Source: Candidatus Polarisedimenticolia bacterium
Lineage (GTDB): Bacteria; Acidobacteriota; Polarisedimenticolia; Gp22-AA2; AA152
Direction of reading: 5' to 3'
DNA length: 53,732 nucleotides
Assembly (NCBI GenBank): GCA_036004685.1
Contig: DASYRE010000017.1
Location: 1-53,732, forward strand
Shown here: one piece after another, positions 1 to 53,732 of the stretch
How positions within the stretch are numbered: position 1 is the first letter of the stretch
Layout of the letters: each line of letters opens with the position of its first letter
The notes under the pieces: model-generated
Databases searched by the model: none
The model's input: the letters and a program-made list of their open reading frames with translations, nothing else
Told to the model about the DNA's origin: nothing
Position numbers and translations under genes: made by a program

Positions 1-960
1 GATCGGCTGGTCCAGGTGCCAGAGAATGCGGGGATAGTCGCGCTTGAAGTCCTCGGCCGTGGGCTGCACGACCACCTGTTTGGCCCCGACGTGTCGGGCC
101 ACGGTTTGCGCGTGCTCGAACTCGTCGTAGCGCGGGCCGTAGGGATAGCGGCAGGAGAAGACGACGTCCGGCTTCGCCAGACAGGCGATCAGCGAGGAGT
201 CGAGGCCCCCGGAGAGGAACACTCCGACCGGGACGTCGCTGCGCAGCCGCAGCTTCACCGCGTCCTCGAGCAGCCACCTCAGCTTCTCGACGTAATAGGC
301 TTCCTTGTCGTAGGGGCCGTCGAACGAGGGGATTTCCCAGTAGCGCCGCACGCGCGCCTTCTCCCCGTCGTAGCGCATGAAGCAGCCGGGGGGAAGGCTC
401 AGAATACCCTTGAACAGCGTCTGCTCGGCGATCGAGGTCTCGAACGCGCCGTACTCCTCCGGCAGCGCCGGCTCGGCGTCGAGCAGCGTCAGGAGGCTCT
501 TGATCTCCGAGGCGAAGGCGAAACGGAGCGGCCCCCGGGGGAGGGAGTAGTACAAGGGCTTTTCTCCCATCCGGTCGCGCGCCAGGAACAGCTCCTTGCC
601 GTCCCAGATCGCGAAGGCGAACATCCCGATGAAGCGATCGAGACACCGTTCGCCCCACTCGGCATAGGCATGGAGAATGACCTCGGTGTCCGACTGGGTC
701 CGGAACCGGTGGCGCTCTTCCAGCTCTTTGCGGATCTCGCGGTAGTTGAAGATCATGCCGTTGAAGACGAGGGTGAACCGGCCGTCCTCGGTCGACATGG
801 GCTGCGCCCCGGTCTTGAGATCGATCACCTTGAGCCGCCGGCTGCCCAGGCTGACGTCCCCCGAGGTCACCGTGCCGGAAGCGTCCGGCCCCCGGTGGAA
901 CAGAATCTCGGTGGCGTCCGAGATATCGGCTTTCCCCCAGATTCCCGCGATGCCGCACAT
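1..960 (-). CDS. asnB: Asparagine synthetase (glutamine-hydrolysing), 3' end cut by the window
   Basis: Reads open from an ATG at 960 to the window edge (320 codons), so the C-terminus is missing. It begins MCGIAGIW, which puts the glutaminase nucleophile Cys2 directly after the start Met as class II amidotransferases require. The N-terminal half carries the glutaminase fold (RGPDASG, FNGMIFNYRE, SDTEVILHAY, ARDRMGEKPLYY). Near residue 250 the synthetase P-loop SGGLDSS starts the ATP-pyrophosphatase domain that amidates aspartate. A GGGAGCGG ribosome site precedes the start. Cytosolic. Family members of this type often sit in exopolysaccharide or exosortase gene clusters; the SGNH hydrolase and NtrC-type pair next door would fit that, but this is inference because the rest of the cluster lies outside the window. 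Confidence 0.95.
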   Translation of the reverse strand, partial: MCGIAGIWGKADISDATEILFHRGPDASGTVTSGDVSLGSRRLKVIDLKTGAQPMSTEDGRFTLVFNGMIFNYREIRKELEERHRFRTQSDTEVILHAYAEWGERCLDRFIGMFAFAIWDGKELFLARDRMGEKPLYYSLPRGPLRFAFASEIKSLLTLLDAEPALPEEYGAFETSIAEQTLFKGILSLPPGCFMRYDGEKARVRRYWEIPSFDGPYDKEAYYVEKLRWLLEDAVKLRLRSDVPVGVFLSGGLDSSLIACLAKPDVVFSCRYPYGPRYDEFEHAQTVARHVGAKQVVVQPTAEDFKRDYPRILWHLDQPI

Positions 961-1325
961 TTTCCGCTCCCCGCGTTGCGAATCGGCTCGCTGTGAAGAG
1001 GCGCAATGCGGCGCCGGGAACCCGGCGGCGACATGACGCTCGTCCTGCGCGAAAACGACGTTAACCCGATCCAGGGTGCCTGGGGGTCGAGATAGCTCGC
1101 AAACCCGTCGATGTGGGCTCGGGCGGTGAAGGCTTTTGGAGCGCGAGCCTGCGAAGTGTACGAAATGGCGCCCGCCTGCACCCTGCGCGTCGCGTGTGCT
1201 AGCCTAACATACTCGTGAAATCAGACAGACAGGCAGCGGAGGATTGCTTTGGTAATCGCTGCCGGGAGACCATCCATGCCCATTGACTCGGGGCCGATTT
1301 ACTGGATTGCCGCGGTGGAGGGGAC
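961..1325. other. Intergenic region between divergent asnB and SGNH hydrolase genes
   Basis: 365 bases without a convincing gene; short ORFs here have no family resemblance. It must hold the promoters of both divergent genes. On the plus strand TGCTAGCCT at 1197-1205 looks like an extended -10 (TGn plus TAGCCT), a string that recurs exactly at 10228-10236 and 42960-42968. A weak -35 match lies 17 bases upstream. Nothing else was recognised. Confidence 0.4.
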
Positions 1326-2474
1326 GTGACCCATAAAGCACTCGTGAACGGTTCCCGGGGAACTGAACGGAAGGTTCGAGCGATCCTGCTTGCCGGCTCG
1401 ATTCTCTTTTCGTTGCTGGCTGGGGAGGCGGTCGCCCGTTTGTTCCTTCCGGCTCCGTTACCCTGGCGATATCCGCAACTGCGTTTCCGCAGTTTGCCGG
1501 TCCTCCGCTTCGGTCTCATCCCGGGAGAGATAGGTTACAGCGCCGACAAGAAAGTCCGGGTGAACGCTCGCGGACTGCGCGGCAGCCTCGTTCCGTACGA
1601 AAGGACGCCGGGCAGAATCAGATTCCTTCTGCTAGGAGACTCGATCGTGTTCGGGTATGGCGTCGGGCAGGACGAGACCCTCGGCGAGCGACTTGCCGAT
1701 ACCCTGCGGAAGGACGGGCTCCCTGCGGAAGTGATCAATTCGGGCGTGCCCGCGTACAGCATCGAAGAAGAGATCGCCTTCCTGGAGCTAGATGGGATCC
1801 GCTACCGGCCAGACTACGTGATCCTTGGCTTTTGCTGGAACGATCTCAACGACAATCATGGCATCCGCGTGAGCTCGGAGGGCTGGCTCGTATCCGCCGC
1901 TCAGGGGGATGGGCCCGCCTCACACCCACTTTGGGAGACGCCCGCCACGTACGAGCTCAGGAACCTGGTCAAGCGATCACGAATCGCCTATACGGCGATG
2001 ACCGGACTGCGCAGCGTGCAGGAGAATCTCTGGCCCGATTCCCACTATCTTTTCCGCAAGAGCGTTCTCGAAGGCATGCAAACCCAGGCGATCGTGCAGG
2101 CTTGGGAGCGGGTGGCGAGAAACGTCCGGCGCCTGCAGGAGCTTTCCGTTCAACATGGGTTTCGTGTCCTGGTGGTCGCTCTTCCGCTCCCCCTGGCCCT
2201 GGAAGCCGACTTCCCGCGGAGCAGCTATCCCAAATCGCTGGCCGAAATCGCCGCGAGGGAAGGCGTGCCCTTCCTAGACCTGCAGGGCAGCTTTCGCGGG
2301 GCGTTCCGGGGGCACGACTCGCTGTTCATCCCGTACGATGCCGATCATCCGAACGGTGCCGGTCACGCTCTGGCCGCCGCTTCGATCCGGGACTATTTGG
2401 AAAAAAATGGAGGACTCGCGCTCCTGATCTCTTCCGTCCGGCATCGTCCCTCCTTCCCGGACACGCCCCGGTAG
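1326..2474 (+). CDS. Membrane-anchored SGNH/GDSL-family hydrolase
   Basis: 382 residues from a GTG start with a GGAGGGG ribosome site just upstream. An N-terminal hydrophobic segment (about residues 17-37) should anchor the protein with its catalytic domain outside the cytoplasm. The SGNH blocks are visible: GDSIVFGYG (nucleophile Ser), a Gly-containing NSGVPAYS block, WNDLND (Asn block) and a C-terminal DADHPNGAGH carrying the catalytic Asp and His. Members deacylate or deacetylate lipids and polysaccharides; AlgX/AlgJ-like relatives modify exopolysaccharides. The substrate here is unknown. Proximity to asnB suggests a cell-envelope polysaccharide role (inference). Confidence 0.85.
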   Translation: MTHKALVNGSRGTERKVRAILLAGSILFSLLAGEAVARLFLPAPLPWRYPQLRFRSLPVLRFGLIPGEIGYSADKKVRVNARGLRGSLVPYERTPGRIRFLLLGDSIVFGYGVGQDETLGERLADTLRKDGLPAEVINSGVPAYSIEEEIAFLELDGIRYRPDYVILGFCWNDLNDNHGIRVSSEGWLVSAAQGDGPASHPLWETPATYELRNLVKRSRIAYTAMTGLRSVQENLWPDSHYLFRKSVLEGMQTQAIVQAWERVARNVRRLQELSVQHGFRVLVVALPLPLALEADFPRSSYPKSLAEIAAREGVPFLDLQGSFRGAFRGHDSLFIPYDADHPNGAGHALAAASIRDYLEKNGGLALLISSVRHRPSFPDTPR

Positions 2475-2510
2475 GCTCCTCAGCACCTCTGGAATCGGGG
2501 GATCGATTCC

Positions 2511-2539
2511 TTGACTCGCCCCGAGGCTCCGCTTATATT
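2511..2539 (+). promoter_or_regulatory. Sigma-70 promoter of the histidine kinase gene
   Basis: TTGACT (2511-2516), a 17-base spacer, then TATATT (2534-2539): a near-consensus promoter. It overlaps the most upstream possible start codon (TTG 2511) of the kinase frame, so that start cannot be used from this promoter and the ATG at 2586 is preferred. Confidence 0.7.
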
Positions 2540-2552
2540 ACGAATTCGTAAT
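2537..2552. promoter_or_regulatory. 16-bp perfect palindrome (candidate operator)
   Basis: ATTACGAATTCGTAAT is a perfect inverted repeat overlapping the 3' part of the -10 box and the expected transcription start of the kinase-regulator operon. Its AT-rich makeup stands out in GC-rich DNA. The position suits a repressor or autoregulation; the binding protein is unknown. Confidence 0.5.
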
Positions 2553-2585
2553 TATGCGACGTCGCCTTCCAGGGAGAGGGCCTGG

Positions 2586-3695
2586 ATGAACCCTGGCTTT
2601 TTCAAAGATGTCTTCGAAAGCACTCGTTGCGGCATCCTGACCATCGACGAATCGGGTCGCGTGACCGCGGTCAATCACCTCGGCAGGTCCATCCTGTCGC
2701 TTGCGGAGGCCGATTCTGGCCCTATTCCTTGCGAGGAGCTCCTTCGTAATCACCCTCGGATGAGCCGCATGCTCCTGGACTCCCTCCACATGGAGAATCC
2801 GCCGGGCCGTTTCGAAATTGATATCGAGGCAGAGGGAAGGCCGAGAAGGGTGGTCGGCGGGACGATCTCCCACGTACGAGACGGAGAGGGGCGCCGAGAG
2901 GGGGCGGTCCTTGTCTTCAAGGATCTGACCCAGATCGAAGAGGGGGAGGAGCAAGAAAGCCTCAAAGAGCGCCTCGCGGCAATCGGCGAGATGGCGGCCG
3001 GGCTCGCCCATGAAATCCGCAATCCCCTGGGGAACATCGGCTCCACGGCAACGCTCCTGAAGCGCAAGCTCAGCGGGAACGACTCGGGGATCCTCGCCCT
3101 GAACAACATCGTCCAGGAAGTGCGGCGGCTCAACCACACCGTGACCCAGTGCCTCGAATATGCGAAGCCAGTGAACTTGACGTACCGTCCGCTGAATCTT
3201 GCGAGCCTGCTGCAGGAAGTCGTCGAGGACGTCCAGGCCAAATGGCCGCGTGGGGGCGTCCTGGTCACCGAAAGTCATACGGGAGGAGAGGCCGGCCCCC
3301 TGATGGCGGACGGGTTCCAGCTTCGTCAGGCCTTCCACAACCTGGTGGCGAACGCTTTCGACGCCATGGAGGGAAAGGGTGAGCTCGGCATCATCACCCT
3401 TCTGGAGCCGAGCGGGCACAAATTTGCCGCTTCCGACATTTCGGGAGAGGATAATCCGCCCTATTTCGCCGTGGTGCGCATCCGGGATTCCGGCCGGGGC
3501 ATCACGCCCGAAGCCCGCGAGCGGATGTTCTTTCCCTTTTTCACCACCAAGGCGGGGGGGTCGGGAATCGGGCTGGCGGTGGCCAAGAAGATCATCGATT
3601 CCCATCGAGGTCTTATCGACGTGGAAAGCGAGCCGGGCAGGGGAGCCACTCTTACCGTGAGGCTACCCTATCCGGGAGGTCCAATCGATGCGTGA
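2586..3695 (+). CDS. PAS-domain sensor histidine kinase, NtrB/AtoS type
   Basis: 369 residues from ATG 2586, which has a GGGAGAGGG ribosome site. Residues about 5-125 form a PAS-like sensor (GILTIDESGRVTAVN). The DHp helix carries the phospho-acceptor His142 in GLAHEIRNPLGN. The HATPase domain shows the N box (NLVANAFDAM), G1 (IRDSGRGI), F (FFPFFTTK) and G2 (GSGIGLAVAKK). No membrane segment is seen, so it should sense a cytosolic signal. It probably phosphorylates the sigma-54 regulator starting 15 bases downstream. The arrangement resembles NtrB-NtrC and PrsK-PrsR pairs; the signal cannot be read from the sequence. Confidence 0.93.
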   Translation: MNPGFFKDVFESTRCGILTIDESGRVTAVNHLGRSILSLAEADSGPIPCEELLRNHPRMSRMLLDSLHMENPPGRFEIDIEAEGRPRRVVGGTISHVRDGEGRREGAVLVFKDLTQIEEGEEQESLKERLAAIGEMAAGLAHEIRNPLGNIGSTATLLKRKLSGNDSGILALNNIVQEVRRLNHTVTQCLEYAKPVNLTYRPLNLASLLQEVVEDVQAKWPRGGVLVTESHTGGEAGPLMADGFQLRQAFHNLVANAFDAMEGKGELGIITLLEPSGHKFAASDISGEDNPPYFAVVRIRDSGRGITPEARERMFFPFFTTKAGGSGIGLAVAKKIIDSHRGLIDVESEPGRGATLTVRLPYPGGPIDA

Positions 3696-3710
3696 GCCGG
3701 GGGTGAGCCG

Positions 3711-5099
3711 ATGAAGCGTCTTCTCATCGTCGAGGACGAGAGGATTTCGAGAGAAAACCTCCAGACGATGTTCAGCGAGCACGGTTACGACGTGGAAGCA
3801 GCGCCCAATGGCGGCCAGGCGATTCGCCGGCTGGACCAGGAGCACTTCGACCTGGTGATCACCGACATGCAGATGCCGGAGGCGGACGGGCTGCAGGTCC
3901 TCCGGAAAGCAAAACAGGCCGACGAAAACACCATCGTCATGGTCATGACTGCCTACGGATCGGTCGAATCGGCGGTCGAGGCGATGCGCTTCGGGGCCTA
4001 TGACTACATCCAGAAGCCGTTCGAGCTCGACGAGCTCGAGATGAAAGTCATGCGGGCCTTCGATCACCAGCGGGAGACACGGCAACTGGAGGTCCTGAAG
4101 TCGGCGGAAAGCGAGGCAGGCGAGCTCGTCTCAGAAAGCGCGGAGATGAAGCAGGTCCTGGCGGTCGTTCAGAAAGTGGCCCGGAGCAAAGCGACCGTTT
4201 TGATCACCGGAGAGACCGGGACGGGAAAAGAGAAGGTCGCGGAAGCGTTGCATCAGGGCTCGTGGCGGGCGGAGCACAACTTGGTGAAGGTGAATTGCGC
4301 CGCGATTCCGGAGGACCTGATTGAAAGCGAGCTTTTCGGCCATGAGCGCGGCGCCTTCACGGGGGCGCTCCGAAGAAAAATGGGGCGCTTCGAGCTGGCG
4401 GATGAAGGGACACTGTTCCTCGATGAAGTCGGGAGCATGTCCCCCCGGACTCAGGCGAAGCTCCTGCGGGCTCTCCAGGACCAGGAATTCGAGCGGGTCG
4501 GCGGCGAGCGTAGCATCCGCGTCGACGTCCGCGTCGTGGCGGCCACCAACCGGGACCTGCTGGAGGCGATCGACCGGGGAGAATTCCGCAGCGATCTCTT
4601 TCATCGCCTGTCGGTCGTGAACATCCGAATTCCGCCCCTGCGGGAGAGGAAGGCGGACATCCAGCCGCTCGCGACCATCTTTCTGGAGAAATACAGCCGG
4701 GAGCTCCACCGGAGCATCAAAGGCTTCACCGAGGAGGCGAAAGCGCTGCTGCTGGAGCACCCTTGGTCGGGGAACGTGCGCGAGCTCAAGAACGCTATGG
4801 AGCGGACGGTGCTGATGAGCGAAAGCGATTGGATCTCCCCGGAAGACATTTCGCTCTTCGAGATCAGGCTGGCACCAAGGGATGCGGCCGGGGGATCCCA
4901 GAAGGTCTCGGCTTCGATGGATTTGGAGGAGATGGAAAAGGAAGCCGTGCTTCAAGCCCTGGAGCGCGCCAACTGGGTCCAGAAGGATGCCGCGGCGGCC
5001 TTGGGGATCAGCAGCCGGGTCATGAACTACAAGGTCAAGAAGTACAGCTTCAAGAACCCCCGCTGGAACCGCAACAAGCCCACCGCCGGCGAAATGTAG
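3711..5099 (+). CDS. Sigma-54-dependent response regulator, NtrC family
   Basis: 462 residues, full length for the family. The receiver domain (1-120) has the phospho-acceptor Asp52 in VITDMQMP and Lys102. The AAA+ domain (about 140-370) has Walker A GETGTGKE (167-174), the sigma-54 contact loop GAFTGA (214-219), Walker B GTLFLDEVG and the R-fingers region. A Fis-type helix-turn-helix closes the protein (KDAAAALGISSRVMNYKVKK). It should activate RNA polymerase-sigma-54. A -24/-12 element with correct spacing lies 250 bases downstream ahead of the dockerin gene, which makes that operon the most obvious local target (inference). Confidence 0.95.
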   Translation: MKRLLIVEDERISRENLQTMFSEHGYDVEAAPNGGQAIRRLDQEHFDLVITDMQMPEADGLQVLRKAKQADENTIVMVMTAYGSVESAVEAMRFGAYDYIQKPFELDELEMKVMRAFDHQRETRQLEVLKSAESEAGELVSESAEMKQVLAVVQKVARSKATVLITGETGTGKEKVAEALHQGSWRAEHNLVKVNCAAIPEDLIESELFGHERGAFTGALRRKMGRFELADEGTLFLDEVGSMSPRTQAKLLRALQDQEFERVGGERSIRVDVRVVAATNRDLLEAIDRGEFRSDLFHRLSVVNIRIPPLRERKADIQPLATIFLEKYSRELHRSIKGFTEEAKALLLEHPWSGNVRELKNAMERTVLMSESDWISPEDISLFEIRLAPRDAAGGSQKVSASMDLEEMEKEAVLQALERANWVQKDAAAALGISSRVMNYKVKKYSFKNPRWNRNKPTAGEM

Positions 5100-5412
5100 A
5101 GAATCCTTCATTCCACTTTGGATGAACCCGAGTCAAGGAACGTCCACTTCTGTCCTCGCGCGCTCCGACATAATCCGAGAGTTCTTCCGAATGCCTCTCG
5201 CACACCTGCGTAACCGTAACCGACTTACTAGGGTGTAAGACGTTTGAGGATATGTGCGAGCGCCAAAATACCGACGCTTCCTCCGAGTTCTATCTCGCTG
5301 CAATCCTGCAACTTATAGAGTGTCTTTGAGAGCGTGAGAAGGTCTTTCGTGGCACCGATGCTGCTATCGCTCCCTGAGAGGATCCACGAGCGGATCCTGC
5401 GAGGGGGGAGCG
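5100..5412 (+). other. Intergenic regulatory region upstream of the dockerin gene
   Basis: 313 bases with no gene. It contains an 8-bp perfect inverted repeat CTCGCACA (5197-5204) / TGTGCGAG (5253-5260). Between the arms lie a tandem GTAACC GTAACC (5210-5221) and CTTAC-N6-GTAAG (5224-5239). These sit roughly 90-150 bases upstream of the -24/-12 element, the usual distance for activator binding sites of NtrC-type proteins. Assignment as enhancers is inference. Confidence 0.45.
5350..5365 (+). promoter_or_regulatory. Candidate sigma-54 promoter (-24/-12)
   Basis: TGGCACCGATGCTGCT keeps the invariant GG (5351-5352) and GC (5363-5364) exactly 10 bases apart. It differs from the consensus TGGCACGrNNNTTGCW at two positions. 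The start site would be near 5376, 37 bases before ATG 5413. An NtrC-family activator is encoded directly upstream. Confidence 0.6.
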
Positions 5413-6234
5413 ATGCAATCCATCCAGCGCCAAGCGGTTCGAACGGCCGGCGCCCGGCTCCTGAAGTGGATTTTCTGGATCGCCTTCACGGTGCTGCTCG
5501 TGCTCTTTCCGCGTGCGGCATCCGCCGGCACGATCAAGCTGGCTTGGGACCCCGTCGGCGACACCGACCTTTCAGGGTATCGCGTCTACTACGGGACGAC
5601 CTCGAGGGTCTACACCAACATGCTGGACGTCGGCATGCAAACGGCGGCGACCCTCAATAATCTGCAGGATTGCACGGTCTATTACCTGGCGTTGAAGGCA
5701 AGGGACGCCAACGGAAACGAGAGCGTCGCCTTCTCCAACGAGGTGTCGGGAATGTCGGCGCCGGAGCCTGCGTCGATCAGCCCCAACTCGGCCGTCCAGG
5801 GCGCGGGCAACGTGACCGTCACCATCACCGGCAACAATTTCGATACCCAGGCGAGGCCGGATTTCGGCCCCGGCATCACGGTGAACAGCTACGGGACCAC
5901 CTCCTGCAACAGGCTTCAGGCCACCATCAGCATCGACGCGGCCGCCTGGGTCAACGCGCCGCCGGCGCAGCCTCGTGCGGTCGGGGTCCTGAATCAAGGC
6001 GGGCCCCGTGGCCAGAGGAGCGGAGCGTTTACCGTGCTTTTCGACAACAAGCGCTCCGACATCGACCACTCGGGGAAGGTGGCGGCTCGAGACGTCCTTT
6101 ACTGGCGCAATGCTTTCGGCAGCATTCTGGGCGATTCGAGCTACAATACCGCCGCCGATCTGAACGGGGACGGCGTGGTGGACGGCGCCGACCTCGCGCT
6201 TCTCGCCGTCTGGCACGGCACGATCTTCAACTAG
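5413..6234 (+). CDS. Secreted fibronectin type III / dockerin protein
   Basis: 273 residues with a strong GAGGGGGGAG ribosome site. A hydrophobic stretch near residues 17-37 ending in RAASAG is a plausible signal peptide. A fibronectin type III domain follows (about 38-115: IKLAWDPV, GYRVYYGT, YYLALKARDANGNES). Next is an IPT/TIG-like beta domain (about 116-207: SISPNSAVQGAGNVTVTI). The C-terminus is a type I-like dockerin with two Ca-binding loops, DIDHSGKVAARD and DLNGDGVVDGAD. Dockerins bind cohesins, and a cohesin-like lipoprotein follows immediately in the same frame, so the two may form a surface-attached pair. No enzymatic domain is seen. Confidence 0.88.
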   Translation: MQSIQRQAVRTAGARLLKWIFWIAFTVLLVLFPRAASAGTIKLAWDPVGDTDLSGYRVYYGTTSRVYTNMLDVGMQTAATLNNLQDCTVYYLALKARDANGNESVAFSNEVSGMSAPEPASISPNSAVQGAGNVTVTITGNNFDTQARPDFGPGITVNSYGTTSCNRLQATISIDAAAWVNAPPAQPRAVGVLNQGGPRGQRSGAFTVLFDNKRSDIDHSGKVAARDVLYWRNAFGSILGDSSYNTAADLNGDGVVDGADLALLAVWHGTIFN

Positions 6235-6249
6235 CCTCGGGGGACCACC

Positions 6250-6837
6250 CTGATAGCTCAAGCCAAAAGGCGGGCGGCGATTCTGGCCTGCTTCTTCCTG
6301 TTCGTCCTGATCAATTGCGGCGGCGGGGGAGGCGGCGGCGGAGGGGACGACGACAACGGGGGCCTGGTGGCCACGTTCGAGGGCGCTTGCGTCCCCGGCA
6401 ATCCCTGCTACGCGGGGACGGTCACGATGCAGGCGGGGTCGGCCTCCGGGAACGTCTTCGAAGTGAACATGGTCCTGAACAAGCTGAACACCGTTATCGG
6501 AGCGGTCTCGATGCTGGTCGATTTCGATCCGACCTTCCTGAGCTATCAGGGCTTCACGAAGGGGACTGCTTTGGGCAACGGCGTCCAAACAATTTACATC
6601 GTCACGCCCACTTCCGGTGAAGTCCAGATCAGCATCACGCCGGGTGGTGGGAAGAGCATTTCAAGCGCCGATACGATGATTACCCTGGCTTTCAAGGCCC
6701 TGAAGGCGGGGCAGTCGAACCTGTCTTTCAGAAACAAGGACGTCAATGACGGCTCGGTCCTCTACACGACGGGGGGAGTCGTCATTCCCGCGGGCGGCTC
6801 GTCCGGCTGGTCCGGAGGGCTGGTAACGGCCAATTGA
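6250..6837 (+). CDS. Cohesin-domain lipoprotein with non-canonical start
   Basis: About 195 residues if it starts at CTG 6250, the first usable codon after the dockerin stop (TAG 6232-6234); GGGGGA at 6239-6244 could be its ribosome site. ATA 6253 is the only other codon that keeps the whole signal. The start chosen gives a basic N-terminus (AKRR), a hydrophobic core and Cys23 in LINC, followed by a run of glycines and DDD typical of lipoprotein linkers. A GTG at 6367 would delete all of this. The rest is a cohesin-like beta sandwich (VTMQAGSASGNVFEVNMVL, VSMLVDFDPTFLSYQGF, ITLAFKALKAGQSNLSF). It is probably surface or outer-membrane anchored and a partner of the upstream dockerin protein. 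Asn at the -1 lipobox position is unusual. Confidence 0.75.
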   Translation: MIAQAKRRAAILACFFLFVLINCGGGGGGGGGDDDNGGLVATFEGACVPGNPCYAGTVTMQAGSASGNVFEVNMVLNKLNTVIGAVSMLVDFDPTFLSYQGFTKGTALGNGVQTIYIVTPTSGEVQISITPGGGKSISSADTMITLAFKALKAGQSNLSFRNKDVNDGSVLYTTGGVVIPAGGSSGWSGGLVTAN

Positions 6838-7009
6838 CCGGCGCCTCCAACAGGCTCCGCAGCAAGATGCCCCTCACCATCTGACGAAGTCCTGAGAGGA
6901 AGCCGCACCGGTCCCCGGGCGCGTTTTAACCCGCTACCCGCCACCACGCCGGCCGCAGAGCCGGCACCAAGCCTGAACGTTCCGTTGGCGAACGCCTCCG
7001 AAATGGCGC

Positions 7010-7714
7010 TCAGAGCGCTTTCCCTGCCTCCGTCCAGCGCCGCAAAAGGGCTTGGGTGGCGCGCGGAATCGACACGTCCTCCCGCTCCTGCCGGTTGCGG
7101 ATTTCCTTCCAAAGCGCGCCGAGCGCTTCAGGGGTGTCGACGTCGTCCCAGGCGGGGAGCGAAGCGAGAGTGATCCCTTCCTGGCGGGCCCGGCGGACGG
7201 TCTCGCGATAGACCTGCGCCGTCCCCCACGGGATTGCGCGGAACAGCTCGGGGTGAAGGCGCGTGGCCCCCATCAAATAGTAGCCGCCGTCACGGGCCGG
7301 CCCCACGACGACTTGGTGGGTTTCCAACTGGTCGAAAGCGCGAACGATTCTCTCGGGCGGAAGATGTGGGCTGTCGGAGCCCAGAACGACCACTTGCCGT
7401 GAGCCCGCGCTGAAGCGCTCCTCGAAGGCCTTGGCCAGCCTCTCGCCGAGATCCAACCCCTGCTGCGCCGCGAGCAAAGCGGCTCCCTGCCGGGCGGAGA
7501 GCTCCGCGTCCAGATTTCCCGGCTCGCTCAAGTAGAGCGCGGCGGCGGCCGAAGTCCGGGCGGCGACGTCATTGAGCAGGTCGAGGCTGTCGGCGAGAAG
7601 GGCGCGGTGCAGCTCCAGTGCCTCTTCGGGAGTGTAGCGTGGAACGAGACGGGTCTTGACCTTTCCGGCGACCGGATACCGGGCGAACAGCAGAAGGGAG
7701 CGGGACGGAATCAT
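7010..7714 (-). CDS. DUF2064 / TIGR04282-family glycosyltransferase-like protein
   Basis: 234 residues from ATG 7714; the frame is open further upstream, but MIPSRSLLLFARYPVAGKVKTRL is the usual family N-terminus. It shows LLLFARYPVAGKVKTRL, VVLGSDSPHLP (the nucleotide/metal-binding GSDSP region) and GPARDGGYYLMG, with a WDDVDTPE tail, all typical of the CofC/MobA-like GT-A fold. Members are annotated as glycosyltransferase A-like proteins; the substrate is not known. Cytosolic. It is divergent from the patatin gene with about 190 bases between the two starts. Confidence 0.85.
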   Translation of the reverse strand: MIPSRSLLLFARYPVAGKVKTRLVPRYTPEEALELHRALLADSLDLLNDVAARTSAAAALYLSEPGNLDAELSARQGAALLAAQQGLDLGERLAKAFEERFSAGSRQVVVLGSDSPHLPPERIVRAFDQLETHQVVVGPARDGGYYLMGATRLHPELFRAIPWGTAQVYRETVRRARQEGITLASLPAWDDVDTPEALGALWKEIRNRQEREDVSIPRATQALLRRWTEAGKAL

Positions 7715-7842
7715 CGGTCGGAAGGCCGTTCTCCATTGAAGCAAACCCACGTCGGCGGAGCTCTTGCCTGCCGCCGCGCACGGGCCGAATACCGTGAATT
7801 GCGCGGCTCTCGTGGCGGCCGGATGGTAACACAATGCCGGAA

Positions 7843-7851
7843 TGGTAAGAT
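7843..7851 (+). promoter_or_regulatory. Extended -10 element upstream of the patatin gene
   Basis: TGGTAAGAT fits an extended -10 (TGn plus TAAGAT); no good -35 is seen. It lies downstream of an earlier in-frame start codon (7842), favouring ATG 7908 as the true start. Confidence 0.35.
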
Positions 7852-7907
7852 GCGCACCGTCCGGCGCCCCGGCCGGGGCGGCGATTGAACATACGGAGAA
7901 GCTCCGA

Positions 7908-10112
7908 ATGACGACTCGGCGGAGAACCCTCTCCTCAGTTTGCCTGGCGCTCGTGATCCTGGGGGGAAGCCGGGCTTCGGCCGCCGAAGAGACGGAGACC
8001 GGTGCGAACAAACCTCATAAGACCCGCGGCGCCGGCGGGGTTCCCGTCGTCGGCCTGGCGCTTTCGGGCGGTGGGGCGCGGGGATTCGCCCACATCGGGG
8101 TCTTGAAGGCGCTCGAAGAGATGCGAATTCCGGTGGACCGCATCGCCGGCACGTCGATGGGCGCGGTCATCGGAGGCCTGTATGCGTGCGGCTACAAGCC
8201 GGCGCAGATCGAGGAAATCATCCTCCGGCTCGATTGGAGCGAGCTGTTCCGGATTACCGGTCCGCGGTCGCGCATGGCGCTCTTCGAAAGGGAGGAGTCG
8301 GGAAGATACCTCATCTCCTTGCCGATGGACCGGCTGAAGATAAAGCTTCCGGCGGGCTTCTCGGAGGGCGACCGGATCACCAGCATCCTGGCGCTGCTGA
8401 CCGTCAATTCCGTCGCCGTCGATTCGTTCGACGAGCTTCCGATTCCTTTCCGCGCGGTGGGCACCGACCTCGTCACCGGGGAGCGGGTGGCGCTCGGCGC
8501 CGGCTCCCTACCGGAAGCGATCCGCGCCAGCCTGGCTTTTCCGTTCTTCTTCACGCCGGTCGAGATCGAGGGGCGGCTGCTCACCGACGGCGGCCTTTCG
8601 GACAATCTTCCCGTCGACGTCGCCGAGGAGATGGGGGCGGACATCGTCATCGCCTCCGACACGACGTCGCCCCTGCGCGACAAGGAGGAGCTGAATTCTC
8701 CCCTGGGCATCGCCGACCAGGCTCTCTCTCTCGAAATGGTCGCTTCGGCCCAGAGGATGAGGGGTCGGGCGGACGCCGTGATCGCGCCGGAGATCGGCAA
8801 ACGGCAGCCGAATGACTTCAAGGACATACCCGTGATCATCGCCGAAGGCTATCGAGCCGCCCGCGAAAACCCCGATCTGCAACGGATCGCCCGCTCCGTG
8901 GCCCCGGCCCCCCCGAGGCTGTCTCCGAAGCCACCGCCGATCCTGGGCGGGTTCCGCGCCGACGGCGAGAGACGGCTGACACGCCGGCAGCTGGCTTCGC
9001 TGACCCAGGCCGTCACGGGGAAGCCCTTGTCGGTGCCGGACCTTCCCCAGGCAATCCAGGAATCGGTCGGGGAGGAGTTCTTCCGGACCGTCCGCTTCCA
9101 GCTGGAGCATGGGCAGGATGGTAAGAGCTTGCTCGTCATGAAGGTCAGCGAAAAGCAGACCGATCGCTTCAACCTCTCAGCCCGGGCCGACGACAAATAC
9201 GGCGCCCTCGGCCTGGTCAACCTGAGCTTCCGAAATCTTTGGAGGGGCGACAATGCCGCCGCCCTGGATCTTCAGGTCGGCTCCTTCTCCCGGGCCTCGG
9301 CCCAGTTCCTCACTCCGTCAGTCCCGGGAACCTCGTTCTTCTTCCGGCCGCAGGCATTCTGGTCGAACGATTTTCAGCTGGCCTACTCGGACCGTCTCAA
9401 CACCAGCCGCTTCGTCGATCGCCGCTGGGGCTTCGAGCTGCAGGGAGGGAATACCTTCCGGAACCTCGGGGCCGTGACGCTCGGATATCGATTCGTCTCC
9501 CACGAGTTCCATCTCGACACCGGCATGCCGCTGCTCGCCCCTTTCCACGGCAAGGTCACTTCGCTCGCGCTGAGAAGCCACGTCGACACCCTGGACCGTT
9601 CCGAGGTACCGGAGAAGGGGCGGATCATCGACCTTTCGCTGGAGTCGGCCCGCCAGGGGCTGGGAGGCGATCTGAGCTTCGAGCGGGCGAGCCTCGATTA
9701 CGCCGGCTATCACACCTGGGCGAAGCGCCATACGCTGGTGACCGGCTTGATCGTGGGAGCGGCGCTCGACCCGTTGCCCGATTTCGAGAAGTATCGCGTC
9801 GGGGGGGTCGGCTACCTCACCGGACTCAAGCGCGAAGAGCTGCGGGGCGATTACGCGGCCGGAGTCCGCGTGGGGTATCGTCTCCGGATGGCCGATCCGG
9901 AAAAGAGTTTCCTCTCCCGCTTCTATCTGGAGATGGGAGTCGATGGAGCGAACGTCTGGCAGAAGGGGAATCACCCGTGGGACGGTGGGCTGATTCCGGA
10001 CGCGTATCTGTCGCTGCTGGTCCGGACCTGGGTGGGACCCTTCCGCCTCACGACCGGCTTCACCGAAGGAGGGAGAAGGAACGCGACCTTCTTCTTCGGC
10101 CACTCGTTCTGA
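7908..10112 (+). CDS. Patatin-like phospholipase with C-terminal outer-membrane barrel (PlpD-type, type Vd)
   Basis: 734 residues from ATG 7908, which places a signal peptide first (RRRTLSSVCLALVILGGSRASAA). The patatin domain (about 48-310) has the oxyanion motif GGGARG (54-59), GTSMG with nucleophile Ser83 and the catalytic Asp227 in DGG. After a POTRA-like segment (about 340-430) comes a long beta-rich region ending in FFFGHSF, an aromatic C-terminus as in outer-membrane barrels. Architecture and length match type Vd autotransporters such as PlpD, in which the lipase is displayed or released through its own Omp85-like pore. Lipid substrate unknown. Confidence 0.9.
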   Translation: MTTRRRTLSSVCLALVILGGSRASAAEETETGANKPHKTRGAGGVPVVGLALSGGGARGFAHIGVLKALEEMRIPVDRIAGTSMGAVIGGLYACGYKPAQIEEIILRLDWSELFRITGPRSRMALFEREESGRYLISLPMDRLKIKLPAGFSEGDRITSILALLTVNSVAVDSFDELPIPFRAVGTDLVTGERVALGAGSLPEAIRASLAFPFFFTPVEIEGRLLTDGGLSDNLPVDVAEEMGADIVIASDTTSPLRDKEELNSPLGIADQALSLEMVASAQRMRGRADAVIAPEIGKRQPNDFKDIPVIIAEGYRAARENPDLQRIARSVAPAPPRLSPKPPPILGGFRADGERRLTRRQLASLTQAVTGKPLSVPDLPQAIQESVGEEFFRTVRFQLEHGQDGKSLLVMKVSEKQTDRFNLSARADDKYGALGLVNLSFRNLWRGDNAAALDLQVGSFSRASAQFLTPSVPGTSFFFRPQAFWSNDFQLAYSDRLNTSRFVDRRWGFELQGGNTFRNLGAVTLGYRFVSHEFHLDTGMPLLAPFHGKVTSLALRSHVDTLDRSEVPEKGRIIDLSLESARQGLGGDLSFERASLDYAGYHTWAKRHTLVTGLIVGAALDPLPDFEKYRVGGVGYLTGLKREELRGDYAAGVRVGYRLRMADPEKSFLSRFYLEMGVDGANVWQKGNHPWDGGLIPDAYLSLLVRTWVGPFRLTTGFTEGGRRNATFFFGHSF

Positions 10113-10206
10113 AGGGGAGTGGCCGAATCGCGGCTCATGAAGCCCGGCGGGCGTTTCGGGCGATGTCGGCGAGCCTGGAATCCTTGGAATGCGGATGGAA
10201 TGCGGA

Positions 10207-10236
10207 TTGATCCCCCGGCTCGGGATGTGCTAGCCT
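10207..10236 (+). promoter_or_regulatory. Promoter of the proline dehydrogenase operon
   Basis: TTGATC (10207-10212), 18-base spacer, TAGCCT (10231-10236) preceded by TGC, forming TGCTAGCCT. The predicted start near 10243 leaves a short leader before ATG 10277. Confidence 0.5.
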
Positions 10237-10276
10237 CCGGCGGCCTTCAGAAAGATCCAATCTCATCACGGCGGCC

Positions 10277-11206
10277 ATGACCAAGAGCGTCTTTCTCTAC
10301 CTTTCCAGGAGCCCGGCGGCGCGCCGTTTCACGATGGGCCTGCCCCTGGCAAAGCGGGCGGCGCGCCGCTTCGTCGTGGGCGAGACCCTCCAGGAGGCTT
10401 TAAATGCTGTGAGGGTACTGAACCGCGAGGGCTTGATCGCCACGCTGGATCAGCTGGGTGAGGACGTGATGAACGCCGAGGAGGCGAAGACTTCCACCCG
10501 CGGAGTGGTCAGTATCCTCGAAGGGATCCAAAGGATGGAAGTCGATTCCAACCTGTCGCTGAAGTTGACACAGCTGGGGCTGCGCGTCGACCCGGATCTC
10601 TGCCTGGAGAACCTCGATGCGGTCGTCGAGCGTGCCAAGACGCTCGGGAATTTCGTGCGGATCGACATGGAAGGATCCGACGTCACCGACGTCACCTTTC
10701 GGCTCTACGAGAAGGTGAAGGAGCGGCACGGGAACGTCGGGATCGTCGTGCAAGCCTACCTGCGCCGGACGGAGGACGACCTCCGCCGGCGGCTGATTCC
10801 GGCCGGTGCGTCGGTGCGCCTTTGCAAGGGAGCCTACAAGGAGCCCCCGGACCGGGCGTTTCCGGCGAAGCGCGATGTCGACGCGAATTACATCCGGCTC
10901 GCCGATCTGCTCCTGGCTCCGGAGTCTCGTGCCCGGGGAGCGAGGGCCGCCATCGCGACCCACGACGAGGCGATGATCCGCCACGTCCAGACGAAAGTCG
11001 CCCGGGGGGAAATCGGCAAAAGGGATTTCGAGTTCCAGATGCTGTACGGAATCCGCCGCGACCTACAGAATGCGCTCGCGAAGGAGGGGTACATCGTGAG
11101 GATCTACGTCTCCTTCGGAACCCAATGGTATCCCTACTTCATGCGGCGCCTGGCGGAGCGCCCGGCGAACCTGTTTTTCCTTGTCCGGAACATCCTGCGA
11201 GGGTAG
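10277..11206 (+). CDS. Monofunctional proline dehydrogenase
   Basis: 309 residues, the usual size of single-domain (PutB/FadM-type) enzymes. It oxidises L-proline to pyrroline-5-carboxylate with FAD and passes electrons to the quinone pool. Barrel motifs include GVVSILEG, SLKLTQLGL, VRIDMEGS, VVQAYLRRTEDD, VRLCKGAYKEP, ATHDEAMI, FEFQMLYGIRRDLQ and a C-terminal YVSFGTQWYPYFMRRLAERP that closes the active site. No P5C dehydrogenase is fused or adjacent, so that step must be encoded elsewhere. The gene is followed after 16 bases by the deiodinase-like redoxin and probably shares its transcript. Confidence 0.95.
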   Translation: MTKSVFLYLSRSPAARRFTMGLPLAKRAARRFVVGETLQEALNAVRVLNREGLIATLDQLGEDVMNAEEAKTSTRGVVSILEGIQRMEVDSNLSLKLTQLGLRVDPDLCLENLDAVVERAKTLGNFVRIDMEGSDVTDVTFRLYEKVKERHGNVGIVVQAYLRRTEDDLRRRLIPAGASVRLCKGAYKEPPDRAFPAKRDVDANYIRLADLLLAPESRARGARAAIATHDEAMIRHVQTKVARGEIGKRDFEFQMLYGIRRDLQNALAKEGYIVRIYVSFGTQWYPYFMRRLAERPANLFFLVRNILRG

Positions 11207-11222
11207 TACCCGGAGAAGGACG

Positions 11223-11846
11223 ATGGATCTCCGGAAAACGGCGGCGGCCTTCCTGGCATCCATGACCCTGACGGCGAGTTTCGACCGAACGGGCTTGGCC
11301 GACGCGCCGGTTCCGCACTCCCACCAACACGAAGGGGTCGCCGAAAAATTCCCGGAGCATCCCGCCGCCGGAGAGGACGCTCCCGATTTCAGGCTTCGGG
11401 ATCTGAGCGGGCGGTGGATCGGCCTGGGGGAATACCTGGGCCGCGGTTATCTGGTCCTGCTCTTCTGCTCCGTCTCCTCCCCCAGCTTCCGCAAGACCGC
11501 CCTCCAGATGGATCGCCTGGCGAAGAACTGGGAGAGGCTGGAAGTGAAGGTGGTCGCAGTCTACACGCGCGAAGCGCACCCCGCGGCGCTGCGGAAGAGG
11601 GCGCCCCGGAGCTATCGCGAGCGCGCCGCCCTGGCGCGACAAGCCTGGGCCGATCTGAAGCTGAAGATCCCAGTCTTGATCGACGAATGGGAAGATCCCG
11701 TTCACCGGACCTACGGCGCCATGCCGGGATCCGCTTTTCTCCTCGATGCCCACGGAAAGATCGTCGCCCGCCACATCCAGGCCAGCGCCGATTCCATGGA
11801 AAAGGAGCTCCAGCGGGAGCTGCGTGTCACCGTCCCTCCGGAGTGA
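11223..11846 (+). CDS. Deiodinase-like thioredoxin-fold protein, serine at the Sec position
   Basis: 207 residues from ATG 11223. A probable signal peptide (residues 1-27) suggests export. The domain opens with EDAPDFRLRDLSG. It then shows FCSVSSPSF, which aligns with the deiodinase active-site box F-G-S-C-T-U-P-S-F, followed by VVAVYTREAHP, matching the deiodinase YIEEAH block. At the Sec/Cys position there is a TCC serine codon, not UGA; a Cys lies four residues earlier. The second part keeps a thioredoxin-like core (PVLIDEWEDPVHRTYGAMPGSAFLLDAHGKI). A peroxidatic or deiodinating activity is therefore doubtful; it may be a binding or divergent redox protein. Cotranscribed with proline dehydrogenase. 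Confidence 0.75.
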   Translation: MDLRKTAAAFLASMTLTASFDRTGLADAPVPHSHQHEGVAEKFPEHPAAGEDAPDFRLRDLSGRWIGLGEYLGRGYLVLLFCSVSSPSFRKTALQMDRLAKNWERLEVKVVAVYTREAHPAALRKRAPRSYRERAALARQAWADLKLKIPVLIDEWEDPVHRTYGAMPGSAFLLDAHGKIVARHIQASADSMEKELQRELRVTVPPE

Positions 11847-11852
11847 GACGGC

Positions 11853-12350
11853 TCAAGCGCCCGCGGGCCGGCCGGCTTCGCGCTTGAGGCGCTCCATCAG
11901 CTCGTGCAGGGCGTGCTTGAAGCGGCTCCGGAAGTCCGATCCGAAGGGTTGCGGCCCGCCGCTCGTCTCGCCGATCTCCCTGAGGAACTTGCCGATCTCG
12001 CGGCGCGCCAGGAGCGCTCCGATGCTGTCGGGCGTGAAGATCACGCCCCGCGAGGAGAGCGCCGCGGCGCCGGCTTTCAGACTTCGATCGGCGAGGAGGA
12101 GGTCGTCGGTGAGGACGATCTCGCCGGGAGCGGCGCGGGCGGCGATGTAGTCGTCGGCGGCCTCGGAGGCGGTGCCCACTACGACCACCTCATAGCCTTC
12201 GGAAGACTCCTGCCCGTGGCGGGCCGAGGGGCCTCCGACGACGGTGACCGGCGCGCCGTGCCGGGCGGCGATTCGCCGGGCCTCCGGCAGGACGGGGCAG
12301 CCGTCGGCGTCGATCCACAGGCGGAGGCTCGAGCGCGGCCCGGAAGTCAT
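11853..12350 (-). CDS. yaiI: YaiI/YqxD family protein (DUF188, UPF0178)
   Basis: 165 residues, a normal family length. The conserved N-terminus LRLWIDADGCPVLPEARRIA and the block GEIVLTDDLLLADRSLKAGAAALSSRG identify a PIN-like/NYN-related fold with acidic residues that may bind metal; a nuclease role has been proposed for the family but is not settled. Its ATG overlaps the stop of the upstream CMD gene in an ATGA, so efficient translation should depend on ribosomes arriving from that gene, which requires read-through of its internal UGA. Confidence 0.9.
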   Translation of the reverse strand: MTSGPRSSLRLWIDADGCPVLPEARRIAARHGAPVTVVGGPSARHGQESSEGYEVVVVGTASEAADDYIAARAAPGEIVLTDDLLLADRSLKAGAAALSSRGVIFTPDSIGALLARREIGKFLREIGETSGGPQPFGSDFRSRFKHALHELMERLKREAGRPAGA

Positions 12351-12907
12351 CGCGAGGCGGGGGGATCGTAGGGCTCGTCGGTGCCGGAAAGGTCGATGCG
12401 CAGCGCCGTCGTGAAGCGGTTCCAGTAATTCGTCAGCCCGACCACGCAGCTGATCTCCAGAATCTCCGAATCGTCATAATGCCTGCGCATCTCGGCGAAG
12501 ACCTCCTCCGTGACCCGATGGGCGTCCTTCGTCATCAGCTCGGCGAAGCGCAGCGCCGCCTTCAGCGCCGGATCGTAGGCTGCCGATTGCGCGTGCCGCT
12601 CCAAATCGGCCAGCTCCAGCTCGGTATATCCCAGCTGCCTTGCCAAGGCAGTGTGCCCGGCCACTCAATAGCGGCAGGCGTTGAGCGTCGAGACGTAAAG
12701 GAAGAGCAGCTCCTTGCGCTTGAAGGGGACCCCCCCGGTGAACATGACGGCCCGGTAGTGGGCGATCATGGTCGTCAGGTAGGACGGGAGGTGGGCGAAC
12801 GTCTTGAACGCGTTCGGAACGTTGCCGCGCTCCTTGATGTAGGTGTCGTAGATTGCCTGAATCTCAGGACCGACCTGATCTCTCTCCAGCTTCGGGAGCC
12901 GTCCCAT
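12347..12907 (-). CDS. AhpD-like / carboxymuconolactone decarboxylase-family protein, candidate selenoprotein (in-frame UGA at codon 81)
   Basis: One frame of 186 codons interrupted by a single TGA at 12665-12667. Up to the TGA it reads a normal CMD start (MGRLPKLERDQVGPEIQAI) ending STLNACRY; after it the frame continues VAGHTALARQLGY and a normal C-terminal half. In this family the site reads N-x-C-x-Y-C-x-x-x-H, so the TGA sits exactly where the second redox cysteine belongs, giving N-A-C78-R-Y-U81-V-A-G-H85. A perfect 7-bp hairpin starts 13 bases after the TGA. Sec-containing AhpD-like proteins are known. ATG 12907 has a GGAGGG ribosome site. Expected role: thiol/selenol peroxidase or disulfide reductase. 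Alternatives: nonsense mutation or sequencing error. selA/B/C/D are not in the window. Confidence 0.8.
12635..12667 (-). promoter_or_regulatory. Candidate bacterial SECIS element with its UGA
   Basis: Reading the minus strand: UGA (12667-12665), 13 bases, then CUGCCUU-GGC-AAGGCAG (12651-12635), a perfect 7-bp stem with a GGC loop. The first loop G lies about 20 bases after the UGA, within the usual range for bacterial SECIS hairpins, which need a G in the apical loop. A lower stem CCGG/CUGG can form around a 5-base bulge. The hairpin is inside the coding region, as in fdhF. Confidence 0.65.
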
Positions 12908-12970
12908 CGCTTTCCCTCCTCCGCAACCGTGCCTTCAAATCCTCGCCCTGAACCGACGTCGAACCTCCCC

Positions 12971-13150
12971 TCATTGCCCTTTCAAGCTGCGGAAATAGAT
13001 CCCCAGCCCCGCCGCCCCCAGGCCCGAGACGATCGCCCGGCCCCGGCTTCCCCGTCCCTGGGAGATGCCCGCGGCTTCCCAGCCGGCGTAGGCGAGGAAG
13101 AAGACGACCGCGGTGGCGATCAGGATTCGGTGGGCGGTCATCAGTCGCAT
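12971..13150 (-). CDS. Small two-helix membrane protein
   Basis: 59 residues from ATG 13150, with GTGAGG as ribosome site; ATG 13141 is a possible alternative. A strong hydrophobic helix (ILIATAVVFFLAYAGW) is followed by a basic loop (RGRGSRGRA order approximate) and a weaker hydrophobic stretch (IVSGLGAAGLGIYF). No family recognised. It lies between the cupredoxin and CMD genes in the same direction and may belong to the respiratory operon as a small accessory subunit, which is inference. Confidence 0.55.
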   Translation of the reverse strand: MRLMTAHRILIATAVVFFLAYAGWEAAGISQGRGSRGRAIVSGLGAAGLGIYFRSLKGQ

Positions 13151-13256
13151 CGACACCTCACCGGCGCATCGAAAGAGGAATCAATATAACCCGAAAGGGG
13201 GGAAAGGCGGCGGACAGCGGGCGGGGGCCGGTCGGCCGGCCCCCGCGGCGGCAGGG

Positions 13257-13958
13257 TTATTTCTTGGCGGGAAACGTGATGTCGGCCTTGACGTCGCCGG
13301 TCGCCGGCACGGTGACCTGGGCTGTCTGGACTCCGAGCGTCTCCTGCCAGTAGCTCAGGGTGTAGGTCCCCGGAGCGACGTTCGGCATCTTGAAGGTGCC
13401 GTCGGGGCCGGACAGCGTGTACCAGGCGTGCGGCGCCACAACCAGCCAGCCGTTCATCCAGGTGTGGACGTCGCACGACAGCCGCACCGTGTCGGGCTTC
13501 TCGAACTTGATCGGCATGACCTTCTTGAACTTGGGCTGAGCCTGGTTCACGGGCGGATTGTTCTTCGGATAGGTGTGGATGTTGTGGAGGATCCCGTCGT
13601 TGTTGAGGACCTCCAGCGTCCCGCCGGCCGGGATGATCTGCACGTGCGGATGGAACTTGCAGGATCGCTGATCCAGCTGGGGGTTGGGGGTCGGGGCGGC
13701 CATCTTGGGGGCGCCGGGGGCGTCTTTGATGTAGACGACGACATTGGCGATGGCCTTGTCGGGCGCCACCACGAGCGCTTCCTCCATGTGGGATTCCTTG
13801 GAGCAGACTTCCTTGTCCTTCGTGACCGTGATCGCTTTCTGGGGAGGAGGCGCTCCTCCGTAGGTCACCTTGCCGACGATGTTGCCCGCGAGGCCGGGAA
13901 AGGTGGCTAAGGCGAGGCAGGCGACACCGACAGCGACGGTGTTGCGGATGCGCTTCAT
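13257..13958 (-). CDS. Exported cupredoxin-like copper protein
   Basis: 233 residues from ATG 13958, giving a clean signal peptide (KRIRNTVAVGVACLALATFPGLAG). The middle part is cupredoxin-like: IIPAGGTLEVLNNDGILHNIHTY carries the first His ligand and VRLSCDVHTWMNGWLVV holds Cys, His and Met of a type 1-like site. The C-terminus (DGTFKMPNVAPGTYTLSYWQE) looks like a carboxypeptidase-regulatory/SpaA-type beta domain. The protein should be periplasmic. Placed directly after the cytochrome b/c operon, it is a plausible soluble electron carrier for that complex (inference). Similar proteins are annotated methylamine-utilisation-like. Confidence 0.8.
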   Translation of the reverse strand: MKRIRNTVAVGVACLALATFPGLAGNIVGKVTYGGAPPPQKAITVTKDKEVCSKESHMEEALVVAPDKAIANVVVYIKDAPGAPKMAAPTPNPQLDQRSCKFHPHVQIIPAGGTLEVLNNDGILHNIHTYPKNNPPVNQAQPKFKKVMPIKFEKPDTVRLSCDVHTWMNGWLVVAPHAWYTLSGPDGTFKMPNVAPGTYTLSYWQETLGVQTAQVTVPATGDVKADITFPAKK

Positions 13959-14038
13959 CGTGCTCTTGCTCCTTTTGTCATAGGAAGGATCCTGGCCGGC
14001 TCCGCATCGGCTCCGGCCCCCCTCCAAAATGTGGGGAC

Positions 14039-14044
14039 ATTATA
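14039..14044 (-). promoter_or_regulatory. -10 box upstream of the cupredoxin gene
   Basis: A perfect TATAAT on the minus strand in the 126-base gap after the octahaem gene; no good -35 was found. It suggests the cupredoxin gene can be expressed apart from the operon. Confidence 0.4.
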
Positions 14045-14066
14045 ACTGACGAGAATCGGGGGGGCC

Positions 14067-14085
14067 ACCGGCCGGAAGGGCCGGT
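14067..14085 (-). terminator. GC-rich hairpin at the end of the octahaem cytochrome gene
   Basis: ACCGGCC-GGAAG-GGCCGGT is a perfect 7-bp stem abutting the stop codon. No U-run follows, so it may be a weak attenuator or mRNA-stabilising hairpin rather than an intrinsic terminator. Confidence 0.3.
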
Positions 14086-16973
14086 CAGGAGCCGCTCCGG
14101 GAGGGACCGCCCAGGGTCAGGAGATAGTCGCGCAGGGCGCGAATCTGCCGTTCCTCGTCGCCGCCGAGGACGTCGTCGGGACCGGCCGTCGCGAAGTTGT
14201 CGGGATCGTAGAAGTTGGGCATCTTCGTCCCCGGATAGAGCTTCTGGGGGTTCTTGATCCAGTCGACGATCCACTCGGGGCGCAGGCGCTGGTGGGCGAG
14301 CGCGAAGTCGGGCGCCCAGCCGGACGGGTCTCCCTCCGGCTTCTTCGCCCCCTGCTGGTGGCAGCTGGTGCAATTGAAATAATCGGGGGAGGCGAGGGTG
14401 CGGGCGGCCGCCAGGTCCTGCGGCGTCGGCGGCGGGCCGTGGGGCGTCTCGAACGGAAAAGGGGACTCCGAGAGGGTGGAGAAATACTGGAGCAGGGCGT
14501 TGGTCTCGGCGTCGTTGAAGCCGAAGGTGGGCATGCGCACCTGGAGCCAGGGCCGGATCGGAGTCGGGCCCTGCAGGAAGCGGAACAGCCAGTCGGGCCG
14601 GACGCGCGCCCCCTCGCCGCTGATGAGCGGAGGGGAGAAGGCGACGGCCTGGCTGTCGGCCTCGTCGGCGCCCATCCCCTGCGCCACGAGCCTGGCCGCG
14701 ATCGTCGCGCGGATTTCCTGACCCTCCCCCTCGAGGAGGTGGCAGCCCTGGCAGTTGTGCTCCAGGACCAGCCGCCGTCCCGCCTCGAGAGTCCGCTGCC
14801 GGGCGTCGAGGATCCGGGTGCTCGCCAGGGGCGGCTTGTCCTTCACCATCGACAGGACGAGGGTGACGACCGCGCGCCGCTCGTCGGGAGTGAAGTTGAA
14901 CAGCGGCATCTTGAGCTTCTCCTCGGCCGTCTTCACCTTCCCCTGGTCGAAGATGCGCGGGTTTTCGAGCTTCTGATGGATCCAGTCGTGGCGGGTCTCG
15001 GGGATCTCGCTGAAGCCGAAATCGAACCGATCGACCTCCTTGCTCCCTTCTTCGCTGAGCTCCGTCCCGATCGGGGGCGTGGTCTCGAACCCCTGGATCA
15101 GGTGGCATCCGAAGCAGCCGTACCGCGTGATCATCCGCTGGCCCAGGTAGGCTTCCTTTTCGTGCGGCGACATCGAGGCGATCTTGGTCTTCACCTCAGC
15201 GGCCGTCATGCGGGCCCGGAGCTGGTCGGTGACGAGATCGTCGAGGAGCTTGGGGTCGCCCGGAGTGAGCTCCGCCTTCCACTCCTCCGCCGTCAGGGTC
15301 GTCAGATAGGCGGTGATGTCGAGCGCCTCGCGATCGGTCAGGCGCAGGTTGGGCATCCGGGTCTCGGGGAAATACTTTTTCGGGTCCTTCACCCAGGCGT
15401 AGATCCATTCCGGACGCGCCTTCGTGCCGATCCCGTCGAGATTCGGGCCGAAACGCCGCCGGAAGGTGGGCGGCGCCTTTTCGAGGCGGGCGATGGAGTG
15501 ACAGCCGGTGCAGCCGATCGTGGTGACGAGCTGCTCCCCGCGGGCGGGGTCGCCGCTTCCGGGAAGCCTGGGGAAACCGCCCGGCTCGGTCTTGTCGAAG
15601 AGATAGGCGACGATGCCGCGAATCTCCTGCCGGGTCCTGGCGAGGTCCTCCGGGGAGGAGTTGTTCGAGAGGCCGAAGAAGCGCGGCATCAGCGTGGCCG
15701 GCCTGAACGCGGCCGGATTCTCGATCCACTTGCTGACCCACTCCGGGTTGGTCTTCCAGGTCAGCCGCGTCAAGAGGGGCCCCGGCTTGCGCAGGCCCTC
15801 GAACCCCTTGATCTTGTGGCAGCCGAAGCAGCCGAACCGCTCCACCAGGTCGCGCCCCTGATTCCAGCGGGCGGCCTGCGGAATGTGCACGACGCCCTGA
15901 TGGCATGGCAGGCAGGAGGCCTCGATATATTTCGCCGGCAGCATCGGGTGCATCTCGTGCTCCTTAGGACGCCAGGAATGTTTCTTCTTCCAGGCGTCGC
16001 GCTGCGCGTCGCTGTCGGGCCAATGGGCCGCGTCCAGGAAGTCGGTGGCCCGGTCGAGTCCGCGATGGCAGACGGTGCAACCGACCTTGTCGACGGGGTG
16101 CGGGGACCTCGCGGTGAGGAAGAGCTCCGGCCGGGAGTGCGACGTGAAGGGCTGGGCGACGTCCTCGTACCCCGCCTGATCGGAACCTTGATGGCAGGTC
16201 TGGCAGCGATCGACGCGCGGGATCGAGACGAAGTTGATGTCTTTGCTCTGGGAATCGAGGACGACCTGCTGGATCTTGAGGTCCGGCGCCATGAAATCGA
16301 GCAAGGGGGCGTTGCGGAACCCCTCGAAAGCGCGCATGACCAGGCCCCGGGGCTGCACCAAGGAAAGCTTCTTCTGGAGCCGCTCCACGGCCACGAGCTT
16401 GTCGGCGCGCTCCTTCTCCAGCTCGGCCGTCCGGCCGATGAACTCGGCTTCCCGTTTCTTGAGAGCGGCGAGCGCCGCGACCGCGATTTCGTTGGCGAGC
16501 CGGGCCTTCTCCAGCTTCGCCTCCACTTCCCGCAGGCGCTGGCCAGCCCGCTCGGCGCGGCCCGATTTCTCGTGAGCTTTTTCCTCGTATTCGAAGCGCA
16601 GCGCATCGTAGATGGACTTGGTGTTCTTGGAGTCCCGGTCCTTGACGAACACTTCCTTCGAGGCGGCGGCGATCTCCCGCTGCAGCGCCTCGAGATCTTT
16701 CTGGCGCTGCTCCGTCTGGGCCTCCTGCGCGCGCAGCTCCGCCTTGATCTTCTCGAGCGCTACTTTGTCGAGGCCTTGCTCCGCCTGCTGGATCGCCTCT
16801 TCCGTCTTGCGGGCCGTGATCGAGCGGAACTCGCGCTGCAGGCGCTTCCAAGGCCGGGAGTAGTCGTCCCAGACCATCCACAGCGTCCCGAGGAGGAGCC
16901 CGAGGCTGGACAAGGCGAAGACCTTGTTCAGGAGCGGGACGCTGCGGGCGTATTCCTCGTTCTTGGCGGGCAC
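14085..16973 (-). CDS. Octahaem c-type cytochrome with N-terminal membrane anchor and coiled coil
   Basis: 962 residues from GTG 16973 (GGAG ribosome site), 18 bases after the cytochrome b C-terminal subunit. One transmembrane helix (about 13-35) is followed by a long charged coiled coil (about 45-205). Eight CXXCH haem sites follow: 257, 299, 354, 382, 488, 620, 741 and 868 (first Cys). The last five are each followed by a MP motif (LMPRF, RMPNL, KMPLF, RMPTF, KMPNF) that can supply the sixth ligand Met, as in class I cytochrome c; the first three have no such Met and may be His-ligated. Location is periplasmic, membrane-tethered. It takes the place of cytochrome c1/f in this Rieske/b complex and could wire electrons over a distance. 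Confidence 0.9.
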   Translation of the reverse strand: MPAKNEEYARSVPLLNKVFALSSLGLLLGTLWMVWDDYSRPWKRLQREFRSITARKTEEAIQQAEQGLDKVALEKIKAELRAQEAQTEQRQKDLEALQREIAAASKEVFVKDRDSKNTKSIYDALRFEYEEKAHEKSGRAERAGQRLREVEAKLEKARLANEIAVAALAALKKREAEFIGRTAELEKERADKLVAVERLQKKLSLVQPRGLVMRAFEGFRNAPLLDFMAPDLKIQQVVLDSQSKDINFVSIPRVDRCQTCHQGSDQAGYEDVAQPFTSHSRPELFLTARSPHPVDKVGCTVCHRGLDRATDFLDAAHWPDSDAQRDAWKKKHSWRPKEHEMHPMLPAKYIEASCLPCHQGVVHIPQAARWNQGRDLVERFGCFGCHKIKGFEGLRKPGPLLTRLTWKTNPEWVSKWIENPAAFRPATLMPRFFGLSNNSSPEDLARTRQEIRGIVAYLFDKTEPGGFPRLPGSGDPARGEQLVTTIGCTGCHSIARLEKAPPTFRRRFGPNLDGIGTKARPEWIYAWVKDPKKYFPETRMPNLRLTDREALDITAYLTTLTAEEWKAELTPGDPKLLDDLVTDQLRARMTAAEVKTKIASMSPHEKEAYLGQRMITRYGCFGCHLIQGFETTPPIGTELSEEGSKEVDRFDFGFSEIPETRHDWIHQKLENPRIFDQGKVKTAEEKLKMPLFNFTPDERRAVVTLVLSMVKDKPPLASTRILDARQRTLEAGRRLVLEHNCQGCHLLEGEGQEIRATIAARLVAQGMGADEADSQAVAFSPPLISGEGARVRPDWLFRFLQGPTPIRPWLQVRMPTFGFNDAETNALLQYFSTLSESPFPFETPHGPPPTPQDLAAARTLASPDYFNCTSCHQQGAKKPEGDPSGWAPDFALAHQRLRPEWIVDWIKNPQKLYPGTKMPNFYDPDNFATAGPDDVLGGDEERQIRALRDYLLTLGGPSRSGS

Positions 16974-16991
16974 CGATCGGCTCCGGCTCAG

Positions 16992-18074
16992 TCAGATGTT
17001 GAAGAAGTACTCCGGGATCGCGACGACGTAATGCATGTTGAACAGCCAGCGGAGGTACATCTTGATCGGCAGGCTGACCATGCACAGCAGCAGGAAGACG
17101 AGGATTTGATACCTCGCCATGCCCATCTTCTCGAAGAAGGGCTTGAACCAGGTCTTCGCCAGGAGCAGCGGAGTCAGGACGAAGTAGGCGAGCACGAGCA
17201 GGATGCCGAAGATCTCACGGAGGAACCAGTTCTGGGGAAGCCCCGTGTTGAAGACCTGCACCCAGATCACCTCCGAGAGGTTGATGTTGCTCAAGGGGAC
17301 GAGCTTGTGGACGTCCCATTTCTCGAACGGGCCGAAGAAGTTCTGGTTCGGGCCGCGGAAGAAGGTGCCGGTGATGATCATCATGACCCAGAGGACCAGG
17401 AAGCCGAATTGGAAGGTCAGGATCTCCCACTTCCGCTCGGCGAAGGTGTAGTAGCCGTTCCCCTTCTTGTTCGGGTCGATGTAGGGCAGCGCCATCAGGC
17501 CGATGATGATCAAGCCCGGCAGGAGCACGCCGGCAATCCAGGGGTCGTAGTAGACCAGCATCTCCTGCAGCCCGAGGAAGTACCAGGGCGCCTTGGAGGG
17601 GTTCGGGGTCTTGGCGGGGTTCGCCGGCTCCTCGATCGGCGCCTTGAGGTAGATCGACCAGACGATCAGGAGCACGCCCCAGAGGATCATGCAGAGGAAC
17701 TCGGTGTAGACCAGATCCGGCCAGACCAGGATCTTGATCTCCGACTCCAGCTTTTCCTCGGGGGGAAGGCTTTTCCCCATCCTCTCGTCGTTCTTCAGCG
17801 CCAGGTACATCGAGAGCCAGGAGAAGAAGCCCACCAGGAAGAGCATGGCGACGATCGGCACGTTGTCGGGCTTGGTGACGATCAGGCGGAAGTTGGGATC
17901 GGTCAGGCCGTAGGCCACGAACGCCGCCCCGAGCGCGAAGGCGATAAGCGCGGCGCGCGGGGACCAGAGCCATCGCAGCTTCCGGAGCAGGAAGGCGGCG
18001 AAAAACAGGATGAAGATCAGAGTGAAGAGGATGGGCGGGTTACAGAGCCAGTCCACCACCGATTTGAAGAGCAT
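16992..18074 (-). CDS. Cytochrome b C-terminal subunit (subunit IV-like, extended)
   Basis: 360 residues, polytopic, from ATG 18074 (GGGAG ribosome site). The Qo-site loop KAPWYFLGLQEML replaces the PEWY motif of classical bc1/b6f. It is the variant seen in bc complexes with split cytochrome b, including menaquinol-using ones (family knowledge, from memory). About eight to nine hydrophobic segments are visible, more than the three of subunit IV, including two extra N-terminal helices (LFTLIFILFFAAFLL; AALIAFALGAAFVAYGL) and one near PIVAMLFLVGFFSWL. It lacks haem-ligating His pairs, as expected. It forms the quinol-oxidising complex with the next two upstream genes. Confidence 0.88.
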   Translation of the reverse strand: MLFKSVVDWLCNPPILFTLIFILFFAAFLLRKLRWLWSPRAALIAFALGAAFVAYGLTDPNFRLIVTKPDNVPIVAMLFLVGFFSWLSMYLALKNDERMGKSLPPEEKLESEIKILVWPDLVYTEFLCMILWGVLLIVWSIYLKAPIEEPANPAKTPNPSKAPWYFLGLQEMLVYYDPWIAGVLLPGLIIIGLMALPYIDPNKKGNGYYTFAERKWEILTFQFGFLVLWVMMIITGTFFRGPNQNFFGPFEKWDVHKLVPLSNINLSEVIWVQVFNTGLPQNWFLREIFGILLVLAYFVLTPLLLAKTWFKPFFEKMGMARYQILVFLLLCMVSLPIKMYLRWLFNMHYVVAIPEYFFNI

Positions 18075-18104
18075 CGCCTGATCTCCCGGCCGCCCGGTTC
18101 CGCT

Positions 18105-18896
18105 TCAGAGGGGCCCTGAAATCCCGCCGTCCTTGCGGACTCTCCAGAAATGAACGGCCATCAGGACGGCCGCCACGAGGGGAATGCCCACGCAGTGGAG
18201 GACGTAGAAGCGCAACAACGCCGCGGAGCCGACGAAGCGCCCCGCGAGCAGGGCGAACCGGGCATCGTCGCCGGCGTGGACCAGCCCGATGTCCCCGACT
18301 TTGAGGAGCGCGGCCCCCGGGCCCTCGTTGCCCAGAAAGGGGGTAGCTCTCGCCATGTTCGAGCCCACCGTCACGGCCCACATCGCCAGCTGGTCCCAGG
18401 GGAGAAGGTAGCCGGTGAAGCTGAGAAGAAGCGTGAGCACGAGCAGCAGGACACCCACGTTCCAGTTGAACTCCCGTGGCGGCTTGTAGGAGCCGGTCAT
18501 GAACACCCGAAGCATGTGGAGCCAGACGGCGATGACCATGGCGTGGGCGCCCCAGCGATGGATCTCGCGCATCACGCCGAGCGGCACCTGCGACCGCAGG
18601 TCGAGGATGTCGACGAAGGCGTACTCCGCCGTCGGCCGGTAATAGAACATCAACAGGAGACCGGTGATCGTCTCGACCAGGAACAGGAAGAAGGTCGTCC
18701 CGCCGGCGCACCAGGTGTATTTCAGCCGGAGCCCCGATTTGCGGACCTTGACCGGATGGAGGTGAAGGAAGACGTTGGTGAGCACGGCCAGCGAGCGGTT
18801 TCGCGTGTTATCCGGGGGGCCGTGACGGAAAATGGAGTTCCAGACCTGCGATTCCCGTAAGTTGTCGAACCACGATTTCTTCGGCGGCGTGGCCAT
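18105..18896 (-). CDS. Cytochrome b N-terminal subunit (cytochrome b6-like)
   Basis: 263 residues from ATG 18896; a GTG two codons upstream is less likely. Four transmembrane helices with the two haem-b His pairs: [15 protein letters not shown] in helix B and the helix D pair in [18 protein letters not shown]. The Qo-loop sequence [14 protein letters not shown] is conserved. The length and the break before the PEWY-type loop make it a b6-type half, the other half being the next gene. It transfers quinol electrons across the membrane. The order Rieske, b N-half, b C-half, octahaem c is one operon with short gaps. Confidence 0.93.
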
Positions 18897-18939
18897 GGTC
18901 ACCCTCGATCCATCGCGTCAGTAGGTCCTCGAGCCGATC

Positions 18940-19488
18940 TCAGACGGGGATGAATGCCTCGGGGTCCTGCCATTGTCCCTTTTCCTGCCGGTAGACCTTG
19001 GTCTTGTCCACGAGAATCTGCCCGTCCTCCGCCAGGACGATCCGAAACCGCTCCAGCGGGCGCGGCGCCGGCCCTTCGAAGTTGATCCCGGTGATGTAGA
19101 AGCCGCTTCCGTGGCAGGGGCACTTGAACTTGCCTTCGGCGTCGAGCCAGTTCGGCGTGCACCCGAGATGCGTGCACACCGTGCTGAGCGCGTAGATTTC
19201 CTTGTCGTCCCGCACCATGAAGACTCCCCGCGATTCCTTGAAGCGGTTGTCGACGCCCGGCGCGTACTCGCTCGGGAAGCCGGCCTTGAAGGTCTGGGGA
19301 GGCTCGAAAAGGACGTTCGGGAAGAAGAAGCGCAGGGTGGAGACGGAAATCAGGGTCATCGCTCCGGTGAAGGAGACCCAGGCGATGGCGATCCAGGAGA
19401 GGAAGCCGCGGCGACTTACCTCACCGCCGGCGGCCGCGCCCGGGGAAGCCGGCAGGACAACCGGCTCCGTCTTGGGAGCATCGGGCAT
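18940..19488 (-). CDS. Rieske iron-sulfur protein of the bc-type complex
   Basis: 182 residues. After a polar N-terminus, RRGFLSWIAIAWVSFTG gives a twin-arginine-like motif running into the single membrane anchor, the standard route for Rieske proteins; tatA is encoded elsewhere in the window. The [2Fe-2S] ligands are in CTHLGCTPNW (Cys, His) and CPCHGSGFY (Cys, His), with the bridging disulfide Cys in each box present. A promoter lies about 100 bases upstream, so this is the first gene of the respiratory operon. Function: takes an electron from quinol and hands it to the c-type cytochrome. Confidence 0.95.
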   Translation of the reverse strand: MPDAPKTEPVVLPASPGAAAGGEVSRRGFLSWIAIAWVSFTGAMTLISVSTLRFFFPNVLFEPPQTFKAGFPSEYAPGVDNRFKESRGVFMVRDDKEIYALSTVCTHLGCTPNWLDAEGKFKCPCHGSGFYITGINFEGPAPRPLERFRIVLAEDGQILVDKTKVYRQEKGQWQDPEAFIPV

Positions 19489-19587
19489 GAGAGGAAACTC
19501 CGCGAGCCCGTCTGAGAACTCGTGAAAAAGTTCACGCGCCCCCGCCCAACCGGCCGATGGACGAGCTGCGCGCGTCGAAGGGCAGCT

Positions 19588-19615
19588 ATTCTAGCCAAAT
19601 GGGGTGGAGTGTCAA
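19588..19615 (-). promoter_or_regulatory. Promoter of the Rieske/cytochrome b operon
   Basis: On the minus strand TTGACA (19615-19610), a 16-base spacer and TAGAAT (19593-19588): near consensus. It lies in the 144-base gap after the HEAT gene, so the operon is not dependent on that gene's promoter. Confidence 0.7.
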
Positions 19616-19632
19616 GCATCTCGAGGGCCTTC

Positions 19633-20517
19633 TCAGGGAGACCGCGCTTCGAGAATTTGCCGCGCCTCCCCCCGCACGCGCGCCGAAGGATCCTTGCCGG
19701 CGGCGCGGCGGATCGCGCTCGCCGCCGCCTCTCCGGGAAGGCCGCGCAGGGAGCGCAGGACGTTGATCTTGAGCTCTTCCTGCCGGCGCGCCGGCATCCC
19801 CGGCGCGCGCCAGGAGGGATCGAGCAGAGGAAGGAGCACCGGCAGCGCCGCGGGATCTCCCAGGCGGGCCAGCGAGATCGCCGCGTTCCAGGAGACGTCG
19901 GAGGCGGGATCCGAAAGCGCGATCCGCAGCGCCGGGACGGCCGCGCGATCCTCGATCAGCCCCAAGGAGAAAGCCGCCATCTTGCGGACGGCGGGATCCT
20001 CCTGGTGGAGCTTCTCCATCAGCGGAGCCGAGCCGCGAGAGTCGCGGAGGGCGCCGAGAGCCCAGACGCTGTAGAGCTGAGTTTCCGGATCGGGATCCTC
20101 CAAGGCGCGGATCAGGCTGTCCACGGCGTGGCGATCTCCCAGCCGGCCCAGGGTCAGGGCCAGGGATCGGCGGATGCGTGAATCTCCCCCCGCCTCGCCG
20201 TCGAAAGTCTGCACGGCGCGGGAGACGAACGCGGCGCGCGCCGTCCTTGGGATGTCGTAACGCTCGAGGCGGGAAAGCTCGAAGGCGGCCATCGCCCGCC
20301 GCTCTCCGGGCGCGTTCCGAACCTCCTCGAGGAGATCGTGCGGGCTCCGGGAGTCGAGGGAGAGGAGCCCGAAAAAGAGCACGATTCCCGCCGCGAGCAG
20401 GACGAAAAGCAACGGGACGAGCACGGCGGGACCGAGACGCCGGGAGCGTTCGCGCGGGGGAGGCGGGGGCGGCGCGGATCCCTCCTGAGGCCGCTCTTCC
20501 AGGACATCTTTGAGCAT
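19633..20517 (-). CDS. Membrane-anchored HEAT-repeat protein
   Basis: 294 residues, ATG 20517 with GGAGG upstream. A proline-rich N-terminal tail (PPPPPP) precedes one transmembrane helix (about 28-53, PAVLVPLLFVLLAAGIVLFF). The rest is a helical array of HEAT/PBS-lyase-type repeats (RRSLALTLGRLGDRHAVDSL, VWALGALRDSRGSAPLMEKL, AAFSLGLIEDRAAVPALRIAL, AAISLARLGDPAALPVLLPL). Such repeats mediate protein binding. The partner is unknown. It lies upstream of and in the same direction as the Rieske operon, and a role in assembling that complex is possible but only inferred from position. Confidence 0.8.
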   Translation of the reverse strand: MLKDVLEERPQEGSAPPPPPPRERSRRLGPAVLVPLLFVLLAAGIVLFFGLLSLDSRSPHDLLEEVRNAPGERRAMAAFELSRLERYDIPRTARAAFVSRAVQTFDGEAGGDSRIRRSLALTLGRLGDRHAVDSLIRALEDPDPETQLYSVWALGALRDSRGSAPLMEKLHQEDPAVRKMAAFSLGLIEDRAAVPALRIALSDPASDVSWNAAISLARLGDPAALPVLLPLLDPSWRAPGMPARRQEELKINVLRSLRGLPGEAAASAIRRAAGKDPSARVRGEARQILEARSP

Positions 20518-20624
20518 CGTCGCCGTCCTCCGACCGGAAATTCGCCGCGACTCGCGGGAGCCCGCGCTCCGATCGCATCTTGCGGCAGCCCACCGCGCGG
20601 GTCAAGCTGCGCTCCGGCGGCTTG

Positions 20625-20633
20625 TGCTATCAT
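20625..20633 (+). promoter_or_regulatory. Extended -10 upstream of mobA
   Basis: TGCTATCAT (TGn plus TATCAT) with no strong -35; about 40 bases upstream of the GTG start of mobA. Confidence 0.45.
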
Positions 20634-20674
20634 AATCACAACATGAGATCGTCGATGAAGCGGAGGTATGGGCG

Positions 20675-21301
20675 GTGGAAACCGGCAAGGGGTTCAGCGG
20701 TTTCATCCTCGCCGGCGGGCGGAGCCGAAGGATGGGCAGCAACAAGGCGCTGCTTCCTCTCGGCGGCCGCCGTCTCGTCGATCGCGCCGTCGAGCTTCTG
20801 GAGCCTCACGTCCAGGAAATCTTCGTCGTAGGCCCACCCGAAGTCTTCCCCTTGCTGCACGTTCCCGTCCGTCCCGACGAGATTCGCCAAGGAGGCCCCC
20901 TGGGCGGGATTCTGACCGGGCTGCGGCACACCCGCTTCGAGCGCAGCTTCGTCCTGGGAGTCGATCTCCCGTTTCTCACGGGCGAGATCCTGGATCGGGT
21001 GCTGGGCGAGGCGGAGGGTTACGACGTGACCCTGCCGCGCATCGGGGAGACCCTGGAAACTCTCTGCGCCGTCTACTCCAAAAGTTGCATCAATCCGATC
21101 GAAGCCCTTCTGATGACCGGCAAGAAGTCGGTTCACGAGCTGATGGGACGGGTCCGCGTCAAGGTGCTTCCCGAGTCCGACTTCCAGGAGCTGGGAGGAT
21201 CGTCGGCCTTTTTCAACATCAATACCCGCGAAGACTACGAGGAGGCGAAACGCCGCGCCGCCCATCTTCCGCGCCATCCGGAGGGTGTCCACCATGCCTG
21301 A
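20675..21301 (+). CDS. mobA: Molybdenum cofactor guanylyltransferase
   Basis: 208 residues from GTG 20675, which has CGGAGG eight bases upstream. The N-terminal nucleotide-binding signature LAGGRSRRMG with the downstream Lys (NKALLPLGG) is intact, as are RPDEIRQGGPLGGILTGL and the metal-binding LGVDLPFL. It links GMP to molybdopterin to make the bis-MGD form used by DMSO-reductase-family enzymes, for example formate dehydrogenase, which is often a selenoprotein. Cytosolic. The end overlaps moaC by 8 bases. Confidence 0.92.
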   Translation: METGKGFSGFILAGGRSRRMGSNKALLPLGGRRLVDRAVELLEPHVQEIFVVGPPEVFPLLHVPVRPDEIRQGGPLGGILTGLRHTRFERSFVLGVDLPFLTGEILDRVLGEAEGYDVTLPRIGETLETLCAVYSKSCINPIEALLMTGKKSVHELMGRVRVKVLPESDFQELGGSSAFFNINTREDYEEAKRRAAHLPRHPEGVHHA

Positions 21302-21836
21302 GCGCCCCCGGCGCTTGAGCCACGTGGACCTCTCCGGGAAAGCGCGCATGGTGGATGTGGCGGGGAAGCCCGCGACGTTTCGCGAAGCCGAGGCCGAAGG
21401 GCGCGTGGCGCTCGGGGCGCGGGCGTTTCGCCTGGTGCGGGCGAATCGCGTCGCCAAAGGGGACGTGCTGGGCGTGGCCCGGATCGCCGGGATCCAGGCC
21501 GCCAAGCGCACCTCCGAGTGGATCCCGTTGTGCCATCCCGTGCCTCTTGAGAACGTCGAGATCGGATTCCGCCTGGAGCCCCGCCGCAAGACGATCGTGA
21601 TCACCGCGCGCGCCGCGGCCCGCTGGTCCACGGGCGTCGAGATGGAGGCGATGACCGCGGTCGCGGCCGCGGCCCTGGCCATCTACGACATGTGCAAGGG
21701 GGTGGAGCGGGCGATGGAAATCGGTGGAATCCGGCTCCTGCTCAAGCGCGGCGGGCGGAGCGGCGAGTTCCGGAGACTTCAGCGCGAGGGTGGGGGGCCC
21801 GCGCTGACGCGCACCAGCCGGGTCGCGTCGAGGTAG
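21294..21836 (+). CDS. moaC: Cyclic pyranopterin monophosphate synthase
   Basis: 180 residues from ATG 21294; GTG 21285 is a less likely start. Family motifs: LSHVDLSGKARMVDV at the start, TSEWIPLCHPVPLENV, STGVEMEAMTAVAAAALAIYDMCK and the final GGIRLLLKRGGRSG. It converts the cyclic GTP-derived 3',8-cH2GTP to cyclic pyranopterin monophosphate, early in molybdenum cofactor synthesis. It is coupled to mobA by overlap. The last 20 residues run past the family end and overlap the convergent M16 peptidase gene by 58 bases. Confidence 0.93.
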   Translation: MPERPRRLSHVDLSGKARMVDVAGKPATFREAEAEGRVALGARAFRLVRANRVAKGDVLGVARIAGIQAAKRTSEWIPLCHPVPLENVEIGFRLEPRRKTIVITARAAARWSTGVEMEAMTAVAAAALAIYDMCKGVERAMEIGGIRLLLKRGGRSGEFRRLQREGGGPALTRTSRVASR

Positions 21837-24484
21837 CGCGCCGCCCCCTCCTTCAGCAGGGCGGGCGTGAGATTCGCAGGCAGCGTCTTCCCTTCCTCGT
21901 AGGCCGCGAATCCGACTCCGAGAAGCTCGTAGAAACCCAGGTTGCTCGCGACGCTGTAAACCCCCTCCTTCTCTCTCAGCAGCCGGCCTCGCTCGATGGC
22001 GATCAGGTCGCGGATCGTGGCCGGGGTGACTTCCTTCATGCCAAAGGCCCGGGCGCGCAGCTGGAGCTCGTAGGCGATCTGAGGGATCTGCGAACCGGGG
22101 GCGGCGGCCTCGACGCTGAGTATGCCGCCGCGGGAGAGTCCTTCCGGTACCGCGGTGATCGAATAGGCCATCGGCTGGTTCAGGACGAGATCGAGCGTTC
22201 CCCGGGCGGCCAGCAGCGTTCCCAGGGCGCGGACGAGCGGGAATTGCGGATCCGCCAGCGGCACCCCGGGGTAGCCCAGGATTATGGCGGAGGGATAGGC
22301 CTCGACGACCCGGGAGAATTCTCCCCCCACCGATTCGTTCGTGGCGACTGCGGCAACCTCTGGCGGCGCCTTTTCGCCGGCCGGCGCGCTCCAGGCCCCG
22401 AAGGCGGCCGCGGCCAGCTTGCGTCCCTCCTCGGGACTCAGATCGCCGACCAGCGTGAGCACGGTCCGATCGGGCCGGTAGTAGCGGCGGTGAAACCCCA
22501 GGATCTCCTCGCGGGAAATGGAGGGGAGGCTCGTTTCGCTGCCGGTTCCGTTGTTCGCGTAAGGATGGTCCCGGTACAGCTTCTCCCGCACCAAGTCCCG
22601 CGCGGCTTCCAGCGGCACGAGTGAGCGCGTCTCGCCGAACCGCCGGATCCGATCCCGGACCGCGTCCACCTGATCCGCCGGGAAGGCCGGCTCGAGAACG
22701 GGCTTCGGCAGCAGCGTCAGCGCCTCCGGAAGATCCTCCGGGAACACGGTCAACCCGGCCTCCGTCGTGTCGCGGTTGGTCGTAATCCCGAAGGTCGATC
22801 CGATCGCCGCCACCCGCCGGCGGAAGTCGGCGCCCGGGAGCGTTCTCGTTCCGAGCGACAGCGCCGAGGCGACCATTTGCGCCAGGCCTTCGCGCCCCTG
22901 GGGATCGTCGGCCGAGCCGGCGCGGATCTGCAGCGAGACCCCGACGAGGCCCCGGCTGCGGTCGGGTTTCACGAGCAGGACCATCCCGTTGGGCAAAACA
23001 GACCGGACCGTCGGCGCGGCTTTCCCGTGCTCGGGACGCGGCGCGAGCGCTCCTTTCTGCTCCGCGTAGAGGACGGTCGAAAAGTCGGGCGCGGGGGCGG
23101 CGGGCTCGTCCAGATCGGTGGCCTCGCGGGAAAGAGCATCGAGCTCCTCCTTGGGCGGAGCCTTCTCTTCCTTCGGGAAGATGAGGAGAGTCTTGACGTT
23201 TTCTCCCGCCAGATAGGTCGCGGCTACGCGCTTCACGTCGGCGGCAGTCACCCTCCCGAGGTTGCTCTCGAGCTCCCAGCCGTAACGGACGTCGCCGAAG
23301 AGCGCCGCTTCTCCCAGATCCTGGACCATGACTCCCACGGGCTCGCGCTGGATCATCGCGGCAAGGCGCATCTGGCGAACCACTCGGCTGACCTCAGCTT
23401 CCGGGAACCCCTCGCGCCGGACCCGCTTCAGCGCGGCGAGGACGAAGCGCGCCGCCTTGGGGGCCACGCCGGGGGATGGAGGATGAGCCGTGAAGATCAA
23501 GAGTCCCCGCTCCTCCAAAACCTGGAACCGCGAGGTGAACGCGGCGATGTCGCCGGGGGAACGGTTGCCTTCCTTTTTCAACGGCGACGCCGTCGGATCG
23601 TCGAGGAGACGGGCCAGGACGGCGAGAGCGAAACGGTCCGGATGGCGGTAGCCGGGGACGGGGAAGAGCACGGAAGCGGTCGCGGCCATGCGCGGGAAGC
23701 TCTTCACAAGGTGCCGCGGCCCGGTGAAGCCCGGCTCGAATTTCGGCTTCGCCGGAAGCACCTTGCTCGGCTTCAAGGTGCCGAAGAGGCTCTTGACTCG
23801 CGCGAGCGTCTTTCCCGGGTTGATGTCCCCGCCAATCGCCAGCACCATGTTGTTCGGCACGTAGAGGTTCGCGTAGAACGCCGCGGCGGTGGAATGCTCG
23901 AAGGAGGCGAGGCTGGCGAAGCTTCCCAGGTAAGGGAATCGGTAGGGCTGCCCCGGGAAGGCCGCGCGCATCTGCTCCAGGAACAGGACCTCCTCGGGAC
24001 CGGCGTAAGCCTCCTTGAGCTCCTGCGTGAGCGCGGGGCGGATGCGATCGACCGCCGTGTCGGCGAGCGTGGCTTGGGAAACCTGCTGGAAGAGGGCCTC
24101 CAGGATCGGATCGAGGTGGATCGACCCCACCTCGGCGAAGAAGAAAGTGCGATCGTAATCGGCCTGGATCGCCGAGAGTCCGCCGGCCCGGAAGATCTCG
24201 AGTTGCTGTTGCAAGGGAGCGTGGTTTTCGGTCCCCCGCGGAATCACGTGCTCGAGGAAATGAGAGTATCCCGCGAGCGACTCCGACTCGTCCTTGCCGC
24301 CGGCATGGACCCAGACGGCGGCGGCCGCCAGGGGAGAGGAATGATCTTCCAGGAGCACGACCTTCAAGCCGTTCTCCAGGACCTGCACTTTGGGAGCGCT
24401 GGAAGCGGGCCAGGCCGCCGGGGAAACGGTCAGCAGCAAACCGAAGACGAGCAGGCGAAGAGACGGCGCGATACGCGGCTCCAA
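21779..24484 (-). CDS. Exported M16 zinc peptidase, two-domain (pitrilysin family)
   Basis: 901 residues: two M16 units in one chain, as in full-length pitrilysin-like enzymes. A signal peptide (residues 1-27, [19 protein letters not shown]) points to the periplasm or outer membrane. The inverted zinc motif HFLEH is at 75-79 with the third ligand Glu about 76 residues on (ELKEAYAG). The second half has the inactive-domain signature ([27 protein letters not shown]) and no HXXEH. It should degrade peptides or small proteins. It has its own consensus promoter and is divergent from tatA. Confidence 0.92.
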
Positions 24485-24526
24485 GCGACCTCCGGAAGAG
24501 GAAGAGTTTCGTTGAGGGCGGCGGAG

Positions 24527-24555
24527 ATTATAATCGGCCCGGCCCGGTCGGGCAA
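24527..24555 (-). promoter_or_regulatory. Promoter of the M16 peptidase gene
   Basis: Minus strand TTGCCC (24555-24550), 17-base spacer, TATAAT (24532-24527). A perfect -10 and ideal spacing. Confidence 0.7.
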
Positions 24556-24588
24556 CGGAAGGGCGGCGCGGAAGGCCTTTCGCTCGTG

Positions 24589-24597
24589 TGTTATACT
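24589..24597 (+). promoter_or_regulatory. Extended -10 of tatA
   Basis: TGTTATACT matches TGn-TATAAT at all but one base of the hexamer. The transcript would begin near 24604, which excludes the upstream ATG at 24586 as a start. Confidence 0.5.
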
Positions 24598-24651
24598 TAC
24601 CCCATCGGCTGCGGACGCCGGCCTTGGGCGTGCGCCAGCCAGGAGGGGAAC

Positions 24652-24822
24652 TTGCCCAGCATTGGTTTTCCGGAGCTGCTCCTCATTCTCGGTATCGCCC
24701 TGCTGATTTTCGGTCCCCGGAAGCTTCCGGAGCTCGGAAGCGCCATCGGAAGGACGTTCAAGGAATTCAGGAAGGGGATGAAAGAGGACGCGCCGGCAGG
24801 GACGCCTGGAAAGAAGGAATAG
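24652..24822 (+). CDS. tatA: Sec-independent translocase subunit TatA
   Basis: 56 residues from TTG 24652, placed five bases after AGGAGGGG. One short membrane helix ([21 protein letters not shown], shown in part) with the conserved Glu and the [10 protein letters not shown] hinge, then an amphipathic helix ([11 protein letters not shown]) and a polar tail. TatA multimers form the pore that exports folded proteins carrying twin-arginine signals; the Rieske protein in this window is a likely client. An upstream ATG (24586) would add a cysteine-rich, non-family extension and lies before the promoter's expected start point. Confidence 0.93.
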
Positions 24823-24829
24823 CCGGCCG

Positions 24830-25171
24830 TCAGTCCTGCCGCCGATCTTCACCCCGGCCGCGCTCGGAGCCGCGAGCCAGACTTCGAGTCGCGTGAGCCG
24901 CCATCAGCGCCAGGCCGATCAAGGCCGGCACGTAGCAGCCTACCGCCGGCCATCCGCTCTTCCCACCCGTCAGCCAGGCCGCCACGACGCCGCCGCCGAC
25001 CAGCGCCGGACCCACGTAAGGCCTCGACCACCAGGCCCGGGCGCGCGGCGCCTCCGGGGCCTCCGGCGACGGAGATCGCCTCCGATAATCGAGATAGATC
25101 AGCCAGGCCGAGGCCCCCAATCCCGCCACCGTCGCCGCCCCGGGAACCACCCAATTCTGCCAGGACACCAT
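24830..25171 (-). CDS. Three-helix membrane protein of unknown function
   Basis: 113 residues. Hydrophobic segments at about 8-26 (VPGAATVAGLGASAWLIYL), 52-68 (VGPALVGGGVVAAWLTG) and 75-92 (AVGCYVPALIGLALMA), with basic connecting and C-terminal stretches. No family recognised. Convergent with tatA, 7 bases apart. A competing reading frame covers the same stretch, but only this one has a membrane-protein pattern. Confidence 0.55.
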   Translation of the reverse strand: MVSWQNWVVPGAATVAGLGASAWLIYLDYRRRSPSPEAPEAPRARAWWSRPYVGPALVGGGVVAAWLTGGKSGWPAVGCYVPALIGLALMAAHATRSLARGSERGRGEDRRQD

Positions 25172-25524
25172 TCAAAACTCCGCGCCGCAAGGACCGATCT
25201 CGCCCTCGGACTCACTCTCGCCCGCGCCGCGTCTTAACAGTGTCGCGATTCTAAACACGCGACGCGGCCGTGGCTCTCCCCGGGACGCGGGGCTTCAGTG
25301 TGCCATCAAGACTCACTGAAAACCAGCGACTGGAGCGCACTTCCAGAGAGTCTTCAGTGAAAAAGAGATTGCCGCCCCGTGACGATCGCCGTATATAACG
25401 TTCACATCGGTGGCCAAAAACCCATCTCTTTCCCCGGCCTTTCGGGTGGCTTGGGAAATCAGGACCTGTCGGAGATCCCCTCTCCGGGCGAGGATCCCAT
25501 GGGCGGCCCGTCGGGAGGAAGATG
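25172..25524 (+). other. Intergenic region and 5' leader of the small secreted protein gene
   Basis: About 350 bases without a gene. It holds TTCAGTG/CACTGAA/TTCAGTG repeats (about 25293-25359), a good promoter at 25369-25397, and a leader of about 115 bases that can form local hairpins, for example around GATCC..GGATC near 25476-25497. No known riboswitch class was recognised. Confidence 0.4.
25369..25397 (+). promoter_or_regulatory. Promoter of the small secreted protein gene
   Basis: TTGCCG (25369-25374), 17-base spacer, TATATA (25392-25397). The spacing is ideal. Confidence 0.6.
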
Positions 25525-25986
25525 ATGAAGAAATGGATCGCAGTCGTACTCTGCCTGCTTCCGGTCGCGGTGCGCGCCGAGCAGACCTACACCAACGAGG
25601 ACCTGAGGAAATTCAGCGTTCCCGGAGCTTACACGAACGCGGATCTTCGCAAGCTCCCCCGCTTGCCAGTCGTGAAGGGGGCGCCGTCCCGGCCGGCTCC
25701 GGCGCCGAGCGAGGCGCCGGACGCGGAGCCTTTCCAGAGGCACCTCGATTTTCTTGCGGAGCAGCGGCTCATCATCCAGTCGGAGCTCGACTGGCGTGAG
25801 GAGATGGTCCGCAAGGCGAATTCGGCCTTCGACAAGGGGCCGGACGGCTATCCTTGGCCGGGCTTCCTGAGCAAGAACAAGAGCTCCATCCAGTACCTGA
25901 AGATGCAACTCGCGATCATGGACGCGCGCATCGGACAGACTTACGACGATGCCCGCAAGGCGGGAGTCGTTCTCGAAAGCCGCTGA
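25525..25986 (+). CDS. Small secreted protein of unknown function
   Basis: 153 residues from the second of two adjacent ATGs; GGAGG lies six bases upstream of it. A short signal peptide (KKWIAVVLCLLPVAVRAEQ) is followed by two similar segments, TYTNEDLRKF and AYTNADLRKLPRL, a proline-rich linker and a helical C-terminal part rich in charged residues (HLDFLAEQRLIIQSELDWREEM). The YTN(E/A)DLRK repeat is the only recognisable pattern; similar short proteins occur in this kind of genome, but no function is known. Ends before a strong intrinsic terminator. Confidence 0.7.
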   Translation: MKKWIAVVLCLLPVAVRAEQTYTNEDLRKFSVPGAYTNADLRKLPRLPVVKGAPSRPAPAPSEAPDAEPFQRHLDFLAEQRLIIQSELDWREEMVRKANSAFDKGPDGYPWPGFLSKNKSSIQYLKMQLAIMDARIGQTYDDARKAGVVLESR

Positions 25987-26011
25987 ACGCGAAACACTCT
26001 CCCCTCTCGAG

Positions 26012-26045
26012 GGCGCCACGGCACGCGACGTGGCGCCTTTTTTTT
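26012..26045 (+). terminator. Rho-independent terminator
   Basis: GGCGCCACG (26012-26020), 8-base loop, CGTGGCGCC (26029-26037), then eight Ts: a perfect 9-bp stem and T-tract. It ends the 25525-25986 transcript. No matching T-run exists for the opposite strand. Confidence 0.9.
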
Positions 26046-26059
26046 GGACGAGGATGGAG

Positions 26060-26812
26060 TCAGCGGGGATTCCAGGTCCCGAAAGAGGGAGCCAGGAGCT
26101 CCCAATCGACCGGGCCGCAGCTGCGATCGAAACGGAGCAGGGTGCGCAGGGAGAGATCGCCCCCGCCAGGTTCGATGCAGGGGGGGTAGTCCCCCTGTCC
26201 GACGCCGTCGGGATCGAGGAACTCCGCCGGATGCCGGAGCCGGCTGAAGGCGAGATCGATCTGATGCAGGTACTCGTGGGACATCACGAGGTGAAGCGGG
26301 CGATAGAAGCCGTCCTGCATGAAATAGCGGGAGGAAAGCGGGATGGAGGAATGCCTTCCTTCGAAGAACGTGCGCCCCGCGAGGCGATTCGGTCGGTCCG
26401 GCGGGGGGTCGTACAGAATCAGCAAGGGAAGATCGGCGGCCCCGCGGGCCCGGAGATCGGCCTCGACGGCGGCGCTACGATCCAGCAGGAAGCCGAACTG
26501 AGCTCCGTAGTCCCTGAATTCACCCGCGAGCAGCTTTCGATGGACGACGTCCAGGCGAGAGTCCACCGACAGCTTGCGGAGGGAATATCGCCAGAGATAC
26601 CCCTCGAACAGCGATATTTCACGCCGCAGCGTCCATCCACGCTCGCTGTCCTCGAAGCCCGCGTCCGCCGCGTAGACGAGGATCTCGACCTTCTGCGACA
26701 GGTAGCCATCGGGGGCCGCTCCGGCGGGGGCGGGAGCGGCGCTGGCGATCGCCGTTGACAGGGCGAGCCCGAGGAGCGCGCCGAGCGTCCGGTGAGCCGT
26801 CGGAAATGCCAT
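26060..26812 (-). CDS. Exported HExxH-type putative metallopeptidase
   Basis: 250 residues. A signal peptide (residues about 1-33, alanine-rich) suggests export. The only enzyme signature is HEYLH at 179-183, preceded by LHLVMS, as in zincin helices; a candidate third ligand lies downstream (RHPAEF or the DPDG region). Two Cys residues near the C-terminus (PPCIEP, DRSCGP) may form a disulfide. No named peptidase family could be assigned. Convergent with the small secreted protein gene across the terminator. Confidence 0.65.
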   Translation of the reverse strand: MAFPTAHRTLGALLGLALSTAIASAAPAPAGAAPDGYLSQKVEILVYAADAGFEDSERGWTLRREISLFEGYLWRYSLRKLSVDSRLDVVHRKLLAGEFRDYGAQFGFLLDRSAAVEADLRARGAADLPLLILYDPPPDRPNRLAGRTFFEGRHSSIPLSSRYFMQDGFYRPLHLVMSHEYLHQIDLAFSRLRHPAEFLDPDGVGQGDYPPCIEPGGGDLSLRTLLRFDRSCGPVDWELLAPSFGTWNPR

Positions 26813-26932
26813 GACATTCCCATACGGCGGTTTTGGCCGGAGTCAAGGCGAGAAGAGGGTTCGATGGGAGTGTCGGTTTTCCGGCGGCGGCGGCCCGGGC
26901 TTCCGGCCGGCTCGAAAGGCAGGGAAGAGAAG

Positions 26933-27316
26933 TCAGGCCGCTGGCGATCGCGAGATTCTCTGGACGGCGGCGAGGAGAGAATCGACCTCGAACGGCTTGG
27001 GAAGGAAGCCCGCACCCATGGAGCTGAGGTGCTCGACCGTGTTCTTGCCGAAGAGCACGGCGCTGATGAACAGGATCCGGTTCCTCAGCTTCGGCCGGAC
27101 CCGGCCGATCTCCTGCGAGAGAACGAATCCGTTCATGTCGGGGAGGAGAAGATCGAGAATCACCAGATCGTAGGCGGAGCTCTTGATCCGGGCGAGGGCG
27201 TCGCGGCAGTTCGTGACCCCGTCCACCTGGTACCCGGAGCCCTGCAGCGTCTCGCGAATCAAGTCGAGGATCGGCTCCTCGTCGTCGACCACAAGGACCT
27301 GGACTCTTCTGTCCAT
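26933..27316 (-). CDS. Single-domain response regulator (CheY-like receiver)
   Basis: 127 residues from ATG 27316; the longer upstream frame adds nothing family-like. VLVVDDEEPILDLI supplies the acidic pocket, LVILDLLLPDMNG the phospho-acceptor Asp, ILFISA the conserved Ser/Thr and FLPKPFEVD the Lys. There is no output domain, so it must act by binding a partner or as a phosphorelay intermediate. No kinase is adjacent. Divergent from the methionine/folate enzyme gene. Confidence 0.9.
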   Translation of the reverse strand: MDRRVQVLVVDDEEPILDLIRETLQGSGYQVDGVTNCRDALARIKSSAYDLVILDLLLPDMNGFVLSQEIGRVRPKLRNRILFISAVLFGKNTVEHLSSMGAGFLPKPFEVDSLLAAVQRISRSPAA

Positions 27317-27470
27317 CCGGAGACTCCCGTCCGGTGCTGAGCGCAGCGACGGGACTAATATAGGTCCGGCCGGAGGGAATGCAAGGTCCGGCGGAGGCGG
27401 CTCCCCCTGCCTAACCCCCTGAAAGCCCGGGTCTTGGGATAGCCGCCCCAAGGGGTGCTCCGCCGAACTG

Positions 27471-27479
27471 TGGTATCAT
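27471..27479 (+). promoter_or_regulatory. Extended -10 upstream of the homocysteine methyltransferase/MTHFR gene
   Basis: TGGTATCAT (TGn plus TATCAT), 40 bases before the start at 27519. No strong -35. Confidence 0.4.
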
Positions 27480-27518
27480 CGGCACGCTTTTCCCTGAAAA
27501 ATCCGCGCGGAGAGTCGA

Positions 27519-29387
27519 ATGGATTCCGGTTCCTCGAGCCGAGCGCGTCCGAACATTCTCGAATACCTCAAGGATCACGTCGTCGTCTTCGACGGCGGCA
27601 TGGGGACCGTCCTTTATCAAAAGGGCGTCTTCCTGAACCGCTGTTTCGACGAGCTGAACCTCTCGGCCCCTGATCTCGTGAGAGACGTGCACCGCGCCTA
27701 TCTGCAGGCGGGCGCCGACGCCGTCGAGACCAACACCTTCGGCGCCAACCGTTACAAGCTCCGCGGCTTCCAGTTCGAGGACAAGCTCCGCGAGATCAAC
27801 CGGCTCGGCGCCGTCCTGGCCCGGGAAGCCGTCGGAGACCGGGCCTGGGTGGCGGGATCGATCGGGCCCCTGGGCCTGCGGATCGAGCCCTGGGGACCGA
27901 CTTCCGTGGAGGAGGCGGAGCAAGCCTTCCGCGAGCAGGCCGAAGCCCTGCTCGAAGGGGGCGTCGATCTGTTCATCCTGGAGACCTTCACCGATCTGAA
28001 CGAGATCCATCAGGGAATCAAGGCGATCCGATCTCTGGGCAATCTTCCCCTGATCTGTCAGATGACCCTCGAGGAGGACGGCAACAGCCTGTACGGGACC
28101 GCTCCGGAAGTCTTCACGAAGCGCCTGGACGAATGGGGAGCGGACGTCGTCGGGATCAACTGCAGCGTCGGTCCCCAGGTCATGCTCGAGAGCCTCGAGC
28201 GCATGGTGAAGATCACGTCGCGTCCGCTCTCGGTGCAGCCGAACGCGGGCAAGCCGCGCGCCGTCGACGGCAGGAACCTCTATCTCTGCTCGCCCGAGTA
28301 CATGGCCTCCTACGCGCGCAAGTTCATCCTCGCCGGGGCGCAAGTCGTCGGAGGATGCTGCGGGACGACGCCCGACCACATCAAGGCGATCAAGTCGTCG
28401 ATCCGCGCCCTCCGCCCCGCCCACGCCGCCGTGGAGGTGTCGCTGCCGCCCGAGCAACGGGCCGAAATCGAGCCGGTGGAGCGGGCGCGCAAGTCGAAGG
28501 TGGCCGCCAAGCTGGTCGAGGGACGCCTCGTCACCTGCGTCGAGATCACCCCCCCGAAGGGCTACGACACTTCGAAGGTGGTCGCGGGAGCCCGGATCCT
28601 CAAAGCGGCGGGAGTGGACGCGATCAACATCCCGGACGGCCCGCGCGCCTCGGCCCGGATGGGGGCCCAGGCGCTGGCGCTGATACTCGAGAACCAGGTG
28701 GGCATCGAGACGATCCTCCACTACTGCTGCCGGGATCGGAACCTCCTGGGGATGCAATCGGATCTCCTCGGCGCGGCCGCCCTCGGCCTGAAGAACCTTC
28801 TCGTCATCACGGGCGATCCTCCCAAGATGGGCGACTACCCGGACGCGACCGCCGTCTTCGACGTCGACGCCATCGGCCTGACCAACGTCGTGAGCCGGCT
28901 GAACCAGGGTCTCGATCTCGGAGGCAACTCCTTCTCGCCCCCGACTGCCTTCCTCGTCGGAGTGGGCGCGAATCCGGGAGCGCTGGAGATCGATCACGAA
29001 ATCCGGCGGTTCCAGTACAAGGTCGAGGCGGGAGCCGAATTCGCGATCACACAGCCGGTTTTCGACGTCCGCCAGCTCCGGGACTTCCTGGGACGGATCG
29101 AGCGCTTCCGGATCCCGATCATCGCGGGGATCTGGCCCCTCACCAGCTTACGGAACGCCGAGTTCATGAACAACGAGGTCCCGGGCGTCCACGTGGCCGA
29201 GGAGATCATGGAGAGGATGAGGAAGGCGGAGGGGGAGGGCAAGGCCCGGGAGGAAGGGATTTCGATCGCCCGCGAGACGGTGAACCAAGTGAAGGATCTC
29301 GTCCAGGGCGTGCAGGTGAGCGCACCGTTCGGCCGCTACCAGGCGGCGCTGGATGTCCTCGACGGCATCATCCCCCGAGCCGCCTGA
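27519..29387 (+). CDS. yitJ: Bifunctional homocysteine S-methyltransferase / methylenetetrahydrofolate reductase
   Basis: 622 residues, the size of YitJ-type fusions. Residues about 10-300 are the homocysteine S-methyltransferase barrel (FDGGMGTVLY, ETNTFGAN, GSIGPLG) with zinc ligands in INCSVG and GGCCGTTPDH. Residues about 325-615 are a MetF-type flavin-dependent reductase (CVEITPPKG, HYCCRDRNLLGMQSDLLGA shown in part, LVITGDPPKMGDYP, AEFAITQPVFD). Together they reduce methylene-THF and may supply the methyl group for methionine. Cytosolic. The 3' end overlaps the convergent TPR gene by 20 bases. YitJ was described in Bacillus; the exact methyl donor of the first domain here is not shown. 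Confidence 0.93.
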   Translation: MDSGSSSRARPNILEYLKDHVVVFDGGMGTVLYQKGVFLNRCFDELNLSAPDLVRDVHRAYLQAGADAVETNTFGANRYKLRGFQFEDKLREINRLGAVLAREAVGDRAWVAGSIGPLGLRIEPWGPTSVEEAEQAFREQAEALLEGGVDLFILETFTDLNEIHQGIKAIRSLGNLPLICQMTLEEDGNSLYGTAPEVFTKRLDEWGADVVGINCSVGPQVMLESLERMVKITSRPLSVQPNAGKPRAVDGRNLYLCSPEYMASYARKFILAGAQVVGGCCGTTPDHIKAIKSSIRALRPAHAAVEVSLPPEQRAEIEPVERARKSKVAAKLVEGRLVTCVEITPPKGYDTSKVVAGARILKAAGVDAINIPDGPRASARMGAQALALILENQVGIETILHYCCRDRNLLGMQSDLLGAAALGLKNLLVITGDPPKMGDYPDATAVFDVDAIGLTNVVSRLNQGLDLGGNSFSPPTAFLVGVGANPGALEIDHEIRRFQYKVEAGAEFAITQPVFDVRQLRDFLGRIERFRIPIIAGIWPLTSLRNAEFMNNEVPGVHVAEEIMERMRKAEGEGKAREEGISIARETVNQVKDLVQGVQVSAPFGRYQAALDVLDGIIPRAA

Positions 29388-31500
29388 CGCCTTCCCGGGC
29401 CTGGGCGATCACGGGCAGGGGATAGTCGGCGGTTCCCCACCAGCGCAGCGCTTCGCGATAGGATTTCGCCGCCTCGTCCTTCTTTCCGAGCTTCTCCAGC
29501 GCCTCCCCTCGATAGACCAGGCAGCGGACGTAACGGACCGGGTCCGAGAAACGGTCGGAGTCCGCCGTGATCTTGCTGAAGACCGACTCCGCCCGCGCCG
29601 GATCCCCGGCTCCCAGGTAAGCTCTTCCGAGAGCCTCCGAATCGGGCGGGTCCTTGCCCGCCTCCGGGGCGGAGCTGCGGATGCGCTTCATCGCCTCGGC
29701 ATACTTCCCCTCCTCCAGGGCGATCGTCCCCTCCAGGGAGTCCCGGAGTCTGGCGAGCGCCGCGGGGGAGACCCGATCCTTGAAGCGCGCGATCTGATCC
29801 TCCAGCATCTTCCGGGCTACGTCGTACTGCTTCTGGGCCACCAGGACGTTGATCATCGGAAACCCCGTCTCCACGCCTGCGCCGCTGATGCCGTGGATCT
29901 TTGCCAGGGTCGCCAGGGCCTCGGGCGCCCGCTCCAGGGACAGCTGCACGTCGGCCAGGGCGAGCAGGTCTTGGGCCTGCCGCGCGCCGTCTCCGGCGCG
30001 CTCCGCCCGGTCCGCCACCGCGCGGTAGTGCGCGATCCCTTCGTTGAACCGTCCCTGGAGAAGCGCCGACCGTCCCAACAGAAGCTCTCCTTCGGCCTGC
30101 GCGGCGGGGTCCTTCGAGCGCGCCAGAGAGGCGTAGACCGACTCGGCCTCCCGGACCTTGTGCTGTTCGAGCAGCAACGCGCCGAGGAGCCCGGCGGCTT
30201 CGGGATGATCGGGATGCCGGGACAGGACGTCCTGCGCCGCCTGCAGCGCCTCTTGAGGACGCCCGGCGCGGCGCAGCGCCTCGGCGCGCAGGACACGGGC
30301 CGAGCCATCCTCCGGCCGGGATTTCAGGTAGCGGTCGAGATGGGCCAGGGCGTCCGTGGCGTGACCGGCCTCCAGGGAGGCTCGCCCGAGAAGGCGCAGG
30401 TCATCCAGGTTGGCAGGATCCAGAGCCACCGCCTTTTTCAGCTGCTCCTCGGCCCGCTGCGGCTCGTGCAGCAGCAGGAGCTCAATCGTCCCGAGCCACG
30501 ACAAGGGGACCTTCTCGTCCGGAAAGCGGGCCAGGAACGATTCGAGCGGGGCCACGGCGCGGCGCGGGTTGCCGCTGCCATAAAGCGCCAGGATGACCTT
30601 CGTCAGGAGGAGCACGCGGGTCGGAAGAGGCCTCGTGACCCTGCTCAGGCGGGCGCTCGCCGCGACCGCCTCGCGCGGTTTTCCGGCGCGCGCGGCGGCA
30701 TCGGATTGGAGGAACTGTGCCAAGTGAAAATCGGGGAGCGCCAGCGCCTCCTCGAGGCGCTTGAGGCACCCGGCGGCGTCTCCTTTCCGGAGGAGGGCCG
30801 ACGCCTCGAGGAAGGAGCGCGTGGGGGCCTCCTTGATCGGGACCAGGGAGGCCAGCGGGGGATCGTCCGGCCCGGGAGCGCTGAGCTTCATCGCCTCCCG
30901 CAGGCGGGCGCAGAGCTCGTCGAGCTTGTGGCCGAGATTTTCGGGGGTGATTCCGTCGATGCTCCAGGCTGCCTGCTCGCGTCCCGTGGCCGTCTCGATC
31001 CAGGAGACCTTCAGGCCGGCCGCCGGGGGCTTCCCCGTCACTTCCCCGCTCACGAAGAAAACGGCCCCGCCCCGGCGCGCCAGATCGCGCTGCGCCTCCG
31101 CCGCCGAGGGCAGCGCCGGGCCCGCGAGGTCCTGCAGCCTTTGCGGCGAAAGGACGCTGAGGTCGGCGTCGTTCTCCAGGGAGAGCGGGACGAAATCAAA
31201 AACCGCCTGGCCGACCCAGGCCATCTCTCCGGAACCCGAGCCGGGGGACATCGGCATGATCGCCACGACCGTCCGCCGGCCGCCTTCCGGCGCCACCGCG
31301 CCGCCCGCTGGTCCGCGGGCTCTCCCGATGAAAAAATAATAGACGGAGCCCCCGGCCAGCAGCAGCACCGCCGCCAACGCCAGGATCCGGAAGCGAATTC
31401 CAGACCCTCCTCCTCCGCCGGGCTGCGGAGGCGCGGGCACGTCCGCCGAGCCTTCCGCGGGCGGAGGATCGGTCGAATCAGGAAGTGGATTCATGTCCAT
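29368..31500 (-). CDS. Membrane-anchored TPR-repeat protein
   Basis: 710 residues. A proline/glycine-rich cytosolic N-terminus, one transmembrane helix (about 36-58, ILALAAVLLLAGGSVYYFF), then an alpha/beta domain (about 75-215) resembling the TolB-N/FlgO-like domains found after kinases in acidobacteria (VVAIMPMSPGSG, FFVSGEVTGK). From about 240 to the end is a long series of TPR motifs (LLHEPQRAEEQLKKAVALDP, LGRASLEAGHATDALAHL, LLLGRSALLQGRFNEGIAHY). It is probably a periplasmic scaffold. It lies 48 bases downstream of the Omp85-like gene in the same direction. Confidence 0.85.
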   Translation of the reverse strand: MDMNPLPDSTDPPPAEGSADVPAPPQPGGGGGSGIRFRILALAAVLLLAGGSVYYFFIGRARGPAGGAVAPEGGRRTVVAIMPMSPGSGSGEMAWVGQAVFDFVPLSLENDADLSVLSPQRLQDLAGPALPSAAEAQRDLARRGGAVFFVSGEVTGKPPAAGLKVSWIETATGREQAAWSIDGITPENLGHKLDELCARLREAMKLSAPGPDDPPLASLVPIKEAPTRSFLEASALLRKGDAAGCLKRLEEALALPDFHLAQFLQSDAAARAGKPREAVAASARLSRVTRPLPTRVLLLTKVILALYGSGNPRRAVAPLESFLARFPDEKVPLSWLGTIELLLLHEPQRAEEQLKKAVALDPANLDDLRLLGRASLEAGHATDALAHLDRYLKSRPEDGSARVLRAEALRRAGRPQEALQAAQDVLSRHPDHPEAAGLLGALLLEQHKVREAESVYASLARSKDPAAQAEGELLLGRSALLQGRFNEGIAHYRAVADRAERAGDGARQAQDLLALADVQLSLERAPEALATLAKIHGISGAGVETGFPMINVLVAQKQYDVARKMLEDQIARFKDRVSPAALARLRDSLEGTIALEEGKYAEAMKRIRSSAPEAGKDPPDSEALGRAYLGAGDPARAESVFSKITADSDRFSDPVRYVRCLVYRGEALEKLGKKDEAAKSYREALRWWGTADYPLPVIAQAREGVRRLGG

Positions 31501-31548
31501 GTCGAGGCGAGCATGTTAGTCGAGCGGAAGGAGAGGGTCAAACAGAGA

Positions 31549-33231
31549 TCAGAACTTCAGGGCGGTGCCGAAAAGGAGCTGGAGGCGGGGGCTGTCGGTC
31601 TCCTTCGCGTCGACCGAATAGGCGAGATCGAGGCGGCTCACGCTGGCCACCGAGGAGCGGCTCACCGCGAAGCGCAGTCCGAGCCCGAAATCGGAGTGCA
31701 GATCGGGGGAGTCGTACCAGGCGTCCCCCGCATCGGCGAACGTCGCGAAGCCGATCCGGATCAGCCGAAAAATCTCCCAGTCGCCGAAATAGCGGTGCTC
31801 GAGCGTGACGAGGAGCCGGCGGTCGCCGGCGAACTGGCGGGACGGATAGCCCCGCAGCCCGTTGTCTCCGCCGAGAAGAAACTGGTTCTGCCGGTCCAGA
31901 TGGATCCCGGCGTCGTAGGCCATCCGCGTGTAGAAAGTCTGGTGAAGGGTCACCCGCCAGTACGACTCGATCGACTCCGAGAGGATCACGTTGGAGACTT
32001 CGCCGGCGCCGGCTCTTCCGGAAGCGGAGAAATTGAACAAGAGGTTGGTGGAATCGGAGACGGGCACCCCGAACGAGTCGGTAAAATTGAGGATGCCTTC
32101 GCTGCGGTCGGCGCCGAAGGATCGCAGCGAGAGCTGCAGCGAGAAATTCAGATCGTTTCCGAGGTTGAAGTCCTCCTCGCGCTCGAAGTGGTTGTAGTTG
32201 ACCACCTTGATGAACCGGGACTTCAGCCGCTCCACCGTGAAGAAAGGGCCGACGAATTTCTGGTCCTCGGCCAGAGGAACGACCCCGAAGCCCGTGTCTC
32301 CCGGCTCCTGGGAGAACTTGCGCCGCAGGTAACCGGCTCCCAGGCCGTACCGTTTCACCTTCGCGTCGACGAGGCCGCCGGAGAAGGCGTAGGAGAGGCT
32401 CACCGCTTCCCGGAACTCGCGGAACTCGGAGATGTCATCTCCATTTTCGAAAAGACGGTCGTGCTGCTCGACGTGCTCTCCCGACGCGCTCATCGACCAG
32501 CGGGAGTCGAGGGAGTAGAAAGGCCGGGCGATGCTCAGGGCCCTCGACTTCCCGTCGCTGTGGCGCTCGTAGGAGGAGGAAAGGGTATAGCGCGAGCCGA
32601 AGAGCCGGGGATCGGAGTAGAAGAACCCGGTCGTGCTGCGGTCGATCTCTTTGCGGTGGGCGAACTGGAGGACCTTGAAGTGCCCGAGAAGGTTGGTCTC
32701 GACGAATCCGACGCTGGAGGTGGTGTTCCCTCCGGCGCGCGAGACCTTGATCGAAGGACGCAGCGTCCAGGTGTCCTGGGTGACCACCTCGAGGTCCACC
32801 ACCCCGTCGTGATAATCGATGGGTTGGATCTTGACGTGGTAGATGACCCTGATGGCCCGGAGGTTCCTTTCGCTCTCGTCGATCAAGTCCTGGCGGTAGA
32901 GATCCCCTTCTTGGAAGAGAAGCTCACGACGGATGACCTGGTCGCGGCTGATGACGTGGAGCCGGTTGGCCAGACGAAAGAGAATGAAGCTCTCTTTCGG
33001 ATCGTTCGGATCGAAAATGTTGAGACGATGGATGCGAATCTTGCCGATCCGGGCCCCGGCCGCCTCGAGATCTTCGCCGGTCGGGATGCCCGCCTCGGGC
33101 TCCAGGTCGGCCGGGAGACTCAGGTCCGGCTCCTCCCCGGCGGGGGGAGGGCTCTCCTGAGAAACCGCCTCACTCCTGACGGCCACCAGGACTGCAAGCG
33201 CGACCGCGAGCCGGGGCAGCGAGGGGCGCAT
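31549..33231 (-). CDS. Omp85/BamA-TamA-like outer-membrane protein
   Basis: 560 residues with a signal peptide (1-25). After an acidic linker, residues about 60-160 form one or two POTRA-like units (IRIHRLNIFDPNDP, LLFQEGDLYRQDLIDESERNLRAI). The remaining 400 residues are a beta-barrel with alternating aromatic strands; the conserved lid motif of Omp85 proteins is present as GLRGYPSRQFAGDR near residue 450, and the C-terminus ends in LLFGTALKF with a terminal Phe. Members insert or translocate proteins or lipids at the outer membrane. With fewer POTRA units than BamA (five) it is more likely a specialised homologue. Confidence 0.87.
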   Translation of the reverse strand: MRPSLPRLAVALAVLVAVRSEAVSQESPPPAGEEPDLSLPADLEPEAGIPTGEDLEAAGARIGKIRIHRLNIFDPNDPKESFILFRLANRLHVISRDQVIRRELLFQEGDLYRQDLIDESERNLRAIRVIYHVKIQPIDYHDGVVDLEVVTQDTWTLRPSIKVSRAGGNTTSSVGFVETNLLGHFKVLQFAHRKEIDRSTTGFFYSDPRLFGSRYTLSSSYERHSDGKSRALSIARPFYSLDSRWSMSASGEHVEQHDRLFENGDDISEFREFREAVSLSYAFSGGLVDAKVKRYGLGAGYLRRKFSQEPGDTGFGVVPLAEDQKFVGPFFTVERLKSRFIKVVNYNHFEREEDFNLGNDLNFSLQLSLRSFGADRSEGILNFTDSFGVPVSDSTNLLFNFSASGRAGAGEVSNVILSESIESYWRVTLHQTFYTRMAYDAGIHLDRQNQFLLGGDNGLRGYPSRQFAGDRRLLVTLEHRYFGDWEIFRLIRIGFATFADAGDAWYDSPDLHSDFGLGLRFAVSRSSVASVSRLDLAYSVDAKETDSPRLQLLFGTALKF

Positions 33232-33334
33232 CGCGCTAATCTACAGTGTCGTGGTTCCCGAGGCAAGGCGGTAACGGTATGATGGATCGAGGTTTGTCGG
33301 AAATGGGCCATGGCGGCCCGCGGGAGATGCCGGC

Positions 33335-34225
33335 GTGAAGCGCGAGGCGCGATCGACTGGAGAAGGGAAGCGACGTCTGGGAGCGCTGGCGGGGCTCGCG
33401 CTCGTCCTCGCCGGGGCTTCGGGACCGCCGGGGGGGTCCGGCTATGCGCTGGAAGCGGTCCTCGAGCAGGTGTCGCGCCGCGCCGCGCTCTACGAGAAGG
33501 CGGCGGTCGGATTCTCCTGCGACGAGAGCATCCTGATCGGGAAGTTCTCGGCGCGCAGCGGCGAGAACCGGCGGGAAGAGAAGACCCGATACAACTATCT
33601 TTACGAAGGGAATCCGCAAGCCGGATATCAGGAGATTCGGCTCCTCCTGGACAAGAACGGCGCGCCGCGCCAGGGACGGGTGGCCGACCCCGATCTTCCG
33701 GTGCCGGGCGCCTACGACTGGGCCTTGCTCTTCACCGAGCACCATCGTCCCCACTTCCGGTTCGAGCCGGCGGGCTCGGAGCTGGTGGGCACGAAATCGA
33801 CCTACGTTCTGTCCTTCTCGGGTGCCGCGGCCTGGGAGAGCGGCAAGAAGCTGGAGGAATGGAGCGGCAAGGTGTGGGTCGATCGCGAGACGGGGAATTT
33901 CGTGAGAATCTCCGCGGCCCCGAACAACCAGGACGACCTACTTCCGCTGAAGATGGCGGAATGGCTGAAGGGCGTGCGCCTCGGTGGGGTGCCGCTGAAA
34001 CGGCAGCCCCGGGGGATCCGCTACCGGCTCTCGTTCACCGTGGAGAGGCTCGGCTTGACCTTCCCCGGAGAGGCCGAGACGAGACTCTTCGTCCTGACCG
34101 CGCAGGACGAGGAGGAGATTCGGGAGCGGATCGCCCAGACGTTCGAGGACTACGCTTTCTTCAACGTGCAGTCGGAAGAAGAGTTCCAGACGAGCCCGCC
34201 TCCCCCGCGCCCGCCCAGCCCCTAG
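33335..34225 (+). CDS. Exported protein of unknown function
   Basis: 296 residues from GTG 33335; a signal sequence (LGALAGLALVLAGASG) follows a basic N-terminus. The body is beta-rich (YNYLYEGNPQAGYQEIRLLL, STYVLSFSGAAAW, GKVWVDRETGNFVRISAA) and recalls outer-membrane lipoprotein-sorting or DUF-type proteins of acidobacteria that end in a proline-rich tail (PPPPRPPSP). No catalytic motif. A TATGAT box at 33278-33283 may be its -10. Followed by a TPR gene in the same direction after 53 bases. Confidence 0.7.
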   Translation: MKREARSTGEGKRRLGALAGLALVLAGASGPPGGSGYALEAVLEQVSRRAALYEKAAVGFSCDESILIGKFSARSGENRREEKTRYNYLYEGNPQAGYQEIRLLLDKNGAPRQGRVADPDLPVPGAYDWALLFTEHHRPHFRFEPAGSELVGTKSTYVLSFSGAAAWESGKKLEEWSGKVWVDRETGNFVRISAAPNNQDDLLPLKMAEWLKGVRLGGVPLKRQPRGIRYRLSFTVERLGLTFPGEAETRLFVLTAQDEEEIRERIAQTFEDYAFFNVQSEEEFQTSPPPPRPPSP

Positions 34226-34278
34226 GACGAGAGCGCGGGCGCCGCCGAGGCGTTTGACATCCTCCGGAGGCGCAGCCG

Positions 34279-34680
34279 ATGATGAGGAGGGTGAGGACGA
34301 TGAAAGATCGCGATCCGGAAAAGGAGAGGGAGAGCGGCCCGGGAGGAAGGGAGCCCGGGGAACCGTCGCGCCTCGAGCAGCTCGAGGTGATGCGATCGGA
34401 GTCGCCCGGCGATCGCGACCTGCGGTACTTTCTCGCCCACGAGTATCTCCAGCGCCAGCGCTACGCCGAGGCGCTGGCGGAGCTGGAGGAGTATTTCCGC
34501 TCGGGCGAAGACGAGGGGATGGGCTTCAAGATGCGCGCCACCTGCCTGTTCCACCTGGGACGAAGCGAGGAAGCGAGGGCCTGCCTTCGGGAAGGGATCG
34601 ACGCCGCCTTGCGGCATCACCACCGGGACCTGGCGGCCGACATCGAGGAGAGCCTCGCCCATCTCTTCCCCGAGGCGTGA
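34279..34680 (+). CDS. Small TPR protein
   Basis: 133 residues from ATG 34279 (GGAGG eight bases upstream, in a CCTCCGGAGG palindrome). A charged, disordered N-terminus (KDRDPEKERESGPG) precedes two to three TPR helices pairs (LRYFLAHEYLQRQRYAEALAEL shown in part, MRATCLFHLGRSEEARACLREG). No signal peptide, so cytosolic. Probably a protein-protein adaptor; partner unknown. Convergent with the DUF3467 gene. Confidence 0.8.
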   Translation: MMRRVRTMKDRDPEKERESGPGGREPGEPSRLEQLEVMRSESPGDRDLRYFLAHEYLQRQRYAEALAELEEYFRSGEDEGMGFKMRATCLFHLGRSEEARACLREGIDAALRHHHRDLAADIEESLAHLFPEA

Positions 34681-34713
34681 CGGGGACGCGGCGAGGCCGG
34701 CGGGCCGCCGCGG

Positions 34714-35007
34714 CTACTGGGGCTCTTCCAGCTCGGGGATCCGCGCCGGAGGCTCCGGCGCCTCCAGAATCGGGCCGAACTGCGCCTCGTACTTTCGGAG
34801 GTTGTCTTGCAGAGCCAGGATGATCCGCTTCATGTGCCCCGGGCTGATGATCACCCGGGCGTTGACCTTTCCCGCGGGCGGAAAGATGCTCATGAAATCG
34901 AGGACGAACTCCTCGCGCGTGTGGGTGACCTGCATGCTGTTGGAGTAGACCCCGCCCAGGATCTCGTCGGTCAGCTTGACCTGAATCGTCGGTGCCGGCT
35001 GGTTCAT
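34714..35007 (-). CDS. DUF3467 family protein
   Basis: 97 residues. The whole length matches the DUF3467 pattern: GGVYSNSMQVTHTREEFVLDF, shown here in part, SIFPPAGKVNARVIISPGHMKRIILAL and a short Pro-rich tail. Small cytosolic proteins of this family are widespread but uncharacterised. It is divergent from cstA, sharing about 145 bases of intergenic DNA. Confidence 0.9.
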   Translation of the reverse strand: MNQPAPTIQVKLTDEILGGVYSNSMQVTHTREEFVLDFMSIFPPAGKVNARVIISPGHMKRIILALQDNLRKYEAQFGPILEAPEPPARIPELEEPQ

Positions 35008-35076
35008 GAAGTCCTCCTTCCCAAGGCGAACCCTACCACATCGGAGCCGCCGCCGCCTCGGCCGGGAACGCCTGCG

Positions 35077-35105
35077 TTGACAGCCCGGGACCCATGCGAT
35101 ATCAG
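35077..35105 (+). promoter_or_regulatory. Promoter of cstA
   Basis: TTGACA (35077-35082), exact consensus, 17-base spacer, TATCAG (35100-35105, four of six). The start point near 35112 lies after ATG 35094 and so supports TTG 35154 as the translation start. Confidence 0.6.
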
Positions 35106-35153
35106 TCCGTTCCGCCCGCGGCGCGATCCGCCGCCGGCGGGAGGGGTGGCGGA

Positions 35154-36958
<1,805 letters not shown>

Positions 36959-36959
<1 letters not shown>

Positions 36960-38233
36960 TGCTCGCGGACGAGGTTCGGCTCACCCCCGCCCATCGGAAA
37001 ATCCTGTTTCTCGCCTGGGCGGGATGGATCTTCGATTTCTACGATCTCATCCTCTACAGCTTCCTCCTCGTTCCGATCTCCCGGGAGATGGGCCTGACGC
37101 CGATGCAGCACTCCTGGGTGATGGGGCTGTCGCTCGGGATGACGGCGGTGGGCGGAATCCTCTGCGGCGTGCTGGCGGATCGATTCGGACGGCGGCCGGT
37201 GCTCCAGGGGACGATCATCCTGTACAGCGTCGGGACGCTGATGTGCGGCTTCGCCGGAAGCCTGGGATGGCTGCTGTTCTGGCGAAGCGTCACCGGGCTC
37301 GGCGTGGGCGGGGAATGGGGCAGCGGGCATGCGATGATCGCCGAGACCTTTCCGGCGAAAAGGCGCGGTCATTACGGCGCGCTGATGCAGTCGGGCGCAC
37401 CCCTCGGGGTCGGGCTGGCGGCGGTCATGGGAAGCCTGTTCGCCCCGACGTTCGGCTGGCGGGCCACCTTCATCGTCTCCGGCCTGCCGGCGGTGATCGT
37501 CGCCGTCGTAAGGCGCGGCTTCCCCGAATCGGATCTCTGGGAGAAGAGCCGGCAGGACTCCTCCGGCGCGCCCTCGGGCGGGGCGGCGCTCGCCGCTCTC
37601 TTCCGGAGGGGAATCCGCGGCATCGCGCTCAAGGCGCTGATCCTGGCGATCTTCAACATGAGCGCCTACTGGTTCACCTACGTCTGGTTTCCCGGCTACC
37701 TGCAACAGGAGCGGGGCATGACGGTGGTGAAATCGGGGTTGTGGGTCCTGGTCATCGTGGCGGGAGAGCTGGTCGGATACGCCAGCTTCGGCCTGGTCTC
37801 CGATCGGATCGGCCGGAAGCCCGCCTTCTCGCTCTACGCCTTCTTCATGGCGGGGGGATTGGCGCTCATCACGCTGTTCTGGGAGGCGATCGCCTCCTCC
37901 ACGACGCTGTTGCTCGCCTCGATGGCGCTGCTCGGCATCGGCACCGGGACCTGGTCGAATTTCGGCCCCTTCTTCTCGGAGCTCTTTCCGACTGCCGTGA
38001 GGAACGCGGCGATGGGGGCGGTCCTCAATCTGGCGCGCGGGGTGCAGTTCTTCACGCCGCTCGTGATCACCGCCGTGGCCCGCGCCGGGTACGGCCTCGC
38101 CGGCGGGATCTCGCTGGCTTGCCTTTTCTCCCTGCTGGCAGGGCTGTGGATTTGGACCCTCCCGGAGACGGTGGGCCGGAACCTGGCGGCGATGGACGTC
38201 CCGGCCTCCTCCACGACCTCCGCGGCGCGATGA
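36959..38233 (+). CDS. MFS transporter (sugar/organic acid type)
   Basis: 424 residues from ATG 36959 overlapping the cstA stop (TGATG). Twelve hydrophobic segments. The signatures are GVLADRFGRRPVL between helices 2 and 3, RSVTGLGVGGEWGSGHAMIAE (shown in part) in helices 4-5 and the repeat copy GLVSDRIGRKP between helices 8 and 9. The start WAGWIFDFYDLILYSF resembles carboxylate and sialate transporters (JEN1/ShiA-like). Being coupled to CstA suggests uptake of a related organic acid such as lactate or pyruvate, which is inference. Confidence 0.92.
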
Positions 38234-38261
38234 CGCCCGGCGCGCGGCGCCCGGAGGCTCC

Positions 38262-40037
38262 GTGAAGCTTCTCCTGGTCGTTCCCTCGTTCCTCCTGACG
38301 CTCCTGCTCGTCGTGCACGCCGTGCGCGTCCGAGGGAGACGGACGGCGTTTTTTTTCTTCGCGGCCGCTTTGCTCTTCGGGATCGTGCGGGGGAACAGCG
38401 TCGCGGCGCTGGCCGCCGGCGAGAACCGGGGTCCCTACATCTTCAGCGAGGCGGCCGTGAGCATCGGCCGGGCGGAGCTTCCGGCCTGCGTCGGCTGGGT
38501 CTTCGCTCTGTATCTCTCGTGGTGCCTCGCCGAGGCGGTCACGGCGAGAGCCGGCTCCCTGGCCGGCCGGGTTTTCCCGACGTCCTCCTTCTCCCTGATC
38601 GCCATGGGCTGCTTCTCCTACGCCGTCGAGACGGCCGCCTCCGGAGTCGGGTGGTGGCGCTGGAACATCGTCCGGCGCCCGACCCCTTTCCTGGTGGGCG
38701 GGACCCATCTCTTCGGGATCGTCGAATGGATGTCGGTCGGGCTCGACTTTCTCCTGCCGTTCCTGCTGTTCAGAACTCCGAAAGGTTGGAGGTATGCTCC
38801 GGCCTGGCTGTCGCTGGGCCTCTATCCTCTCCACTGGGCCTCCCACTGGAGACCGCAGACTTGGCCGGGCTTCCCGCACGCCTACGAGATCTACCACGCC
38901 GCCATCGTGCTCGCGGCGCTCGCCTTTCCACTGCTGCGCTCGCCGCGTCTGTCGCCCGCGGCCTGGCGCGCGGCGCCGCCGTGGATCCACGCTCTCCCTG
39001 CGGCGGCCATTCTCGGCATGTTCGCCGTCCTCGGGTGGGCCGAGGTGGCGATCCTCAGGCAGGGAAGTCTTCTGCTGTCGATACTCCCGCTGGCGGCGCT
39101 GCTGTCGCTGTCGCGCGGCTCGGCGCGCTCCGGGACGGTGATTTCGCTCGCCTTCGGAGCGCTGACTTTCGCCGTTTCCTGGGCGGCCGGAAGCACGCCG
39201 GGGACGGCGTTGGCGCGCAGCCTGCCGCCGCTCGTGCCGCTCGCCGCCGTGCTCGCATGGTCCGATCGGCTGGGTCTGGCCGAACGGCCCCGAAGACGGC
39301 GCCTGGTCGCCGGCGGGCTCGCGCTCCTCACCCTGGCGGGCGCGCTCGGGATGATTCAGGGAAAGCGCGAGCGGGAGCGGTACAGCCGCCTGATGGACCG
39401 GGCGCGCGCCTTGACCGATCTCGGGGACGCGGCCGGCGCCGAAGCGGCCCTCAAGCAGGCGATCGCCCTGAAGCCGGAGATTACGCTGGCGCCCAAATAC
39501 CTGGCGAACCTGTATGGAGGCCAGGGCCGTCACGAGGAGGCCCTGGAAGTCCTGCGGAGGTGCCTCGACCTCGATCCTACCGACGCGGAAGCCCAACAGA
39601 TCGCCGGCAGCCTGCTCCGGGCCCGCTCGCGCTGCGCCGAGGCGGTGCCGTTCTTCGAGCGCGCCTCGAGGCTGAACCCCTCCGATCCGGAACCGGCGCG
39701 CGATCTCGCTGATTGCTATTTCAAGATCGGCAAGGAAGCCGCGGCGATTCAAGTCCTGCGATCGGCTCTCGCCCGCCGCTCCGGCGACCGGGAGGCGGGC
39801 CGCCTGCTGGCGGCCGCGCTGATTCGGCGCAAGGAGTTTCAGGAGGCCCGCCGCATCGTCGACGAGGCCCTCGAGGCCGATCCCGCCGACGCCCCGTTCC
39901 ACGTCCTGAAGGCTTTCATCGAAGCGGGAACCGGCAACGTCCCGGCGGCCCGTCTCGAGTGCCGGCGGGCGCTCGAAATCTCCCCGGGCGATCCCCAGGC
40001 GAGAAGGCTCCTGGAATCGCTGCCCTCGCCGCGCTGA
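38262..40037 (+). CDS. Polytopic membrane protein with C-terminal TPR domain
   Basis: 591 residues from GTG 38262 with GGAGG just upstream. The first 370 residues hold about ten hydrophobic helices; GWWRWN and HLFGIVEWMSVGLDFLLP recall carotenoid-biosynthesis/DUF422-like membrane proteins, but the match is too weak to name. After a basic stretch (KRERERYS) the last 200 residues are TPR repeats (EAALKQAIALKPEITLAPKYLANLY shown in part, EALEVLRRCLDLDPTDAEA, AVPFFERASRLNPSDPE). The layout parallels O-antigen-ligase-like TPR membrane proteins, but no ligase motif is seen. Downstream of the MFS gene by 28 bases. Confidence 0.75.
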   Translation: MKLLLVVPSFLLTLLLVVHAVRVRGRRTAFFFFAAALLFGIVRGNSVAALAAGENRGPYIFSEAAVSIGRAELPACVGWVFALYLSWCLAEAVTARAGSLAGRVFPTSSFSLIAMGCFSYAVETAASGVGWWRWNIVRRPTPFLVGGTHLFGIVEWMSVGLDFLLPFLLFRTPKGWRYAPAWLSLGLYPLHWASHWRPQTWPGFPHAYEIYHAAIVLAALAFPLLRSPRLSPAAWRAAPPWIHALPAAAILGMFAVLGWAEVAILRQGSLLLSILPLAALLSLSRGSARSGTVISLAFGALTFAVSWAAGSTPGTALARSLPPLVPLAAVLAWSDRLGLAERPRRRRLVAGGLALLTLAGALGMIQGKRERERYSRLMDRARALTDLGDAAGAEAALKQAIALKPEITLAPKYLANLYGGQGRHEEALEVLRRCLDLDPTDAEAQQIAGSLLRARSRCAEAVPFFERASRLNPSDPEPARDLADCYFKIGKEAAAIQVLRSALARRSGDREAGRLLAAALIRRKEFQEARRIVDEALEADPADAPFHVLKAFIEAGTGNVPAARLECRRALEISPGDPQARRLLESLPSPR

Positions 40038-40145
40038 CGCATGAAGGCCCGTTGCCAGCTCGGAGCAGAAGTCGTATCGTCATGGCGGGCCGGGTAGTCG
40101 CTGAATCCGGGCCCGGACCGCGGGCGCTTCCGGGAGAAAGGTCGA

Positions 40146-40595
40146 ATGATTGAGAAAGCACGGGTCCTGATCATCTGCACCGGGAATGCCTGCCGCTCGC
40201 AGATGGCGGAGGGCTGGGTGCGGCACGATTTAGGCGAGCGCGTGGAGGTTTTCTCGGCGGGCACCCATCCCTGGATCGTCCACCCGACGGCCCGGGAGGT
40301 GATGCAGGAAGCGGGCGTCGATCTGTCCGGGCACTTCAGCAAATCGGTGCGACAGTTCGAAGAGGAAGAGTTCGATCTGGTGATCACGGTCTGCGACTCG
40401 GCCCGGGAGGCCTGCCCCGTTTTCCCCTGGGCGCGGAAGCAGCTTCACGAAAGCGTCGCCGACCCCGTCGCCTTGGACCTCTCGGGAGAGGAGCAGAAAG
40501 AGGCCTTCCGCAGGACGCGCGACGAGATTCGCGAGCGCATCGTGGGGCGCGTCCGTCGCGAGCTGGAGTCCCCGCCGCAGGATCCCAAACCCTGA
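40146..40595 (+). CDS. arsC: Arsenate reductase, low-molecular-weight phosphatase type
   Basis: 149 residues. The P-loop CTGNACRS (CX5R, nucleophile Cys near residue 12) and the two further redox cysteines in VCDSAREACPVF mark the thioredoxin-coupled ArsC rather than a plain tyrosine phosphatase. It reduces arsenate to arsenite in the cytosol. No arsenite efflux pump or ArsR is adjacent, so export must be encoded elsewhere. Convergent with the M28 peptidase gene, 19 bases apart. Confidence 0.93.
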   Translation: MIEKARVLIICTGNACRSQMAEGWVRHDLGERVEVFSAGTHPWIVHPTAREVMQEAGVDLSGHFSKSVRQFEEEEFDLVITVCDSAREACPVFPWARKQLHESVADPVALDLSGEEQKEAFRRTRDEIRERIVGRVRRELESPPQDPKP

Positions 40596-40614
40596 ACCCG
40601 TGATGCCGCGCGCC

Positions 40615-42834
40615 TCAGGGGGCGGAGGCCGACCCCGTCGCCAGCGCCGTCGCGCGGCCGAGAGCGGCCGACGCCGCCGCCAGGCGCTGGGCGATCTTTC
40701 CGGCCTCCTTGTCCCACGTCGCCCGGTCGTGCTCCTTGATCGCCAGCGTCAGCCCCGGGAAAGGCCACGAAGCGTAGCCCGTCGTCAGCCCCGGAGCGTA
40801 AAGCACGTGCCGGTACCAGGGACGGCCGGAGAGCCCTTCGGGCGCCAGGAACTGCCGCTCGACCTCCACCACGGCGTCGTTCAGCCGGGCCAGGGCCGCC
40901 GGCGCGGGACGGCTCCCGCCGGGAAGCCCGTCCAGCGCCGCATCGAGGGCCTCCGCGGACCGCCGGAAGGCTTGCAGCGCGGAGAGGATTGGCTGGAAAT
41001 CGGCGGCCAGAGGCGGCTTTTCGGGAGGCTTCTCCGCGCCGGCCGCTTTCCGGCGCTCGAGGATCGCCTGGCGGCGCAGCGCGTCGAGCTGATCGGCAAG
41101 CGCCTCGGCGTAGGGGACGTAACGGAGCGGCACGACGTCGGCCGAGCCGAGCCGCATCGCGAGCAGCCCGAACAGCCTGGCGGCGACCGCGTGATAGAGG
41201 AAATCGGGATCGCCGAAGTGCTTCATCCAGAAAAAATTGTCCAGCGTCGAGTGATAGACGCCGTACCGGCCGTTGAAGCTGAAATTCAGCGAAGCGATGC
41301 CGAGGTGATCGAGAAACACGGTGTAATCGGATCCCGATCCGAGGGGCCCCAGCGCCGGCTCGAATGACCTCTCCGGCTCCGAAGGGCAGATCGGCTCCTC
41401 GCCGTTCCACTCGTCCCGCCGCTTGGAACGCCACAGCTGCCCGACGCTCTTCCCCCGTGCCGGATCGGGGAGATCGTCCGCCGCCTCCATCAGCAGGTTT
41501 CTCAGGGAGGGAATCCCGTCAACCTCGAGATCGGGACCGGTGACGGAGCTGTCGAGATTGACGTAGGCGACGGCGTTGCGGGAAAGTTCGGCCGCCAGCC
41601 CCTCTCCCCATTCGGTGGAACCGACCAGACCGTATTCCTCGGCGTCCCAGGAGGCGAGGAGGATGGTCCGCCGCGGCTTCCACCCCGCCTTGAGGGCGGC
41701 GCCGAGGCCGCGGGCCGTCTCGAGAAAGGAGGCGGTCCCCGAGTTCGGATCGACCGCCCCGTAGGTCCAGGCATCGCGGTGGTTGCCGAGGATGACCCAG
41801 CGATCGGGCTCGGCGGACCCCCGGATCCGGCCGAGGACGTTCCAGATGGGGCGCACCGCGTAGTCCATCTCCACGTCGATCTCGATCTTGGCCGGTCCCG
41901 GGCCGAGGTGGTAGGCGAACGGCAGCCCTCCCTGCCATTCCCCGGGGACGCCGGGTCCCGCGATGACCCTCAGGATCTTCTCCGCCTGGCCATAGGAGAG
42001 AGGCAGCGAAGGGATCTTCGGAATCCCCTCCAGCTTCTCGCGGGGGATGCGCTTGGCGGAGGGCGAGGAGGCGTAGCCGGGGGTCTGCGGATCTCCGGGA
42101 CCGAGGCTCAGGAATTGCACCGATCCCCGCTGGATGCCGGAGGGGGGACGCATCGGGCCGTCCGGATAGACGTCCCCCTTCATGTAGCCGTCATCGGCGG
42201 GATCGGAATAGATGATGACTCCCGCGGCCCCCCGCATCTGGGCCTCGCGCACCTTCAGACCGCGGAAAACCTGCCCGTAGCGCACCAGGACGATCCGCCG
42301 CTTCACCGAGACTCCCATCTCCTCCAGCTTCTTGAAGTCCTCGTCCCGGCCATAGTTGGCGTAGACCACCTGTCCCGCGGCCTTGCCGGAGGCGCCGTAG
42401 CCGTGGAACGCGGGGAAGGCGTCGCGGCTGTAGGAGTCCTTGTCCCGCGGACTCCCTTCCTCGAAGAGGGAGAGCTCCTGCGGGGCCGGCTCGAGCAAGC
42501 GGAGCGCCACGCGCTTCGGATAGTTGAGCAGGACGGGATAGGTCGCGACTTCGACGTCGAAGCCGTACTCCTTCAGCCGGTCGCGGACCAGCTCCGAGAG
42601 CGCCCGGTCGTTCTCCGTTCCGGCCACGTGCGGCTCCTCGGTGAGCTGGCTCAGCCAGCGCTCCGCTTGCGCGGGCGTCGGCGTGGAGAGAAAAGCCTCC
42701 TCGGCGCGGAGCTGGGAAGCCTGCGAGGCGGGAAAAAACCCGAGACGCTTCCGGGTTTCCGTCGCGGCCCGTCCGAAAGCGACCGCCATCAGGAGGCAGG
42801 AGAGGAGCAGGACGCGGCACGAACGCTTCGGCAT
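40615..42834 (-). CDS. Exported M28 metallopeptidase (glutamate carboxypeptidase II-like)
   Basis: 739 residues from ATG 42834 with a GGAG site; the frame is open upstream but this start gives a signal peptide (KRSCRVLLLSCLLMAVAFGRA, in part). Domain order follows PSMA/GCPII: a PA domain (VVYANYGRDEDF, RGAAGVIIYSDPADDGY), the M28 catalytic domain and a helical dimerisation domain. Two-zinc ligands can be seen in GNHRDAW, DPNSGTAS, WDAEEYGLVGSTEW, NLDSSVTG and the final His in YHSTLDNFFW. It should trim C-terminal residues from peptides in the periplasm. It fits with the M1, M16 and PLP enzymes as peptide catabolism genes. Confidence 0.93.
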   Translation of the reverse strand: MPKRSCRVLLLSCLLMAVAFGRAATETRKRLGFFPASQASQLRAEEAFLSTPTPAQAERWLSQLTEEPHVAGTENDRALSELVRDRLKEYGFDVEVATYPVLLNYPKRVALRLLEPAPQELSLFEEGSPRDKDSYSRDAFPAFHGYGASGKAAGQVVYANYGRDEDFKKLEEMGVSVKRRIVLVRYGQVFRGLKVREAQMRGAAGVIIYSDPADDGYMKGDVYPDGPMRPPSGIQRGSVQFLSLGPGDPQTPGYASSPSAKRIPREKLEGIPKIPSLPLSYGQAEKILRVIAGPGVPGEWQGGLPFAYHLGPGPAKIEIDVEMDYAVRPIWNVLGRIRGSAEPDRWVILGNHRDAWTYGAVDPNSGTASFLETARGLGAALKAGWKPRRTILLASWDAEEYGLVGSTEWGEGLAAELSRNAVAYVNLDSSVTGPDLEVDGIPSLRNLLMEAADDLPDPARGKSVGQLWRSKRRDEWNGEEPICPSEPERSFEPALGPLGSGSDYTVFLDHLGIASLNFSFNGRYGVYHSTLDNFFWMKHFGDPDFLYHAVAARLFGLLAMRLGSADVVPLRYVPYAEALADQLDALRRQAILERRKAAGAEKPPEKPPLAADFQPILSALQAFRRSAEALDAALDGLPGGSRPAPAALARLNDAVVEVERQFLAPEGLSGRPWYRHVLYAPGLTTGYASWPFPGLTLAIKEHDRATWDKEAGKIAQRLAAASAALGRATALATGSASAP

Positions 42835-43043
42835 GAGGTCTCCGCGAAATATGGAAGAAAACAGACGAGTTTGGGCTCGCGACTCCGGCTTGGACCCGGC
42901 GGCTGAGACCCGGCCGCGGGTCAAGCCGGTCTCTTGTGGCGCGAAGCCCGAAACAGGATTGCTAGCCTCTCCTGGGGCGCGCGCGCTGTCAAGGGGCCCG
43001 GGCGGCGGCGCTCCGGGAGAATCACGCGGACCGCGCGACGCGA

Positions 43044-43052
43044 TGGTAGAAT
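43044..43052 (+). promoter_or_regulatory. Extended -10 just before the PLP decarboxylase start
   Basis: TGGTAGAAT (TGn plus TAGAAT). The start point would fall at about 43059, within a few bases of ATG 43061, so the mRNA could be leaderless. Confidence 0.4.
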
Positions 43053-43060
43053 GCGCGCCT

Positions 43061-44482
43061 ATGCCCGTCCCGGACGATCCCGCGTGGCCCCTGGAGCCCG
43101 CTCCCGAAGCGCTGCGCCAGCTCATCGACGCGTGCGCGGCCTTCGTCGTGGAGCACGTGGAGTCGCTTCCGGCGCAGCCGTCCTTCGACGTCGACGGCGC
43201 GGCGGATGTCGCGGCCTCCTTTCGGGAGCCTGTCCCCGAGGCCGGGCACCGGATTAGCACGATCCTGGGCCGGCTCCGTCCCGCGGTCGCCAAGACCTTC
43301 ACCACCGCCGGACCGGGATATCTCGCCTTCATCCCCGGCGGGGGAATCGTCGCCGCCGGCCTGGCCGATTTCATCGCCTGCGCGGTGAACCGCTTCGTCG
43401 GCGTCGCGGCCGCCGCTCCGGCGCTGGCCCAGATCGAAGCCACCGTCGTCGGGTGGCTGTCCTCGCTGATGGGATACCCGCCGGATGCCGCGGGGATCCT
43501 CACCTCGGGGGGCTCGATCTCGAACCTGACCGCCGTGGCCACGGCAAGGATCGCCAAGCTTCCGGAAGACTTCCTGTCGGGGACCCTCTACTTCTCCGAG
43601 GAGACGCACCTGTCGCTGGTGAAGGCGGCGCGAATCGCCGGATTCTCGGAGCGCAACCTGCGCTGGATTCCGGTCGACGAGCGCTTCCGGCTGGTTCCGG
43701 AGCGCCTCGAGGAGGAGATCCGAGCCGATCGATCCCGCGGCCTGCGCCCCTTCTTCGTCGTCGCGAACGTCGGGACGACCAACACGGGCGCGGTCGATCC
43801 GATTCCCGACATCCTGGAGATCGCCCGCCGGCACGACCTCTGGGTCCACGCCGACGCCGCCTACGGCGGCTTCTTCCGGCTGGTGCCGGGAGGCGAGAAG
43901 CTCATGCCGGGGATCGAACGGTGCGATTCGATCACCCTGGATCCGCACAAAGGGCTCTTCCTTCCATACGGCACCGGCTGCCTTTTGGTTCAGGATCCGC
44001 AGGCTCTGCGGAGGGCGCATCAGGGCGCGGCCGGGTACCTCCAGGACGTCGCCGCGGCGCTCGGGCAGGTGAACTTCACCGACATCTCGCCGGAGCTGTC
44101 GCGGGACTTCCGGGGACTGAGGGTGTGGCTTCCGATCCAGCTGCACGGCCTGAGCGCGTTTCGCGAGCAGCTCCAGGAGAAGCTCGAGCTCACGCAATGG
44201 GCCGGCCGCGAGCTGCGCGACGATCCCCTGTTCCACGTCCTCGACGAGCCGCAGCTCTCCATCGTCGCCTTCACCGCCGCCCCGCGCCGGGGGGATCCCG
44301 ACGCCATCGGGGCCGAGATCCTGCGGCGCGTCAACGCGCGGAAGCGGGTGTTCCTTTCCAGCACGACGCTGGGGGGACGCTACGTGCTGCGCCTGTGCGT
44401 CCTGAGCTTCCGCACGCATCTCGAGCGGGTGAAGGACGCGGTGACGGGGCTGAAGGAGGAGGCGAGAAGAGTGGAGGCTTGA
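43061..44482 (+). CDS. PLP-dependent group II amino-acid decarboxylase
   Basis: 473 residues from ATG 43061; ATG 43043 is possible. Group II (aromatic-L-amino-acid/glutamate-type) features: GGSISNLTAVATAR (phosphate binding), HLSLVKAARIAG (His stacking on the cofactor ring), TTNTGAVDPI, HADAAYGGF (Asp to the pyridine N) and DPHKGLFLPYGTG with the Schiff-base Lys. The flexible loop and C-terminal domain are complete. The substrate cannot be assigned; aromatic amino acids or diaminobutyrate are candidates. Next to peptidases on both sides. Confidence 0.92.
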   Translation: MPVPDDPAWPLEPAPEALRQLIDACAAFVVEHVESLPAQPSFDVDGAADVAASFREPVPEAGHRISTILGRLRPAVAKTFTTAGPGYLAFIPGGGIVAAGLADFIACAVNRFVGVAAAAPALAQIEATVVGWLSSLMGYPPDAAGILTSGGSISNLTAVATARIAKLPEDFLSGTLYFSEETHLSLVKAARIAGFSERNLRWIPVDERFRLVPERLEEEIRADRSRGLRPFFVVANVGTTNTGAVDPIPDILEIARRHDLWVHADAAYGGFFRLVPGGEKLMPGIERCDSITLDPHKGLFLPYGTGCLLVQDPQALRRAHQGAAGYLQDVAAALGQVNFTDISPELSRDFRGLRVWLPIQLHGLSAFREQLQEKLELTQWAGRELRDDPLFHVLDEPQLSIVAFTAAPRRGDPDAIGAEILRRVNARKRVFLSSTTLGGRYVLRLCVLSFRTHLERVKDAVTGLKEEARRVEA

Positions 44483-44880
44483 AGAACGAAAAGACCCGGA
44501 AGCTGCTTCGGCGCGTCGCGCCGCCTCGGATGACCAGTCCGGGGACTTCCGGGTTCGGTCGCCTGCCGGTATTCCCGAAGCGGGATCCAGCTATGGCTTG
44601 ATGCAGGCCCGCCTAAGGTACAGGCACCTCACGGGTCTCAGATTTGATACTAGGTAAGCTCACTGGACCACCTCCTTCCTCGTGTTCCGCGAATATACTC
44701 CCGCCCCCTGCCTCCGGCAAGGAAAAATCGTTGGTCGGCCCGGCGCGAGCGCCCTTGAGCTGGCCGCCCCGCCTGGCGTTTCCCTCAGACTGCCGCCTTG
44801 ACACCCCGCGGGAGCGGGTGGTAGCTTGCGCCGTTTCGCAACTCAGAGGCCCGGCGCTCTCCGACCTTCGGGAGATCTCC
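44483..44880 (+). other. Intergenic region before the M1 aminopeptidase gene
   Basis: About 400 bases with no convincing gene. At 44663-44677 CTGGACCACCTCCTT is one base away from the 3' end of 16S rRNA (CTGGATCACCTCCTT) and is preceded by ACTAGGTAAGC, which resembles the 16S ACAAGGTAGC block. On the opposite strand the same stretch is a perfect Shine-Dalgarno (AAGGAGGTGG). The promoter of the downstream gene lies at 44798-44827. Confidence 0.4.
44798..44827 (+). promoter_or_regulatory. Promoter of the M1 aminopeptidase gene
   Basis: TTGACA (44798-44803), exact consensus, 18-base spacer, TAGCTT (44822-44827). A start point near 44834 supports the TTG at 44881 as the start rather than codons upstream. 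Confidence 0.55.
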
Positions 44881-47514
44881 TTGAAACGAACCGGCCGCTC
44901 CGGGAAAACCCGGGCGACGTCGCCGCGCTCGATCCTCGCCCGGAGCGCGCTTCTCGCGGCCCTGGCTCTGTCGTCCCGGCCGGCGCTGGCCCAGAGCCTG
45001 GCGGGCGAGAAGCACCCGCGGTGGGACGAGCCGGGCATCTTCCGCCACTACCCGCGGGATCGCTCGATCGACGTCAAGCACATGGTCCTGGCCCTTTCCT
45101 TCGATGGGCCGAAGGGATGGGTCGGGGGCGACGTGACCTTCACCCTGTCGCCTCTCGCGGAGCCTCTGAGCACCGTGGCCCTCGACAGCGCGGACCTGCG
45201 CGTCAGCAAGGTTGCGTCTCCGGGGGCGCCCCTCGGCTTTCGATTGTCGGGAGAGCAGCTTCTCGTCGACCTGGGGAGGAGCGTGCCGCCCGGAGAGGAG
45301 GTGACCTTCACGGTGTCGTACGAGGCGAACCCCCGCCGCGGGCTTTTCTTCGTGGGGCCCGATCGCGCGTATCCCGAGAAGCCGCGCCTGATCTACTCGC
45401 AGGGCGAGGGGGAGGAAAACCACTGGTGGTTTCCCTGCTACGATTCCCCCAACGATCGCGCGACCTTCGAGCAATTCCTCACAGTGGCCGAGCCGCTCAC
45501 CGCTCTCGGGAACGGGCGGCTCGTCGACGTGAAGGCGGGCCCGGGAGGAAAAAGGACCTTCCACTTCAAGCAGGAGGTCGCGGCGCCTTCCTACCTGATC
45601 TCCGTGGCGATCGGCGATTTCGACATCGTGCGGCAGGATTACGAGGGAATCCCGGTCGAGTACTACGTCCCCCGCGGCACGCCCCGCGAGGCGGTCCTGC
45701 ACTCCTTCGGAGAGACCCCGGCCATGATGAAGTTCTTCTCCGAGAAGATCGGCGTCCGGTACCCGTACGCCAAGTACGCGCAGAGCGCGATCGTCGACTT
45801 CATCTACGGCGGCATGGAGAACATCAGCGCCACGACGCAGACGTTCGAGACGATCCACCCGGCGGAAGTGGAGAAAGAGGCGTCCAGCCGCGGCCTGGTG
45901 GCCCACGAGCTGGCGCATCAGTGGTGGGGGGATCTCCTGACGTGCCGGGACTGGGCACACGCCTGGCTGAACGAAGGCTTCGCCACCTACTTCGAGAATC
46001 TCTACCAGGAGCAGCGCGCCGGCCGGGAGGAGTTCGAATACGAGATGCTCCAGGACGCGCGGGCCTACCTGAAGGAGGATTCGGAGGAGTATCGCCGCCC
46101 GATCGTCCAGCCGGTCTACGCGGACGGCATGGATCTCTTCGACAGCCATCTCTACCCCAAGGGGGGATGGAGCCTGCACATGCTCCGCGGCATCGTGGGC
46201 GACGACCTTTTCTGGAAGGCGATACACCGCTACGCGGAGGAGCACCGCGACGGCCTGGTCGTCACGGACGATCTCCGGCGGGCGTTCGAGAGCGTCACGG
46301 GACAGAGTCTGGTCTGGTTCTTCGAGGAATGGTTCGATCACGGCGGGCATCCCGAGTACGCCCTCCGTCAGGAATGGGACGGACCGCAGAAGGCGATCCG
46401 CCTGACGGTGGAGCAGAAGCAGCAGGTGGACGACGTGACGCCCCTTTTCCGGATGCCGGTGAGAATCGAATTCATCGGGAAGGAGCAGACGCGGGAGTTC
46501 ACGGTCACGGTGGCGCGGGCGACGGAGGAGTTCTCCTTTCCGTTTCCCGAGCCGCCCCGGATGACCCGCTTCGACGCCGGGGCGCGCATCCTGAAGACGC
46601 TCGAATTCGAGCGATCCCTGGAAGAGCTGAAGTACCAGCTCGAGCACGATCCCGACGTGGCCGGACGGACTTGGGCGGCGGAGCAGCTCGGCTCGCGAAC
46701 CCTGGACGCGTCCGCCGCGCTGGGGCTCGCGGCGCGGCTGGAGCGGGAGGAATTCTGGGGCGTGCGGGCCGAGATCGCCAAGAGCCTCGGGAAGATCCGG
46801 CTTCCGCAGGCGCGCGACGCGCTGGTCCGGGCCTTGAGGGACGCCGACACCCGGGTGCGGGCGAGCGCCCTGGACGCCCTGGGGCGTTTCCGGGAGGATG
46901 CGTCCGCCGCCGCCGCGATCCGCTCCGCCTTCCGGCGGGAAACGAATCCCTTCGTGCGCTCCGCGGCGGCGAAAGCCTATTCCACCGGCCGCGCGCCGGA
47001 CGCCTTCGCGCTGCTCAAGGAGGCCGCGGCCATCCCGTCCTACAAGGACGTGATCGCGGTCGGGGCCTACGAGGGGATGCAGGAGCTGGGGGATCCGCGC
47101 GCCCTGCCGCTCCTGGAGCAGGGCGCCCGCTACGGCCGCCCCCGGCGGCAGCGGGAGGCCGCGATCCGGGCGCTCGGAAAATTGGCGCGCGGCGAGGCGC
47201 AGCGCGACGTGGGCGATTTCCTGATGCCGCTCCTGCAGGATCCGTGGATATTCGCCCGGGACGCCGCGATCCAGGCGCTGGGCGACGCGCGGGAGGAGCG
47301 GGCGGTTCCGGCGCTCGCGGACGCGGCGCGCGGCGAGATCGATCCGCGCCTGCGCCGGCACGCCCGCAAGGCGGTCGCGGCGATCCGGAGCGCCAAAGCC
47401 GGGACCGCCTTGGAGGACTTGCGAGCGAGGATCGAGCAGCTCAAGGAGACGACCGAAAGCCTGCGCGAGCGGATGAACCGGCTCGAGGGAGAGAAAGGGA
47501 AGAGCCTGCCGTGA
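44881..47514 (+). CDS. M1-family aminopeptidase with C-terminal HEAT repeats
   Basis: 877 residues from TTG 44881 with GGGAG six bases upstream; this start places a signal peptide (RSILARSALLAALALSSRPALA, in part) at the front, so export is expected. The M1 exopeptidase motif is GGMEN, and the zinc site is HELAH (342-346) with the third ligand Glu365 in LNEGF, the exact HEXXH-X18-E spacing. From about residue 590 the chain becomes HEAT repeats (AALGLAARLEREEFWGVRAEIA in part, ARDALVRALRDADTRVRA) and ends in a short coiled coil. It removes N-terminal residues from peptides; the HEAT part may hold substrates or partners. Confidence 0.93.
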   Translation: MKRTGRSGKTRATSPRSILARSALLAALALSSRPALAQSLAGEKHPRWDEPGIFRHYPRDRSIDVKHMVLALSFDGPKGWVGGDVTFTLSPLAEPLSTVALDSADLRVSKVASPGAPLGFRLSGEQLLVDLGRSVPPGEEVTFTVSYEANPRRGLFFVGPDRAYPEKPRLIYSQGEGEENHWWFPCYDSPNDRATFEQFLTVAEPLTALGNGRLVDVKAGPGGKRTFHFKQEVAAPSYLISVAIGDFDIVRQDYEGIPVEYYVPRGTPREAVLHSFGETPAMMKFFSEKIGVRYPYAKYAQSAIVDFIYGGMENISATTQTFETIHPAEVEKEASSRGLVAHELAHQWWGDLLTCRDWAHAWLNEGFATYFENLYQEQRAGREEFEYEMLQDARAYLKEDSEEYRRPIVQPVYADGMDLFDSHLYPKGGWSLHMLRGIVGDDLFWKAIHRYAEEHRDGLVVTDDLRRAFESVTGQSLVWFFEEWFDHGGHPEYALRQEWDGPQKAIRLTVEQKQQVDDVTPLFRMPVRIEFIGKEQTREFTVTVARATEEFSFPFPEPPRMTRFDAGARILKTLEFERSLEELKYQLEHDPDVAGRTWAAEQLGSRTLDASAALGLAARLEREEFWGVRAEIAKSLGKIRLPQARDALVRALRDADTRVRASALDALGRFREDASAAAAIRSAFRRETNPFVRSAAAKAYSTGRAPDAFALLKEAAAIPSYKDVIAVGAYEGMQELGDPRALPLLEQGARYGRPRRQREAAIRALGKLARGEAQRDVGDFLMPLLQDPWIFARDAAIQALGDAREERAVPALADAARGEIDPRLRRHARKAVAAIRSAKAGTALEDLRARIEQLKETTESLRERMNRLEGEKGKSLP

Positions 47515-47532
47515 GCGGGCGCGCCGGGGGGG

Positions 47533-48282
47533 TCAACGAGGGGGATGGTACCAGTATTCCCGGGCGAACCGGTCGATCTTCTCGGGGGAGAAGAAATACC
47601 ACCAGAAACTCCGGGCGATCAGCGTGAAGTAGTGCCAGTCGCCGTGGCTGTCGAACTTCCGCGCCGAGGCAATCGCTTTGGCGGCCGTCGCCCGCACCAG
47701 ACCCTGTCGCCGCCGCTTTCCCAGGCGCCGGAGCTTGAGCAGGAAGCGGACGTCTTCGGCGTACAGCATGTCCTCGTCGTACCCGCCGACGGTCTCGAAG
47801 TCCTCCTTCCGGCAAAATACGACCCCCGTGTCCATGCGGGTGGTCCAGACCAGGATCATCAGCACGGCGTAGATGCCCGCGATTCCCGGCGACATTCGCT
47901 CCATCGTCGCGCCCGTCGCTCCGCCGACCGCTTCCGGCGAGGCGAGGGCCCGCTCGATCGCGCCGAACGTGTCGGGATGGATCCTGAAGTCGGCGTCCAC
48001 GAAGGCGAGAATCTCCCCCCGCGCGACGGCGGCGCCGCCGTTGCGGGCGGCGCCGATGACGCGCTTCTCCACGCGGGCGACCCGACACCCCCGCCGGCGG
48101 GCCACTTCCGCGGTGCGGTCGCTCGAATCGTTGTCGGCGACGATCACCTCCACGCCCTCCGCGCCCGCGGCGTACCGCGCGCGGGCCGCGTCGACGGTGT
48201 CGAGAAGTCGCGGCAGGTAGGTCTCCTCGTTGTAAGCGGGGATGATGAGCGAAACGCGCGGGCGGCCGGGAAACGCGTTCAT
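47533..48282 (-). CDS. Family 2 glycosyltransferase
   Basis: 249 residues from ATG 48282, overlapping the end of the ExbBD gene in ATGA. GT-A fold motifs: SLIIPAYNEETYLPRLLDTV, VIVADNDSSDRTAEVA, FVDADFRIHPDTF (DxD) and DEDMLYAEDVRFLLKLRRLG, with an internal hydrophobic stretch (GIYAVLMILVW). It transfers sugar from a nucleotide donor, probably to an envelope lipid or glycan. The donor and acceptor are unknown. Its tail (FFSPEKIDRFAREYWYHPPR) is as in TIGR-type GT2 proteins of acidobacteria. Confidence 0.9.
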   Translation of the reverse strand: MNAFPGRPRVSLIIPAYNEETYLPRLLDTVDAARARYAAGAEGVEVIVADNDSSDRTAEVARRRGCRVARVEKRVIGAARNGGAAVARGEILAFVDADFRIHPDTFGAIERALASPEAVGGATGATMERMSPGIAGIYAVLMILVWTTRMDTGVVFCRKEDFETVGGYDEDMLYAEDVRFLLKLRRLGKRRRQGLVRATAAKAIASARKFDSHGDWHYFTLIARSFWWYFFSPEKIDRFAREYWYHPPR

Positions 48283-49421
48283 CACCGTCCTCCGGGACGG
48301 GCTGCCGCGGCGCCGCGGCTGACGATCGCGATCTTGTCGACGCCCGCCGCGCTCGCCTGATCCAGGATGCGGACCACCTGGGGATAATCCGCTCCCGGAT
48401 CCGCCTCGAAGAAGAGAGGCTCTCCGGCCTTCCCCTGGAACGCCGACTTCAAGGCGCTCTCCAAAGAGCCGGGAAGAACCTCGCGGTCGTTCAGGTAGAC
48501 CTGGTTGTCCGCCGTGACCCGCACGAAGACCCGATCCTTCTTTTCCTTCCCGGCCCCCGCTTCCGAGCGGACGACTTTGGAGATTCCGAGATCGAGCGCC
48601 GTCCGGGGGGGCGGCGTGATGACCATGAAGATGATCAGCAGCACCAGGACGACGTCCACCAGGGGGGTGACGTTGATCTCCGAGCGGATGGGAGTGGTGG
48701 AGATCCGCGCCCCTCCCGGAACGTGCCCGACTCCTTGCGCCAGGATGCGGCGGGTGGAGACGCCTCCCGGGGAAGCCAGCGCCTCGAGGAAGAAAGTCGA
48801 GAAGCGGCGGGCCCGGAACACGGCGAGATCGACCTTGTCGCTGATGAAGTTGTAGGCCCAGGTCGCGGGGATCGCCACGAAGAGTCCGAGGGCGGTGGTG
48901 ATGAGCGCCTCGGCGATCCCCAGGGAGACGCCCGCCAGGCCCCCGCCGATCTTTCCCAGCGAGTCGAAGGCCCGGATGATCCCCAGCACCGTGCCGAGCA
49001 GGCCGACGAAAGGGGCCGTCGCCGAGATCGTGCCGATGATGGGAAGGCCCCGGCGCAGGTCGAGGTTCAGCCGGGCGAGCTGCCGGTCGACGCTCCACCG
49101 GGCGAGCAGAAGGCGGCGGTTGATCTCCCATTCCGCCAGCCCGCCGGCCTCGAAGTCGATGCCGCTTTCGCGGACCATCTCCGATTCGGGACACATCGAG
49201 CAGCGCTCGGCCAGAGGGACGACCTCCGTGAGGATGCCGCTCTGCAGCGCCGCCTGGGCCAGGGGAACGAACCGATCGGTATCACGGCGGGCGATCCACA
49301 GCCCGGCGGTCCGCTCCACCACGATGGCGATCGACGCCAGCGACATCATCCCCAGGAGGAGAATCACCGCCTGCGCCGGGACGCCGAGGGTGGCCCAGAA
49401 TCGCATCAGCTCGGAGGACAC
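48282..49421 (-). CDS. ExbB-ExbD (TolQ-TolR) fusion protein
   Basis: 379 residues in one uninterrupted frame. Residues 1-213 are ExbB/TolQ-like: TM1 (15-36), a cytosolic loop with two Cys, TM2 (about 124-150, GTISATAPFVGLLGTVLGI) and TM3 (about 158-192, GIAEALITTALGLFVAIPA). A linker at about 214-246 follows. Residues 247-370 are ExbD/TolR-like: EINVTPLVDVVLVLLIIFMV with the essential membrane Asp256, then the periplasmic domain (VTADNQVYLNDREV, YPQVVRILDQA). In known systems these are separate proteins at about 5:2; a fusion enforces 1:1. No ATG, GTG or TTG is in frame at the junction. It energises TonB-dependent transport; tonB lies in the same cluster. Confidence 0.85.
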   Translation of the reverse strand: MSSELMRFWATLGVPAQAVILLLGMMSLASIAIVVERTAGLWIARRDTDRFVPLAQAALQSGILTEVVPLAERCSMCPESEMVRESGIDFEAGGLAEWEINRRLLLARWSVDRQLARLNLDLRRGLPIIGTISATAPFVGLLGTVLGIIRAFDSLGKIGGGLAGVSLGIAEALITTALGLFVAIPATWAYNFISDKVDLAVFRARRFSTFFLEALASPGGVSTRRILAQGVGHVPGGARISTTPIRSEINVTPLVDVVLVLLIIFMVITPPPRTALDLGISKVVRSEAGAGKEKKDRVFVRVTADNQVYLNDREVLPGSLESALKSAFQGKAGEPLFFEADPGADYPQVVRILDQASAAGVDKIAIVSRGAAAARPGGR

Positions 49422-49439
49422 GGGCCGCCGCTCCCTATC

Positions 49440-50222
49440 TCATTTCCGGAGCCGGTAGCCGGAGCGCAGCATCTGGAGGCAGACGCCGAAGAGGAGCGCG
49501 GTGACGATCGACAGCGCCGCGAGGCTCCATCCGGGGTCCACGTCGGAGACTCCGAGGAACCCGTACCGGAGCGCGTTGATCATGTACAGCAGGGGATTGA
49601 TGAGAGAGACGTTGCGCCAGAAAGGGGGCAGGGTGTCGATCGAGTAGAAGACTCCGCCGAGATAGGTCAGCGGCGTGATGATGAAGGTCGGGAACAGCGC
49701 CAGGTCGTCGAATTTCTCCGCCCAGATTCCGGCGGTCACGCCGGCCAGGGAGAACAACGCCGCCGAGAGCAGCGCCACCAGGATCAGGTAGAGCGGATGG
49801 GCGAAGGGAGGCGGGCCGAAGAGGCAGGCGGCCGCCAGGATGCACGTTCCCACCAGCAGTCCCCGGAACATCCCGCCGAGCATGTAGCCGGCGATGATCT
49901 CGGCGTGCCCGATCGGCGCCATCAGGATGTCCACGATGTTCCCCTCGAACTTCGAGATCATCAGCGAGGAGGAGGGGTTCTGGAAGGAGTTGTTCACCAG
50001 TCCCATCATCACGAGGCCGGGGATCAGGAAATGGAGGTAGCTGTGGCCGTGGAAGGAGCCGAACCGGCTCCCCAGCGAGAACCCGAAGATGAAGAGGTAG
50101 AGCAACGCCGAGATGACGGGCGCCAGCAGCGTCTGGTTGATGACGATGAAGAAGCGGTGGACCTCGCGGAAGAAGAGGGTCCGAAACGGCAGGGGGAGGA
50201 AGCCTCCGGCCAGGGCGCTCAT
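49440..50222 (-). CDS. ABC-2 type transporter permease
   Basis: 260 residues, six transmembrane helices, ABC-2 type (YadH-like) with the signature region FPTFIITPLTYLGGVFYSID near residues 185-205 and a C-terminal LLYMINALRYGFLG. Start ATG 50222 overlaps the ATPase stop (ATGA), so both are coupled. Exports lipid, glycan or drug-like substrates; which one is not evident. Confidence 0.9.
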   Translation of the reverse strand: MSALAGGFLPLPFRTLFFREVHRFFIVINQTLLAPVISALLYLFIFGFSLGSRFGSFHGHSYLHFLIPGLVMMGLVNNSFQNPSSSLMISKFEGNIVDILMAPIGHAEIIAGYMLGGMFRGLLVGTCILAAACLFGPPPFAHPLYLILVALLSAALFSLAGVTAGIWAEKFDDLALFPTFIITPLTYLGGVFYSIDTLPPFWRNVSLINPLLYMINALRYGFLGVSDVDPGWSLAALSIVTALLFGVCLQMLRSGYRLRK

Positions 50223-51205
50223 GGGGCGCTTCCCGCGGCGATCTGCCCGGCGGCATCCGGCTGGAGCTTCTCGTCGGTGAGCTGGAGGAAGACGTCCTCC
50301 AGGCCGGCTCCTTCCACCTGCAGATCGGCGAAGGCGATTTGGCCTCGCCCCAGGAGCTCGAACAGCCGCTGGAGCGATCCGTCGCCCCGGTCCACCCGCA
50401 GCATGGCGCTCGTGCCGTCCGCCGAAAGGGAGGCGCCCATCTCCGCGAGCGGCGCCGGAAGGCGGGGCTGCGGGGAGGCGAATTCCAGCGTGACCTTGCG
50501 GTGCTGGATCTGGCGCATGAGGGCGTCCTTGCTATCCAGGGCCACGAAGACGCCGCGATGGATGATTCCGACCCGCTCGCACAGCTCCTCCGCCTCGTCC
50601 AGGTAGTGGGTGGTCAGCACGACCGTCGTGCCGGCGGCGTGGACCTGGCGCACCAGGCTCCAGAGAGACCGCCGCAGCGCCACGTCCACCCCCGCCGTCG
50701 GCTCGTCCAGGATCAGGATCGGCGGCCGGTGGACCATCGCCTTCGCCACGAGCAGGCGCCGTTTCATGCCGCCGGAGAGCTGCCGGATCGTCTTCCCTTC
50801 GTGCTCCTTCAACTCGAGGCGATCGAGCAGCTCCTCGATCCACGGGCCGTTGCCCGTCACCCCGTAGTAACCGGACTGGATCTTCAGCGTCTGCCGCACG
50901 GTGAAGAAGTGATCGTAGACCAGCTCCTGGGGGACGGCCCCGAGGAGCGCCCGCGTGATCCGGTAGTCGCGATCCACGTCGTAGCCGAAGATCCGGACTT
51001 CGCCGGCGTCGCGCCGGACGAGGCCGGTGAGGAGGTTAATCAGGGTCGACTTTCCGGCCCCGTTCGGCCCGAGAAGCCCGAAGAGCTCCCCCCGGGGAAT
51101 CGACAGGGTGATGCCGTCCAGCGCGCGAACCGCGCCGTAGCTCTTGGTCGCGCTCCGCACTTCGATGGCGGGGACCGGAGGATCGGGAATGGCGATTTTC
51201 TTCAC
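50219..51205 (-). CDS. ABC transporter ATP-binding protein
   Basis: 328 residues from GTG 51205. Walker A GPNGAGKST, Q-loop VPQELVYD, signature LSGGMKRRL, Walker B ILILDEPTAGVD and the switch His in TTHYLDEAEEL are intact. After the ATPase core is a C-terminal extension (about 230-328) as in YadG/CcmA-DrrA type exporters. It is coupled to the permease gene and begins 8 bases after the secreted protein gene ends. It energises that ABC-2 exporter. Confidence 0.93.
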   Translation of the reverse strand: MKKIAIPDPPVPAIEVRSATKSYGAVRALDGITLSIPRGELFGLLGPNGAGKSTLINLLTGLVRRDAGEVRIFGYDVDRDYRITRALLGAVPQELVYDHFFTVRQTLKIQSGYYGVTGNGPWIEELLDRLELKEHEGKTIRQLSGGMKRRLLVAKAMVHRPPILILDEPTAGVDVALRRSLWSLVRQVHAAGTTVVLTTHYLDEAEELCERVGIIHRGVFVALDSKDALMRQIQHRKVTLEFASPQPRLPAPLAEMGASLSADGTSAMLRVDRGDGSLQRLFELLGRGQIAFADLQVEGAGLEDVFLQLTDEKLQPDAAGQIAAGSAP

Positions 51206-51213
51206 TCGATCGA

Positions 51214-51657
51214 TCAGCCCTTGGACTTCTTGCCGGATCCCGCCGCCGGCGGCTCGCCGGTCCGCGTTCCGGAGAAGGTGTAGTTCACGACGTTGCCGTC
51301 GGTCTTGGTCCAGGTCATCTGGCCGCTCACTGTGTCGCCGCTGACCTCGCCATGCCAGTGGATCTTCCCTTCCTTCTTGCTCTCCGTGTCGGCCATGAAG
51401 TGGTTCCCCTCCACCTTGTAGGAGGCCGGGCCGAAGCCGTAGGGATCGCATCCGGGGGAGTGAAACTTGCCGCCCTTGAGGATCAGCGTGTCATCCGATT
51501 CCTTCTCTCCCTTGGCGGCGGCGTCGGCATCGGGCGTGATCTTCACTTTCCAGACTCCCTCGGCGCCCGACCTGTCTTTGGCGAAGATCGCCGGCGCGGC
51601 GGCCGTGGCGGCCAGGACGAGGATCACAACTGCGAGCGCGAGAATCCTATTCCGCAT
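51214..51657 (-). CDS. Small exported protein of unknown function
   Basis: 147 residues. Signal peptide (NRILALAVVILVLAATAAAPA, in part). The mature part is beta-rich (GVWKVKITPDAD, HWHGEVSGDTVSGQMTWT) with one central Cys and a basic tail. The pattern (weak ligand of a lipocalin-like, eight-strand type) resembles small acidobacterial proteins annotated as hypothetical. No catalytic motif. It lies directly before the ABC ATPase gene and may be co-expressed. Confidence 0.6.
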   Translation of the reverse strand: MRNRILALAVVILVLAATAAAPAIFAKDRSGAEGVWKVKITPDADAAAKGEKESDDTLILKGGKFHSPGCDPYGFGPASYKVEGNHFMADTESKKEGKIHWHGEVSGDTVSGQMTWTKTDGNVVNYTFSGTRTGEPPAAGSGKKSKG

Positions 51658-51834
51658 GTCGATTTTCCTCCTCGAAGGGTTGAGAACGGAGGAAGTCTAT
51701 CGAGGCGGGTGAGGCGAGTCAAAGCCCCGGTGCGGGCCCGCGCGGCGCTCACGAGTCATTCCGGCGCCTTGGGAGGACGTGCGGCTGAAACACTCCGGCG
51801 CGGCATTCCCGCGGGGAAGGGCCACTCCGGCCGG

Positions 51835-52653
51835 TCAGCGCGCCAGGGCGAAGTCCACGATCACGGTGAAATAGACGGCGACGGGACGATCTTGCTGGGT
51901 TCCGGGCCGATAGCGCCAGCGCGCCACCGCGGCGCTGGCGGCTTCGCCGAAGCCGACGTGAGGCGGAGTCTCCCGCAAGATCCTCACCGAGGCGACGGTC
52001 CCGTCGATCTGGACGATCGCTTCCAGGATCACCCGGCCCGAAACTCCAGCCCGCCGCGCCAGCTCCGGATAGCGGGGGAGGACCTTCGAAGATTCGATCA
52101 GGACGGGCTCGGTGACGTCTCCGATGCCGGGCCGCCGGATGGGATCGAGATCGGCCTCTTCGCCGCGGATCCCCGGACCGACGCCCAAGGAGCCGTCGGG
52201 ATCGCAGCCCTCCCCGGCGCAAAGGGCGCCGCGTCGGCCGCCGGCCTCTCCGTCGAGCGCTCCGGCCGGATCGCCCTGAGGGCTCGTCCCGTCCGAGGTC
52301 TCCTGGACCGGACCGGAGGGTGAATCGGCAGGGGGCTGGCTCGAAGCATCCGGCATCTCACGCGGCGGCTCGAGGCGGCGCGTCTCGGCGGGAGGCTGCG
52401 ACGCGGGGGAGGGGGATGAAGGATGAGGGCGACCGAGCTTCGGCGCCGGACCCCCACCCGTGGAGAGAGGCAAGAAAAACACCGGCGCGATGAGAGGACG
52501 CATCTTCGGAAACGCGATCGGGGGGAGCGTCAGGCAGGAAGCCAGGACCAGGCTCACGACTGCCGAGCCATGGAGCAGCAGCGAGAGGCCCGTCAAGGCG
52601 GCGCCGAGAGGATCGAGCCGAGGGGATCGAGACGCGGGAAGCCGGTCGAACAT
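51835..52653 (-). CDS. tonB: TonB-family energy transducer
   Basis: 272 residues from ATG 52653. An N-terminal membrane anchor (about 20-45, LTGLSLLLHGSAVVSLVLASC in part) is followed by a long Pro-rich linker (about 70-150) that spans the periplasm, and the C-terminal TonB domain (about 180-270: PRYPELARRAGVSGRVILEAIV, VRILRETPPHVGFGEAASAAVARWRYRP given in pieces). It couples the proton motive force through ExbB-ExbD to outer-membrane receptors. No TonB-dependent receptor is in the window. Confidence 0.85.
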   Translation of the reverse strand: MFDRLPASRSPRLDPLGAALTGLSLLLHGSAVVSLVLASCLTLPPIAFPKMRPLIAPVFFLPLSTGGGPAPKLGRPHPSSPSPASQPPAETRRLEPPREMPDASSQPPADSPSGPVQETSDGTSPQGDPAGALDGEAGGRRGALCAGEGCDPDGSLGVGPGIRGEEADLDPIRRPGIGDVTEPVLIESSKVLPRYPELARRAGVSGRVILEAIVQIDGTVASVRILRETPPHVGFGEAASAAVARWRYRPGTQQDRPVAVYFTVIVDFALAR

Positions 52654-52789
52654 CGCGGCACCCTCCAGGGCGACGGATGATGCGACGCGACTTGATCTCC
52701 CCTGGCGATCAAATCTACAGCGAAGCGCCAGGAAGCGGGAGGAAAGATGGCGTTCGGTGCTGCAGGGGAGCCGCGAGGCGGCTCGCCTC

Positions 52790-52975
52790 CTAGCGGCGCT
52801 GCTCCCGCCAGAGCCAGCCGGCAAGGGTCGCGCTGATCAGGGCGCCCGGGACGCTGGCCCACAGCGGAATCACCCTCCCTGCTGCGACGATCTCCACGCG
52901 ATAGAGAAGGCGAAGGAGATGCGCCACCGAAACGAGGGAGAGAAGCAAGACAGATAGCCCGGCGGCCGGCTTCAT
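52790..52975 (-). CDS. Small two-helix membrane protein
   Basis: 61 residues from ATG 52975 with GGAGGG seven bases upstream. Two hydrophobic helices: GLSVLLLSLVSVAHLLRLLY and VIPLWASVPGALISATLAGW. No family assigned with certainty, but the strong ribosome site and clean helix pattern support a real gene. Longer upstream start codons give a non-hydrophobic, unlikely leader. Confidence 0.65.
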   Translation of the reverse strand: MKPAAGLSVLLLSLVSVAHLLRLLYRVEIVAAGRVIPLWASVPGALISATLAGWLWREQRR

Positions 52976-53082
52976 GGTTGACCCTCCACCCACTGGCAGG
53001 CTCCCGGCCCCTGCCGTGACATGCCGACTCCCGTACGAGCCAGAGCCCAAGTCCATCTCTTACGCCGCCAGGGGTCTATCCT

Positions 53083-53496
53083 TCACGCTTCCAGGGCGCC
53101 GGCCGCCGCCTCGTAGGCCGACGGCTTGACCCACAGGATCGCCCCGAACCGGCCGGCTCCGCCGCACACCGCGTCCAGAGCGGTGATGTTGATCTGCGCC
53201 TCCGAGAGCCGCCCGACGATTTCCGCGACCGCTCCCGGCCGGTCGGCCCCGTCGACCAGGAAGCAACGCTTCCTCTCGCTGAGGGAGATTCCGGCCTGGC
53301 GGGCGGCGGCGAGGAATCTGTCGCTGTCGGAAGGAACGAAATCGATCTGGGTCTTGCCCCCCGAAACGGGGAAGGCCGAAAAGGCCAGCAGGCTCACGCC
53401 CGCCTCCTGCAGACTCTTCAAGAGGCGGTGTCCCTCTCCCGGAAGATCGGGGACGGTGGTGTAGAAGTAATCGATCCGACGAGCCGTATCGGTCAT
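53083..53496 (-). CDS. Tandem ACT-domain protein
   Basis: 137 residues from ATG 53496. Two ACT-like units: the first in FYTTVPDLPGEGHRLLKSLQEAGVSLLAF (in pieces FYTTVPDLPGEGH and LQEAGVSLLAF), the second in CFLVDGADRPGAVAEIVGRLSEAQINI (pieces CFLVDGADRPGAVAEIV and LSEAQINITALDAV). ACT domains bind small ligands, often amino acids, to regulate enzymes or transcription. No enzyme domain is attached, so it is a stand-alone sensor or a small-molecule-binding protein. Cytosolic. Confidence 0.82.
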   Translation of the reverse strand: MTDTARRIDYFYTTVPDLPGEGHRLLKSLQEAGVSLLAFSAFPVSGGKTQIDFVPSDSDRFLAAARQAGISLSERKRCFLVDGADRPGAVAEIVGRLSEAQINITALDAVCGGAGRFGAILWVKPSAYEAAAGALEA

Positions 53497-53639
53497 GCTC
53501 CACCTCGAAGGTCGGAACGTGAGCGGCCCGCTCGAACGGCGCGGGCTCCGCAATCACCGGTCCGCAGCCAGTCCCGAAAGGCCGGCGGCCGGCTAGTGTC
53601 GCGTCTCAAAAATCATGTTACATTCGGCCCCCGATCCAT

Positions 53640-53732
53640 CCCGGCTCGCCGCGTTGCGCCTCGCTTGCGTACCGCCTTGGGTACGCGACGCTCTGGCGCG
53701 CCTTGCGATCCGGGCGCCTCGGCGACCTCGGT
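53640..53732. repeat. Palindromic, repeat-like sequence at the window end
   Basis: Contains GCGTACC-GCCTTG-GGTACGC (53667-53686, perfect 7-bp arms) with looser complementary flanks rich in CG dinucleotides. It continues to the window edge and was not seen elsewhere in the window. The layout looks like a dispersed repeat or REP-type element, which would also explain a contig break here; that is inference. Confidence 0.4.

What the first reader, a model, noticed from the sequence alone, without database searches (positions are those of the whole stretch)
12347..12907. AhpD/CMD-family gene with in-frame UGA at the redox-cysteine position (candidate selenoprotein)
The gene is one frame of 186 codons broken only by a TGA at codon 81. 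The surrounding motif is N-A-C-R-Y-(TGA)-V-A-G-H, where family members have Cys at the TGA position. A random nonsense mutation would rarely fall exactly on the residue that can be replaced by selenocysteine. Sec-containing AhpD-like proteins have been described. A conventional gene caller would split this into two ORFs or call it a pseudogene.
Basis: partly seen in the sequence, partly recalled or inferred. Interest (0 to 1): 0.85.

Follow-up and report, generated by a model that had tools for sequence, protein, structure and literature searches.

The report
Selenium-containing AhpD-like redox protein
This acidobacterium's antioxidant-type gene carries a UGA 'stop' that is almost certainly read as the rare amino acid selenocysteine at the enzyme's active site; it is a real but fairly ordinary new member of a selenoprotein family known since 2005, which gene-finding programs would probably split in two.

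Summary
One 186-residue AhpD/CMD frame (12907..12347) is broken only by UGA at codon 81 (12667-12665), the second position of the CxxC redox motif. The selenocysteine reading is very strongly supported. The genome has tRNA-Sec(UCA), selA, selB and a selD that itself carries a Sec codon. Twenty-four Acidobacteriota genes, three of them relatives at 78-79% identity, have UGA at this codon; nine close orthologues have Cys. A 7-bp hairpin with an invariant GGC triloop starts 13 nt after the UGA. It meets the published bacterial SECIS rules, covaries at 6 of 7 pairs, is absent from Cys orthologues, and recurs in a homologue left out of the model. All 24 Sec-type genomes have selA; 8 of 11 Cys-only genomes lack it. 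The predicted fold is AhpD-like, and the five proton-relay residues of P. aeruginosa PA0269 are present with Sec replacing the second Cys. AhpD-like (COG2128/TIGR01926) CxxU selenoproteins have been known since 2005, so this is a new member of a known kind, below the cut-offs of the curated selenoprotein models tested. Selenium incorporation and enzyme activity are inferred, not shown.

The parts
12347..12907 (-). AhpD-like selenoprotein gene, 186 residues with Sec81, ATG at 12907, terminal UGA at 12349-12347
   Evidence: Translation with TGA=U; Pfam CMD E 2e-17; orthologues in three genomes of the family at 78-79% identity with the same UGA
12665..12667 (-). In-frame UGA, codon 81, read as selenocysteine
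   Evidence: UGA in 24 Acidobacteriota homologues, Cys in nine close orthologues
12635..12651 (-). SECIS hairpin CUGCCUU-GGC-AAGGCAG, 7 bp with a GGC triloop at 12644-12642, loop 20 nt after the UGA
   Evidence: Covariation at 6 of 7 pairs; absent in Cys orthologues; held-out confirmation
12915..12922 (-). Shine-Dalgarno-like GGAGGAGG, 7 nt before the ATG
   Evidence: Read directly from the sequence
11853..12350 (-). Downstream DUF188 (YaiI/YqxD) gene whose ATG overlaps the terminal UGA (ATGA)
   Evidence: the overlap suggests translational coupling (inference)
13257..14027 (-). Upstream gene with a regulatory-like beta domain, conserved neighbour in the same family
12971..13156 (-). 61-residue conserved small protein directly upstream
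   Evidence: 62-64% identity in the three same-family relatives

Best explanation
The gene encodes a 186-residue AhpD-like (COG2128/TIGR01926-type) selenoprotein. The ribosome meets UGA at codon 81. A compact SECIS hairpin beginning 13 nt downstream recruits SelB with Sec-tRNA(UCA), selenocysteine is inserted, and translation continues to the terminal UGA. Sec81 replaces the second cysteine of the AhpD CxxC site and would act as the nucleophile that attacks a peroxide or an oxidised partner, activated by the Glu66/Tyr80/His85 relay and resolved by Cys78 as a selenenylsulfide. Shown here: conserved UGA, Sec/Cys exchange, covarying hairpin, complete Sec machinery, AhpD fold and relay residues. 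Inferred: actual Sec insertion, the catalytic cycle and the substrate (the peroxidase or disulfide-reductase part alone about 0.65).
For: tRNA-Sec with UCA anticodon, SelA, SelB, SelD with its own Sec codon in GGUAAK. UGA kept in three relatives at 78-79% identity and in 24 homologues; Cys in nine close orthologues. Hairpin: 99.4% of cells paired, 6 of 7 pairs with double changes, covariation 0.759 against 0.275 in shuffles, the same hairpin predicted by RNAalifold, only 1-4 of 7 pairs in Cys orthologues, full hairpin in a homologue not used for the model. Seven hairpin codons identical in four orthologues against 30 of 109 elsewhere. selA in 24 of 24 Sec genomes and 3 of 11 Cys-only genomes. 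dN well below dS after the UGA. AhpD-like fold and exact spacing of the PA0269 relay residues (PMC3141380).
Against: No direct proof of selenium incorporation. Folding energy of the single sequence is only weakly unusual. The bare 17-nt hairpin of some relatives is weaker than -7.5 kcal/mol. Sec genes lie on different contigs of a 62-contig assembly. The protein scores just under the TIGR01926 cut-off (78.3 against 81.8 bits). The substrate is unknown.
Confidence: 0.93

Rival explanations
1. Pseudogene: a nonsense mutation truncated a CxxC AhpD gene.
For: One stop inside an otherwise intact frame; gene callers would see two ORFs.
Against: Same UGA in 24 homologues across the phylum, purifying selection after the UGA, covarying hairpin, complete Sec machinery.
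Confidence: 0.01
2. Sequencing or assembly error: the true codon is TGC or TGT.
For: Reads were not available; the assembly is in 62 contigs.
Against: Three separately assembled relatives at 78-79% identity have the same UGA, and the hairpin found in Sec genes but not in Cys genes is intact.
Confidence: 0.005
3. UGA is read as another amino acid (for example Trp), or by unspecific near-cognate readthrough, rather than as Sec.
For: The frame is open past the UGA.
Against: Homologues have Cys, never Trp, at this column. UGA ends this same gene and other genes here. A SECIS hairpin and all Sec genes are present. selA is missing only from genomes whose homologue lacks UGA.
Confidence: 0.01
4. Same selenoprotein, different chemistry: Sec81 serves a dehalogenase-like or decarboxylase-like reaction (as in Bmp8) or a disulfide-relay role, not peroxide reduction.
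For: Bmp8 debrominase matches the model at Z about 19 and by sequence. Eight of nine close Cys orthologues lack the first Cys (Thr instead), so a two-thiol cycle is not universal in this clade.
Against: The closest structures are peroxidase-related AhpD-like proteins, and all five proton-relay residues are kept in the window protein. A redoxin gene and a respiratory bc cluster are neighbours.
Confidence: 0.3

Closest known systems
AhpD-like selenoprotein, COG2128/TIGR01926, CxxU ('AhpD-like 1'; PMC1088965, PMC2398784, PMC9312934, PMC13188914)
   Same: Same protein family, same CxxU motif, Sec in the same position, bacterial SECIS after the UGA
   Different: Published examples named are mainly marine or clostridial; this clade is Acidobacteriota. 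No published sequence could be fetched for a direct tree.
NF053654 GroundWater_YciW, YciW-related (seleno)protein
   Same: Full-length alignment, Sec-tolerant curated family
   Different: 76 bits against a cut-off of 310, so not the same equivalog
PA0269 of Pseudomonas aeruginosa (2ijc, 2o4d, 7xw1)
   Same: AhpD-like fold, relay Glu/Cys/Tyr/Cys/His with identical spacing, Z about 20
   Different: Cys instead of Sec; about 30% identity; shorter N-terminus
Mycobacterium tuberculosis AhpD (1gu9, 1knc)
   Same: Shared helical core and CxxC/relay logic (Z 12.6)
   Different: About 9% identity, different helix order, His132 instead of Tyr, partner of AhpC
Bmp8 debrominase (6ohi, 6ohj)
   Same: Same fold, Z about 19
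   Different: About 18% identity in the structural alignment; Cys enzyme acting on tetrabromopyrrole; no evidence here for that substrate

Membership tests
Bacterial selenoprotein gene | In-frame UGA at a Cys position of homologues | tested here: met
   UGA in 24 homologues, Cys in nine close orthologues
Bacterial selenoprotein gene | SECIS hairpin: 3-9 nt loop, 4-16 bp stem, G in the first two loop positions, 16-37 nt from UGA, MFE at most -7.5 (PMC13188914) | tested here: met
   3 nt, 7 bp, GG, 20 nt, -8.0 kcal/mol; covariation
Bacterial selenoprotein gene | selA, selB, selC, selD in the genome | tested here: met
Bacterial selenoprotein gene | Selenium physically incorporated | not testable with these tools
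   Needs 75Se labelling or mass spectrometry
AhpD-like selenoprotein (COG2128/TIGR01926, CxxU) | CMD/AhpD domain with CxxU-x3-H motif | tested here: met
   PF02627 and TIGR00778 above cut-off; CRYU-VAG-H
AhpD-like selenoprotein (COG2128/TIGR01926, CxxU) | TIGR01926 curated cut-off (81.8 bits) | tested here: inconclusive
   Window protein 78.3 bits, E 6e-22, just below; all 32 aligned members match the model at E up to 0.001. The C-for-U substitution does not explain it. The Sec paralogue L027 scores above (104.4)
NF053654 GroundWater_YciW | Curated equivalog cut-off (310 bits) | tested here: not met
   76 bits
NF041238 AhpD_rel_CFYUT | Curated equivalog cut-off (175 bits) | tested here: not met
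   29.5 bits
AhpD-type peroxidase (works like) | Proton relay Glu, Cys, Tyr/His, Cys, His with PA0269 spacing | tested here: met
   E66, C78, Y80, U81, H85 against E36, C48, Y50, C51, H55
AhpD-type peroxidase (works like) | Hydroperoxide reduction | not testable with these tools
   Needs an enzyme assay

The most novel reading that the evidence does not exclude
This is a distinct Acidobacteriota subfamily of AhpD-like selenoproteins, not captured at cut-off by the curated models tested, with an unusually uniform minimal SECIS (7 bp, invariant GGC triloop, fixed spacing). Where selenium use is given up, CxxU turns into TxxC rather than CxxC, implying a changed catalytic cycle. In the family of this genome the protein works with an adjacent bc-type respiratory cluster.
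Probability: 0.25. Interest if true: 0.5.

Novelty: new member of a known kind. Interest (0 to 1): 0.36.

Why it matters
It adds a well-supported selenoprotein in uncultured Acidobacteriota that standard gene calling would probably split at the UGA. It also offers a natural series in which Sec became Cys and selA was then lost, with the partner cysteine changing too, so it can be asked what an enzyme gives up when it gives up selenium. The minimal covarying hairpin is a convenient substrate for studying SelB recognition.

Tried and rejected
An Rfam scan of the window found nothing, which says little about this hairpin. Single-sequence folding gave only weak z-scores; comparative covariation was used instead. 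Searching the own genome with the SECIS model returned only this gene strongly, so the model is family-specific and gave no wider selenoproteome. The named-genome scan returned only two loci, both relatives already seen. Openness of the frame alone was not counted as evidence, since 82 similar TGA-split frames exist in the window. Pseudogene, sequencing error and Trp recoding were rejected as described under rivals. More distant Cys paralogues keep CxxC (L071, L072, L074) or have Ser at the position (L073), so the TxxC pattern holds only for close orthologues. A literature search for Bmp8 in the held library found nothing.

Full report
OBSERVATION. The finding is accurate in coordinates, codon number and motif, but the gene is on the minus strand. 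Read from 12907 to 12347 with UGA=U it gives a single 186-residue protein...KELLFLYVSTLNACRY-U-VAGHTALARQLGY..., ended by a second UGA. A GGAGGAGG ribosome-binding site lies 7 nt before the ATG. The terminal UGA overlaps the ATG of a downstream DUF188 gene (ATGA, 12350-12347). In this GC-rich window 82 TGA codons have at least 70 open codons on both sides, so the bare open frame is not evidence. Homology is: both halves align with one CMD domain and with solved AhpD-like proteins, and GC3 is 0.84 on either side of the UGA.

MACHINERY. The assembly that holds the window (3.84 Mb, 62 contigs, listed as 100% complete and 1.5% contaminated) encodes tRNA-Sec with a UCA anticodon, SelA, SelB and SelD. 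SelD itself has an in-frame UGA at its usual Sec position, GGUAAK.

CONSERVATION OF THE UGA. Three genomes of the same family carry the gene at 78-79% identity with the same UGA; two of them are named Acidobacteria MAGs. Across the phylum, 24 genes read here (the window's included) carry UGA at this codon, down to 31-33% identity. Nine close orthologues carry Cys there, and the column is U or C in all 32 aligned proteins. Nonsynonymous divergence stays well below synonymous divergence after the UGA as well as before it (synonymous sites are near saturation, so only the direction is meaningful).

SECIS. Starting 13 nt after the UGA, the UGA-type genes have a 7-bp stem (6 pairs in one of them) closed by an invariant GGC triloop (12651-12635 in the window, loop at 12644-12642). 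In the four family orthologues the region is the longest identical DNA stretch (21 nt; the next is 11), and all seven codons are identical, against 30 of 109 comparable codons elsewhere (the stretch was picked after seeing it). On 23 sequences, 99.4% of cells pair, six of seven pairs show double changes, and the covariation score is 0.759 against 0.275 for shuffles (0 of 500) and at most 0.187 for slid versions. RNAalifold predicts exactly this hairpin. The nine Cys orthologues keep only 1-4 of the seven pairs. A further UGA homologue fetched later and not used in the model has all seven pairs and the GGC loop. The hairpin meets the published bacterial SECIS rules (PMC13188914): loop 3 nt, stem 7 bp, G at the first loop positions, spacing 20 nt, -8.0 kcal/mol.

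SEC-TO-CYS HISTORY. All 24 Sec-type genomes have selA; of 11 Cys-only genomes 8 lack it (Fisher 7e-6, not corrected for relatedness, and one of the 11, G159, carries a divergent paralogue with Ser at the site). On the protein tree the label needs two changes (0 of 500 shuffles as low), and eight Cys orthologues form one group within a family that also has Sec forms. One of these eight, L048, still has selA and the CxxC motif; the genomes of the other seven lack selA and their proteins have TxxC. Overall, 8 of 9 close Cys orthologues have Thr where Sec forms have Cys78, while all Sec forms keep Cys78. This suggests that losing Sec goes with losing its resolving cysteine; it is unexplained.

STRUCTURE AND MECHANISM. 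The model (pLDDT 91.5) is AhpD-like, closest to 6k40, 2prr, 2oyo and 3c1l (Z about 22), with Bmp8 debrominase at 19 and M. tuberculosis AhpD at 12.6. PA0269 is described as using Glu36, Cys48, Tyr50, Cys51 and His55 as a proton relay (PMC3141380). The window protein has Glu66, Cys78, Tyr80, Sec81 and His85 at exactly the same spacing. The most likely function is selenol-based peroxide or disulfide reduction with a Cys78-Sec81 selenenylsulfide intermediate. The chemistry and substrate are inferred (about 0.65), whereas selenocysteine encoding is close to certain on sequence evidence.

CONTEXT. In the genome's family the gene follows a conserved order: multihaem cytochrome c, a regulatory-domain-like protein, a 61-residue protein, then this gene, with a redoxin gene and proline dehydrogenase beyond it. 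In the window, cytochrome b and Rieske-type genes precede the cytochrome c gene. Homologues in other families showed none of these neighbours within about 1.5 kb, so the link is family-specific.

NOVELTY. AhpD-like (COG2128) CxxU selenoproteins were reported from the Sargasso Sea in 2005 (PMC1088965) and counted in GOS (PMC2398784), and TIGR01926 is listed as a CxxU family in a 2026 review (PMC13188914). This is a new member of that kind. It lies below the cut-offs of the curated (seleno)protein models NF053654 and NF041238. The papers found do not name an AhpD-like selenoprotein in Acidobacteriota, though absence from the held library proves little.

Noticed in passing
L027 1501-1902 (G000:C36:28700-29101); also L026, L028, L029: A second, distinct CMD selenoprotein candidate (motif NRCHY-U-ITSH) in the same genome and its three relatives, above the TIGR01926 cut-off, with its own small GUU-loop hairpin about 17 nt after the UGA.
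   Followed up: partly
L018 1501-2427 (G000:C8:40973-41899): SelD of this genome is itself a selenoprotein (SSGGUAAKL), with a possible GGA-loop hairpin after its UGA.
   Followed up: partly
L045, L047, L050-L054, L057 (column 78 of the alignment): When Sec is replaced by Cys in close orthologues, the first Cys of CxxU is usually Thr (TxxC in 8 of 9), in two separate lineages on the tree.
   Followed up: partly
window 11181-11846, plus strand: AhpC-TSA/redoxin-like protein with an atypical LLFCSVSSPSF site (single Cys, no CxxC), a neighbour conserved in all same-family relatives.
   Followed up: no
window 14085-19488, minus strand: Cluster of Rieske-type, cytochrome b and a 962-residue multihaem cytochrome c gene, a bc-type respiratory complex, directly upstream.
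   Followed up: no
window 12971-13156, minus strand: 61-residue protein without a Pfam match, conserved at 62-64% identity in the three relatives.
   Followed up: no
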